A stretch of DNA of 48,071 bases from Komagataeibacter europaeus LMG 18890 (GTDB lineage: Bacteria; Pseudomonadota; Alphaproteobacteria; Acetobacterales; Acetobacteraceae), in NCBI RefSeq assembly GCF_000285295.1, contig NZ_CADP01000019.1:1-48071 (forward strand), in the 5' to 3' direction. Numbering within the stretch: position 1 is the first letter of the stretch; each line of letters starts with the position of its first letter. Made by a program: the position numbers and the translations under genes. Positions 1 to 48,071 of the stretch are shown here, one piece after another. The notes beneath the pieces are model-generated. The model had not been told where the DNA came from and ran no database searches. It saw only the letters and a list, made by a program, of their open reading frames with translations.

Positions 1-388
1 ATGGCGATGATCCTGGTGGACCATCCCGTCACACTGCGTCCTATCGTCTGACTTCGGGTCCCCCTTTTGCGCCCTGGCCATGGCGGTGCATCCGGACCAC
101 CGTGCCGTCGATCATCGCATATTCCATGTCGGTCTCGTCAGAGACCGCTTCAAAAAGCCGTTTGAAAACACCGGCTTTCATCCAGTCGCTGTAGCGGGAA
201 TAGACCGAGTTCCAATGCCCGAAATACGTCGGAAGGTCCCGCCATGGGCTGCCGGTCCGGGCAATCCATAAGACCGCCTCGATAAAAAGACGGTTGTCCT
301 GCCCGCTGCGCCCCCGATCCGTTTTCTTGCCAAGGCACAGCGGTTCCATTTTCGCCCATTGGGCATCTGTCAGTACGAAGCGATCCAT
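1..388 (-). CDS. IS5-family transposase, partial, with probable -1 frameshift
   Basis: The first frame gives 115 residues starting MDRFVLTDAQWAKMEPL and containing the DUF4096-like N-terminal domain typical of IS5-group transposases (WRDLPTYFGHWNSVYSRY), then the DDE-domain start AMIDGTVVRMHRHGQGAKGG. That frame stops at 41-43. A -1 shift on the A4G5 run (about 62-70, minus strand AAAAGGGGGA) continues as TRSQTIGRSVTGWSTRIIA to the window edge, which matches the expected family sequence. This is the usual two-frame arrangement, fused by programmed frameshifting, rather than a random mutation. The rest of the protein is outside the window. Confidence 0.85.
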
Positions 389-443
389 ACGGATTTTGAA
401 TCACATTCGGTGACTTTGAAAAAGCACAATTCCCAACAGACCC
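1..443 (-). mobile_element. IS5-family (IS1031-like) insertion sequence, one end only
   Basis: The element runs off the left edge of the window. Its right end is placed at about 443 because the minus strand reads GGGTCTGTTGGGAATTGTGC inward from there, and the flanking TCA (444-446) fits the three-base TNA target duplication I recall for IS1031-type elements. Outside the TCA, the sequence is a truncated copy of the dispersed repeat seen elsewhere in the window, so the element appears to have inserted into that repeat. The other terminal repeat and second target copy lie outside the window, so the boundary is an inference. Confidence 0.6.
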
Positions 444-472
444 TGAAAAAAAGCTTCACCAAAACTTTTTCA
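444..472 (-). repeat. truncated copy of the dispersed palindromic repeat (copy E)
   Basis: On the minus strand this reads GAAAAAGTTTTGGTGAAGC followed by a T-run and TCA. It matches the first third of the full copies at 14622-14703 and 31851-31930. The match ends exactly where the insertion sequence begins, suggesting disruption by the element. It lies between the stop of the permease gene and the transposase gene. Confidence 0.6.
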
Positions 473-479
473 CATAGCC

Positions 480-1823
480 TCAGGAGGCAGCGCGTTCGTC
501 CACCCTGTCCACCACGCTTTCAACATCCGGCGCGCTTTTCCCCACAATCAGGTTCAGCAGCACGCCCGACAGGATACACAGCAGCACGCCATTGCCCAGC
601 AGCAGCCGCGCCAGCCCGTCCAGGTGGGTAAACAGGTCCGGGCACGCCATGGGCAATACGCCCAGACCAATGGACACGGCGGCGATCAGGCCATTGCGCG
701 TCCCCTCGAAACGGACATGCAGCAGTTCGCGTATGCCCCCAATGGTGGTCATGCCGAACATGACCAGTCCACATCCCCCCAGCACCGGTGGCGGCAGGGC
801 CGCGATCAGCGCACCCAGCTTGGGAAACAGTCCCAGCCCGATCATGACCACACCGGCTGCAGCGACGACAAAGCGGCTGCGGATATCGGTTATGGCGATC
901 AGCCCAGTATTCTGCGTAAAGGCGTTGTAGGGAAAACTGTTGAACAGGCCGCCCAGCATGGTGGACAGGCCATCGGCCCGCAACGCGCCCGCAATGGTGG
1001 CGTCAGTCACCGGCACGTCAACCACGCGGCCAATGGCCAGGCAGTTGCCAGTGGTTTCGGCCACGATGATGACCATGCTCAGCAGCATGATGACAACCGG
1101 CATGACATGGAATTCCGGCAGGCCGAATGCAAAAGGCATACTGACGGCAAACCACGGGGCATCGGCCACCATGCCATAATGCCCCATGCCGCACAGGGCC
1201 GCGAGGATACTGCCCGCGATCAGCCCCACCAGAACGCTGATATTGGCCACGAACCCCCTGCCCCATGCCTGCACCCCCACGGTGATGAGGATGGTGACAA
1301 ACGCCAGGCCCAGGTTTGCAATGCTGCCAAAACCGGGCGCGCCGGGTGTGCCGCCGCCAATCCATCGCCCCGCCACCGGCACCAGCGTCAGGCCGATGAT
1401 GGTGATCAGGCACCCGATCACCACGGGCGGGAAAAACCGCATGAGCCGTGCCATGACCGGCGCCAGCACCACCATCGCCAGCCCCGCGCCAATGACCGCG
1501 CCAAAGACCGAGCGCACCCCGTATATCTGGCCGATCAGCAGCATGGACGCCAGCATGGCGAAGGATGACCCCTGCACGATGGGCAGGCGGGAGCCGAACC
1601 GGCCGATCCCGATGCTCTGTATGATCGTGGCGATGCCCGATGTCATCAGCCCGCAATTGATCAGCAGCACGGTCTGTGCAGGTGACAGGTGCATGGCGGC
1701 AGCAAAGACCAGCGGCACGGCGACCGTACCGGCGTACATGACCAATGCATGCTGCAGTCCAAAGGCAAACAGCATGCCTGCGGGCAGCATTTCATCAACG
1801 GGGTGTACTGGGCCTGTTTTCAC
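480..1823 (-). CDS. NCS2-family purine/xanthine-type permease
   Basis: A 447-residue inner-membrane nucleobase:cation symporter of the NAT/NCS2 family, with about 12-14 hydrophobic segments. Diagnostic motifs are the QH pair in the first membrane helix (Q24-H25 in FGLQHALVMYAG), the helix-8 glutamate (E256 in VAETTGN) and the NAT signature QNTGLIAIT (Q304-N305). The residue after that signature is Asp (ITDIRSR), where the usual pattern has Arg, Lys or Gly. The family imports xanthine, uric acid or uracil with protons; the bacterial xanthine/urate branch fits best, but substrate cannot be fixed from sequence. It stands alone, downstream of the receptor gene but separated from it by a terminator. 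Confidence 0.9.
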   Translation of the reverse strand: MKTGPVHPVDEMLPAGMLFAFGLQHALVMYAGTVAVPLVFAAAMHLSPAQTVLLINCGLMTSGIATIIQSIGIGRFGSRLPIVQGSSFAMLASMLLIGQIYGVRSVFGAVIGAGLAMVVLAPVMARLMRFFPPVVIGCLITIIGLTLVPVAGRWIGGGTPGAPGFGSIANLGLAFVTILITVGVQAWGRGFVANISVLVGLIAGSILAALCGMGHYGMVADAPWFAVSMPFAFGLPEFHVMPVVIMLLSMVIIVAETTGNCLAIGRVVDVPVTDATIAGALRADGLSTMLGGLFNSFPYNAFTQNTGLIAITDIRSRFVVAAAGVVMIGLGLFPKLGALIAALPPPVLGGCGLVMFGMTTIGGIRELLHVRFEGTRNGLIAAVSIGLGVLPMACPDLFTHLDGLARLLLGNGVLLCILSGVLLNLIVGKSAPDVESVVDRVDERAAS

Positions 1824-1886
1824 AATCCATTTCCCGGGCTGACTGCCCCCGCGTTTTCGCGACGGCGGGACAGCATTGACACAAAG

Positions 1887-1916
1887 AACCCCGCCTTTTT
1901 TACAAAAGGCGGGGTT
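1887..1916 (-). terminator. rho-independent terminator after the TonB-dependent receptor
   Basis: Perfect stem of AACCCCGCCTTTT with AAAAGGCGGGGTT around a short loop, beginning about 18 bases after the receptor stop codon in the direction of minus-strand transcription. The downstream T-tract is short (TTCTTT). It separates the receptor transcript from the permease gene. Confidence 0.75.
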
Positions 1917-1934
1917 TGCCGTGTGTGGTGATGA

Positions 1935-4439
1935 TCAGAAGGAAGTGGAGATCGTGCCGGTCATGCTGAAGCGCGGCTCGACCATGAAGGAATTGCCATC
2001 CGCATAGCGACCATTGCTGGCGCCATAAAAGACGGGATAGCCAGCCCCACCATTGCTCTGCGCGCCAGCATGGTAGATCGCGCCCATCGCCCCGGTCCGG
2101 ACGATCGACCCGGTCAGGTTGGTGAAGTTGAGCTTGAAGGTCGGGGACTTGGCATACATGAACGGCTTGAAGTGATAGCCAAGCGACAGGGTATCGGTCA
2201 CATAACCCGGAATGCGTTCGCTGTTGTCCAGCGCCACCGACTGCGGGCCGGTATAGTGCACCGCCGCGTTGGCGAAGAAGCCACGGTACTTATACGTCAG
2301 GCCAAAGTTCGCCATGATGCGCGGCGCCATGATCGCCTGCTGTCCCTTGGCGGCATAGGTCGTGCCGGTATTGGGGTCCGTGACGTTGGAATCCTGTGTC
2401 GCATGCAGGTACTCGAATGATGCATACGGGCTGAAACCATGGATCGGGCGGCTGGCGATCATGGCGTCAAAGCCGCGCATGGTCTGGTTGCCCGCCTCGA
2501 TCGGCACATACTGGTTGGCCCCGATATAGGTATCCATCAGGCGATTGGTCACGTTGTAATTGAACAGTGACAGATCAAACATGACATATTTGTCGTGATA
2601 CCGGTACCCCAGTTCTTCCTTGATGGAATACTGGTTCTTCAGCATCTTGGCATATTCCGGATCCAGCCAGCCCAGGTCGGTGGCGCTCGGTTCGCGGTAA
2701 TCACCCTCTGCGTTGAAATAAACCTGGTGATGATCGTTGATGGTGTAGCTGACGGAAAGCTGCGGCAGGGGTTCCGTCGTGTTGGCCCCCATCCGGCCGG
2801 TAGCGGAACCGTTCTTGCCGTAAACCCATGACCCCGTGTTGGGATTGGATGTCCATCCCTTGTCCCACGCATCGGACATGACGAACTTGAAGCCCGCATG
2901 GATCTGCAGCTTGTCATTGAAATATTTTGCCGTGTCCTGAATGAACAGGGCATGCAGTTCATAGCCCGCGTTCACACCCGTGGTGCCAAACGACGTGACC
3001 TGATAGGCAGGCCAGTTCGGGCTGGGCCCTTCACCATTCGCCATGGTGTTGCTGGTGGGATAGTTCTGGATGGTCTGGTTGTTTTCATACCAGTAGCCAA
3101 ACGACAGGTGGTTATGCCTGTCGATATCATAACCGACCTTGGCCACCACACCGACCTGCCGAGCTTCGTTTTCAAGGAAGTAAGAGGTCTGGTTCTGGGC
3201 CTGCTTTACATCCCAGTACGGACCATTCGCATTGGTGCCCGACGCCGAAACATAGGGCGTGCCGTTACCCGGCGAGGCATCCCACCCCTGACCAAAGCTG
3301 AAATAGGGCTGCAGGTCGAATGCGAATTTCGCAGGCAGCACGACATGCACCGGCGCCGTCAGGAAGATCTGGTTCCAGTGATCGTTGTTGTTCTTCCAGT
3401 AGTTGTCACTGGTCGGGTCGGAGTTACGGCCGTAACCCGTGCCCGTGTGCTTGTAGTCATAGAACGCCGTGCTGTCGGGATAGGCATCAATGGTGAAATC
3501 TTCGGAGTTCCATGACAGGAACAGCCGTGCGTTCGAACCGTTTTCCCAGTCTTTCTGCAGGCCGAAATCGATATGCTTGCGCTGGTTGATGCCCGACCCC
3601 ATCCACGAGCGTGCATGCGTGTTGGAGAACGAGAAGTAGCCACGGATGCCGGTCTTGCCGATATCACCCGATTCAAGGCGGATGAATTCACGCGACAGGT
3701 TGTTCGTCCCGTAGGAAAAGTCCGTCATGCCGCCGAATTTGTGCGATGCCGTGTGCGAATGTTCGTTCATCACGCCACCGGCGGCGGACATGACCGGCAG
3801 GTCGGTGCCCGCCGTGCCCGGTGTCACCTCGACACTGTCGAGGTTTTCGGAATCAATGTCTTCCGCCATGTATTTGGCCGCCGCGGCAGGCGCGCCGTCA
3901 ACCATCAGGCCCATGTCCAGATCGGTCAGGCCGCGGGTCTGGATCTGGCCACCCTCCATGCCCGAGGAATCCGGGGTGGTGACATTCATGCTGGGCAGGT
4001 TCTTGACCAGATCGAGCGCCGTGCTGGTCGGGCTGCGCATGTCAATGAACTGCTTGCCCACGGTCTGGACCGCATGCGGCGCCGTTTCCAGCCGCATCAT
4101 GCCGCCGCCGCCATCACGCGCCTGACGGGACGAGGCGACGCGGATCATTTCCGGCCCCTGATGGTCCACGATACCCGTGGGCTGCGCCGGGGCGGCAGTC
4201 TTCGGCTGTGCCGCCGCAACGTGCCTGGGCGTGACATGATGGTGCTGTGCCGGTGTTGAGGTCGCCGTCTGTGCCCACGCATCCGCCCCCGTGGCGATAC
4301 AGACGGTCCCCACCAGGCAGGACATGGCACGCAGCCGTGTCTTCAGTCCCGGCATCCGCAGACCGGCAAGTCCGGGACGCCCCCCCGCGATCCGTACCTG
4401 ACGTTTTACTGCGCTATAGATATCCCGGCCCGTCTTCAT
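1935..4439 (-). CDS. TonB-dependent outer-membrane receptor
   Basis: An 834-residue protein with a long N-terminal region ending in a signal peptide core (MSCLVGTVCIATGADAWA, cleavage probably before QTATS). A plug domain follows at about residues 100-230 (TALDLVKNLPSMNVTTP, QIQTRGLTD, VEVTPGTAG) and then a 22-strand-type barrel ending in Phe (FSMTGTISTSF), the usual outer-membrane insertion signal. The start at 4439 is supported by GGGGGA a few bases upstream; Met38 is an alternative that would give a normal-length leader. The substrate is unknown, and no B12 riboswitch or clear Fur box was found upstream. The neighbouring TonB-ExbB-ExbD-ExbD set reads the same way and presumably energises it, but a terminator at 4855-4887 gives this gene its own transcript. 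Confidence 0.92.
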   Translation of the reverse strand: MKTGRDIYSAVKRQVRIAGGRPGLAGLRMPGLKTRLRAMSCLVGTVCIATGADAWAQTATSTPAQHHHVTPRHVAAAQPKTAAPAQPTGIVDHQGPEMIRVASSRQARDGGGGMMRLETAPHAVQTVGKQFIDMRSPTSTALDLVKNLPSMNVTTPDSSGMEGGQIQTRGLTDLDMGLMVDGAPAAAAKYMAEDIDSENLDSVEVTPGTAGTDLPVMSAAGGVMNEHSHTASHKFGGMTDFSYGTNNLSREFIRLESGDIGKTGIRGYFSFSNTHARSWMGSGINQRKHIDFGLQKDWENGSNARLFLSWNSEDFTIDAYPDSTAFYDYKHTGTGYGRNSDPTSDNYWKNNNDHWNQIFLTAPVHVVLPAKFAFDLQPYFSFGQGWDASPGNGTPYVSASGTNANGPYWDVKQAQNQTSYFLENEARQVGVVAKVGYDIDRHNHLSFGYWYENNQTIQNYPTSNTMANGEGPSPNWPAYQVTSFGTTGVNAGYELHALFIQDTAKYFNDKLQIHAGFKFVMSDAWDKGWTSNPNTGSWVYGKNGSATGRMGANTTEPLPQLSVSYTINDHHQVYFNAEGDYREPSATDLGWLDPEYAKMLKNQYSIKEELGYRYHDKYVMFDLSLFNYNVTNRLMDTYIGANQYVPIEAGNQTMRGFDAMIASRPIHGFSPYASFEYLHATQDSNVTDPNTGTTYAAKGQQAIMAPRIMANFGLTYKYRGFFANAAVHYTGPQSVALDNSERIPGYVTDTLSLGYHFKPFMYAKSPTFKLNFTNLTGSIVRTGAMGAIYHAGAQSNGGAGYPVFYGASNGRYADGNSFMVEPRFSMTGTISTSF

Positions 4440-4853
4440 GTATTCCCCCGCAAATATATGTGGCGTCCGCTTTTACGGGCAGCCATACGGTTTCCAGTGG
4501 CAGCTATCCCCGTCTGCCTTCCTGTCCACAGCCCCCGTCCCGTCCGGTCATGCTGAAGTAATTACGGAAACTGAATATTCCGCCTGTCTGTTGACTTATG
4601 AAATACACATGCGCAGGCAAAGTTTAAAAAATGCAACACGCTGTTTATCTATCTGACCACGGCATGGCCACCGCACCGGGTATCGGACTGTATCCCCCGA
4701 AAATACAACGATTCTTGCGTTTTTTCTGATTTGCCGGAAACGTCAGGCACGGCTGGAACAGGCGGAACAATGTGGCCTGTGTGTCTTTGATACCACAGGC
4801 CCGATCACCAGAATGCCCTAAAAAACGGCATTTCTTCCCGCCGGGACCGGGCA
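4440..4853. other. intergenic region upstream of the receptor gene
   Basis: About 410 bases without a convincing gene. The stretch 4555-4650 is AT-rich and probably holds the receptor promoter, but I cannot place -35/-10 boxes with confidence. GCCACTG-like sequence near 4490 (minus strand) recalls part of a cobalamin riboswitch, but the B12 box and the other conserved elements are missing. Confidence 0.5.
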
Positions 4854-4854
4854 T

Positions 4855-4887
4855 GAAAAAACGGCCCTTCCCGAAGGAAGGGCCGTT
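4855..4887 (-). terminator. rho-independent terminator of the tonB-exbB-exbD-exbD operon
   Basis: Eleven-base-pair stem ACGGCCCTTCC (4861-4871) with GGAAGGGCCGT (4876-4886) around a CGAA loop, followed on the minus strand by a run of T (4855-4860). It begins about 38 bases after the stop of the second exbD. Confidence 0.9.
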
Positions 4888-4924
4888 GTGCTGGCCGATC
4901 TACAATAATCAGGAACAGGCCGGC

Positions 4925-5362
4925 TTACTGTGCATCCATGAACTGGTCGCTGCCCATGATACCCAGCTTGCTCACACCCAGGCGCTGCGCATCCGCCAGC
5001 ACCTTCGCCACGACCTTGTAGCTGGCCAGGCGATCGGGATGGATGTGCATTTCCGGCTGGACCGGCTGGGCCGCCGCATCCCTGAAACGGGCCTGCAGGT
5101 CCGCGTCATCGGCAACGGGTTCGCCATTCCATGTGATGGTGTTGTCAAAATCGATCGCCACCGTATCCACAACCGGATCCGGAGCGGAAGACGGCGGGGG
5201 ATTACCCTGCGGCAGATCGATCGAGACTGAATGCGTCTGGAGCGGAATGGTGATGATCAGCATGATCAACAGCACCAGCATGACGTCAATCAGGGGCGTG
5301 GTATTGATATCGACAATACCTTCGTCCTCGGTCGTGCTGTCTGAGCCGATATTCATGCCCAT
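4925..5362 (-). CDS. exbD: ExbD/TolR-family biopolymer transport protein (second copy)
   Basis: A 145-residue ExbD with a short cytoplasmic N-terminus, one membrane helix at about residues 22-44 carrying the conserved Asp (INTTPLIDVMLVLLIML) that takes part in proton use, and a periplasmic domain (MHIHPDRLASYKVVAKVLADAQRLG). Start ATG at 5362 has GGGAGAG upstream. It follows another exbD by 54 bases and ends the operon. The periplasmic domain has a longer Pro-rich linker (PQGNPPPSSAPDPVVDT) than the first copy, so the two are paralogues, not duplicates. Paired ExbD subunits with one ExbB are known from Xanthomonas, where the second is needed for only some signals; here the role is inferred. 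Confidence 0.92.
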   Translation of the reverse strand: MGMNIGSDSTTEDEGIVDINTTPLIDVMLVLLIMLIITIPLQTHSVSIDLPQGNPPPSSAPDPVVDTVAIDFDNTITWNGEPVADDADLQARFRDAAAQPVQPEMHIHPDRLASYKVVAKVLADAQRLGVSKLGIMGSDQFMDAQ

Positions 5363-5416
5363 GGTCTACTCTCCCGAAATTGGCCGGGGCACACAGGCCC
5401 CGGCCGGGAATGGATA

Positions 5417-5839
5417 TCAGCCGTGCGGCTGCTCGGTAATGAAGTCGATGTGGATGATACCGGCCTGCTGACAGGCTGCAATCACCTTGCCCACACCTTC
5501 GTATTTCGCCGCCTGGTCACCACGGATCTGGATCTGTGGCTGCGGGTTTTCCGCCGCCACGTGCTCCAGGTGGGATTCCAGGTCGGCATAACTGGTAAGC
5601 GGCGTTTCGTTCCAGTATGCCTGCCCCTGCGGGGTCACCGCGATGACGATGTTGTTCATCATCGTCCGGGTGGGCTGGTTAGCATCCATGGGGAGGCTAA
5701 CCTTGATGGTATGTGTCGCGACGGGGATGGTGATCAGGAAGATGATCAGCAGCACCAGCATGACATCGACAAGCGGTGTGGTGTTGATGGCGGACACCAC
5801 CTCGTCTTCATCGCTGCCACCTCCAACTTGCATACCCAT
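5417..5839 (-). CDS. exbD: ExbD/TolR-family biopolymer transport protein (first copy)
   Basis: A 140-residue ExbD with one membrane helix (INTTPLVDVMLVLLIIFLIT, about residues 17-38, with the proton-relay Asp) and a periplasmic domain ending IIHIDFITEQPHG. It starts two bases after the exbB stop, indicating translational coupling. With ExbB and TonB it forms the inner-membrane motor that transmits proton-motive force to outer-membrane receptors. Confidence 0.93.
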   Translation of the reverse strand: MGMQVGGGSDEDEVVSAINTTPLVDVMLVLLIIFLITIPVATHTIKVSLPMDANQPTRTMMNNIVIAVTPQGQAYWNETPLTSYADLESHLEHVAAENPQPQIQIRGDQAAKYEGVGKVIAACQQAGIIHIDFITEQPHG

Positions 5840-5841
5840 GA

Positions 5842-6858
5842 TCAGGCCACCCGGTTATCGATAGTCGTCGTGGTCGGGGAGTTGTCCGGATGAATGGTGA
5901 TTTCCGCACCATGGCGATAACCACCCATCAGGATCGACTGCACGTCAGCGGCGAAGTTGCGGATCTTGTCCATCGCACCCTTGTTGCGGCGGACCAGCAG
6001 GTTGTAGCCCAGCACCGCAGGCACGGCGGTGCCCAGGCCGATGGCGGTCATGATCAGCGATTCACCAACCGGACCGGCAACCTTGTCGATCGAGGCCTGA
6101 CCCGCGATGCCGATGGCCGTCAGGGCGTGGTAGATACCCCAGACCGTGCCGAACAGACCCACGAACGGCGAGGTCGAACCCACGGTGCCGAGGAAGGCAA
6201 GGCCGCCCTGCAGCTTGGTCTGGATTACGTCAACCGAACGCTGGATGGACATGGTGGTCCAGGAATGCAGGTCGATGGATTCCTGCATCGTGCCTTCGTG
6301 GTGTTCGGCGGCCTTGACGCCGGTATCGGCGATGTAGCGGAACGGGGAGTTCGCGGGCAGGGCGGCGGCGCCGTCCTTGATGGAACCCTTGGTCCAGAAG
6401 TCGCTCATGACCTGCTTGGCGGCGTTCATGACACGCGCCTGCTCAAAGAACTTGGTGATCATGATGTACCATGTGCCAAGCGACATGAAGACCATGATCA
6501 GCAGGACGCCACGGGCAATGAAGTCACCATTGGCCCACAACGCGCCAAGGCCGTACGGGTTGCCCTCGGGCGCCTTGGGGGGGGCGTCGGCCGGCGGGGC
6601 TTCAGCAGCTGGCGCAGGCGCCGGGGCGGCGTCTGCCGGGGCGGCTGCCTGCGGGGCCGGTGCATCCGCGCCGGGCGCCGGGGTGGCGGCAGCGCCGCTG
6701 CCATCGGTTGCGGGGGCGGAAACCGCCGGTGCCGTGGCCGCATCGCTAGCGGCCGGGGCGGCATCCTGGGCCAGCGCGGCAAGCGGGGAAGCCGCGCACA
6801 GCATGGCAGCGAAAGCAGCCGAGGCAACAAGAGTGTGTTTACGATGCAGTCTGATCAT
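5842..6858 (-). CDS. exbB: ExbB/TolQ/MotA-family proton channel protein with Ala/Pro-rich N-terminus
   Basis: A 338-residue ExbB. It begins with a cleavable-looking signal sequence (to about residue 30, ALAQ), then an Ala/Pro-rich periplasmic extension of about 70 residues that standard ExbB lacks. The core has a first membrane helix (GVLLIMVFMSLGTWYIMITK), a cytoplasmic loop, and the MotA/ExbB domain with two helices (GGLAFLGTVGSTSPFVGLFG and SLIMTAIGLGTAVPAVLGYN). ExbB pentamers form the channel part of the TonB motor. It lies between tonB (86 bases upstream) and exbD (2 bases downstream). The Ala/Pro extension is common in long-form alphaproteobacterial ExbB proteins. Confidence 0.93.
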   Translation of the reverse strand: MIRLHRKHTLVASAAFAAMLCAASPLAALAQDAAPAASDAATAPAVSAPATDGSGAAATPAPGADAPAPQAAAPADAAPAPAPAAEAPPADAPPKAPEGNPYGLGALWANGDFIARGVLLIMVFMSLGTWYIMITKFFEQARVMNAAKQVMSDFWTKGSIKDGAAALPANSPFRYIADTGVKAAEHHEGTMQESIDLHSWTTMSIQRSVDVIQTKLQGGLAFLGTVGSTSPFVGLFGTVWGIYHALTAIGIAGQASIDKVAGPVGESLIMTAIGLGTAVPAVLGYNLLVRRNKGAMDKIRNFAADVQSILMGGYRHGAEITIHPDNSPTTTTIDNRVA

Positions 6859-6944
6859 TTAACCAAAATCCTCTGGAGCAGGATGTTTTTTCCGAGGCGG
6901 CGGGGTGCTGCCGGCCCCCGCCGTGCCTGACCTAACATTCAGGC

Positions 6945-7613
<669 letters not shown>

Positions 7614-8203
7614 ACCTCACTCAGAACGGCATAGTTTTAGGAAGGAATTATTACAGAATTTGTTCTGGATGTTCTGATTTCACCAATTTTACTACGGGAG
7701 TATGACCAGATTTCTACGAAACGACTGATGCGATCCGCCTTGTTCTCCCCGGCTCAACCCTGAAGCACGACACCCCCCCCTTTCCGGCGGAACGGAAAGG
7801 CACGACCATCGCCACCTCCGGCAGTGCATATGCCAATGCATGGGCATTGCATGCACCCTGCCCTGACAGGCCAAGCCACTCATTCATCACGCTTTATCCA
7901 TAAACATTATTAACATCTCGAAATCAACCCTGATCTTGTATGAAATAATCTCGGTATGAACGTCCTGCCCGACACATCATGGCCCATGGCGCGGAACGCC
8001 TTATGAAACAGCCCCTGTCAGTGTCCGGCAGGCCAGTAAAAAACTCTTGCCTGCCAGCTTGATCAAAAAAAAATCCCAGTCAAGCAAACTGTTAAAAAAT
8101 GAGGGAAAAAAATCTGTCATTCCCGCAGGAATGGCCTGTTTTCCCACAAACGTTGTCATTTCGATACAAATTAGCAGTTGGCAAATATAAGCTGCAACGA
8201 TAA
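7614..8203. other. non-coding region upstream of tonB
   Basis: About 590 bases with no convincing gene; a 63-codon minus-strand frame at 7692-7883 has no ribosome-binding site or recognisable composition. The region is AT-rich in 7880-8200. It contains a spaced inverted repeat, CCTGCCCGACAC (7964-7975) with GTGTCCGGCAGG (8021-8032), one mismatch. The tonB promoter should lie in 7614-7750 on the minus strand, but no clear -35/-10 pair stands out. Confidence 0.45.
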
Positions 8204-8236
8204 ATTCATTTCACTGTATTTTCAGGTGAAATGAAT
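8204..8236 (-). terminator. AT-rich hairpin at the scpA stop
   Basis: A perfect 11-bp inverted repeat, ATTCATTTCAC (8204-8214) with GTGAAATGAAT (8226-8236), begins at the stop codon of the scpA gene on the minus strand. The stem is AT-rich and the T-tract after it is poor (TTATCG), so it is a weak terminator candidate; it could also be a protein-binding dyad. Confidence 0.45.
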
Positions 8237-9063
8237 CAGCTCCCGTCCCGCCCCGTCCGGGCCGGCACGCCACTGAAACGGGGCAGCGTTTCCGGTGCGG
8301 CCTGATGGGCCAGCGCCTCCCCCTGCTTCACCATTTCCAGACAGGCGGCGAACGTACTGCTCCATGCCGAACGCCGCTGTCCCGATGACAGGTCGGCAGC
8401 CGGTCCCATACGCACGGAATCGGGCAGCATCCGGTCCAGCGGCACCGGCTCGTCATGGGCCCGCGCCAGGCATGTGCGCACGCGCGTGCGGGCGTCCTCC
8501 ACGGAAAACAGGTCAAGCTGCACGGGGGCGTAGCACGGTGTCTCCACCGGCATGACGCCCCAGTTGCCATCGAATACCGCAAGGCACCCCCACAGGAATT
8601 CGATCCGGTCCACTTCCCACTGCGCCGATTCGTCCCCTTCCGGGGCGACCGCGCCACCAAAGGCATGAACATCACGACCAAGTTGTTCGCGCACCGCAAG
8701 CCAGCCTGCAAGGCGGACGGCATCCTCCGCCGCCATCAGGCGCGTGCGCAGGTCCACCGCTTCCTGTGTCGCCTGCTGCTGGCGCGGGTCATCCGCTGGC
8801 AGCATGAGGCGCGAACGCAGCAGCAGCAGCCCCGACGCCATGACCGCCCATTGCGCCTTGATCCCCAGCGGCAGGGACGTATGCGTGCGCGCCGCTTCGG
8901 CCAGCTGGTCAATCAGGGTGACGATATCCAGCCGCGCCAGGTCGATTTCCCGCGCATGCACCAGTTGCAGCAGGTGCGACAGGCCACCGTGGTAGATGTC
9001 GAGTACAATGACCGGTTCGCCATCGGGCAGCTTTCCGCTGAACAGGTCGGCCTGCCCCGTCAT
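8236..9063 (-). CDS. scpA: ScpA-family segregation/condensation protein
   Basis: A 275-residue kleisin-type ScpA. The N-terminal signature LDIYHGGLSHLLQLVHAREI is followed by DLARLDIVTLIDQLAEA and the helix WAVMASGLLLLRSRLMLP, all in the order of the family. Bacterial ScpA bridges the SMC heads together with ScpB. The usual GPLDLLL in the first motif is altered to GGLSHLL. Its start overlaps the stop of the preceding unknown gene by four bases (ATGA), and no scpB lies beside it. It is therefore a solitary copy in a run with a tyrosine recombinase; it may be a second ScpA with a specialised role, but this is inference. Confidence 0.8.
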   Translation of the reverse strand: MTGQADLFSGKLPDGEPVIVLDIYHGGLSHLLQLVHAREIDLARLDIVTLIDQLAEAARTHTSLPLGIKAQWAVMASGLLLLRSRLMLPADDPRQQQATQEAVDLRTRLMAAEDAVRLAGWLAVREQLGRDVHAFGGAVAPEGDESAQWEVDRIEFLWGCLAVFDGNWGVMPVETPCYAPVQLDLFSVEDARTRVRTCLARAHDEPVPLDRMLPDSVRMGPAADLSSGQRRSAWSSTFAACLEMVKQGEALAHQAAPETLPRFSGVPARTGRDGS

Positions 9064-9761
9064 GCCAGCGACCGTTCCGACAGGCGGAATGTCAGGGTGG
9101 GGTAATGTTCCTCCATCCGGCGGATCACGGGCGCGGGCGTGCCCATGCGGGTAAAGAAGCCATACACCATGGCCCGGTGGTCACGCGGCAGGCGGCGGCC
9201 AGCCTTGCGGCCCGGCAGGTGGCGCACCTGCCGCGGCGCTTCGGTCAGGCCCCAGTTATCGCGCAGCCAGGCCCGTGCATCGGGATGGGTGGCGCCAAGC
9301 TGGAGAATCCGTTCCGGCACCGGGACAAGCTGGTGGAAATCCAGCGGGCAGGCCTTTTCCGCCCGCAGGCCCAGACGGGCGTGACGGGCCTCCGCCGCCG
9401 CGCGGAACTGGCGCGCCAGAATCCGGCAACCATCAATGGACAGCCCGGCCCGACCGCGCGCGGGGGAATTGGCGCCGATTGCCAGCGCGAACATGTCTTC
9501 CTCCACCCGTTCGGCATCAAACGGCCATGGGATCAGGCCGGGGCCGGCGGCCTCCGCCACGAAGGCGTCCATGCCCGTATCCGGCCCGTAGACCAGCAGG
9601 TGCCACCACTGCCATGGCGAGGGTTCGGCAGGCTGCGGCCATGCGGAAAGCGGACGCCGCCCCCGCCGTCCCGGCGCACGGCGCGTGGCCTCGGCGGTTT
9701 CCTCCTCCCGTGCAGTGGCAGGGGGCAGGTCGGCCCAGGGCAGGCGCAGGTTTTCAGTCAT
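9060..9761 (-). CDS. uncharacterised protein between tyrosine recombinase and ScpA
   Basis: 233 residues from MTENLRLPWADLPP. I chose the start at 9761 because it overlaps the recombinase stop (CATGACTGA), while a longer frame would run deep inside that gene. I do not recognise the family. It has a basic, Pro-rich segment at about 20-45 (RRAPGRRGRRPLSAWPQP), a Trp-rich patch (SPWQWWHLLVYG), and a C-terminal part rich in Arg and aromatic residues (DHRAMVYGFFTRMGTPAPV) that could bind nucleic acid or a partner. It overlaps both neighbours, so the three proteins are probably made together. No membrane segment or signal peptide is visible. Confidence 0.75.
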   Translation of the reverse strand: MTENLRLPWADLPPATAREEETAEATRRAPGRRGRRPLSAWPQPAEPSPWQWWHLLVYGPDTGMDAFVAEAAGPGLIPWPFDAERVEEDMFALAIGANSPARGRAGLSIDGCRILARQFRAAAEARHARLGLRAEKACPLDFHQLVPVPERILQLGATHPDARAWLRDNWGLTEAPRQVRHLPGRKAGRRLPRDHRAMVYGFFTRMGTPAPVIRRMEEHYPTLTFRLSERSLA

Positions 9762-10632
9762 GGGCCAGCAGGCGTTCATACGGGCGCAGGGCGCGCGGGT
9801 CACGATAACGGGTATGCTGGCACAGGGCTTCGGTTTCCATGCCCTGCCGCAATGCCGCGACAATATAGCCCGAGCGCAGGGCATGGGCGCTTAACGTCGC
9901 GGCGATATCCGGCGGGACTTCCGCCATCAACGCGCGGCGTTGCAGGATACGGGTCACGGCATATGGGGTCAGCGCCCGTCCGCCCACGCGTTCGCCCTTG
10001 GAAATGGCACGGAACAGCGGCCCGGTCTGCCGGTGCGCCACCTGCTGCCACGCGGCAAACGCCGCGGCGGGACACATCGCGCTGTCAGACGACAGGGGCA
10101 GGCCGACCGACTGTGCCGCGCCTTCCTCCCGAATGTCCAGCACGACCTGTGTCCGTTCAACGCGCACGTCTTCCACCTGCAGTCCAACCAGTTCCGAGCG
10201 CCGCAGCGCCCCCGCGAAACCGAACAGCAGCAGGCAACGGTCCCGCAGGCCCCGTGGGGATCCGTCCGTACAACATTCAACCATGGCGCGCAGCATGTCC
10301 GGCGTCACCACCGCAGGCGGCGCGGCCGGCCGGCTGGCACGTTCGGTCATGTCTGCCACCGCCGCACGAAGAACGGGGTCGGTCACATTCCACGCCATGC
10401 CGTTAAAACGGTGCATCTTGCCAATCGCGGCCAGCCTGCGCCGGATGGTGGCGGGCGCGAATTCCGTCAGGCTGCGCAGATAGGTCGCCACGACCTGCGC
10501 CGTGGCGGGAATGGGAGAAACGGCATGGACCCCGCACCAGTTGGTGAAATGCACCCAGTCCGCACGATAGGCACGCAGGGTGGCCACGGCCTCGCGCGCG
10601 GGGGGGGCGGCGACATCACTGGCCCCTGTCAT
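9754..10632 (-). CDS. tyrosine recombinase / phage-integrase-family protein
   Basis: 292 residues from MTGASDVAAPP (start 10632); upstream methionines would lie inside the adenine deaminase gene. The N-terminal half is a core-binding SAM-like domain (ATLRAYRADWVHFTNWCGVH, TYLRSLTEFAPATIRRRLAAI). The C-terminal half is the catalytic domain: Arg in GALRRSELVGL, the H-x-x-R box HALRSGY, a later His in QHTRYRDP and the nucleophile Tyr in RPYERLL near the end. All the core residues needed for DNA strand exchange appear present. It does not sit at the edge of an obvious mobile element but heads a small run with an unknown protein and ScpA, 25 bases after the deaminase stop. Confidence 0.87.
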   Translation of the reverse strand: MTGASDVAAPPAREAVATLRAYRADWVHFTNWCGVHAVSPIPATAQVVATYLRSLTEFAPATIRRRLAAIGKMHRFNGMAWNVTDPVLRAAVADMTERASRPAAPPAVVTPDMLRAMVECCTDGSPRGLRDRCLLLFGFAGALRRSELVGLQVEDVRVERTQVVLDIREEGAAQSVGLPLSSDSAMCPAAAFAAWQQVAHRQTGPLFRAISKGERVGGRALTPYAVTRILQRRALMAEVPPDIAATLSAHALRSGYIVAALRQGMETEALCQHTRYRDPRALRPYERLLAHD

Positions 10633-10657
10633 GGGCTGCTCCTGTATCGTGACCGTG

Positions 10658-12358
10658 TCAGACCAGTTCCATCCGGTTGACATCCACCATGCCGAAATCC
10701 GTAATCTTGAGATGCGGGATAACCGGCAGCGGCAGGAAGGCCAGCTGCAGGAACGGCTCATCAAGCTGGCAACCCAGCGCGCGGGCGGCGGCGCGCAGGA
10801 CCTCCAGCTGGTCACGCACGGTCTCGAACGGGGCGTCACTCATAAGGCCCGCGACCGGCAGCGGCATGTCCGCAACAACCATTCCGTCGCGCACCACGAC
10901 AAAGCCGCCGCCGGTCTTTTCCAGATGGTTGACCGCAACCGCCATGTCCGCGTCATTCATGCCCACCACGCAGATATTGTGGCTGTCATGCCCGACCGAG
11001 GACGCCATCGCCCCGCCCGACAGGCCGAATCCCCTGACAAACCCGCGCCCGATATTGTCATTGTGCCCATGCCGCGCCACCACGCAGATACGCGCGATGT
11101 CCTGCGCCGGGTCGGGCTGGACAATACCATCGACCACCGGCAGGTCGGCATGCAGGAAAGGCGTGATGATCTGGCCGGGCAGCAGACCGATCACCGGGCG
11201 CTGCGTGCCGCTGCCCTTGATCTGCATGTCCTGCGCGCTGACGGGGGCGGGCAGGCTGATGCTGTCGGTGCCGACGGGGGGTATGATGTCACGCGCGGCA
11301 AACAGTGCGTCATTCACCAGCCGCCCCGCGCTGATCACGTCCGATACCCGGCATTCGCGCAGGTCATCAAGCAGCACGATATCCGCACGCCGGCCCGGCG
11401 CGATCATGCCCCGGTCGCGCAGGCCGAACGCATTGGCCGCACTGAGCGAGGCGCTGCGATACGCCGCCAGCGGTTCCACCCCCAGCGAGATGGCAAGGCG
11501 GATCAGATAATCCAGATGCCCTTCATGCGCGATTTCCAATGGGTTGCGGTCATCGGTGCAGAAGGCGAAGAACGGTGACGTAACCGGATTGAGCAGCGGC
11601 ACCAGCGCACGCAGGTCCTTGCACACCGACCCCTCGCGGATCAGCACCATCATGCCCTTGCGCACCTTTTCCAACGCCTCTTCCGCCGTCGTGGCCTCAT
11701 GGTCGGTGGTGATGCCCGCGGACAGGTAACCATTGAGCCTGCGGCCGCGCAGCAACGGCGCATGGCCGTCAATATGCCCCCCCGCGAACGCCTCCAGCTT
11801 TTCCATGCACACCGGGTCGCCATTCAGGACGCCGGGAATGTTCATGAACTCGGCCAGGCCAATGACCTTGGGGTGGTCGCGATACGGCAGCAGGTCAGCA
11901 GCCCCCAGCGTCGCACCCGATGTCTCAAGAGCGGTGGACGGCACACAACTGGACAGGTTCACCCGCAGGTCCATGACCGTGCGCATGGCCGCTTCGGTAA
12001 AATAGTCCAGCGCCGGACGACCCAGCACGTTGGCCATTTCATGCGGGTCGCATATGGCGGTGGTCACACCATGGGGCAGCACGCAGCGGTCGAATTCAAA
12101 CGGGGTGATCAGCGAGGATTCGACATGCAGATGCGTGTCGATGAAGCCCGGCACGGCAATGCGGCCATGCCCGTCGATCACGGTCGTGCCCTCGTACTGG
12201 TCCAGCGTGCCGACAATGGTGTCACCACATATGGCGATGTCGGTCGGCAGCAGTTCGCCCGTCACCAGATCGAACAGGCGGACATTACGGATCACGGTGT
12301 CCGCCGCCACCCGTCCGCTGCCCTGTGCAATCCGATCGGAAATCACGCTACCTGCCAT
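10658..12358 (-). CDS. ade: adenine deaminase
   Basis: 566 residues from [13 protein letters not shown]; the start at 12358 fits the family length, while a longer frame would cross the TPP riboswitch. It is a metal-dependent amidohydrolase converting adenine to hypoxanthine and ammonia. Visible features are the metal-binding HLHVESS near residue 90, the conserved segment [17 protein letters not shown]-like ([14 protein letters not shown]), the EFMNIPGVL motif, FCTDDRNP and the C-terminal adenine-deaminase domain ([18 protein letters not shown]). It reads minus, back-to-back with thiC, and the recombinase gene follows 25 bases after its stop. Confidence 0.93.
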
Positions 12359-12511
12359 GCTGCCCTGCTTCCCCACAAAAGATGGATGTTTCCCGCACTC
12401 TATCACAACCGCGCGGCTGGCAAATCGGCACACGAATTCTTTTTCATCCCGCCCGTTCGTACCCCTTCCAACAATGTTGACAAGTGCCGGGCGTTTCATG
12501 ATCCTGAAATA

Positions 12512-12636
12512 ACCAAGGGGAGTCCCGGCAAGGGGCTGAGATACCGCTGGCATGGGCCGACCATGCGCGCGGGGACCCTTCCGGGCGCATCGTGCGTTCC
12601 GGGGAACCTGATCCGGCTCATACCGGCGGAGGGACT
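12512..12636 (+). promoter_or_regulatory. TPP (thiamine pyrophosphate) riboswitch
   Basis: Shows the conserved thi-box elements in order: AAGGGGAG near 12515, GGGGCTGAGATACC at about 12532-12545, GGACCCTT near 12572, and GGGGAACCTGATCCGGCTC then ATACCGGCGGAGGGA at 12601-12634. These form the two parallel helices that bind TPP. It precedes thiC by about 115 bases and so should turn off thiamine pyrimidine synthesis when TPP is plentiful. Confidence 0.95.
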
Positions 12637-12687
12637 GGTGCAGACAATCGGCACGATGCGTCAGATCTGACGACACTGCGCACATGA

Positions 12688-14595
<1,908 letters not shown>

Positions 14596-14621
14596 GACGC
14601 AGCCTGCCACCACCAGACATA

Positions 14622-14703
14622 CAGAAGTTCTTGGTGAAGCTTTTTTCAAAAAACTTCAGGGAACGCCGCCTTTTTGAAAAAAGGCGGCACCCAAAAACTT
14701 CTG
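14622..14703. repeat. dispersed palindromic intergenic repeat (copy A, full)
   Basis: Outer arms CAGAAGTTCTTGG and CCAAAAACTTCTG (12 of 13 complementary) enclose two hairpins: GAAGCTTTTTTC/AAAAAACTTC and GCCGCCTTTTT/AAAAAAGGCGGC. The design places T-runs on both strands, so it can end transcription either way. It lies between thiC and the convergent gene at 14721-15149. Confidence 0.85.
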
Positions 14704-14720
14704 TCCCTTGAAGTAATCTT

Positions 14721-15149
14721 CTAGCGGGAAATGGTAACGCAGTCCGCATCGGACACCGGCGCTTCGGCTACCCTGTCCCGCGCGACGGCACGCCCCCCCG
14801 CGCGGCGGATCATAAGGAACGGCCCCGACCAGGAACCGGCAATCCGCCATTCCCCCTCGATCTCGCTGCCATCCGCGTTCAGTGTGCCCGTGTACAGCAC
14901 GGCATGCTGGCGCACGCCGTCTTCGTACGTTTTCGTAAAACGTACCCGCGTCCCGCTCCGCTCCCCCCGCGCCGTGGCGATGAAACATTCACCGGCATTG
15001 GCCCCCGACGTGGCGCGTTCCGTCACCGTGCCGCCCACATGGCCACCATTCTCGAACAGCGAGGCAGAGAAAAACTCGGGTGTCAGCGTGTGAGGATAGC
15101 TGAACTGCCCGTCCCACTGTCCTGTCACATCCAGTGTCTTCTCGCTCAT
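14721..15149 (-). CDS. conserved hypothetical protein, probable small beta-barrel
   Basis: 142 residues with no signal peptide or membrane segment. The alternating pattern (VTGQWDGQFSYPHTL, ENGGHVGGTVTERAT, GECFIATARGERSGTRVRF, VLYTGTLNADGSEIEGEW) suggests an antiparallel beta sheet or lipocalin-like barrel. I recognise the type as an uncharacterised alphaproteobacterial protein but know no function. The start at 15149 has AGGA five bases upstream. It is flanked by copies A and B of the dispersed repeat and so is probably transcribed alone. Confidence 0.75.
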   Translation of the reverse strand: MSEKTLDVTGQWDGQFSYPHTLTPEFFSASLFENGGHVGGTVTERATSGANAGECFIATARGERSGTRVRFTKTYEDGVRQHAVLYTGTLNADGSEIEGEWRIAGSWSGPFLMIRRAGGRAVARDRVAEAPVSDADCVTISR

Positions 15150-15182
15150 CGATCCTGTTCTTTCCCTGTAACGATAAAAATT

Positions 15183-15260
15183 CCAGAAGTTCCGGGTGCT
15201 GTTTTTTGAAAATCAGCGTTTTCTGAAGCTTTTTTAAAAAGCTTCACCAAAAACTTTTCC
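15183..15260. repeat. dispersed palindromic intergenic repeat (copy B, inverted and divergent)
   Basis: The reverse complement aligns with copy A: arm AAAAGTTTTTGGTGAAGC, hairpin GAAGCTTTTT/AAAAAAGCTTC, a degenerate second hairpin (GTGCTGTTTTTTGAAAATCAGCG region), and outer arm GGAACTTCTGG. It sits between the upstream end of the small conserved gene and the aminotransferase terminator. Confidence 0.75.
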
Positions 15261-15281
15261 ATTATCCGCACGGATGCAAAC

Positions 15282-15316
15282 GGGGCGGCCCACGCTGCAA
15301 CAGCATGGGCCGCCCC
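15282..15316 (-). terminator. hairpin downstream of the branched-chain aminotransferase gene
   Basis: GGGGCGGCCCA (15282-15292) pairs with TGGGCCGCCCC (15306-15316) around a 13-base loop, about 60 bases after the ilvE stop on the minus strand. The T-tract is weak (GTTTG), and repeat copy B follows directly. Confidence 0.6.
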
Positions 15317-15375
15317 TGAATGATGATCATCCGTCATGGCCGGGCATGCGGGACACCCGATCCATGAGCGAAAAA

Positions 15376-16467
15376 TCAGATAACCTTTTCCACCCAGCCA
15401 TGGGTGTCGGGCGCCGTGCCGCGCTGGATGCCGATCAGGGCATTGCGCAGCTTTTCGGTCACGGGGCCAATACCCTTGCCATCACCGATCACCACTTCGC
15501 CCTTGTGGCTGCGGAAACGCCCGATGGGGGACACCACCGCCGCCGTGCCACAGGCGAACACTTCCTTCAGGCGTCCGGACGCGGCATCGGCATAAAGCTG
15601 GTCGATGGCATAGGGTTCCTCACGCACGGTCAGGCCCATCTCACGCGCCAGGGTCAGCAGCGAGTCGCGCGTGATGCCACGCAGGATCGTGCCGGTCAGC
15701 GGCGGGGTGGCAAGCGTGCCGTCATCAAAGACGAAGAACACGTTCATGCCGCCCATTTCCTCGATCCAGCGGCGTTCCACCGCGTCAAGGAACAGGACCT
15801 GCGCACAGCCATGGCCCTTGGCTTCCTGCTGCGCCAGCAGGCTTGCGGCGTAATTGCCACCGCACTTGGCTTCCCCCGTGCCGCCGGGGGCGGCGCGGCA
15901 GAAATCGGACACCCACACGCTGACCGCCTCCGCGCCAAAATAGGCGCCCACGGGCGATGCGATGACCATGAACATGTATTCCGACGCGGGCTTCACACCC
16001 AGGAACGTCTCGCTCGCGATCATGTAGGGGCGGATGTACAGACTTTCATCGGGGTTGCCGGGCACCCATGCGTGGTCGATGCGCACCAGCTGGCGCACCG
16101 CCTCGACAAACACTTCATCAGGCAGGTCGGCCATCGCCAGACGTTCGGCCGACTTGCGGAAACGGGCCGCGTTGGCATAGGGGCGGAACAGGGTGATGCC
16201 GCCTTCGGCCGTGCGATAGGCTTTCATCCCCTCGAAAATTTCCTGCGCATAGTGCAGCACGGCCGCCGCCGGGTTCAGCGAAATCGGTGCATAGGGCTGT
16301 ACGCGGGCATCATGCCATCCCCTGCCTTCCACATAACGGATCACGACCATATTGTCGGTAAAGACACGCCCGAAACCGGGATTGGCCAGGATCTCCGCCC
16401 GCCGCTGCGGCGAAACCGGTGATGTGCTGGGGGAAAGCGTAAAGGGAAGGGAAGTGGCGCAGTCCAT
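15376..16467 (-). CDS. ilvE: branched-chain amino acid aminotransferase
   Basis: A 363-residue fold-type IV PLP enzyme of the longer (eukaryote-like) BCAT type. It interconverts leucine, isoleucine and valine with their 2-keto acids using glutamate. Landmarks are LHYAQEIFEGMKAYR, LYIRPYMIASE, the PLP lysine K201 in GEAKCGGNYAAS, EEMGGMNVFFV, the phosphate-binding LTGTILRGITRDSLL and EVFACGTAAVVSPIG. Start ATG at 16467 follows a GAGAGAAA stretch. It stands alone, between the small conserved gene and the nitroreductase. Confidence 0.96.
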   Translation of the reverse strand: MDCATSLPFTLSPSTSPVSPQRRAEILANPGFGRVFTDNMVVIRYVEGRGWHDARVQPYAPISLNPAAAVLHYAQEIFEGMKAYRTAEGGITLFRPYANAARFRKSAERLAMADLPDEVFVEAVRQLVRIDHAWVPGNPDESLYIRPYMIASETFLGVKPASEYMFMVIASPVGAYFGAEAVSVWVSDFCRAAPGGTGEAKCGGNYAASLLAQQEAKGHGCAQVLFLDAVERRWIEEMGGMNVFFVFDDGTLATPPLTGTILRGITRDSLLTLAREMGLTVREEPYAIDQLYADAASGRLKEVFACGTAAVVSPIGRFRSHKGEVVIGDGKGIGPVTEKLRNALIGIQRGTAPDTHGWVEKVI

Positions 16468-16610
16468 AGCCGTTGTTTCTCTCTCATCATGGCGCTGGCG
16501 CGATACATAAGGCGCGCCCCCTGCCCGCCAACAGACGCGGGCAATATGAGCAGAAGTTCACCAGAACATTGTGCCGGTCAACCCCGGCCCATGCGCATGA
16601 CCCCTGCTTT

Positions 16611-17478
16611 TCATGCCTCGCCCAGCATGAAGCCAAGGGTCCGCAGCACCTGCGGCAGGTGTTCACGACCATGCAGCGCCTTGATGTCACCCAGCCTTGC
16701 CACCACGCTTTCGCTCCATCCCAGCGCGGGCTGCCCCTGTGCCGCACGCGCGGCGCGCAGGCGTTCGTCATAGGCGGCAATGGTGGCGCGGTCATTGGCG
16801 GCGGCGGGATCGTACTGCTCGGCATGCAGGACGGCATGCTGCGGCAGGCGGGGGCGGATGGCGGTCGGCTTCTTGCGGTCGGGGTAGCCCACGCTCATGC
16901 CGAATACCGCAAATGTGCGCGCAGGCAGGCCCAGTTCCGTGGCGATGGCTTCGGGCTGGTTGCGCACCCCGCCCACATACACGATTCCCAGACCGTAGGA
17001 TTCGAACGTGGCCGCCGCGTTCTGCGCGGCAAACGCGGTATCCATCACCGCACCAAGAAAGGTATCCAGACAGTCTGCTCCCGGCAGTGCGCGACCCTGC
17101 GCCTGTCCCACATGTTCCAGCCGCGACAGGTCGGCAATCCATGCAAGGAACAGCGGCGCCTGTGCAATGAAATCCTGGTCCCCCGCGATTTTCGCCAGCC
17201 GGGCACGGCGGGCGGGGTCACGCACGGCGATCACGCTCCATGCCTGCAGGTTGCATGACGTCGAGGCCGACTGCGCCGCCGCCACCGCCGCTTCCACCAC
17301 ACCATCGGGCAATGGCGCCGGACTGAAGGCGCGAACGGAACGATGGGTCATGAGGCTGCGCGCCACCGGGCTTTCGGGCAGGGCGCCGGCGGGCGGGCGG
17401 GCGGATGCCATAGCGCGCCTGCCACAACGCGTTCATGGAAGACAGGGCGGGAAAGGAAGAAACTGTGACGTCGGACAT
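16611..17478 (-). CDS. nitroreductase-family NAD(P)H:FMN oxidoreductase, frame broken by a GGCG repeat
   Basis: The body (16611-17411, 266 residues) is an NfsA/FRP-type nitroreductase: THRSVRAFSPAPLPDG, AAQSASTSCNLQAWSVIAV, YGLGIVYVGGVRNQPE and GMSVGYPDRKKPTAIRPRLP, the last being the typical C-terminal FMN-site loop. The true beginning seems to lie upstream in another frame: from ATG 17478 (GGAGG eight bases before) one reads MSDVTVSSFPALSSMNALWQ, then ARYGIRPPA. The frames meet at a (GGCG)4 tandem repeat at 17388-17403. Removing one unit gives ARYGIRPPAGALPESPVARS in a single frame. As written the full protein cannot be made without a shift; the ATG at 17411 could still give a shortened product. 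This may be pseudogenisation, a phase-variable repeat or an assembly error. Confidence 0.85.
17388..17403. repeat. (GGCG)4 tandem repeat causing a frameshift
   Basis: Four perfect GGCG units inside the 5' part of the nitroreductase gene. Three units would join the upstream frame (with its ribosome-binding site) to the downstream domain; four units separate them. Confidence 0.85.
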
Positions 17479-17808
17479 CGGCATGCCTCCTGCCTGTGCA
17501 ATAGTGGCTGAAAAAGCAGCACACCACACCGTCCCCCCTGCGGGAAGCGTGGGAAGGTCACACCAGACCTGCACTTTTTCATGCCAACCCGCATCAAGGG
17601 CCAGGATGACAGGGGCGATCTGGAACCCGACCGCAACCCGTTTTAAAATCCTTTTGTATAATCAACAATTTTCCGGACCGCGCCGCTTCACGATCATGCG
17701 AAATCACGCGGCTGTACATAGGAAGATGCACCTAATTCGGGCATGAAGGATGCATTGAACGTGGTCCCGCGTTCCTTTTCCCCTTCATCATCACGGAAGA
17801 CTGCCAGC
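17479..17808. promoter_or_regulatory. divergent promoter region, TATAAT at 17657-17662
   Basis: About 330 bases between the nitroreductase and the AcuI-type gene, which point away from each other. A perfect TATAAT lies at 17657-17662 on the plus strand, preceded by TTTTG, without a good -35 box. The downstream gene has GGAAG nine bases before its ATG. No other feature was found here. Confidence 0.35.
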
Positions 17809-18789
17809 ATGTTCGATGCCCTCATGATCAGCCGCGCGGATGGCGTGGTCACGACCCGGCTGGAGCAGGTCGATCCCACGGCCCTGCCCGAAGGGGACGT
17901 GACGGTGGAAATCGATCATTCCAGCCTGAATTACAAGGACGCGCTGGCCATGACCCGTGGCGCGCCGGTGGTGCGCCAGTTTCCCATGATCCCCGGCATC
18001 GACCTGGCCGGACGCGTGCTGCATTCCGATGACCCGGTCCACCGCCCCGGCGACCAGGTGCTGGCCACCGGCTGGGGCCTGGGCGAACGCCACTGGGGTG
18101 GCCTGGCCCGCATGGCGCGCCTGCCGGGACGCTGGCTGCTGCCACAGCCCGCCGGCCTGAGCGCGCGGCAGGCCATGGGAATCGGCACGGCGGGCTTTAC
18201 CGCCATGCTGTGTGTCATGAGCCTGGAGGAAGGCGGCGTGACCCCCACCAGTGGCCCCATCGTCGTCAATGGCGCGGGCGGCGGCGTGGGGGGCATGGCC
18301 ATTATGCTGCTGGCACAGCTGGGCTATCAGGTGGCGGCGGTGACAGGGCGGCCACAGCTCCATACCTACCTGACCGGGCTGGGGGCCACGGAAGTGCTGC
18401 CGCGCGATACCCTCAGCCCCACCGGAAAGGTGCTGGAAACCGCACGCTGGGCGGGGGGAATCGACGTGGTGGGGGGCGAGACGCTGGCCACCATGTGCGC
18501 TTCTGTCCAGTACGGGGGCACGGTGGCGGCCTGCGGGCTGGCGGGCGGGCTGGCGCTGCCGCTGACGGTGGCGCCCTTCATCCTGCGCGGCATACGCCTG
18601 CAGGGAATCGACAGCGTGATGTGCCCGCGTCCGCGCCGCATGACCGCATGGGCCCGCCTTGCGCGCGATATCGATCCCGCGCGACTGGACAGCATGCTGC
18701 ATGACGCCCGCCTGGCCGACGCCATCGCGATCGCGCCGCGTATCCTTGCCGGTCATATCCGGGGGCGGACCGTCATCAATATGGTCTGA
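17809..18789 (+). CDS. AcuI/YhdH-type quinone oxidoreductase (acryloyl-CoA reductase-like)
   Basis: 326 residues from MFDALMISRADGVV; the start at 17809 follows GGAAG. It is a zinc-independent medium-chain dehydrogenase/reductase: GroES-like N-terminal domain (HSSLNYKDALAMTRGAPVV, PGIDLAGRV, GDQVLATGWGLGERHWGG) and a Rossmann domain with the nucleotide loop VNGAGGGVGGMAIMLLAQLG. It carries the AcuI-type ending LQGIDSVMCPRPRR. AcuI uses NADPH to reduce toxic acryloyl-CoA; YhdH is its E. coli relative. Which substrate is used here is unknown. It is a single gene, ending before repeat copy C. Confidence 0.9.
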   Translation: MFDALMISRADGVVTTRLEQVDPTALPEGDVTVEIDHSSLNYKDALAMTRGAPVVRQFPMIPGIDLAGRVLHSDDPVHRPGDQVLATGWGLGERHWGGLARMARLPGRWLLPQPAGLSARQAMGIGTAGFTAMLCVMSLEEGGVTPTSGPIVVNGAGGGVGGMAIMLLAQLGYQVAAVTGRPQLHTYLTGLGATEVLPRDTLSPTGKVLETARWAGGIDVVGGETLATMCASVQYGGTVAACGLAGGLALPLTVAPFILRGIRLQGIDSVMCPRPRRMTAWARLARDIDPARLDSMLHDARLADAIAIAPRILAGHIRGRTVINMV

Positions 18790-18821
18790 GATGCCGCCCT
18801 TCATGCACCGGCGTCGCAATT

Positions 18822-18967
18822 TCCGAAGCTTTCTGAAAACAGCTTCACCAAAGACTTTCTTATGATTTACAGACCGTTTCAGAACTGGATTTCAGAAACC
18901 GTCTGAAATCAAATTATTGAAAATAAACAAAAGTTCTTGGGCGCCGCCTTTTTTCAAAAAGGCGGCG
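18822..18967. repeat. dispersed palindromic repeat, split composite (copy C)
   Basis: The left part, 18822-18861, is an inverted copy of the first hairpin and arm (TCCGAAGCTTTCTGAAAACA, AGCTTCACCAAAGACTTTC). The right part, 18930-18967, is a direct copy of an arm and the second hairpin (AAAAGTTCTTGGGCGCCGCC, TTTTTTCAAAAAGGCGGCG). About 68 unrelated AT-rich bases separate them. The element lies between convergent genes (AcuI-type and cbtB). Confidence 0.75.
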
Positions 18968-19011
18968 TTTCCTGACCGCATTTCAGGAAATGGTCTTTCA
19001 GCACGCACAAT

Positions 19012-19042
19012 AAAAAACGGCATGCCCGCCGGGGCATGCCGT
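19012..19042 (-). terminator. rho-independent terminator of cbtB
   Basis: Stem ACGGCATGCCC (19017-19027) with GGGCATGCCGT (19032-19042), loop GCCG, followed on the minus strand by a T6 run. It starts about 42 bases after the cbtB stop. Confidence 0.9.
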
Positions 19043-19084
19043 CCTTCATTCACCGTCGCGCCATAGCGGGCACGCAGCCCTGGT

Positions 19085-19309
19085 TCAGTGGCAGGGGAAA
19101 CCCAGCAGGTGACGGCCATCATGCACGAATTCATGCACGTAATGGCCAGAAATGAGGGAGGTCGCACCCTGCTCGACGCCCACGAAATAGATCAGCAGCG
19201 ACGCCAGGACGAGCCCGAACACACCCCACGGCAGCAGGTCGCGGACCGGGATGGAAACCTGCGGTGCGGCGACAGCGGCGCTGGACAGAACGGATGTATC
19301 TTGGCTCAT
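19085..19309 (-). CDS. cbtB: CbtB-family cobalt transporter subunit
   Basis: 74 residues from MSQDTSVLSS (start 19309). One membrane helix (LPWGVFGLVLASLLIYFVGV) is followed by the His-rich CbtB tail GHYVHEFVHDGRHLLGFPCH, which ends the protein and is thought to bind cobalt. CbtB was predicted as the small partner of CbtA in cobalt uptake, usually under B12 riboswitch control. Here no cbtA follows; a terminator ends the transcript. It is divergent from the histidine phosphatase gene and lies just outside the cobalamin operon, which supports a cobalt role. No complete B12 riboswitch was found upstream of it. Confidence 0.88.
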   Translation of the reverse strand: MSQDTSVLSSAAVAAPQVSIPVRDLLPWGVFGLVLASLLIYFVGVEQGATSLISGHYVHEFVHDGRHLLGFPCH

Positions 19310-19400
19310 ACTGGTAACTCCATGGATCACGTGCGACCCGGAGCAGCATGCAGGGGACACACCATATCGGGCCGTCCTTCCCATAACCGGATCTGGGTCC

Positions 19401-20009
19401 ATGTTTTCAAAATTGACACGGAAGGTCAATCATTCCCTTGCAGACCCCACGTCTCCCCCACACGCAGGGCAGCAGGGCGTGAACCAGACCCTGACCTGTC
19501 TCGCGCTGCCTGCCCCCGACTGCGTCCGCCGTGGCGTTTTCCCGATGCATGGCGAAACATGCCCCCTGCCCGCCAGCCTTGCCCGGCATGTCATGGATGC
19601 CGGGCAGGTCCTGTTCCCCCCCACCATGCCGGCCTTCGGCGCGCGCCACGCCATGCCCGAACCCGCCCTGCGCGCGCCCGGCATGGGGACATGGGCCGGA
19701 CAGTCGTTGAAAGACCTGTCCCCCGCCGACCTTGCGCGCTGGATCGCCGATGCCGGTTTCGCCCCGCCGGGCGGGGAAAGCCGGACCGCACACCTGCACC
19801 GCGTGGCGCGCTGGCTTGAAACCCTGTCCCCCACGCCCGCACGGGTTACGGTGGTGGCCGACGCCACGGTTGTCCGGGCGATCACGGTCGCCGCCCTTGG
19901 CGGAACGGCCGCCATGCTGTCGCGACTGGATATCGCGCCCCTGACCCGTACATGCCTGACCCGTCATGCAACATGGCGCGTGGCTGTCAGCGGCGCACCG
20001 CTGCCATGA
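19401..20009 (+). CDS. histidine-phosphatase-family protein, catalytically degenerate (CobC-like)
   Basis: Up to 202 residues. The C-terminal half resembles the phosphoglycerate-mutase-like proteins often found beside cbtB in Rhodospirillales (EPALRAPGMGTWAGQSLKDL, GGESRTAHLHRVARWLETL, VTVVADATVVRAITVAALGG, RLDIAPLTRTCL). The N-terminal catalytic RHG is absent (LTCLALPAPDCVRRG), and the second catalytic His is replaced (VVADATVVRA). It probably cannot use the normal phosphohistidine mechanism. CobC relatives remove the phosphate from alpha-ribazole phosphate; the role here is uncertain. The start is ambiguous: ATG 19401 or GTG 19479 (VNQTLTCLALPAPD), the latter nearer the family beginning. 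Confidence 0.72.
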   Translation: MFSKLTRKVNHSLADPTSPPHAGQQGVNQTLTCLALPAPDCVRRGVFPMHGETCPLPASLARHVMDAGQVLFPPTMPAFGARHAMPEPALRAPGMGTWAGQSLKDLSPADLARWIADAGFAPPGGESRTAHLHRVARWLETLSPTPARVTVVADATVVRAITVAALGGTAAMLSRLDIAPLTRTCLTRHATWRVAVSGAPLP

Positions 20010-20079
20010 CCGCATGACATGCGCCCGCATGCCGGGTTTCTTTGACAGTGCGGGGATCGATCGTCTAAATCCGCCGCTG

Positions 20080-20297
20080 ATGGTTCCCCCTTGTGGGGGA
20101 GAATAGGGAAGACGGTGCGCCATACCGGCAATTCCGTCGCTGCCCCCGCAACTGTAGGTGGCTGTCTCCCGGCCCGGTCCGCGTCCTGCGGGCCGACATG
20201 CGCCACTGGTTCCCATGATCGGGACCGGGAAGGCCGCCGGGATCGAGGGTGCTGACCCCAGCACCCTCCGCCACAAGCCAGGAGACCTGCCATCATG
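20080..20297 (+). promoter_or_regulatory. cobalamin (B12) riboswitch
   Basis: Carries the conserved elements in order: GGTTCCCCC with GGGGGAGAATAGGGAA (20081-20110), GACGGTGCG, AATTCCGTCGCTGCCCCCGC and AACTGTAGG (20130-20158), GCCACTGGTTCC (20202-20213), GGGAAGGCCG, and the B12 box AAGCCAGGAGACCTGCC at 20275-20291. It should repress the downstream cobalamin genes when adenosylcobalamin is bound. The first gene begins 170 bases further on. Confidence 0.96.
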
Positions 20298-20316
20298 TCC
20301 GCCCGCAGGCGGACAT
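20295..20316 (+). promoter_or_regulatory. hairpin directly after the B12 box
   Basis: ATGTCCGCC (20295-20303) and GGCGGACAT (20308-20316) form a perfect stem with a CGCA loop. No T-run follows. It may belong to the expression platform, but the ribosome-binding site of the next gene is 140 bases away. Confidence 0.4.
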
Positions 20317-20466
20317 AACAGGACCGAATTCGATCGCATGGCCGGCGGGGTGCCCGGCACGCGACAGGCGCCCGCCCTGCCCATGCGCAGCGCGCAAGGC
20401 CATTGACCGCGCACCCCGCCCACCGCTGCCCGCGCGCAGCAACGCCGCGAAAGGGCACGCACCGTC

Positions 20467-20865
20467 ATGAGCACCCCCCCACTACCCGCATCCTCGGAAG
20501 CCGGGCCCGTTCACCTGCATGTCTGCGTGACCTGCCGCCGTGGCCTGCCCGCTTCCGACAACCCGCCCGGACGCCAGCTGTTTGATGCCATGCAGGCGCT
20601 GGCATCAGGCAACCCGCAGGTCGTGGTGCATGAAGTCAACTGCCTTGCCGCGTGCAATGACGGCTGCACCGCCGTTGTGGCCATGCCGGGCAAATGGGGC
20701 TGGCTGCTGGCCAGACTTGGCCCTGAAAAGGCGGCGGACCTCATGACCTATATCGCCGCCTACGGCGCATCCCGCAGCGGCACCGTCATGCCGTCCCGCC
20801 GCCCCGCCAGCCTGTCGGACATGGTGCGCGGCCGTTTCCCCGCATCCCTTTTTTCAGGAGCCTGA
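20467..20865 (+). CDS. DUF1636-family metal-binding protein
   Basis: 132 residues, first gene after the B12 riboswitch. It has the thioredoxin-like [2Fe-2S]-ferredoxin pattern of DUF1636: C20-x2-C23 (HVCVTCRRG) and C59, C63, C67 (VNCLAACNDGC). Genes of this family are regularly found next to cobW in alphaproteobacterial B12 clusters. A role in metal or cluster handling during cobalt insertion is inferred, not shown. The start at 20467 has only a weak upstream purine stretch. cobW follows after five bases. Confidence 0.82.
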   Translation: MSTPPLPASSEAGPVHLHVCVTCRRGLPASDNPPGRQLFDAMQALASGNPQVVVHEVNCLAACNDGCTAVVAMPGKWGWLLARLGPEKAADLMTYIAAYGASRSGTVMPSRRPASLSDMVRGRFPASLFSGA

Positions 20866-20870
20866 TCGCC

Positions 20871-21923
20871 ATGACCCCATCCGCCACGGCCCGCGCCAGG
20901 GTACCCGTCACTGTCATCACCGGCTTTCTGGGGGCGGGCAAGACCACGCTGCTGCGCCACGTGCTGGCCAATGCGAAAGGACAGCGCATCGCCATCGTGG
21001 TCAATGAATTCGGCACGCTGGGCATCGATGGCGATACGCTGCGCGCCTGCGGCGTGGAAGGGTGCCGTGACGAGGATATCGTGGAGCTGACCAATGGCTG
21101 CCTGTGCTGCACGGTGGCCGATGACTTCCTGCCCACGATGGAAGCCCTGCTGGACCGTGAGGCGCCACCCGACCATATCGTGATCGAGACATCGGGGCTG
21201 GCGCTGCCCAAGCCGCTGCTCAAGGCATTTGGCTGGCCCACCATCCGCACCCGCATGACGGTGGACGGCGTGGTCACGGTCGTGGACGGTCCCGCCGTCG
21301 CCGCCGGCCGCTTTGCCGATGACCCCGACGAAGTCGCCCGCCAGCAGGCCGCCGACCCGTCGCTGGACCACGACAACCCGCTGGCGGAAGTGTACGAGGA
21401 CCAGTTGCTGTCCGCCGATCTGGTGGTGCTGAACAAGACCGACCTCATGACCCCGGCGCAGGCCGACGCGGTGGAAGCGTCCATCCGCGCCGAGATCCCG
21501 CGCGTGGTCAAGGTGGTGCGCGCGACCGACGGACAGGTGGACCCCGCCATCCTGCTGGGCCTTGACGCAGCGGCGGAAGACGACCTTGAAGCCCGCCCGT
21601 CCCACCACGACGCCGAAGGCGGCGAGCACGAGCATGATGATTTTGAAAGCTTCGTCGCCCCCATCCCTGAACAGGACAGCGTGGAGGGCTTCATCGCCCG
21701 CCTGAAAACACTGGCCGGACAGCACGACATCCTGCGCATGAAGGGCTACGCCACGGTGCGCGGCAAGGCGATGCGCCTTGCGGTGCAGGGGGTCGGCAGC
21801 CGGTTCCGCCATCAGTTCGACCGCGCCCTGTCCCCTGACGCGCCGCGCACGGGCAGCCTTGTGGTCATTGGCCAGAAGGGCATGGACCAGTCCGCCATCA
21901 CTGCCACGCTGGCGCAGGCGTAG
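20871..21923 (+). CDS. cobW: CobW GTPase of cobalamin biosynthesis
   Basis: A 350-residue G3E-family GTPase. The P-loop is at 18-26 (GFLGAGKTT), the metal-binding C-x-C-C at 77-80 (NGCLCC), the switch ETSGLALPKP, and the guanine-specificity NKTDL. A His/Asp/Glu-rich loop (SHHDAEGGEHEHDD) precedes the C-terminal CobW domain. CobW binds Co(II) with Mg-GTP and is proposed to feed cobalt to the CobNST chelatase. It is followed after 32 bases by cobN, in the same riboswitch-controlled run. Confidence 0.95.
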   Translation: MTPSATARARVPVTVITGFLGAGKTTLLRHVLANAKGQRIAIVVNEFGTLGIDGDTLRACGVEGCRDEDIVELTNGCLCCTVADDFLPTMEALLDREAPPDHIVIETSGLALPKPLLKAFGWPTIRTRMTVDGVVTVVDGPAVAAGRFADDPDEVARQQAADPSLDHDNPLAEVYEDQLLSADLVVLNKTDLMTPAQADAVEASIRAEIPRVVKVVRATDGQVDPAILLGLDAAAEDDLEARPSHHDAEGGEHEHDDFESFVAPIPEQDSVEGFIARLKTLAGQHDILRMKGYATVRGKAMRLAVQGVGSRFRHQFDRALSPDAPRTGSLVVIGQKGMDQSAITATLAQA

Positions 21924-21955
21924 CGGCGGGCGACTGAGGGAAACGGGCAGCCACC

Positions 21956-24900
21956 ATGCACCTGCTTGCGCGTGAGGTCCGCACGCTGGAAGACGGCGAA
22001 CAGGCGGAAGACCTGGGACATGCCCCGGCGGATATCGTGTTCCTGTCCTTTTCGGACAGTGACCTGCTGTGCCTGAACGCGGCCCACGCGGCGCGGGGCG
22101 CGCCGACTGCGACCCTGCGCACGGCCACGCTGTCGCGCCTGCTGCATCCCATGTCCATCGACCTGTACGTGGCCGACACGATCATGGGGTCGCGCTGCGT
22201 GGTGGTCCGGCTGCTCGGCGGCGTGGAATACTGGCGTTATGGCGCGGAAGAACTGTCGCGTGCCTGCCAGCAGCCCGGGATCCCGCTGGCCTTCGTGGCG
22301 GGGGACGGGCGTGACGACCCGCGCCTTGCCGCGCTGTCCATCGTGCCGGAAGCCATGCGCACCCGCCTTGACGCGCTGCTGCGCACCGGCGGGACGGCCA
22401 ACATGCAGGCCGCCCTGCGGCTTATGGCGCATCTGGCCGGATGTGGGCCGGATGACGGGGCCGCCCCCGTTCCCCTGCCACCGGCCGAAGTACTGCACGC
22501 CGCCGATCCAGCCCTGCCGTTGCGGGCCATGGTGGTGTTCTACCGCGCGCACCTGCTGGCGGGGGACATTGCCCCCATCACGCAGCTTGCGGCCCGACTG
22601 GCCAGCCATGGCATGGGGGCGGACCTTGTCCATGTCACGTCGCTCAAGAATCCCGAATCCGCGCGCATCGTGGCCGCGCGGCTGGCTGAAAACCCGCCGG
22701 ATGTCATCATAAACGCCACCTTTTTTTCCGCCCGCACGGGCGACGACAGCGGCTCCCCGCTGGATCTTGCGGGCGTGCCGGTGCTGCAGGTGCAGCAGCC
22801 GGGCATTCCCTTTGCCGTATGGCGCGACAGCGTGCGCGGCCTGTCGCAGGCCGATCTGGCGATGCAGGTTGTGCTGCCCGAACTGGATGGCCGCATTCCC
22901 GCCTGCCCCATTTCCTTCAAGGAAGAAACGGCCCCCGGCCTGCCCGCGCGCCATGACCCCTATCCCGATGGCATCAACCTGACCTGCGCGCGCGCGGTGG
23001 GCTGGGCGCGGCTGGGGCATGAACCACCCGCCACGCGACGGGTCGGGATCATCCTGTCCGATTATCCCGGCGCGCAGGGCGTGCCCACGGGACAGGCGGC
23101 GCATGCCGTGGGGCTGGACAGTTTCGCGAGCCTTGCGCACATCCTCCGCCTGCTGCGCGACGCCGATTACGATACGGGTGACGGCACCCTGCCCACGGCG
23201 GACGCGCTGGCCCACAGGCTGGCGCGCGCATCGGCACAGCCCTTCGTTTCCGTCGCCACCTACCGCGCGTGGCTGACGGCACTGCCCCCCACGCTGCAAG
23301 ATGCGCTGGCTGCCTGCTGGGGCGCGCCAGAAGATGACCCCACCGTAACGGATGGCCAGTTCTGCCTGCGCCATGTCCATATCGGGCGCGTCGTGATGGC
23401 ATTGCAGCCCGATCGCGGGGCCACGACCGACCGGCATGCGGGCTATCATGATCCCGACACGCCACCCCGCCATGCCTATGTCGCGTTCTACCTCTGGCTG
23501 CGCCATGAATGCGGGCTGGACGCCACGGTGCATCTGGGCACGCATGGCACGCTGGAATGGCTGCCGGGCAAGGCGGCGGCCCCTTCGGCCACGTGCTGGC
23601 CATCGGTGCTGGTGGGGGGCATGCCCGTCATCTACCCCTTCATCGTCAACAACCCCGGCGAGGCAGCCGCCGCGCGGCGCAGGCTGGGGGCGGTCACCAT
23701 CGGCCATATGACGCCCCCCATCGTGCCTGTTGGTACGGCGGGGGCCGATACGGGCGACCTTGAGCGCCTGATTGATGAATATGCCGCGGCCGACGGACTG
23801 GATCGCAGGCGGGGTGCGATCCTGCGCGGGGAAATCCTGCAACGCGCCGACAGCCTTGGCCTGCTGAGCGAAACCGGCGTGACCCGCACGGATGACGAGG
23901 ACGAAGCCCTCGCCCGACTCGATGCCTATCTGTGCGACGTCAAGGATTTGCAGATCCGTGACGGGCTGCACGTATTCGGCAGCCCTCCCCCGCGTGCGCC
24001 CGAACTGGCGCAGGCCATTGCCCGTTCATGCGGCGGGGTGGCGACGGACGACATCACGAAGCGCCTGCTGGCCTGCGGGCATGCGGAAGGCACGGCGCTG
24101 CTGGCGGCCCTTGACGGGCGGTTTGTTCCTGCCGGGCCCGCGGGCGCGCCCACGCGGGGCCGGGCCGACGTGCTGCCCACGGGGCGCAACCTGTACGCCA
24201 TGGACCCGCGCGCCATTCCCACCCGCTCCGCCCTGGTACTGGCGCAGCGCACGGCGGCGCTGCTGCTGGAAGGGCACCTGCAGGACCAGGGCGAGCCGCT
24301 GCGCAGCGTGGTCATCGACCTGTGGGGATCGGCCAGCCTGCGCACGGGGGGCGAGGATCTGGCCCTTGCGCTGCTGCTGATGGGGGTGCGCCCGGTATGG
24401 GATGGCGCGTCGGGACGGGTGACGGGGATCGAGATCATTCCCATGGCCGAACTCGACCGCCCGCGCGTGGATGTGACGCTGCGCCTGTCGGGCCTGTTCC
24501 GTGACGCCTTTCCGGGGCAGATCGCGCTGTTTGAACAGGCGGTGCAGGCCGTTGCCGCACGCGGTTTCGAGGCCCCCGACCTCAACCCGCTGGCGGCACG
24601 GGCCGCGGGGCTGCAGGGGGCTGCATTGCAGGCCGCGACCGCCCGCATGTTTGGCGCGGCACCGGGCAGCTACGGCACCGGGGCGGAAGACCCGCTGGCG
24701 CGGGGCACGTGGACCACGCGGGATGATCTGGGCCGGGCATGGCTGGAGGGGTCGGCATGGACCTATGGCGGCGCGCGGGAAGGCCAGCGCCAGCCCGACG
24801 CGCTGGCCGCGCGCATGGCGGGGGCGGCGGTCGTGCTGCATGTGCAGGACAATGCCGAAACCGACATTCTGGAAAGTGCCGACATGGCCACCCATGAAGG

Positions 24901-25327
24901 GGGCATGGCGGCGGCGGCCAGCATGCTGGGCAACACGCCGCGCATGCTGCATGGCGACACTTCCCGCCCCGATGCGCCGCGCCTGCGTGCAACGGCACAG
25001 GAAGTGGCCCGGGTCACGCGCGGGCGACTGGCCAATCCGGCATGGCTTGCAGGCATACGTCGCCACGGCTACCGGGGGGCGGCCGAGATCGCGCGGGGGA
25101 TGGAGGCCCTGCACGGATTCGCCGCAACCGTGCCCGCACGCTTTGACCGGCAATTTGACCTGACCTTCCGCGCCCTGCTGGACGATGCGGAAATGGATGC
25201 CTTCCTGCGCCACGCCAATCCGGACGCCCATGCCGCCATCCGCCGCCTGCTGGCCGATGCCCTGCGCCGGGACCTGTGGCGGCCACGCAGCAATTCCGCA
25301 GCCATGCTGCTGGACCCGCGGCCATGA
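21956..25327 (+). CDS. cobN: cobaltochelatase subunit CobN
   Basis: 1123 residues, a slightly short CobN. It is the large subunit of the aerobic ATP-dependent chelatase that inserts cobalt into hydrogenobyrinic acid a,c-diamide. The CobN/magnesium-chelatase core is clear: DATVHLGTHGTLEWLPGKA, YPFIVNNPGEAAAARRR and GHMTPPIVP, with a C-terminal region containing NAETDILESADMATHEGGMA. CobS and CobT, the AAA+ partners, are not in the window. The stop overlaps the cobG start (ATGA). Confidence 0.96.
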   Translation: MHLLAREVRTLEDGEQAEDLGHAPADIVFLSFSDSDLLCLNAAHAARGAPTATLRTATLSRLLHPMSIDLYVADTIMGSRCVVVRLLGGVEYWRYGAEELSRACQQPGIPLAFVAGDGRDDPRLAALSIVPEAMRTRLDALLRTGGTANMQAALRLMAHLAGCGPDDGAAPVPLPPAEVLHAADPALPLRAMVVFYRAHLLAGDIAPITQLAARLASHGMGADLVHVTSLKNPESARIVAARLAENPPDVIINATFFSARTGDDSGSPLDLAGVPVLQVQQPGIPFAVWRDSVRGLSQADLAMQVVLPELDGRIPACPISFKEETAPGLPARHDPYPDGINLTCARAVGWARLGHEPPATRRVGIILSDYPGAQGVPTGQAAHAVGLDSFASLAHILRLLRDADYDTGDGTLPTADALAHRLARASAQPFVSVATYRAWLTALPPTLQDALAACWGAPEDDPTVTDGQFCLRHVHIGRVVMALQPDRGATTDRHAGYHDPDTPPRHAYVAFYLWLRHECGLDATVHLGTHGTLEWLPGKAAAPSATCWPSVLVGGMPVIYPFIVNNPGEAAAARRRLGAVTIGHMTPPIVPVGTAGADTGDLERLIDEYAAADGLDRRRGAILRGEILQRADSLGLLSETGVTRTDDEDEALARLDAYLCDVKDLQIRDGLHVFGSPPPRAPELAQAIARSCGGVATDDITKRLLACGHAEGTALLAALDGRFVPAGPAGAPTRGRADVLPTGRNLYAMDPRAIPTRSALVLAQRTAALLLEGHLQDQGEPLRSVVIDLWGSASLRTGGEDLALALLLMGVRPVWDGASGRVTGIEIIPMAELDRPRVDVTLRLSGLFRDAFPGQIALFEQAVQAVAARGFEAPDLNPLAARAAGLQGAALQAATARMFGAAPGSYGTGAEDPLARGTWTTRDDLGRAWLEGSAWTYGGAREGQRQPDALAARMAGAAVVLHVQDNAETDILESADMATHEGGMAAAASMLGNTPRMLHGDTSRPDAPRLRATAQEVARVTRGRLANPAWLAGIRRHGYRGAAEIARGMEALHGFAATVPARFDRQFDLTFRALLDDAEMDAFLRHANPDAHAAIRRLLADALRRDLWRPRSNSAAMLLDPRP

Positions 25328-26547
25328 CCATAGCCCCCACCGTGCGCGGCTGGTGCCCCGGCCTGCACACCCCGATGGAAGCAGCCGATGGCTGGCTGGT
25401 GCGCGTGCGCCCGCCGCTTGGCCGCCTGTCCGGGGCACAGGCCCGACAGATCGCCCGCGCCGCCACCATGCACGGCAACGGACTGATCGAACTGACCAGC
25501 CGGGGCAACCTGCAACTGCGCGGCCTGACATCCGACGGCACCCGCGCCTTCGCCCATGACATGCGTATTGCGGGACTGGCTGGCGCCGACGCCGCGACCG
25601 AAGCCCGGCGCGGGCTGCTGCTGTCACCGCTGGCGGGCATCGATCCCGCCGCCGCACCTGACGCACCCGACGTGATCCGTGCGCTGGATACCGCCCTTAC
25701 GAACGCCGATACGTTGCGCGGCCTGCCCGCCAAATTCGTGATTGCGGTGGAATGCGGCGGCCATGTCCCGGCGGGCACGCTGCGGGCGGATATTGTCGCC
25801 CGCGCCACGGATACCGGATGGATGGTGGTGTGCGGCGATCGCGCGCTGGCCTGTCCCGGCGCGGATGTCGCGCGCATTGCCGTTGCACTGGCGCATGCGC
25901 TGGCCGCGATGAAACCCGTCATGCGTCCGCTACGTGATCCCATGCTGGGGCAGGCCGCCTTTGCCCGCATCAGGATGCCCGATACGGCAACCGCTCCCTC
26001 CGCCCGTCCGCACCGGCCCGTGCTGGCGGGTCCCCTGCCCGGTCACGCCATGGGGGTGGTACTGCCGCCCGGTCCCATTGCGGCCAGGATGCTGGAAGAC
26101 ATCGCGCGGTGGTGCGACGAACGTGGCAACGGCCACGTGCGCGTGGCCCCGTGGCGCGCGATCGTGCTGGAACAGTGTGATACGCCGCCCCCCCTGCCCG
26201 GCCTGATTACGCAGGTGGATGACCCGCGCCTGCGCATATGGGCGTGCATCGGCACGCGGGGCTGCGCGTGCGCCACGCGCGACGTCATTGCCGATGCCCA
26301 TGCGCTGGCCCCCGACCTGCCGCCGGGCGTCAGCCTGCATGTATCGGGCTGCGCCAAGGGATGCGCCCACCCCGCCCCTGCCGACATCACGCTGGTGGCG
26401 GGACCGGACGGCTATGGCCTGTGCCCGCATGGCCGGGCGGACAACACGCCTGTGGACATCGGGCTTTCACTGGCACAGATACATCCGATCGTGCGGGGCT
26501 GGTCCCCGGCACCCCACCGATCCCACCCCACGCCACGGGAGAACTGA
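25324..26547 (+). CDS. cobG: precorrin-3B synthase CobG
   Basis: 407 residues from MTIAPTVRGWCPGLHTPM (start 25324, four-base overlap with cobN). It has the sulfite/nitrite-reductase-like architecture with two ferredoxin-like half domains (GNGLIELTSRGNLQLRGL near the N-terminus) and the [4Fe-4S] cysteines in WACIGTRGCACATRD and HVSGCAKGCAHP. CobG uses oxygen to hydroxylate precorrin-3A at C20 and form the gamma-lactone. Its presence defines the oxygen-dependent cobalamin route. Confidence 0.93.
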   Translation: MTIAPTVRGWCPGLHTPMEAADGWLVRVRPPLGRLSGAQARQIARAATMHGNGLIELTSRGNLQLRGLTSDGTRAFAHDMRIAGLAGADAATEARRGLLLSPLAGIDPAAAPDAPDVIRALDTALTNADTLRGLPAKFVIAVECGGHVPAGTLRADIVARATDTGWMVVCGDRALACPGADVARIAVALAHALAAMKPVMRPLRDPMLGQAAFARIRMPDTATAPSARPHRPVLAGPLPGHAMGVVLPPGPIAARMLEDIARWCDERGNGHVRVAPWRAIVLEQCDTPPPLPGLITQVDDPRLRIWACIGTRGCACATRDVIADAHALAPDLPPGVSLHVSGCAKGCAHPAPADITLVAGPDGYGLCPHGRADNTPVDIGLSLAQIHPIVRGWSPAPHRSHPTPREN

Positions 26548-26553
26548 ACCGGC

Positions 26554-27195
26554 ATGACCCCGCAGACGGAACCGTACGACTACATTCATGACGGGGCGGC
26601 GATCTATGCCCGTTCCTTTGCCATCATCCGCGCCGAAGCCGATCTGAGCGGACTGGGCGAGGCGGAAGCTCGCGTGGTCGTACGCATCATCCATGCCTGC
26701 GGCATGGTGGATGTGGTGAAATCCATCCGCATGTCCCCCGATTTCGTAAGCAGCGCACGTGCGGCCCTGCTGGCGGGCAAGCCCATCCTGTGTGACGCGA
26801 ACATGGTCGCCCACGGCGTGACCCGCGCGCGCCTGCCGGCCGACAACCCGGTCATCTGCACGCTGCGCGACCCGCGCACGCCGGTTATTGCCAGGGAGAT
26901 CGGCAATACCCGCTCGGCTGCGGCAATGGACCTGTGGGGCGACCAGCTGGATGGCGCGGTGGTGGCCATTGGCAATGCGCCGACCGCCCTGTTCCACCTG
27001 CTGGAAATGATCCGCGCGGGCGCGCCCCGGCCTGCTGCGGTCATTGGCATGCCGGTCGGCTTTGTCGGTGCGGCGGAATCCAAGGAAGCGCTGGCGGAAT
27101 TTGGTGACCTGCCGTTCATCATCGTGCGTGGCCGCCTGGGCGGCAGCGCCATGGCGGCAGCCACCGTCAACGCGCTGGCGAGTGAAGCGGAATGA
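26554..27195 (+). CDS. cobH: precorrin-8X methylmutase CobH
   Basis: 213 residues. It moves the methyl group from C11 to C12 to give hydrogenobyrinic acid. The catalytic His is H47 in VRIIHACGMVDV; other landmarks are DANMVAHGVTRARL, GNTRSAAAMDLW, IGNAPTALFHLLE and GMPVGFVGAAESK. It begins six bases after the cobG stop and overlaps cobI by four bases. Confidence 0.96.
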   Translation: MTPQTEPYDYIHDGAAIYARSFAIIRAEADLSGLGEAEARVVVRIIHACGMVDVVKSIRMSPDFVSSARAALLAGKPILCDANMVAHGVTRARLPADNPVICTLRDPRTPVIAREIGNTRSAAAMDLWGDQLDGAVVAIGNAPTALFHLLEMIRAGAPRPAAVIGMPVGFVGAAESKEALAEFGDLPFIIVRGRLGGSAMAAATVNALASEAE

Positions 27196-27929
27196 CCGGC
27201 AACGCCGCAACCGGCCGCCTGTCCATCCTGGGCATGGGGCCGGGTGACCCGGAACTCATGACCATAAAGGCCGCGCGCATACTGCGTGAAAGCCCGGTGG
27301 TGGCATGGTTCTGTCGCCATGACCGTCCCGGCCATGCCCGCCAGATTGCGGGCGACATGCTGCCCGAACGGGCGAAGACCCTGCGCTTCGCCTATCCCTT
27401 CACCACGGAAATCCCGGTCAGCGACCCGGCCTATCTTGTACGCATGGCCACGTTTTATGACGAATGCGCCGAACACATTGCAGGACACCTGCAAAATGGC
27501 CAGGACGTGACCCTGCTGTGTGAAGGGGACCCGTTCCTGTTCGGATCGGCCATGTATGTGTTCGACCGGCTGCATGAACGCTTTGCCTGCACCGTCGTGC
27601 CCGGCATTACCGCCATGGGCGGATGCTGGTCGGCGGCACGGCAGCCCATGGTGCATGGCGATGACGTGCTGTGCGTCATTCCAGGCACGCTGGATGAAGC
27701 GGCGCTGACCACATGGCTGGAACGGGCGGATGCCGCCGTCATCATGAAACTGGGCCGCAATCTTGAAAAGGTACGCACCGCCCTGCGCCATGCCGGACGC
27801 GAGGAGCGGGCGATCTATGTCGAACGCGCGACCCAGCCGCAGCAGTGCTGGATGAAGCTGACCGACATGACGGGACCGGCACCCTATTTCTCCATTATCC
27901 TTGTGCCGGGGCGGGAGGACGCGCGATGA
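27192..27929 (+). CDS. cobI: precorrin-2 C20-methyltransferase CobI
   Basis: A 245-residue SAM-dependent tetrapyrrole methylase: LSILGMGPGDPELMTIKAA at the start, the CEGDPFLFGSAMYVFDRL loop and VVPGITAMGGCWSAA. It methylates precorrin-2 at C20. The start overlaps the cobH stop and the stop overlaps the cobJ start, both as ATGA. Confidence 0.95.
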   Translation: MTGNAATGRLSILGMGPGDPELMTIKAARILRESPVVAWFCRHDRPGHARQIAGDMLPERAKTLRFAYPFTTEIPVSDPAYLVRMATFYDECAEHIAGHLQNGQDVTLLCEGDPFLFGSAMYVFDRLHERFACTVVPGITAMGGCWSAARQPMVHGDDVLCVIPGTLDEAALTTWLERADAAVIMKLGRNLEKVRTALRHAGREERAIYVERATQPQQCWMKLTDMTGPAPYFSIILVPGREDAR

Positions 27930-28699
27930 CGCAGGCGGCAGGGCGCATCTTCATCGTGGGGCTTGGCCCCGGGTCGCCGGAACAGGTAACCCCGCAGGCC
28001 AGTGCCGCACTGGCGCAGGCCACCGACCTGATCGGCTATGCGCCCTATGTCGCGCGGGTCGGGGCCGGGCCGGAAGTCGTGCGCCACGCCTCTGACAACC
28101 GTGTGGAACTCGACCGCGCGCGCCATGCCATTGAACTGGCGCTGGCGGGACGGACCGTGGCAGTCGTATCCGGTGGCGACGCGGGCGTATTCGGCATGGC
28201 CAGCGCAGTGTTTGAGGCCATCGACCACGGCCCCGCCGCGTGGCGGGGGGTGGATGTTACGGTCATACCGGGTGTTTCCGCCGTGCTGGCCGCCGCCGCC
28301 CGGCTGGGCGCGCCGCTGGGGGGGGATTTCTGCGTCATTTCCCTGTCCGACAACCTCAAGCCGCGCGCGGTCGTGCACCGCAGGCTGGCGGCCGCCGCCG
28401 GGGCCGGGCTGGTCATTGCGCTGTACAACCCGCGATCAAAGGCCCGCCCCGACCAGCTGGGCGAGGCGCTGGACCTGCTGCGCACCATCCTGCCCGGTGA
28501 TGTGCCGGTGGCGTTCGCCCGCGCCATAGGCCGCCCGGACGAACAGGTGATCCTGACCGATATCGCGCATGCCGACCCCGAACAGGTGGACATGAGCACG
28601 CTGGTGCTGATCGGCTGCCCGCTGACCCATGTGATCGACTGCGCGGATGGCGGCAAATGGCTCTATACCTCCCGCCGGGTGGAAGAGACGTGCGCGTAA
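27926..28699 (+). CDS. cobJ: precorrin-3B C17-methyltransferase CobJ
   Basis: 257 residues from MTQAAGRIFIVGLGPGSPEQ (start 27926, GGGAGG upstream). This tetrapyrrole methylase methylates C17 with ring contraction. Landmarks are GYAPYVARVG, VVSGGDAGVFGMAS, VIPGVSAVLAAAARLGAPLG, DFCVISLSDNLKP and IALYNPRSKARP. Its last 37 bases overlap the end of cobK, which reads the other way. Confidence 0.95.
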   Translation: MTQAAGRIFIVGLGPGSPEQVTPQASAALAQATDLIGYAPYVARVGAGPEVVRHASDNRVELDRARHAIELALAGRTVAVVSGGDAGVFGMASAVFEAIDHGPAAWRGVDVTVIPGVSAVLAAAARLGAPLGGDFCVISLSDNLKPRAVVHRRLAAAAGAGLVIALYNPRSKARPDQLGEALDLLRTILPGDVPVAFARAIGRPDEQVILTDIAHADPEQVDMSTLVLIGCPLTHVIDCADGGKWLYTSRRVEETCA

Positions 28700-29433
28700 A
28701 GGCGTTCCAGCCATGCCATGGCCCCCACCGCGTCCGCCACGGTGGGGGCGGCGGCCACTGGCGGCCGGTCCACCATGATGACCGGCACCCCCCCCGCGCG
28801 CGCCGCCGCCAGCTTGGCATAGGTGGCGGTTCCGCCCGAATTCTTGGTGACGATCACATCAATCCGTTCATCACGCAGCAGGGCGTCCTCAGCCGCGACA
28901 TCAAAGGGACCACGTGCCTGCAGCACCCGCGCACCAGGCGGCAGCAGGGACGCATCCGGCCGGTCCACGCTGCGCAGCAGCCAGTCATGCGCACCTGCAT
29001 GATGGAAGGGCAGCAGGTCCTTGCGCCCCACCGTCAGCAGCACGCGGCGCGGCGTACTGCCCAGCGCGCGGGCGGCCGCTTCCATGTCAGCCACCCGTAT
29101 CCAGCGGTCACCCGCCACCGGCGTCCAGCCGGGGCGTTCCACGCGCAGCAGCGCGACACCGGCCTGCGTACACGCCTGCGCGGCGTTGGCGCTCATGCGC
29201 ACGGCAAAGGGATGGGTGGCGTCGATGACCGCGTCCGTCCGATGCGCCACGAGCCAGTCCCGCAGGCCATCCACCCCGCCAAATCCGCCAATCCGGACGG
29301 CAAGCCGTGGCAGGACCGGCGCACGCGTGGCCCCGGCGAGGGAGACCGTGGCATCAAAACGCGCGCCCGCCTGTTCCAGCAATCCATACAGTTCGCGGGC
29401 CTCCGTCGTGCCCCCCAGAACCAGAACCCGCAT
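28663..29433 (-). CDS. cobK: precorrin-6A reductase CobK
   Basis: 256 residues from MRVLVLGGTTEARELYGLL (start 29433, GGGAAAAG upstream). It is the NADPH-dependent reductase of precorrin-6A, with the N-terminal GGTTEAREL motif, DATHPFAVRMSANA and KNSGGTATYAKLAAAR. It lies on the minus strand inside an otherwise plus-strand operon, overlapping cobJ by 37 bases at its end and leaving only 32 bases to the cobL start. I recall a reversed cobK in some Rhizobiales cob clusters too. Confidence 0.94.
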   Translation of the reverse strand: MRVLVLGGTTEARELYGLLEQAGARFDATVSLAGATRAPVLPRLAVRIGGFGGVDGLRDWLVAHRTDAVIDATHPFAVRMSANAAQACTQAGVALLRVERPGWTPVAGDRWIRVADMEAAARALGSTPRRVLLTVGRKDLLPFHHAGAHDWLLRSVDRPDASLLPPGARVLQARGPFDVAAEDALLRDERIDVIVTKNSGGTATYAKLAAARAGGVPVIMVDRPPVAAAPTVADAVGAMAWLERLYAHVSSTRREV

Positions 29434-29465
29434 CTTTTCCCTTCCGCGTTCAACGGGGACCGCGC

Positions 29466-30716
29466 ATGACCACCCCATGGCTGCATGTTATCGGCATTGG
29501 CGAAGAGGGTGTCGAGGGGCTGCCCCCCGCAACCCGCGCGCTGGTCGCGGGGGCCGGGCTGGTGGTCGGTGGTGCGCGCCACCTTGCCCTTGCGGCATCG
29601 GTGATAACCGGACGGACGCTGGCGTGGCCACACCCCTTTGCCGATGGCATTGCCCGGGTGCTGGCCCATCGGGGGGAATCCGTCTGCGTGCTGGCATCGG
29701 GGGATCCGTTCCTGTTCGGAGTGGGGACCACGCTGCGCCAGCATGTGCCGATGGGCGAAATGGCCTGTCATCCCGCCCCGTCCTGCGTGGCGCTGGCATG
29801 CAACCTGTTGGGCTGGGCGGAACAGGATATAAATGTACTGTCCCTGTGCGGTCGCCCGATGGAGGCCGTGGCCCCTACCCTGCAGCCCGGTGCGCGGCTG
29901 GTGGTGCTGTCGGCGGATGAAGACAGCCCGGCGCACTTCGCCCGCTGGCTGCATGAACGTGGTTTCGGGCCGTCCATTATGCACGTGCTGGGCGCGCTGG
30001 GCGGGGCGGGACAGACACGCCACACCGGCACGGTCGCGGAAATGGCGGCGGCGGATGCGCCCCGCCCGCCCCGGCTGAACCTGATGGCGCTGGAGATCGT
30101 GGCCACGCGGGATGCGCTGGTCATCCCGCTGGCCTGCGGCCTGCCCGATGACATGTTCGCCCATGACGGGCAGATCACCAAGCGCGAGATCCGGGCCGCG
30201 ACCCTGTCCGCCCTTGCCCCGCGACGGGGCGAGGTACTGTGGGACATTGGCGGGGGATCAGGGTCCATCAGCATTGAATGGATGCTGCGCCACCCGGCCA
30301 ACCGGGCCATCGCCATTGAAAAATCAGCCGACCGCCGGGCGCGTATCGCCCATAACGCCCTGAACCTGGGCGTGCCCGCGCTGCATGTCGTGGCGGGGGA
30401 AGCGCCTGCCGTCCTGCCCACCCTTACGGCCGATGGCCTGCCCGCACCCGACGCCATTTTCATTGGGGGGGGCATAAGCAATCCCGGCATGCTGGACACC
30501 GCATGGCACGCCCTGCGGCCGGGCGGGCGACTGGTCGCCAATGCCGTGACGCTGGAAAGCGAGGCCGCTGTCATCGCCGCCCATGCCCGCTGGGGGGGAA
30601 TGCTGACGCGCATGCAGGTGGAACGGCTGGAAGCCATCGGGCGCTTCCACGGTTTCCGTCCCGGCATGACCGTGACCAGCTATGCCGTCACCCGCACGGC
30701 AGACGCACCTGCATGA
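29466..30716 (+). CDS. cobL: precorrin-6Y C5,15-methyltransferase (decarboxylating) CobL
   Basis: 416 residues from MTTPWLHVIGIGEEGVEGL (start 29466). It is a fusion of an N-terminal CbiE-type methylase (about 1-205; VLASGDPFLFGVGTTL) and a C-terminal CbiT-type domain (about 215-416) with the SAM loop LWDIGGGSGSISIEW and IFIGGGISNPGMLD. It methylates C5 and C15 and removes the C12 acetate carboxyl. The stop overlaps cobE by four bases. Confidence 0.95.
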   Translation: MTTPWLHVIGIGEEGVEGLPPATRALVAGAGLVVGGARHLALAASVITGRTLAWPHPFADGIARVLAHRGESVCVLASGDPFLFGVGTTLRQHVPMGEMACHPAPSCVALACNLLGWAEQDINVLSLCGRPMEAVAPTLQPGARLVVLSADEDSPAHFARWLHERGFGPSIMHVLGALGGAGQTRHTGTVAEMAAADAPRPPRLNLMALEIVATRDALVIPLACGLPDDMFAHDGQITKREIRAATLSALAPRRGEVLWDIGGGSGSISIEWMLRHPANRAIAIEKSADRRARIAHNALNLGVPALHVVAGEAPAVLPTLTADGLPAPDAIFIGGGISNPGMLDTAWHALRPGGRLVANAVTLESEAAVIAAHARWGGMLTRMQVERLEAIGRFHGFRPGMTVTSYAVTRTADAPA

Positions 30717-31087
30717 TTGTCGCGGGACTTGGCCTGCGCAGCGGGTGCGCGGCGGACGTGATCCTTGACCTGCTGCGCGAAGCCCATGAACGCTGCGGCC
30801 TGCGACCGGACCTTGTGGCCGTGCCCGCCTTCCGCTACCGCGAAGCCGGGTTGCAGGCGGCACTCGCCCGGCTGGGCCTGACGCTGCGCGCCGTGACACC
30901 CGACGAACTGGCCACAGCCCAGCCACGCTGCGTCACCCGTTCCGCCCGCGCGCAGGCAGCACTGGTGGTGGCATCGGTCGCGGAAGGCTGCGCGCTGGCG
31001 GCGGCGGGGGCGCGGTCACGCCTGATCGTGCCGCGCCTGACCGGCACCCACGCAACATGTGCCATGGCACAGGGAGAAAATGCATGA
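30713..31087 (+). CDS. cobE: CobE / CbiG-C-terminal-family protein
   Basis: 124 residues from [18 protein letters not shown] (start 30713). It matches the CobE/CbiG C-terminal fold: [10 protein letters not shown] at the start, [13 protein letters not shown] and [16 protein letters not shown], then [12 protein letters not shown]. The biochemical role of CobE in the aerobic route is poorly defined. ATGA overlaps join it to cobL and cobM. Confidence 0.9.
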
Positions 31088-31836
31088 CCGTACATTTCAT
31101 TGGCGCAGGCCCGGGGGCCGCCGACCTGCTGACGCTGCGCGGGCGCGACCTGCTGGCGAAATGCCCGGTCTGCCTGTACGCAGGCTCCATCGTGCCGACC
31201 GAAATGCTGGCACACTGCCCGCCGGATGCGCGGCTGGTGGACACAGCCCCCCTGACGCTGGACCTGATCGAAGCGGAATACGTCAGGGCCCACGCGGCAG
31301 GACAGGACATAGCCCGCCTGCATTCGGGCGACCTGTCGGTCTACAGCGCCGTGGCCGAACAGATCCGCCGTCTTGACCGCCACGACATCCCGTGGACCAT
31401 GACGCCGGGCGTGCCCGCCTTTGCCGCCGCCGCCTCCGTGCTGGGGCGTGAACTGACAATGCCAGAAGTGGCGCAGAGCGTGGTGCTGACCCGTATCAGC
31501 GGCCGGGCATCGGCCATGCCGGAGCGTGAGAAGCTGGCGGCTTTCGGCGCGACGGGCGCGACGCTTGCCATCCACCTGGCCATTCATGTGCTGGACCAGA
31601 TTGTGGCTGACCTGACCCCGTTTTACGGCGCGACGTGCCCCGTGGCCATCGTGGCGCGGGCGACATGGCCCGATCAGCTGGTGCTGCGCGGCACGCTGGG
31701 GGATATTTGCCAGAAGCTGGCTGAAAATCCGATCGAGCGCACGGCGCTGGTGCTGGTTGGCCAAGCGCTGAGCACGCATGATTTCCGTGAAAGCGCGCTG
31801 TATAACGCCGATTACCACCGCCGTTTCCGGTCCTGA
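31084..31836 (+). CDS. cobM: precorrin-4 C11-methyltransferase CobM
   Basis: 250 residues from [18 protein letters not shown] (start 31084). A SAM-dependent tetrapyrrole methylase acting on C11 of precorrin-4: [52 protein letters not shown] and [15 protein letters not shown]. It is the last plus-strand gene before repeat copy D and overlaps the cobE stop. Confidence 0.96.
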
Positions 31837-31850
31837 AAAACTGTCCCAGA

Positions 31851-31930
31851 CAGAAGTTCTTGATGAAGCTTTTTTCAAAAAGCTTCAAAGAACGCCGCCT
31901 TTCCGGAAAAAGGCAGCACCCAAAAACTCT
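31851..31930. repeat. dispersed palindromic intergenic repeat (copy D, full)
   Basis: CAGAAGTTCTTGATGAAGC arm, a perfect hairpin GAAGCTTTTTTC/AAAAAGCTTC, the second hairpin GCCGCCTTTCC/GGAAAAAGGCAGC, and the closing arm CCCAAAAACTC. It fills the gap between the convergent cobM and cbiD, so it probably serves as their shared terminator. Confidence 0.85.
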
Positions 31931-31951
31931 TATTTTTATCAAAGCATTATT

Positions 31952-33037
31952 CTAGACTGGCGAAGGACCATACCGGGCAACAAGCAGGCCCGCGCGGTCG
32001 AACAGCAGCACATCCAGCATGCAGTCGCATCCTGCCAGAACATCCCGCGCACATGCCCATGCCCCACGCGCCACCGCCGGGCCAAGGGGAAATCCCGCCT
32101 GCTGCGCCAGCGCGAAGGCAGCGGCGACGGAATGGGCCTGCGCAATGGCCGCCACCACCGCGTCGGGGGCCGCGATATCGCGCGCAAGATCCGCCAGACG
32201 GGTCATGTCCGCCTGCCCGCGGCGGGAATGCAGGTCAAGAAACCCCTGCGCCAGCTTGGTCATCTTGGCCACGCCGCCGCCAATGGTCACGCGGCCCACC
32301 GGATGACGGCGCAGGTATTTCAGCAGGCCACCGGCAAAATCCCCCATTTCCAGCATGGCTTCTTCCGGCAGGCCGTACAGTGCCCGCGTGGCGCGTTCCG
32401 ACACATCACCCGTGCAGCCCGCCACATGCGGCAGGTCCAGCGCGCGCGCCACGTCCACACCACGATGGATGCTGTCGATCCACGCGGCACAGGAAAACGG
32501 CACGACAATGCCCGTCGTGCCCAGAATGGACAGGCCGCCAACAATCCCCAGGCGACCATTGAGCGTATGCCGCGCCATACCCCGTCCCCCCGCGATGGAC
32601 ACCGTCACCACCACATCCGGCTCCCGCCCCGCCACGTCACGCAGGGCGGTGCGGATCATGTGGCGGGGCACGGGGTTGATGGCAGGTTCACCCGGCGGAA
32701 TGGGCAGGCCGGGCAGGGTCACGGTCCCCACGCCATCACCCGCCTGAAACACCACGCCGCTGCCCGGCGGGCCACGGCGCACGTCCACGCGCACATGCGC
32801 GCCGTGGGTCACGTCCGGGTCATCGCCCGCATCCTTCACCACCGCCGCCCATGCGCCATCGCCTTCATGCCCGTGGGCGGCCAGCGCAAAGGCCACGGAC
32901 TGCCCGCCGGGCAGGGTGATGGTCACCGGATCGGGAAATTCGCCCCCGCACAGCCCATTCCACGCGGCACGGGCGGCGGCGGTGGCGCAACTGCCTGTGG
33001 TCCATCCCCGGCGCAGGCTGGTATGGGTACGCTCCAT
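31952..33037 (-). CDS. cbiD: CbiD-type (cobalt-)precorrin-5B C1-methyltransferase
   Basis: 361 residues with the CbiD signature LRRGWTTGSCATAAARAA at the start, then NPVPRHMIRTAL, ISIAGGRGMARHTLNGRLGI-like text (VSIAGGRGMARHTLNGRL), GGLSILGTTGIVVPFS and GRVTIGGGVAKMTKLAQG. CbiD methylates C1 in the anaerobic route. In the classical aerobic route that step belongs to CobF, which is not in this window. Its place between cobM and cobB suggests it does the C1 methylation here. It reads minus, 71 bases from the divergent cobB. Confidence 0.93.
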   Translation of the reverse strand: MERTHTSLRRGWTTGSCATAAARAAWNGLCGGEFPDPVTITLPGGQSVAFALAAHGHEGDGAWAAVVKDAGDDPDVTHGAHVRVDVRRGPPGSGVVFQAGDGVGTVTLPGLPIPPGEPAINPVPRHMIRTALRDVAGREPDVVVTVSIAGGRGMARHTLNGRLGIVGGLSILGTTGIVVPFSCAAWIDSIHRGVDVARALDLPHVAGCTGDVSERATRALYGLPEEAMLEMGDFAGGLLKYLRRHPVGRVTIGGGVAKMTKLAQGFLDLHSRRGQADMTRLADLARDIAAPDAVVAAIAQAHSVAAAFALAQQAGFPLGPAVARGAWACARDVLAGCDCMLDVLLFDRAGLLVARYGPSPV

Positions 33038-33108
33038 CTGGGTGATCTTCTTTCCCTACGGGGTAATAAGGTGGCTCCGCTCACCACGGTCTAGCAGGAA
33101 CGGACACG

Positions 33109-34434
33109 ATGACACGAGGGCTGATGATAGCCGCGCCCCGATCAGGCGGCGGCAAGACCACGCTGACGCTGGCCCTGCTGGCCGCCCTGCGCCGCCGGGG
33201 CGTTGGGGTGCGCGGGGCCAAGACCGGGCCGGATTATATCGACCCCGCCTTTCATGAAGCACTGACCGGGCGTTCCAGCCTCAATCTGGATAGCTGGGCC
33301 ATGCCGCCCGCACTGCTGGATGATGTCATGGCGCAGGCCTGCCTGGACTGCGAGATACTGGTGACCGAGGCCTCCATGGGGCTGTTTGACGGGCTTATGG
33401 ACCCCCGTGGCGCCCGTGGCGCGCCGGCGGATATCGCCGCGCGCTTTGGCCTGCCGGTCATACTGGTGCTGGATATTTCCGGGCAGGGGCAGTCGGCGGC
33501 GGCCACCGCGCTGGGCTTCGCCACGCTGGATCCCACGGTCCGGATCGCAGGCGTCATCCTGAACCGCGTCGGCTCCCCCCGCCATGCCGCCATGGCGACA
33601 CAGGCCATTACCGCCACGGGCATACCGGTGCTGGGCGCGTTCGGGCGTGATACGCAGTTGCAGATGCCCGAACGCCATCTGGGACTGGTGCAGGCGCGTG
33701 AGCATGGCGGCCTGGACGAACTGGCGGCGCGGCTGGCGGCACAGGCGGAACGCGACCTTGACCTGGACGCCATACTGGCCTGCGCCCTGCCGCCGCATAT
33801 CGACCCCGTGGCACCTGCAACCATCGCCCTGCCCCCACCGGGACAACGGATCGCGGTGGCGAATGATGCGGCCTTTTCCTTCCTTTACGCGCATGTCGTG
33901 GCGGGCTGGCGCAGCGCGGGGGCGGAGATCCATCCCTTTTCCCCCCTTGATGACGAAGGCCCGGATGACAGATGCGATGCCTGCTGGCTGCCCGGCGGTT
34001 ATCCCGAACTGCACGCCGGACAACTGGCGGCGGCAGGACATTTCCGCCATGCGCTGGCGCGGTTCGCGCAGACCCGGCCGGTGCATGGGGAATGCGGCGG
34101 CTTCATGGTGCTGGGGGAAAGCCTGACGGACAAGGCGGGCGAGACCCACCGCATGACCGGCCTGCTGGGACATGCCACGTCCTTTGCCAGGCGCCGCATG
34201 AATCTTGGATACCGTAGCGCCACCCTGCGCCATGACTGCGCCATCGGGGTCGTGGGCACAGTGTTGCGTGGGCATGAATTCCATTACGCCACGGTCACCG
34301 ATCCCGGCCCGGATGCGCCGCTGGCCAGCCTGCATGATGGCTATGGCGTGGACCGTGGCGCCGGCGGCGCACGACGCGGGCATGTATCGGGCACGTTCTT
34401 CCATGTGCTGTCCACGGCGGGAACCCTGTCCTGA
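33109..34434 (+). CDS. cobB: cobyrinate / hydrogenobyrinate a,c-diamide synthase CobB
   Basis: A 441-residue two-domain amidotransferase. The ATP-binding N-terminal half has the P-loop APRSGGGKTTLTLALL and GPDYIDPAFHEALTGR. The C-terminal glutamine amidotransferase domain has LPGGYPEL and the nucleophile Cys in HGECGGFMVLGE, plus GHEFHYA. In aerobic organisms it amidates side chains a and c before CobNST inserts cobalt. It follows the 71-base divergent region with cbiD. Confidence 0.95.
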   Translation: MTRGLMIAAPRSGGGKTTLTLALLAALRRRGVGVRGAKTGPDYIDPAFHEALTGRSSLNLDSWAMPPALLDDVMAQACLDCEILVTEASMGLFDGLMDPRGARGAPADIAARFGLPVILVLDISGQGQSAAATALGFATLDPTVRIAGVILNRVGSPRHAAMATQAITATGIPVLGAFGRDTQLQMPERHLGLVQAREHGGLDELAARLAAQAERDLDLDAILACALPPHIDPVAPATIALPPPGQRIAVANDAAFSFLYAHVVAGWRSAGAEIHPFSPLDDEGPDDRCDACWLPGGYPELHAGQLAAAGHFRHALARFAQTRPVHGECGGFMVLGESLTDKAGETHRMTGLLGHATSFARRRMNLGYRSATLRHDCAIGVVGTVLRGHEFHYATVTDPGPDAPLASLHDGYGVDRGAGGARRGHVSGTFFHVLSTAGTLS

Positions 34435-34588
34435 CGGGCGGCCCATCACCCATGGCCAGAGGTATGGCGACACGCGCTCACGCAGCGGCGCACGGCTTCC
34501 CTGGCGTTACATGCGCCACGAACATACCCGTACCCGCCATGGCGCAGGTATCGGAACAAACATGATGGACAACATTTCCACCAGTATT

Positions 34589-34603
34589 TAATAATAATTA
34601 TCA
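34589..34603 (+). promoter_or_regulatory. Fur box upstream of feoA
   Basis: TAATAAT-A-ATTATCA is a 7-1-7 dyad with one mismatch to the Fur consensus TGATAAT-A-ATTATCA. It overlaps a possible -35 (TTATCA 34598-34603) spaced 17 bases from GATAAT (34621-34626). Iron-loaded Fur would then block the feo promoter. Confidence 0.7.
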
Positions 34604-34634
34604 CTTACTTCTATTGTCCGGATAATATCGCCTT

Positions 34635-34883
34635 ATGCGACTGAGTGACCTGCCACGCGGAACCGACGCCGTGATTGACAGCGTTGATGACCACGGCAGC
34701 ACCGACCCCGTGGCCCAGAGACTGCGTGAACTCGGCTTCGTGCCGGGTGAGGCGGTGCGCATTGTCGCGACAGCCCCCCTGGGGGGCGACCCGCTGGCGG
34801 TGCGCATCGGCTTTACACGCTTTGCCCTGCGCCGCACGGAAGCAGCCCGCGTGAACGTACACACTGCGGGGGTGCAGGCATGA
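34635..34883 (+). CDS. feoA: FeoA ferrous iron transport accessory protein
   Basis: An 82-residue SH3-like FeoA: MRLSDLPRGTDAVIDSVDD, RLRELGFVPGEAVRIVATAP, GGDPLAVRIGFTRFALRR. FeoA assists the FeoB channel in Fe(II) uptake. It overlaps feoB by four bases. There is no ribosome-binding site before the ATG; if GATAAT at 34621 is the -10 box, the mRNA would start within about two bases of the ATG. Confidence 0.95.
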   Translation: MRLSDLPRGTDAVIDSVDDHGSTDPVAQRLRELGFVPGEAVRIVATAPLGGDPLAVRIGFTRFALRRTEAARVNVHTAGVQA

Positions 34884-36715
34884 CGGCCCTCAACATCGCG
34901 CTGGTGGGCAACCCGAACTGCGGCAAGACGGCGCTGTTCAACCTGCTGACCGGCAGCCGGCAGAAAGTGGCCAATTACGCTGGCGCCACGGTGGAACGCA
35001 AGGAAGGCTGGTTCACCACGCCCGCGGGCCGTACCGTGCGCCTGCTGGACCTGCCCGGCGCCTACAGCCTGAACGCCACCAGCCCCGACGAGGCCGTAAC
35101 CCGCGACGTCTGCGCCGGAACCTACCGGGGGGAGGCCGCGCCCGACCTGCTGGTCTGTGTTGCCGATGCGACGAACCTGCGGCTGCACCTGCGCTTCGTG
35201 CTGGAAATGCGGGCCCTTGGCCGCCCGGTGGTGCTGGCGCTGAACATGATTGACGCGGCACAGCGCAACGGCATGGAAATCGACCTGCCGCGCCTGCAGG
35301 CCGAAATCGGCATGCCGGTGGTGCCAACGGTGGGCATCCGGCGCGACGGGGCACGCAGCCTGCTGGAACGGCTTGATGGCGCGCCGCCGCCAGTCCCCGT
35401 CGCGCTGCCCGCCGGCACGGACCTGCATGCGATGGTGCGCCAGATCCTGTCGGACTGCGTGACCCATTCCACCCCCCTGTCCGACCGGGTGGAAGAACGG
35501 CTGGACCGCTGGGTGCTGCACCCGGTGTGGGGACCGGTCATCCTGATCGTGCTGCTGTTCTTCATGTTCCAGGCGGTTTTCGCGTGGGCGCAGCCCCTGA
35601 TGGACGGAATTGACGCGGGCATGGGCTGGCTGGGGCAGCAGGTCGGGCAATTACTGCCCGATGGCGTGCTGCGCAGCCTGATCGTGGATGGCGTAATCGC
35701 GGGGGCGGGCAGCGTCGTGACGTTCCTGCCGCAGATCCTGATCCTGTTTGCATGGATACTGGTGCTTGAGGAATCGGGGTACCTGCCCCGCGCCGCGTTC
35801 CTGCTGGACCGGCTCATGTCCTTTGCGGGGCTGAGCGGACGGTCCTTCATCCCCCTGCTGTCCAGCTTCGCCTGCGCCGTGCCCGGCGTCATGGCCACGC
35901 GCACGATCCAGAACCCGCGCGACCGGCTGGTGACCATCCTGATCGCGCCGCTCATGACCTGCTCGGCCCGGCTGCCGGTCTATACGCTACTGATCGGGGC
36001 GTTCATTCCCCATCGCAACATTGCCGGGTTCCTGAACCTGCAGGGGCTTGTCCTGTTCGGGCTGTATGCGCTGGGCATCGTGTCGGCCGTCGTGGTGGCG
36101 CGCGTGCTGCGCTGGCGCAACCCCGACCGTCAGGAAGCTACCCTGCTTATGGAACTGCCCGCCTACCGGCTGCCCAATCCGCGTGACCTGGCGCTGGGGC
36201 TGTGGGAACGGGCGCGCATATTCCTCATGCGCGTGGGCACGACCATTGTCTCGCTCACGGTGTTGCTGTGGGGACTATCCAGCTTTCCCGCCCCGCCACC
36301 GGGCGCGCCGGGACCGGCCATCGACTGGAGCCTTGCAGGCCGGATCGGCCACCTGATGATGCCGATCTTCGCGCCGCTGGGCTTCAACTGGCAGATCTGC
36401 GTCGCCCTGATCCCCGGTCTTGCCGCGCGTGAGGTCGCGGTGGGCGCGCTGGCCACGGTCTATTCGCTTGGTTCCGGCACGGATACGGATCAGGCGGCCT
36501 TACAGCTTGGGCAGATGCTGCCGACGCACTGGAGCATGGCCACCGCACTGTCGCTGCTGGCATGGTATGTGTATGCGCCGCAATGCGTCGCGACCCTTGC
36601 GGTCATCCGGCGCGAAACCGCGTCATGGCGGGTGGTGGTGCTGGCGGCGGGCTACCTGTTCGCCCTGGCCTACGTGGCGGCATTCCTGACCTACCATATC
36701 GCACGGATGTTCTGA
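34880..36715 (+). CDS. feoB: FeoB ferrous iron transporter
   Basis: 611 residues, shorter than the roughly 770 of E. coli FeoB. The N-terminal G domain has G1 GNPNCGKTALFN (10-21), G2 NYAGATVERKEG, G3 DLPGAYSLNATSPDE and G4 NMID. The membrane part includes the two Gate motifs (PRAAFLLDRLMSFAGLSGRS, SSFACAVPGVMATRTI) and the C-terminal LIPGLAAREVAVGALATVYS. It imports Fe(II) across the inner membrane. The stop overlaps the next gene's ATG by one base. Confidence 0.96.
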   Translation: MTALNIALVGNPNCGKTALFNLLTGSRQKVANYAGATVERKEGWFTTPAGRTVRLLDLPGAYSLNATSPDEAVTRDVCAGTYRGEAAPDLLVCVADATNLRLHLRFVLEMRALGRPVVLALNMIDAAQRNGMEIDLPRLQAEIGMPVVPTVGIRRDGARSLLERLDGAPPPVPVALPAGTDLHAMVRQILSDCVTHSTPLSDRVEERLDRWVLHPVWGPVILIVLLFFMFQAVFAWAQPLMDGIDAGMGWLGQQVGQLLPDGVLRSLIVDGVIAGAGSVVTFLPQILILFAWILVLEESGYLPRAAFLLDRLMSFAGLSGRSFIPLLSSFACAVPGVMATRTIQNPRDRLVTILIAPLMTCSARLPVYTLLIGAFIPHRNIAGFLNLQGLVLFGLYALGIVSAVVVARVLRWRNPDRQEATLLMELPAYRLPNPRDLALGLWERARIFLMRVGTTIVSLTVLLWGLSSFPAPPPGAPGPAIDWSLAGRIGHLMMPIFAPLGFNWQICVALIPGLAAREVAVGALATVYSLGSGTDTDQAALQLGQMLPTHWSMATALSLLAWYVYAPQCVATLAVIRRETASWRVVVLAAGYLFALAYVAAFLTYHIARMF

Positions 36716-36975
36716 TGCACCTCGCAACGCTGTTCCAGACGCTGCTGGCCTGCGGGCTGGTCGGGGCGTGTGCCCTGTACTGGACGGGCCGGCTGTTTCC
36801 CCTGCTGGCGCAGAAGGGGTGGCGGCAGGCGGCGACCATGCTGCGGCATGTCCATGCCCCGCCTGTCCTGATCCGCTACGCCGACCGGCACGCAACCCCG
36901 CGCACCGGCGGGGGCTGTGGCGGGTGTTCGGGCTGCGGTGGCAAGACCTGCGCGCCCGACAGGCCGGTCAGGTAA
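36715..36975 (+). CDS. small Cys-rich membrane protein of the feo operon (DUF6587-like)
   Basis: 86 residues: one N-terminal membrane helix (FQTLLACGLVGACALYWTG), a basic stretch, and a Gly/Cys-rich tail GGGCGGCSGCGGKTC with five cysteines. It overlaps the feoB stop (TGATG). Small Cys-containing proteins in this position (FeoC or DUF6587) are common, and the tail could bind iron or a cluster; this is inferred. Confidence 0.82.
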   Translation: MHLATLFQTLLACGLVGACALYWTGRLFPLLAQKGWRQAATMLRHVHAPPVLIRYADRHATPRTGGGCGGCSGCGGKTCAPDRPVR

Positions 36976-37295
36976 AGATACGCATTTTAGATAAATGACC
37001 AGATGGATCAGCGCGACAGGATGGGGTATATAGACCATCCGGTTTGGTCATGATCATGCGCTATGGTTCTTTTTTATATAAATTCAGAATAAACATTATT
37101 TCATATAATGCGGGATATATGTCCTTCGTTCATATGATATCCGCTTGCCCACTGCTACCACCGTCCTGCCTGCCTTGATATGTATGATGGCATGTCCGGC
37201 AAGCGGCGTGACCAAACCGTTCCATGACTTTATGACCCCCGGTCCGCACGGCTTGCGGCGACGGGCTGCCCTTGTCCCTTTTGCGAGGTAATTCA
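36976..37295. other. intergenic region before the c-di-GMP enzyme gene
   Basis: 320 bases without a gene. 37065-37130 is AT-rich and contains TATAAT at 37104-37109, with CATTAT/ATAATG as a small dyad around it. GCGAGGT ends eight bases before the next ATG. No terminator for the feo operon was recognised. Confidence 0.45.
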
Positions 37296-39545
37296 ATGTC
37301 CAAGCCTAACCTGAGCGCTGAAGTCCTTATTTCGGCACTGGAACAGGCCATAGACGCAACCGTTATTATTGATGACCAGAACCATGTCATTTTTTTCAAT
37401 AGCGCTGCGGAAAACCTGTGGGGCCTGGACAGGAAGGACGTGCTTGGCCAGAACGTGAACGTGCTGGTGCCCGCGCAGCAACGCAGCGGGCATGACGCGT
37501 TCGTGAACCGCAGCCGCGCCAGCGGCCAGGACCGGATTGTCGGCACATCGCGGGAAGTGGAATTCACCCGCAGCGATGGGGAATACATATGCGGTGAACT
37601 GTCGCTGTCGAAGGTCGTCACGCATGACAAGCGCGTCTTCTTCATGGGGGTGATGAAGAACGTCACCAATGAAAGCCAGCAGCGCAAGATCCTGATCCTG
37701 CAGAATGACGTGCTGCAGGCACTGGCCAGCGACATGATGATACAGGACGTGGCCGACCTGCTGTGCCGCCGGGTGGAAAGCTTCGTGCCCGGCACGGTGG
37801 CGGTCCTCATGCTCATCACCGCTGATGGGCAGTTGCGCGTGCTGTCCAGCCCCACCCTGCCGAAGCGGTACCGGACGTCGCTGGAAAGCCTGTACATTTC
37901 CTCTTCCGAACTGGAAAAGCTGCGGGTGGATCCCAACTACGCCACGCGGCTGGTATGGGACAGCTACCGTTCGCTTGGTATCTCGCTGGGGCTGCAGCAG
38001 TGTTTCTGCACGCCGGTCTGCACGCGTTCGGGCCAGGTCAAGGGCATTTTCGCCCTGTATGCGCGTGAGGACCAGGGCCGCAATACATGGCCGCAGCGCA
38101 TTGTTGATTCATGCATTCCCTTCTGTGCGCTGGCGTTCGAGCAGAATGCGACGCAGGAACATATTTCCCATCTTGCCAATTTTGACAGCCTGACCGGGCT
38201 GCTTAACCGTTCGTCGGTCCACAAGGTGATCGAGAGCATGATCAACAAGCAGGATGGCAACCGCCAGTTCGCCATCTTCATGCTCGATATCGACCGTTTC
38301 CGCGATATCAACGACGCGCTGGGCCATGTCTATGCCGACCAGTTCCTGGTCGAGATCGCGGCCCGTATCCGCGCCATCGCACTGGACGGGTATGTCATCA
38401 GCCGTTCCGGCGGGGATGAATTCGTGGTGGTGGTGCCCAACTGCCCCACCAAGGAAGCCACGGAGTTTGCCGAACGCCTGCTGGCCACCATCGCCAAGCC
38501 CATGCAGATCGGGCAGAACACGCTGACGATTTCCTGCTCGATCGGCATCAGCACCTATCCCGACAACGGACCGGATAGTGAGTCCCTGCTCAGCACGGCG
38601 GATGTGGCGCTGCGACAGGCCAAGGAAAACGGGCGCGGCACCTTCCGCTTCGCCAACCTGGAAAAGAACCAGGTGGCGCAGGACCGGCTGGTGCTGGGTT
38701 CCGCGCTGCGTGATTCGCTGGCAAAGGGCATGCTCAACCTGCATTACCAGCCGCAGGTGCGCACGCATACGCTCGAACTCAGCGGGGTGGAGGCCCTGTC
38801 GCGCTGGCACCATCCGACACTGGGCAACATCTATCCCTCCCGCTTCATCGCGGTGGCGGAGGAAACCGGCCAGATCGAGGCCATCGGCCGGTGGTCGCTG
38901 CTGGAAGCATGCCGCCAGATCGTAAAATGGGATCGCGACGGCATCCATGTCCCCACCGTGGCCGTGAACCTGTCGGCGGTGCATTTCCGCAACCGCGCGC
39001 TGCCCGAGCACATCGCGGCCCTGCTGAAGGACCATGACCTCAAGCCCGCGCGCCTGACGGTGGAAATCACCGAAAGCGTGATGATGGACAACAGCCGCGA
39101 TACCGAGGAAGTGCTGCAGTCCATCCGCAACCTTGGCTGTGGCCTGTCGATGGATGATTTCGGCACGGGGTATTCATCGCTGTCGCGTCTGACGCGCCTG
39201 CCGCTGACGGAAATCAAGATCGATCGCAGCTTCATCAATGAATTCGAGCATGACACCAACGCACAGGCCGTGACCATGGCGGTGATCGGCATCGGGTCGC
39301 GCCTGGGCATGACGGTGGTGACCGAAGGGGTCGAGACGGAACAGCAGTGGCGCCTGCTGGAGGAACTGAACTGCGATGTGATGCAGGGCTACCTGTTCGC
39401 CAAGCCGCTGGCCCCCGATGACCTGGAAAAATGGGTCAGGCAGCACAAGACAATCCGTGAAATCATGCCGACCACGCCTTCCGCCAAAAATGTTTCCGAC
39501 AAGAAAATATTAGCGCATTGTTTTAATTCATTAATTTTCCAATAA
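37296..39545 (+). CDS. PAS-GAF-GGDEF-EAL protein, DosP/AxPDEA1-like oxygen-sensing c-di-GMP enzyme
   Basis: 749 residues from MSKPNLSAEV (start 37296, GAGGT upstream). It aligns along its length with E. coli DosP: heme-type PAS (about 10-125; H66 in QRSGHDAF at the position of the proximal His77), GAF-like region (about 148-288), GGDEF (about 300-465; intact SGGDEF) and EAL (about 480-735; VEALSRWH, MDDFGTGYSS, KIDRSF, TEGVETEQQW). In the PAS domain the DosP distal Met95 is replaced by Thr (VGTSREVEF), while the oxygen-binding Arg97 is kept. All EAL catalytic motifs look intact, so c-di-GMP hydrolysis is likely; cyclase activity cannot be excluded. In Komagataeibacter xylinus the relative AxPDEA1 controls cellulose synthesis. 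Confidence 0.92.
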   Translation: MSKPNLSAEVLISALEQAIDATVIIDDQNHVIFFNSAAENLWGLDRKDVLGQNVNVLVPAQQRSGHDAFVNRSRASGQDRIVGTSREVEFTRSDGEYICGELSLSKVVTHDKRVFFMGVMKNVTNESQQRKILILQNDVLQALASDMMIQDVADLLCRRVESFVPGTVAVLMLITADGQLRVLSSPTLPKRYRTSLESLYISSSELEKLRVDPNYATRLVWDSYRSLGISLGLQQCFCTPVCTRSGQVKGIFALYAREDQGRNTWPQRIVDSCIPFCALAFEQNATQEHISHLANFDSLTGLLNRSSVHKVIESMINKQDGNRQFAIFMLDIDRFRDINDALGHVYADQFLVEIAARIRAIALDGYVISRSGGDEFVVVVPNCPTKEATEFAERLLATIAKPMQIGQNTLTISCSIGISTYPDNGPDSESLLSTADVALRQAKENGRGTFRFANLEKNQVAQDRLVLGSALRDSLAKGMLNLHYQPQVRTHTLELSGVEALSRWHHPTLGNIYPSRFIAVAEETGQIEAIGRWSLLEACRQIVKWDRDGIHVPTVAVNLSAVHFRNRALPEHIAALLKDHDLKPARLTVEITESVMMDNSRDTEEVLQSIRNLGCGLSMDDFGTGYSSLSRLTRLPLTEIKIDRSFINEFEHDTNAQAVTMAVIGIGSRLGMTVVTEGVETEQQWRLLEELNCDVMQGYLFAKPLAPDDLEKWVRQHKTIREIMPTTPSAKNVSDKKILAHCFNSLIFQ

Positions 39546-39593
39546 GGTTTCAGTTTTGCGCAAACGTATGGCGAACGTGATCGGAAACCATTC

Positions 39594-39622
39594 TTGTACT
39601 TTCATGCATCTTCCCCTATAAT
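39594..39622 (+). promoter_or_regulatory. sigma70-like promoter of the candidate ncRNA
   Basis: TTGTAC (39594-39599) and a perfect TATAAT (39617-39622) with 17-base spacing. Transcription would begin near 39629, exactly where the first strong stem starts. Confidence 0.6.
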
Positions 39623-39628
39623 CACCCA

Positions 39629-39929
39629 GCTGCGGCACCCATCCGGTTGGTGCAGGTCACGATGCCGCAGCGCCGCATTTCTAGAGACCCTCGGGTCGCA
39701 GTGGGTGGAAGCCCCGCACCAGTTTCAGGTTCCAGATACTGCGGCAGCGTGGATGGACATGCCGCACCCCTAATGAGGTCAGCCCGCTGCGCTTGGGAAA
39801 CATGACATTTAGGATGCGAAAGCAAGGTGCGAATATCGGGTGAGCCCGACGCCGTAGCCGGTATCAAGCCCGGCCCGCAGTAATCTGGCACAGAGCGGCA
39901 GGGCCTTCGGGTTCCTGCCGTTTCTATTT
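39629..39929 (+). ncRNA. candidate structured non-coding RNA, about 300 nt, unknown family
   Basis: Lies between a promoter-like element and a strong terminator, without a plausible protein. Possible helices, in order: GCTGCGGCA/TGCCGCAGC (39629-39637/39663-39671); GACCC/GGGTC (39686-39697); GCAGT/ACTGC (39698-39702/39738-39742); TGCGGCA/TGCCGCA (39740-39766, competing with the previous one); CCTAA+GTCA/TGAC+TTAGG (39769-39781/39803-39813); TGC-GAAA-GCA (39815-39824, GNRA loop); TCGGG/CCCGA (39836-39849); GCCGG/CCGGC (39857-39874); and the terminator. I do not recognise tmRNA, RNase P, 6S, SRP or a known riboswitch. It could be phage-borne or host-borne. Confidence 0.55.
39896..39929 (+). terminator. 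UUCG-capped intrinsic terminator
   Basis: CGGCAGG pairs with CCTGCCG; the stem continues to a C(UUCG)G tetraloop and is followed by TTTCTATTT. The T-rich tail is on the plus strand only, which sets the direction of the RNA. Confidence 0.8.
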
Positions 39930-39976
39930 CCTGCACCCTCTCCGCAAACAGAACAGCCGGTGCAGCCAGCGCCAGA

Positions 39977-40600
39977 TCACCGATGACCGCCCACGAATGG
40001 CGCGACTGGATCACGCCCGTCACACTCGCCTGCGTCCCAGGTATCAATCATCGCCTGCACCCTCCCTCGCAGTTCCTCCCGATCAGCAATCAGTCGGGCT
40101 GCCTCAGCGTGCCGGGCATCATCATTCTGCGCGAACATGGACGCCTCATAGCCAAGCTGCCGCCCCATCTCCACGTCAGGCATGGATGATAGGGGCGCAT
40201 AGGCCACCGGCAGGCTGACCATCTGCCCGCGTACCCGGCTTGCATCGGCCTGCACGCCAAATGTGGGCGCGGTCGTGATTGCCCCCACGCTGAACTGTCC
40301 GCCATGCGTGAACTGACCAGACAGTTGCAGAGTCACGTCCCCCGCAATCGTTCCCACCACTGGATCGGACCGTCCCTGACTGCATTGTGCCGCCCGGACA
40401 GCGCGGACGAACAGGGCGTCCTGATCCTCAGTCCAATCGCCCGCGTGCGATACCGATACCACTCCTGCCTGCGCCAGACTGGACTGGATGCCTGTCATGG
40501 CCTGCGGGATGGTAGTTGCGACGCGGGCCGGGTGGGCAGCGCACCCCGACAGGCCGACCATGCAGGCGAACAGGAAGGCTACGCGGTCGGACCGGTTCAT
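39977..40600 (-). CDS. prophage lipoprotein of unknown function
   Basis: 207 residues with a lipoprotein signal (FLFACMVGLSGCAAH; lipobox LSGC, Cys20). The rest is soluble, with two acidic/aromatic stretches and a C-terminal helix rich in charged residues (ARLIADREELRGRVQAMID). It overlaps the upstream gene by ATGA and is the last prophage gene before the candidate RNA. Function unknown. Confidence 0.75.
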   Translation of the reverse strand: MNRSDRVAFLFACMVGLSGCAAHPARVATTIPQAMTGIQSSLAQAGVVSVSHAGDWTEDQDALFVRAVRAAQCSQGRSDPVVGTIAGDVTLQLSGQFTHGGQFSVGAITTAPTFGVQADASRVRGQMVSLPVAYAPLSSMPDVEMGRQLGYEASMFAQNDDARHAEAARLIADREELRGRVQAMIDTWDAGECDGRDPVAPFVGGHR

Positions 40601-41400
40601 GCTGCGCCCCGCAGATATGCCGCATTGGCCTCGACCAGCGCGGTCCAGTCATCGCCAGCCGGATACAGGCCGCCAGGCGCGTGTAATTGCCCCCACGCCA
40701 GCCCATGCACTTCCATGATGCGGGAACGGACCCAGCGCCATGTGGCTTTCTGCTTGCAGCCCCATGTCAGGAGCGTCACAAGGTCGGTGTCAGCCGTGCC
40801 CGCGTAATCCCACAGCAGCAGGCAGTGGCCGCCTGCGCTGCCCGGCGTCGGGTCGCCATGATCGGCCGGACTATCCGTGTCCCACACGGGCGGCAGGTTG
40901 CCATCCTGGTCTTCCCACATATCCGCCGTGGCAAGCTGCACGCCCAGATAGGCAGCAGACAGGCCTGCGGTGATGTTGCGGATTCCGTTCAGGTCGCCCG
41001 GATCGGCACTCCCCCAGCACGGATACAGGGTCTGATCGGTCAGGGCGCATCCGTCACGGGACGCTGATGTCAGCACATCAACCTCCACGCCACCGTTGTC
41101 CGTGTTCGGGTTGCCTGGCACGTAGCCGGTGGACTGGCTGTAGAACCGGATTGCCGCGTCTGTGGTGATGCCTGCCACGTCAAATCCGGCCAGCGCAGCC
41201 GTGGCGTGCATGTGGTTGAAGATACCTGCCGATGTGCAATCCCCCAGCGCGTCATTGCCGAGCATGGCGGGGTGCGGGTCGATATGGTCACGGATCAGCC
41301 GCGCCGGAGCCTGTCGGGCGCAGAATCCGCGCATGACGGACAGGTGTGGCTGGCCGGGCCGGTGTTCAGCCGGGCGGCAGCCGAGTTTACGATTGATCAT
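40597..41400 (-). CDS. prophage protein with papain-fold-like Cys/His motif
   Basis: 267 residues. The segment AMLGNDALGDCTSAGIFNHM resembles the active-site Cys helix of papain-like folds, and GGHCLLLWDYAG further on could supply the His. I recall similar uncharacterised proteins in other phages. No signal peptide is visible. It overlaps both neighbouring lipoprotein genes (ATGA), which suggests joint expression. Peptidase, transglutaminase or structural roles are all possible. Confidence 0.7.
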   Translation of the reverse strand: MINRKLGCRPAEHRPGQPHLSVMRGFCARQAPARLIRDHIDPHPAMLGNDALGDCTSAGIFNHMHATAALAGFDVAGITTDAAIRFYSQSTGYVPGNPNTDNGGVEVDVLTSASRDGCALTDQTLYPCWGSADPGDLNGIRNITAGLSAAYLGVQLATADMWEDQDGNLPPVWDTDSPADHGDPTPGSAGGHCLLLWDYAGTADTDLVTLLTWGCKQKATWRWVRSRIMEVHGLAWGQLHAPGGLYPAGDDWTALVEANAAYLRGAA

Positions 41401-41537
41401 GGCTGGATGTTCTCAAACACAGTTACAAAAATGCACTGCCCCTTGGGGATATTTTCGGAACGGCAATCTCTGTATGTCGAGCATCCCGAAAGGCAGATGG
41501 CTGTCATAATCAGGCAGCCGAGAAAGCGTTTTGTCAT
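41397..41537 (-). CDS. small prophage lipoprotein
   Basis: 46 residues from MTKRFLGCLIMTAICLSGCS (start 41537), with a lipobox LSGC at Cys19 and a short mature part containing two more cysteines (RDCRSENIPKGQC). It overlaps the next gene by four bases. Small lipoproteins beside lysis genes are often outer spanins, but the normal spanin context is not clear here. Confidence 0.65.
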   Translation of the reverse strand: MTKRFLGCLIMTAICLSGCSTYRDCRSENIPKGQCIFVTVFENIQP

Positions 41538-41548
41538 GGTATATCCAA

Positions 41549-41577
41549 TAAAAAAGGCGGCTCCGAAGAACCGCCTT
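41549..41577 (-). terminator. rho-independent terminator in the prophage
   Basis: AAGGCGG (41554-41560) and CCGCCTT (41571-41577), followed on the minus strand by TTTTTT. It ends the transcript coming from 41582-41782 just before the small lipoprotein gene. Confidence 0.75.
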
Positions 41578-41581
41578 GTGG

Positions 41582-41782
41582 TTATGCAATCTGTTTTTGT
41601 CGTTCTGGTTGCAGTTGCGTCCCCCGCCGCCTCTGCAACCAGTTCTGCCGGGCCTGCTCGACGTAGGGGCGGATTCCCCGGCGCTTCTGGATTTCCAGAC
41701 TGCGCCAATTAGCCTGCATGAACGCCTCAGTATTCCGGGGTTCGTTCGCCACGACACGGTTCCAGTCATCGCATTCAGCCAT
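41582..41782 (-). CDS. small hypothetical prophage protein
   Basis: 66 residues, MAECDDWNRVVANEPRNTEA onward, highly charged with an Arg/Gln-rich C-terminal helix (NWLQRRRGTQLQPERQKQIA). There is no obvious ribosome-binding site. The protein-like composition and the terminator right after the stop support it as real. Function unknown. Confidence 0.5.
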   Translation of the reverse strand: MAECDDWNRVVANEPRNTEAFMQANWRSLEIQKRRGIRPYVEQARQNWLQRRRGTQLQPERQKQIA

Positions 41783-41841
41783 CCAGATCAGGAGTTCTTC
41801 GTCAGATGGTAGGTGCCCGCTGACCGGGAGACCGGCGTGGA

Positions 41842-42600
41842 TTACGCCGGTTCGGTCTCCCGTTTCTTGGCGAAAGGGCGCATGGCATCCTCGACAACTG
41901 GATCAAGCTTTGCACCCGGCACGATCTGGGCAAACTTCAGCAAGCCCTTGGTCGTGATGCGAATGGTATTTCCAAGATGCTCCTCGCCGTTATTGTCGGT
42001 GTATGGATGCGCCTTGTTCCGCATGTATCCGGCATCAATCCTGTCCTGATAGGCCAGCTTTACCTTGCCGCGTGCATAGCGCCAGCGGTTGGTATCAAGG
42101 AACTTGGTAAACACGCCGGGCTTTACCTGGATCATTTTTGCCACTTCGTGCTGGCCAAACTCTCCCTCTGCAAACGAAATGCGGTCCAGAGCCTCGGCCT
42201 TCACGGCAAGCTCCCTGTTCTCCGCCTTCAGGGCATCGCGTTCCTTCGCAATGCGGCCCGCTTCGAGAAGGGCTTCGGCGTAGGTCTGGGGAACTAACGG
42301 CTTGCGCTCCTGCGCTTCCAATTCCATCCAGCGGTCGATGATCTTGAGGCGCATGTCATCCCGGTAGCCCGCAATCAGGTTGAGCGTTAGATTCTTGGGA
42401 AGGGCGTATTCCTCGTATTCCTGCCCATTCTGGGGGTCTGTCCAAGTTTGGGCATACCCATTTTCGGTCAGCCCCAAGTTGGCGAGCATCTTTTTAATAT
42501 CACGGCGGACGTGCCTATGCTCTTTCCCTGTAAGACCTGCGATTTCACGGGAGGACATGGTAAGCGGAATCGTGGTAATGGCAGCGGTAGCTGTCGTCAT
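41842..42600 (-). CDS. phage antirepressor (Rha N-terminal / KilAC C-terminal)
   Basis: 252 residues. The N-terminal part matches the Rha/pRha domain (MSSREIAGLTGKEHRHVRRD, LNLIAGYRDDMRLKIIDRW). A helix rich in charged residues follows (EAGRIAKERDALKAENRELA), then the KilAC/ANT DNA-binding domain (GEFGQHEVAKMIQVKPG, ITTKGLLKFAQIV). Such proteins counter phage repressors during induction. It is divergent from the ribbon-helix-helix gene, sharing a short operator region. Confidence 0.88.
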   Translation of the reverse strand: MTTATAAITTIPLTMSSREIAGLTGKEHRHVRRDIKKMLANLGLTENGYAQTWTDPQNGQEYEEYALPKNLTLNLIAGYRDDMRLKIIDRWMELEAQERKPLVPQTYAEALLEAGRIAKERDALKAENRELAVKAEALDRISFAEGEFGQHEVAKMIQVKPGVFTKFLDTNRWRYARGKVKLAYQDRIDAGYMRNKAHPYTDNNGEEHLGNTIRITTKGLLKFAQIVPGAKLDPVVEDAMRPFAKKRETEPA

Positions 42601-42665
42601 GGGGTATGTTCCCTTGATGATAGTTAGGGCGGCGCAGGAAGGTAGGATTTCCTGTTGCCGTCCGC

Positions 42666-42711
42666 ATTATATGCTGGCATAAAATATGCATGTCAACATT
42701 AAATGCCAGCA
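42666..42711. promoter_or_regulatory. divergent promoter/operator between antirepressor and RHH genes
   Basis: On the minus strand a perfect TTGACA (42691-42696) and TATAAT (42666-42671) are 19 bases apart. Inverted half-sites TGCTGGCAT (42672-42680) and ATGCCAGCA (42703-42711) are arranged one inside the spacer and one beyond the -35 box, overlapping the start of the plus-strand regulator gene. This suits control of both genes by that regulator. Confidence 0.6.
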
Positions 42712-42875
42712 AAAAAAGAAAAGGCCGACCGAGGGTAGACAGCGACGAAGTGAGTGCGCGGTTGCAGCGCCCCCTTCTCGATGCGTTGGAGGCATGGGCT
42801 GCCGATAACGGTATCACCCGCGCCGAAGCCATCCGCCGCCTGATCGCGAAGGGCCTTGAGGTGGAGAAGGGCTGA
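42690..42875 (+). CDS. ribbon-helix-helix (CopG/Arc-like) small regulator
   Basis: 61 residues: a basic N-terminal arm (SKKRKGRPRV), a beta strand (EVSARLQ), and two helices (PLLDALEAWAADNG, TRAEAIRRLIAKGLEVE) in the pattern of RHH repressors. The start lies within a DNA dyad, so self-repression is likely. There is no ribosome-binding site, so translation may be leaderless. It is the first gene of a plus-strand cassette in a minus-strand phage region. Confidence 0.78.
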   Translation: MSTLNASKKRKGRPRVDSDEVSARLQRPLLDALEAWAADNGITRAEAIRRLIAKGLEVEKG

Positions 42876-43030
42876 ATAATTGTAACAATGGAAGCCGCAC
42901 CGTCTGAGTAGACGGGGCGGCATCTAAAATGGGCCTGCGCCATTTATGAGAGATGTGGCAATCTGCCTCCCATCCATGTTATGCATTCATTCACGATGCA
43001 TATAAGGCTCTCATCGGGGAGAAAATCAGT

Positions 43031-43246
43031 ATGGCTAATCATGCGCGGCGCTTGATAGCGAGCACCATTGCCGGGTTTGCGGGCCTGCTCACTTTCGCAA
43101 GCCCGGCTGAATATCACCCTGTCCCAACGGCAAACGAGATCAGTGCGCGCTCATGGAGCCGAGTGGGTTCGTCCTTGCGTAGAGCAATGAAAGACGCGGA
43201 TGCCCGAACACCATCCATTGCAAAATCCCTCACCCCAGACGCCTGA
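43031..43246 (+). CDS. small membrane or exported prophage protein
   Basis: 71 residues from MANHARRLIASTIAGFAGLL (start 43031, GGGAG nine bases before). One hydrophobic N-terminal segment could be a signal peptide or anchor; the rest is polar (EISARSWSRVGSSLRRAMKD). The family is not recognised. It overlaps the start of the DUF2335 gene. Confidence 0.6.
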   Translation: MANHARRLIASTIAGFAGLLTFASPAEYHPVPTANEISARSWSRVGSSLRRAMKDADARTPSIAKSLTPDA

Positions 43247-43649
43247 TAAGGTTACCGCGAACGTCGGACCGATAGCCGGTCATCCCCTTTTGGGTGTCGC
43301 AGGCGCAACGGCAGTTTTCCAACAGCACAGCGGTCCCCTGCCTACCGCAAGTGAGCTTGCGGCATATGGCGCAGTTCAGTCGGATATGCCTGAACGCATC
43401 CTGCGTATGGCAGAACAGAACGCCGCCGATGAGCGATTCAGGCTGCAACGGGAACAGACCCAGCGCTTCTGGATGGATATGACTGGCCGCCTGCTCGGCT
43501 TTATATTCGCGATGGGTGCGCTCATATCGGGGGTGATTCTATGCCTGAATGGCCATGATGCGGCAGGCGGGAGCATTGGGGCTGCAGCCGTTGGAGGGAC
43601 GGTTCTGGCCTTGATTACCGGGAAATCCGTTCAGAACCTCAAGAAGTGA
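43200..43649 (+). CDS. DUF2335-family membrane protein
   Basis: 149 residues. The central HSGPLPTASELAAYGAVQSD, MPERILRMAEQNAADERFR and the two C-terminal membrane helices (RLLGFIFAMGALISGVILCL and GAAAVGGTVLALITG) fit DUF2335 membrane proteins, common in prophages and of unknown function. It overlaps the preceding gene by 47 bases in another frame. Confidence 0.78.
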   Translation: MPEHHPLQNPSPQTPDKVTANVGPIAGHPLLGVAGATAVFQQHSGPLPTASELAAYGAVQSDMPERILRMAEQNAADERFRLQREQTQRFWMDMTGRLLGFIFAMGALISGVILCLNGHDAAGGSIGAAAVGGTVLALITGKSVQNLKK

Positions 43650-43651
43650 GG

Positions 43652-43744
43652 ATGATGTTCATGGATATTATCGCCTTCGTCGTCATGCCTATCGTTCTGG
43701 CAGCTGGCGGAACCATTCTCGCCAAAATGCCCATCAGAAATTGA
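43652..43744 (+). CDS. 30-residue hydrophobic peptide
   Basis: MMFMDIIAFVVMPIVLAAGG followed by TILAKMPIRN. It is a single membrane helix with a basic end, preceded by GTGAGG that overlaps the DUF2335 stop, and followed by a terminator at 43770. Too short to assign; it could be a small regulatory or toxin-like peptide. Confidence 0.45.
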   Translation: MMFMDIIAFVVMPIVLAAGGTILAKMPIRN

Positions 43745-43769
43745 GGAACATGAAAAAGCGTAGGTTTAT

Positions 43770-43804
43770 CCCCGTCCCTTAAATGGGTCGGGGTTTCTTT
43801 ATTT
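43770..43804 (+). terminator. rho-independent terminator of the plus-strand prophage cassette
   Basis: CCCCGTCCC and GGGTCGGGG (one T-T mismatch) around TTAAAT, followed by TTTCTTTATTT. Confidence 0.85.
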
Positions 43805-43826
43805 GGACTGGGGCTGACGGGACCAG

Positions 43827-43970
43827 CTAAAGCGCAGGCGGCCCAAGCGTGTCGTCAATCTGCCGCCTGCGCTGATGTTCCCGCCATGCGGCAATGCCGA
43901 ACGCCAGCACCTGCGAGAACGCCGCGCCGGTCAGGAACAGGCCCAGACCGGCGAGTGCGTGGGTGGTCAT
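43827..43970 (-). CDS. 47-residue membrane protein coupled to the prophage lipoprotein gene
   Basis: Reads MTTHALAGLGLFLTGAAFSQ and onward, with one membrane helix and a basic tail (WREHQRRRQIDD). ATG 43970 overlaps the stop of the upstream lipoprotein gene (ATGA). The size and position are those of lysis-region accessory proteins, but no family is recognised. Confidence 0.6.
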   Translation of the reverse strand: MTTHALAGLGLFLTGAAFSQVLAFGIAAWREHQRRRQIDDTLGPPAL

Positions 43971-44545
43971 CCCTGCGACGCCGCAAAAACAGCGATCTGC
44001 CCGATGGCCGCATCCCCGTTCAGGGGCGACACGCCACGCAGGCGCGGGCCAGACATGTCGATCATGGCCTTGAGCAGGTCAATCAGCGTTTCCGCCGCCC
44101 CTGCTGCCGTCTTGGCCTCGGACACCACACTGCTGGACAGGTTCGCCGCCGTGCCGGTGATGACCGCAATGATCAGCGTGTCCACCTTCTCCACATCGGC
44201 AAGAATGCTGTCGAACGCCGCCTTCACGCTGGCGCTGTCATAGGACACGGACGTGCTGGACCCGGCGGCAGTCGAGAATGCGGACAGGGCCGATTTCAGC
44301 GATGCAATGACCGTGTTCGCCAGTGCCAGATTGGCAGTGCCCATGCCGCTCGCTACGAACGACACGTTGACGGCTGTGCTGGCGAAGGACAGGATCGCAT
44401 TGCCGTAATCCACGACCTCGGCCACGTTCAGGGTGATCGTGGTGGTCGTGCCGGACTTGGTCGTGGTGCAGGCTGCCAGCAGGCCAGCCGCCAGCGTTCC
44501 GGCCCCGGCGCGCAGCAGGGACCGGCGGGAGATGTTCGGGTTCAT
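43967..44545 (-). CDS. prophage lipoprotein with Tat-like signal
   Basis: 192 residues. The N-terminus SRRSLLRAGAGTLAAGLLAA resembles a twin-arginine signal ending in a lipobox Cys (LLAAC). The mature part is Ala/Ser/Thr-rich and helical, without cysteines. Function unknown; it is placed between the holin-like gene and the 47-residue protein. Confidence 0.72.
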   Translation of the reverse strand: MNPNISRRSLLRAGAGTLAAGLLAACTTTKSGTTTTITLNVAEVVDYGNAILSFASTAVNVSFVASGMGTANLALANTVIASLKSALSAFSTAAGSSTSVSYDSASVKAAFDSILADVEKVDTLIIAVITGTAANLSSSVVSEAKTAAGAAETLIDLLKAMIDMSGPRLRGVSPLNGDAAIGQIAVFAASQG

Positions 44546-44568
44546 GATGTGTTTTCCTTGTTGATCGA

Positions 44569-44910
44569 TTAGGAAACCGGCGTTTCCGGCTGGCCCTTCT
44601 TGTTCAGGACCGGGATACCGGCCGAGGCCACAGCCTGCTTGGCGGCAGGCTTGTCTGCCACCGGCACGCGCACGCCAGACTGTCCCGGCTTGAAGTGGTT
44701 TTCAGCCCAGCCGATGTTAAGGCCGATGGTGGTCATGACCTGATAGGCCACGGCCCACTTGCTGCCTGCATGCGGCGGCGGGATCATGGCGGTTGCGGCC
44801 CCGCAGGCGATGATGAACAGAGCCACATACAGGTCATACTGCGTGGGCACTTCGGTCAGCAGTAGCGCGATGACCGCGCCAAGTCCGCCGAACTTCGCGG
44901 TGGTGTTCAT
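44569..44910 (-). CDS. holin-like prophage membrane protein
   Basis: 113 residues from MNTTAKFGGLGAVIALLLTE (start 44910). Two hydrophobic stretches (GLGAVIALLLTEV, LYVALFIIACGAATAMI) are followed by a polar, Lys-rich tail. The position directly after a peptidoglycan-hydrolase-like gene (ATGA overlap) suggests a holin. The exact family is not recognised. Confidence 0.65.
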   Translation of the reverse strand: MNTTAKFGGLGAVIALLLTEVPTQYDLYVALFIIACGAATAMIPPPHAGSKWAVAYQVMTTIGLNIGWAENHFKPGQSGVRVPVADKPAAKQAVASAGIPVLNKKGQPETPVS

Positions 44911-45329
44911 GCGATTTCTCCGTTTGATCCGGACAGGGCGCTGGAAATCTGCGCCGGACTGAGATGCCCCGGTCCGTTCTCCATGGTGGTGATCCCCTCG
45001 ATCAGCCCCCGCATGGTGGCCGGGTCGCGTAGGTCCAGCACGGTATCGGCCTGCACGCCCATATGGCGGCATAGGCCGGAAATATAGGCCCCGGTGGCGT
45101 TCTCGGTGGGTGGCGCGTAGACCGATATGATGCTGGATACCGTGGTTAGGCCGCGCTCGGCGTAGCGCAGAAGCTGGTCACGTAGCGCCCGGATGCCGTC
45201 ACCCATGGTCGGGAACGCGGCAAAGCGCGGTTCCGCAACGCCGGTTTCCAGATGCGCGCCCGGCTGCCCGACATAATCAAGGTTGCCGGGGTTGTTGTTG
45301 CGGATGCCGCGGGGAAGTTGTCCGGTCAT
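44907..45329 (-). CDS. phage peptidoglycan-hydrolase-like / structural protein P5-like
   Basis: 140 residues from MTGQLPRGIRNNNPGNLDYV (start 45329). The RGIRNNNPGNL motif and the following FAAFPTMGDGIRALRDQLLRY, YAPPTENATGAYISGLC pattern are those of phage lytic transglycosylase-like proteins named after PRD1 P5. It probably cuts the cell wall at lysis. It overlaps neighbours on both sides (TAATG and ATGA). Confidence 0.8.
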   Translation of the reverse strand: MTGQLPRGIRNNNPGNLDYVGQPGAHLETGVAEPRFAAFPTMGDGIRALRDQLLRYAERGLTTVSSIISVYAPPTENATGAYISGLCRHMGVQADTVLDLRDPATMRGLIEGITTMENGPGHLSPAQISSALSGSNGEIA

Positions 45330-45772
45330 TATCCCGCAGGCTCCTGAAGGTGGAGAATGCTGTGCCATATGGTCTGTCCGAATTCCTGCCAGCCCAATAG
45401 GGTGCCGAGACCGGCAAGGATCACGACCGCCCACGTGGTATTGCGATTGAATAGGCGCTGGCGTTCATCGCGCGCGCCGCGTTCCTTGCTGATGGAGTCA
45501 AGAGCCTTGTCGATTTTGTCAGACAGCGTGTGATCGCGTTCTTTCTGGCTTCGGGCGCGTTCACGTTCTTCGCCGCGCTGCTCTGCAATCTGCTGCATGA
45601 TGTTCTGTTGGCCGCCCTGAAGAACGACAACACCGGCATTCAGCCGTTCAATCTGAACATCGTGCCGCTCCAGGTGCCCGTCATGCCGCTCCAGGTGCCC
45701 GTCATGCCGATCAAGCCGCACATCATGCTCATCCAATCGCGCCAGAACATCCAGCGTCGGTTCATCAATCAT
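45329..45772 (-). CDS. prophage coiled-coil membrane protein with 7-residue repeats
   Basis: 147 residues. The N-terminal part has repeats of RHDGHLE (about 19-40) that encode a coiled coil; a charged region follows, then one membrane helix near the C-terminus (TTWAVVILAGLGTLLGW). The DNA has a perfect 21-bp duplication at 45663-45704. It overlaps the hydrolase start by TAATG. Function unknown; phage proteins of this form often lie near the lysis genes. Confidence 0.7.
   Translation of the reverse strand: MIDEPTLDVLARLDEHDVRLDRHDGHLERHDGHLERHDVQIERLNAGVVVLQGGQQNIMQQIAEQRGEERERARSQKERDHTLSDKIDKALDSISKERGARDERQRLFNRNTTWAVVILAGLGTLLGWQEFGQTIWHSILHLQEPAG
45663..45704. repeat. 21-bp tandem duplication
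   Basis: Two identical units of TGCCGCTCCAGGTGCCCGTC plus A, with two more degenerate units after it, encoding the seven-residue repeats of the coiled-coil protein. Confidence 0.85.
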
Positions 45773-45784
45773 TCATCTTCTCAT

Positions 45785-45809
45785 GAAAAAACCGCCTCAA
45801 AGGGCGGTC
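45785..45809 (-). terminator. rho-independent terminator after the Ig-like protein gene
   Basis: ACCGCC and GGCGGT stem with a T6 run on the minus strand, about 26 bases after the stop of the gene at 45835. Confidence 0.7.
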
Positions 45810-45834
45810 GGGCAGGCGCGGATTGTGGGGCCGG

Positions 45835-46371
45835 TCAGACTGCGGCGGCAGCGACCGTGACGCTCAGACTGGCCGGATTGGTCAGGCCATCGGTGTTTGT
45901 GGCACTGATCGTGACAGTCCCTGCCGCCTTGGGCGTATAAGTCACTGTCTGGGCTGTGTTCGTGCAGCCGTTGAATGTCACGGTATCAGCCGAGAACGTC
46001 CCGCCTGCGTTCCCGTCGGATAGCGTGACCGTCGTATCCGCACCCGGCCCGTCATTATCCGGCGTCAGGGTCAGTGTCAGAGGCGACCCCGCCGCCGCCG
46101 TGGATGCGCCGGACAGCGTATATTCCGTGGATGGCGTATAGATGCTGCCCGTCGGGTATTTCCCGTCGGCATCCAGCGCGTAGGCAAAACCCGCCGGAAC
46201 GGTAAGGCCTGTCAGGGAAAATAGCATCTGCGTGCCCACTACGTAACCGACGGCCTGCGTTGTCATGGCGGCTGGCGTGACGGTTTTCCCATCAATCCCG
46301 GTATAGGATGCAGGCTGGTATATGAGGGCGGTCGTGCGGTACAGGATGTAGTTCTGTGCTGTGACGGTCAT
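45835..46371 (-). CDS. prophage protein with bacterial Ig-like C-terminal domain
   Basis: 178 residues. The second half (ADTTVTLSDGNAGGTFSADT, TYTPKAAGTVTISATNTDGL) is a typical Ig-like beta sandwich, often found on phage tails and capsids for surface attachment. The first half is unrecognised. It follows the tail-fibre gene by 12 bases. Confidence 0.75.
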   Translation of the reverse strand: MTVTAQNYILYRTTALIYQPASYTGIDGKTVTPAAMTTQAVGYVVGTQMLFSLTGLTVPAGFAYALDADGKYPTGSIYTPSTEYTLSGASTAAAGSPLTLTLTPDNDGPGADTTVTLSDGNAGGTFSADTVTFNGCTNTAQTVTYTPKAAGTVTISATNTDGLTNPASLSVTVAAAAV

Positions 46372-46383
46372 GCGTCAGTATCC

Positions 46384-48012
46384 TTATGCTGCACCCATAG
46401 CCATAACGGTCACTTCGACCGGGGCTGTAGAGGGAATGGCCGTGCCATACTGTGCCAGATGGACGTTGAACTGGGATTTTGTGGTTGTGCCGTAATAAAC
46501 GTTGGCGCTCACCGAGTTACCCTCGCCATCGCGGGTTTCACTTGACGATACGGCAACATAAGGTGCTTCGCTGAACGCGACTGGGAACGTAATCGTCTGC
46601 GTATCGGAAGCCATGACCTTGAAGGATAGGAATCGTAACGACCCCATGACAAACGTATCATAATCACCTGTGACATGAGACGCAGAGGATGTGACCCACG
46701 TTCTCGCGGTTCCGCTTGCCCCTACTGCCCACATCGCGCCAAAATATGAACTATAACCGAACCTGGTTATACCATCCGTCGTACTATCATTCTGCTGCTG
46801 CACGCTGGTTGCAATGCCCGACGCAAGTGTCGCGTTTTCATTGGCCTGCGAAGTTTGGAATGTAGTCAGGTTTGATTGGACCGTTGTGATGTCCGCTGCA
46901 ATCGCGATCCCTTCAAAAACGTTTGTCGTGCCATTGTTGTAGACCGCAATGGGGCGGCCTGTGGACTCCTGCTGGTACAGACCCAACATCTGGTAATCAC
47001 CCGACCCCTTACCGTAAATGCCGGATACACAGTCGCTGATATCAGCGGACAGGGTGGCATTTGTAGCGGCCTGGCTGGCGATCGCAGCCGTCAGGTTGGT
47101 CTGGACCTGCTGCACGTCTGCCTGATTGGGCAAGTCAATAAGCGTGGCCGCGCCCGTGGCGTCCTGGTAGGTGAACGCCGGGCGCTGCGTCGAACTCTGG
47201 AACCACAGCCCCATGCCCGGCAGGTCGCCGGTCGTACCCGTGATGGTGGCCAGATACGTGCCGGACAGCAGGGTGCCCTTGTCCACGCCATCAATCGCTA
47301 TGCGCAGCAGGCCGGAATAGGTTGCGTCCTGACCCAGGTTGATCTTGTCGGTGGTCTGGCTGGGGCCGCCGCCCTGCTGCACGGGGGTGAAGCCCAGTGC
47401 ATCCTGCTTGGCCGCCTGCAGCTGCGGGATGGTGTCGTAAAACGGCGCGCCACCCGCCTGTGCGATCATGTCCGCCGTGATGGACGTGGCCCCGGCGGGA
47501 ACGGTTATGGTCCACAGCGGATATGCGCCATCCGGCACGGACGCGCCAATGCCGATCTGCGCCATGTCCTGCCGCACGGTGGGCGCGGTCTTTCCGCTGT
47601 TATCGGCACCGGCATAGGTCACGGACGGGTCGGCGGCGTTGTAGAACGGCAGTACGGTATCATCCGTATCGACCGTGGCGGGCGTGACATAAACGGTATA
47701 GGTCGCCCCTGCCCCCGGCACCGCCAGCGTGACGGGATCGCGGCTGGCGTACTGGCGCACCAGCGCGCTGGAAACGGCGGCAAGCGTGCCATAGGCGGAT
47801 GCATCCACCACGCCGGGGGCCAGAAGGGATCCGGGCGCGACGGTCACGGCCAGCCCGGTTCCGGGCGCGCAGGCAAAGCCGCTGGCGGCCACGGTGGACC
47901 AGCCGTAAGCCATGGCCGCAAGCTGGCCCAGACCCACATACGCATTGCGCTGGGCGTTCAGCTGGTCGCTGTCCAGCGGGATCTGCGCGGGGTAGACGAT
48001 CTGTCTGTCCAT
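46384..48012 (-). CDS. phage tail fibre-type protein
   Basis: 542 residues. The N-terminal part resembles tail-proximal domains (MDRQIVYPAQIPLDSDQLNA). The middle has repeated Ala/Thr/Gln-rich helical segments (NLTAAIASQAATNATLSADI). The C-terminal region has the beta-rich pattern of receptor-binding tips (TITFPVAFSEAPYVAVSSSE). The start overlaps the stop of the preceding gene by TAATG. It probably binds the host surface. Confidence 0.82.
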   Translation of the reverse strand: MDRQIVYPAQIPLDSDQLNAQRNAYVGLGQLAAMAYGWSTVAASGFACAPGTGLAVTVAPGSLLAPGVVDASAYGTLAAVSSALVRQYASRDPVTLAVPGAGATYTVYVTPATVDTDDTVLPFYNAADPSVTYAGADNSGKTAPTVRQDMAQIGIGASVPDGAYPLWTITVPAGATSITADMIAQAGGAPFYDTIPQLQAAKQDALGFTPVQQGGGPSQTTDKINLGQDATYSGLLRIAIDGVDKGTLLSGTYLATITGTTGDLPGMGLWFQSSTQRPAFTYQDATGAATLIDLPNQADVQQVQTNLTAAIASQAATNATLSADISDCVSGIYGKGSGDYQMLGLYQQESTGRPIAVYNNGTTNVFEGIAIAADITTVQSNLTTFQTSQANENATLASGIATSVQQQNDSTTDGITRFGYSSYFGAMWAVGASGTARTWVTSSASHVTGDYDTFVMGSLRFLSFKVMASDTQTITFPVAFSEAPYVAVSSSETRDGEGNSVSANVYYGTTTKSQFNVHLAQYGTAIPSTAPVEVTVMAMGAA

Positions 48013-48071
48013 TATTCAGGGTTCTCCACGTCCTGAACCCACGCGATGGTGCCTGCGGGCATCACATCGGC
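48012..48071 (-). CDS. 3' end of an upstream phage gene (partial)
   Basis: The last 19 residues (ADVMPAGTIAWVQDVENPE) of a gene that enters from the right edge, stopping at 48012-48014 in a TAATG overlap with the tail-fibre gene. The overlap supports translation in this frame. Too short to identify. Confidence 0.6.
   Translation of the reverse strand, partial: ADVMPAGTIAWVQDVENPE

Follow-up and report, generated by a model that had tools for sequence, protein, structure and literature searches.

A prophage-edge RNA in Komagataeibacter europaeus and its tRNA-like core, a new phage RNA family with a variable insert in place of the anticodon arm

Just inside a prophage edge in Komagataeibacter europaeus LMG 18890, within the 48,071-nt stretch of contig NZ_CADP01000019.1 analysed here (the window), lies a candidate RNA gene of about 300 nt that matches no Rfam family. 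This locus raises the questions of whether the gene belongs to the host or to the phage, which part of it is conserved and what that part could be doing. Our best reading, to which we assign a probability of roughly 0.55, is that it is a prophage gene whose core belongs to a new phage RNA family acting as a natural tRNA scaffold.

A composite RNA at the prophage edge

The RNA is a composite of a 5' hairpin module, leader hairpins, a tRNA-like core with a variable insert, and a terminator (Table 1). An earlier note, made from the letters alone, had proposed a structured RNA of no known family, equipped with a promoter and a terminator of its own. Our tests agree with that description; the composite build and the tRNA-like core had escaped the note. 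The TTGTAC-17-TATAAT promoter is present in the sequence where it had been placed, and the stem at the very start (9-10 bp from 39629), the GNRA-capped stem (TGC-GAAA-GCA), the CCTAA..GTCA/TGAC..TTAGG helix with its internal loop and the terminator, in which TTTCTATTT comes after a C(UUCG)G hairpin, can each be found both in the sequence and in the computed fold. In line with the judgement that no protein reading is convincing, the three longest ORFs over the RNA, one of 141 aa on the antisense strand and two of 59 and 52 aa in the sense direction, had no Pfam match even at E 1; a shorter antisense ORF has 40 aa. Rfam 15 gave the window RNA no match at the gathering threshold, again as the note had supposed, and a permissive search of 39480-40010 returned two sub-threshold hits only (Xoo2, E 0.13; mir-1538, E 9.4). 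Elsewhere in the window, at 20064-20308 (+), a cobalamin riboswitch (Rfam RF00174) scores 100 bits.

Table 1. Parts of the RNA and the adjoining prophage edge, in window coordinates.
Feature	Position	Strand	Basis
Prophage edge	39488-39507	not applicable	host-gene match of insertion-free relatives stops here
Promoter: -35 TTGTAC, 17 nt, -10 TATAAT	39594-39599 (-35), 39617-39622 (-10)	+	sequence
5' hairpin module GCTGCGGCA...TGCCGCAGC, stem 9-10 bp	39629-39671	+	9-bp stem in 8 sequences
Two small leader hairpins, GACC-CTCG-GGTC and GTGGG-TGGAAGC-CCCGC	39686-39717	+	sequence, alignment
Acceptor-stem extension, paired with 39883-39888 over a one-base bulge	39732-39737	+	fold, alignment A5
Acceptor-like stem, 5' strand ACTGCGG, partner 39875-39881	39738-39744	+	R1 match, covariation
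D-arm-like hairpin GCGTG-GATGGA-CATGC; loop GG at tRNA positions 18-19 in our own numbering comparison	39747-39762	+	
Variable insert (putative payload) replacing the anticodon arm	39763-39856	+	
T-arm-like hairpin GCCGG-TATCAAGC-CCGGC, contiguous with the acceptor 3' strand	39857-39874	+	
Acceptor-like stem, 3' strand CCGCAGT	39875-39881	+	covariation, outer-pair test
Intrinsic terminator, UUCG-capped hairpin and T-rich tail	39893-39929	+	sequence, fold

An unconstrained minimum-energy fold of the window RNA reproduces exactly the core helices. Its folding free energy is unremarkable, with z -1.21 and an equally good fold in 8 of 100 dinucleotide shuffles, so the stems are unconvincing taken by themselves and it is the homologues that decide. 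The note had named covarying stems in homologues as the support to look for; these were found for the core, and the support for structure outside 39738-39881 is thinner. Across the whole predicted fold in five close relatives, three pairs changed on both sides, a count equalled by 28 of 500 shuffles, and pair types were not in excess (413 of 500 shuffles reach the observed value). The 9-bp 5' stem has two pairs with both sides changed in eight sequences, with one broken cell, and in the terminator hairpin every cell is paired in five relatives. The widespread, conserved part of the RNA is the tRNA-like core, 39738-39881. The window member is an unusual one, with an acceptor stem predicted to be lengthened by six pairs, an extension present in close relatives and atypical of the family, and with its core lying within a longer transcript that would carry the 5' hairpin and the intrinsic terminator.

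The modules around the core also occur apart from it. The 5' hairpin, which begins with the same GCTGCGG as the tRNA-like core and makes up a small family of its own, was seen with a similar promoter at loci L005, L006, L009, L017, L022 and L024, and among these the Komagataeibacter loci L005, L006 and L009 have no match to the covariance model of the core (R1). It lies near a tRNA in L005 and, by eye, also in L006, L018 and L024. The second leader hairpin and the CCAGTTTCA link recur in other structured-looking RNAs (L010, L011, L017, L027). Three Komagataeibacter loci (L010, L011, L025) hold large structured-looking RNAs with the same terminator hairpin, different middles and, in part, a common GCGGGTGRAAGCCCCGC leader and CCAGTTTCA link; L010 and L011 have no R1 match, and Rfam gives nothing there except a tRNA in L010. 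The parts of these three RNAs look like swappable modules. A motif of a neighbouring RNA type, CGTAGCGAAAAGCGGCA, had no match in IMG/VR.

A tRNA-type frame in phage genomes

Within the genus, BLAST returned near-identical copies in genomes G007 and G002, a diverged copy at L017 (71%) and the phages phiKX1 and phiKX2, and two loci from other genera of the Acetobacteraceae (L012, L015) had little beyond a TGCGGC...GGATGGAC piece and GCCGGTATCAAGCCCGG in common with the window, around unrelated sequence. A 20-nt portion of the 3' piece, used to scan IMG/VR, hit 93 places in 91 stretches, and a 5'-pattern scan gave 117 stretches; most of the stretches from these seed scans have the core layout in common. 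When a loose rule was applied, no T-arm was seen in a few of the new 5'-pattern loci, in part because they run out of contig at that point. The descriptor search yielded 113 distinct inserts in 110 sequences, nearly all of them phage records (its 130 hits count the window twice, as itself and as L001).

Covariance model R1, in which three dummy pairs in the insert allow length variation, scores the window core at 76.6 bits, this core being itself among the 59 training sequences. It matches a single place in the window's own genome, the named phages Caulobacter DMCA, Pseudanabaena Pan3, Iodobacter PhiPLPE, Alcaligenes QDWS595, Acidovorax AP1, phiKX1 and phiKX2, and plasmid p1-AD2 of Roseomonas mucosa. 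The recorded hosts of these named records we take to be alpha- and betaproteobacteria, and that of Pan3 a cyanobacterium. R1 matched 53 of 54 records, 47 of them once and six twice, with the second match weak in two or three. Among genomes it matched 21 of 299 in the family, 4 of 385 in the class and 4 of 398 in the phylum; these tallies each include the window's genome, count matches whatever their prophage setting and, since scans of more than 40 genomes used stricter filters, lose weak matches. So few matches mean that R1 does not pick up tRNAs in general. Two candidates were not retained: Myxococcus phage Mx1 is unsupported as a member (17.5 bits, E 0.3, no match in a second test), and MW202426 (L204) was dropped when no core was seen on reading.

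The core is a phage gene, present mostly in one copy per record. The earlier note had left two origins open, a phage regulatory RNA and a host RNA near an integration site; the first is upheld by phiKX1 and phiKX2, by the IMG/VR contigs and by the position inside the prophage edge, and the second is ruled out because the RNA occurs in phage genomes and just inside that edge. Some phages carry two cores whose inserts differ, arranged in tandem or on opposing strands (L133 5274-5374 and 5476-5577; L104 1162-1368 and 1557-1677; L079, both strands).

The layout of the family consists of a 7-bp acceptor-like stem, a 2-nt linker (CG in 105 of 113, CA in seven, CT in one), a 5-bp D-arm with the loop GAWGGA, an insert that ends in A, just ahead of the T-arm, in 112 of 113, and a 5-bp T-arm with an 8-nt loop. 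The T-arm runs into the acceptor 3' strand without a gap in 113 of 113 descriptor hits, for which pairing and layout were selected. Its loop is mostly UAUCAAGC (98 of 130, a count partly dictated by the search pattern), and in our own comparison with tRNA numbering its U..C.A falls on positions 54, 56 and 58, with one extra base.

Several of these regularities follow from how the sequences were gathered. Pairing was a selection rule for alignment A1 and for the descriptor counts, so that A1 is necessarily 100% paired, and the search patterns dictated the T-loop letters in the 3'-seed set and the D-arm letters in the 5'-seed set. Fairer tests are the upstream test on the 3' seed, the covariation in alignment A4 and the outer-pair test. 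First, among the 93 places located with nothing but the 3' seed, 71 are preceded by a complementary acceptor strand and a D-arm in register (mean 0.1, maximum 1 in shuffled upstream DNA), and 70 of these 71 have GG in the D-loop without its being required; 22 places fail the strict rule, two of them for want of upstream sequence. Second, in A4 (31 sequences: the window, 29 genome matches collected with R1, and PhiPLPE) 97.3% of cells are paired and 42 cells have both sides changed, compared with 6.9 when shuffled and 2-11 when slid; in A1 (59 sequences) 12 of 17 pairs changed on both sides, with 110 such cells against 18.7 shuffled. Finally, the outer acceptor pairs, which were not required, form in 110 of 115 (pair 1) and 113 of 115 (pair 2), against 74.3 and 56.4 in shuffled controls. 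Beyond 7 bp there is a weak excess at the next two positions (68 and 62; shuffled 42.2 and 48.3) and then background, and this sharp drop points to an essentially 7-bp stem, as in tRNA. Taken as comparative evidence, the alignments show a tRNA-type frame maintained by compensatory changes. The core fold is near certain, and the fold together with the phage origin is very highly probable.

Although the frame is of tRNA type, the core is not called as a tRNA. It has the 7-bp acceptor stem contiguous with a 5-bp T-stem and lacks the anticodon arm and the 7-nt T-loop, and neither Rfam RF00005 (window and 18 loci) nor ARAGORN (window and 20 loci) calls a tRNA at the core, while neighbouring tRNAs are recovered. 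A known RNA family is likewise rejected, as there was no Rfam match at the cores of the window and of 18 further core-bearing loci (12, plus six of 11 in another set whose other five hold no core). The tmRNA and Y RNA models had no match in the Rfam scans of the window and the scanned loci, nor had the GOLLD and ROOL models in the Rfam scans; group II intron, retron and riboswitch found no support in those scans. Near the core of Alcaligenes phage QDWS595 (L202 71-447), ARAGORN predicts a candidate tmRNA with the tag ANDNVYAAAA. Literature searches of the open-licence PMC library brought up no description of the core RNA, and work behind paywalls could have been missed; in the accessible parts of two papers, 'noncoding' occurs 0 times (PMC8566455, which reports phiKX1) and 'tRNA-like' 0 times (PMC2864571). 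Domains resembling tRNA are known as such, and what is new is the RNA family and its layout among natural phage RNAs.

Genomic setting and expression signals

Insertion-free relatives follow the 3' end of a c-di-GMP gene at this site to about 39506, and the phage side of the edge is common to a copy at another site in G007. From this edge the window RNA reads inward, facing an ORF on the minus strand (39977-40600) with a match to phage family PHROG 28078. The left edge of the prophage was seen at different host sites in G000 and G007 (window 39488-39507 and L002) with few common bases by eye, which would suit a transposable or short-core phage. In DMCA, the core stands between a transposase gene and an integrase. 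Across IMG/VR, copies are biased to contig ends, 14 of 44 falling in the outermost 5% at either end (KS p 4e-5), in a sample of 44 out of 45 records chosen for length or isolate origin, with one 4.6-kb fragment dropped and positions entered manually.

Transfer RNAs are found near some cores. They lie 109-200 nt upstream on the same strand in L012, L211, L214, L218, L226, L228 and L027, and 69 nt upstream in L219; at other sites they are on the opposite strand. The upstream tRNAs may be integration sites. A tRNA is present within 250 nt at 14 of 143 sites (random mean 5.3, maximum 12) and within 600 nt at 18 of 143 (random mean 9.4, maximum 18), a modest excess. At three of 143 sites (0.06 by random placement) a tRNA starts no more than 15 nt downstream on the same strand, and in these tandem cases it follows the core by 8-10 nt: L179 (Asn), L206 (Met; an ARAGORN call unconfirmed by Rfam) and L223 (Arg).

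Neighbouring genes bear on whether the core is a cis element. As such it would direct the processing or 3'-end formation of adjacent phage transcripts, those of a lysis module for instance, or be an RNA of prophage replication. Endolysin, in keeping with a link to lysis, is the commonest named family on the downstream side (PHROG 7, 9 of 115 proteins). However, the neighbours are otherwise diverse, with a few terminases, portals and integrases among others, about a third of cores have a -10-like box of their own, and no fixed partner was found among the loci examined, which makes this alternative improbable. No conserved partner or target gene emerged from 113 loci on either strand, where the largest cluster of shared neighbours comprises 12 loci, and the neighbours across these 113 loci lack the constant place before one gene class that would characterize a cis-regulatory RNA or riboswitch. 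Rsr/Ro60 is absent among the 25 commonest Pfam families of each neighbour set. The proteins scanned came from 115 of 169 downstream-side and 112 of 180 upstream-side ORFs, predicted by a simple greedy caller that is noisy in GC-rich DNA. The core is very probably a trans-acting RNA gene.

A TAnnnT box starts between -15 and -9 in 36 of 113 cores (shuffled mean 9.9, maximum 18), and the remaining 77 have no -10-like box in the expected place. Since the box mostly starts at -12, transcription would begin at or beside acceptor base 1 in box-bearing cores. In the window, the -10 box begins 12 nt ahead of base 1 of the longer RNA, the same as the commonest position before family cores, and a promoter resembling that of the window also precedes the 5' hairpin in L002, L005 and L017. 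The L179 core is preceded by a TAGAAT box, so core and tRNA are probably one transcript there. DNA downstream of the cores is C-rich and G-poor and could suit Rho. As a rule CCA is not encoded, with C at the second base past the acceptor in 18%. Release of the window member by an RNase P-type cut is doubtful because its acceptor is extended by six pairs and buried in a longer transcript.

The insert and the possible role of the frame

The place of the anticodon arm is taken by an insert that is mostly unrelated between phages. The 113 inserts measure 43-176 nt (median 83), and 92 of 130 have no relative among the others at E 0.01, with clusters of six, three and three and 13 pairs besides. L017 illustrates the exchange: its leader hairpin, D-arm and the segment from T-arm through terminator are nearly or fully identical to those of the window, and its insert is unrelated. 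The comparison is limited by a 5' hairpin of another subtype and by a differing acceptor 5' strand that leaves two pairs open, so that this copy may be decaying. The window insert contains a stem CGCACC/GGTGCG, a GAAA-capped hairpin and a hairpin CGGGTGAGCCCG; two of the six pairs of its first stem changed on both sides among the window and the three relatives sharing its insert. C(GAAA)G occurs in 16 of 113 inserts against 3.7 expected, and canonical T-arms (5 bp, UUCRANY) in six of 130 against 0.01, so some inserts hold a second tRNA-like piece. Insert folding is slightly above that of control DNA (mean z -0.30 vs -0.05), and structure was set aside as a strong signal of the inserts because it is weak.

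The main rival to a scaffold is that the tRNA-mimicking frame is itself the effector, a decoy or inhibitor occupying a host tRNA-binding factor (RNase P, RNase Z, the CCA enzyme, a T-loop modifying enzyme, SmpB/ribosome rescue or a defence tRNase), with the insert as tolerated filler or a block to translation. Conservation does fall on the frame, loop bases included, and the inserts are mostly unrelated, as this would predict. On the other hand, inserts of 43-176 nt would be needless for a pure decoy, and GAAA-capped hairpins recur in them, as do nested T-arms in a few. With the anticodon arm missing, anticodon nucleases make improbable targets. We regard the decoy as unlikely overall.

One of the closest known likenesses is man-made. 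In the engineered tRNA scaffold, according to the part of PMC3753655 available, a recombinant RNA is inserted in place of the anticodon stem-loop and the acceptor stem, D-arm and T-arm are kept, as they are in the phage RNA. The scaffold was built from a true tRNA, whereas the phage RNA is natural and, unlike it, has an 8-nt T-loop, an extra D-stem pair and an A preceding the T-stem, and it generally lacks an encoded CCA. The tmRNA resembles the phage RNA in its tRNA-like ends and in a large domain that replaces the anticodon arm. It has no D-stem, however, and contains pseudoknots and a tag reading frame. In YrlA, a Ro stem is formed by the ends of the RNA. YrlA is a non-coding RNA with a tRNA-like domain encoded in an rsr-yrlBA-rtcBA operon with the Ro60 orthologue Rsr (PMC7790460, in the portion available); that domain is common to YrlA and the phage RNA, but the Rsr-linked operon belongs to YrlA, and the phage RNA has no Y RNA match in Rfam.

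Two phage systems are also relevant. According to the accessible sections of PMC12286853, GOLLD and ROOL are phage and prophage RNAs of unknown function that often lie near tRNA islands, and GOLLD has a conserved and a less conserved part, with a linker region that sometimes holds tRNAs. The phage or prophage origin, the occasional tRNA neighbours, and a variable region able to hold tRNA-like pieces (canonical T-arms in 6 of 130 inserts) are shared by our family (PMC12286853), and by analogy the core could assemble into homo-oligomers or cages in which the insert serves as linker or cargo. GOLLD and ROOL, however, are larger and differ in structure, while the phage core is simple, has only 50 nt and matches neither model, so that assembly is quite improbable. 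In tRNA-dependent lysogeny, the function of phage-encoded tRNAs is tied to integration at tRNA genes (PMC10865867, in the part available); that system needs a complete tRNA, whereas the phage RNA has no anticodon arm and the window prophage lies in a protein gene.

We therefore propose, from the layout shared with the engineered scaffold (PMC3753655, as far as available), that the frame of the phage RNA recruits host tRNA maturation and lends stability, and that the insert is the active part. The D-loop and T-loop would dock as in the tRNA elbow, and stand-alone members could be trimmed by host tRNA-maturation enzymes and protected by them. The insert would point outward as an anticodon arm does and serve as the effector in trans, through base pairing or by binding protein; its target may differ from phage to phage and belong to the host, a rival phage or a defence system. 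The chances of tRNA-type processing are about even, and the tandem cores 8-10 nt from a downstream tRNA (3 of 143 sites) bear on it only indirectly; an effector role for the insert is as probable as its opposite. Beyond this, and more tentatively, phages may have independently evolved a tRNA scaffold in which a hypervariable, exchangeable payload is carried in a shell matured and protected by host enzymes. Such an RNA, made from the prophage edge, would act against targets that change fast, such as rival phages, host defences or host regulators, and related prophages would swap the payload and keep the shell.

In summary, the RNA at the edge of this K. europaeus prophage adds an RNA family, with 113 distinct inserts and no match in the scans of Rfam release 15. 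If the scaffold reading is true, phages hide variable RNA cargo inside a tRNA-shaped shell, an arrangement that to our knowledge is otherwise known only from engineering. It would then point to a new class of phage effectors to look for and be a source of natural parts for stable RNA expression.
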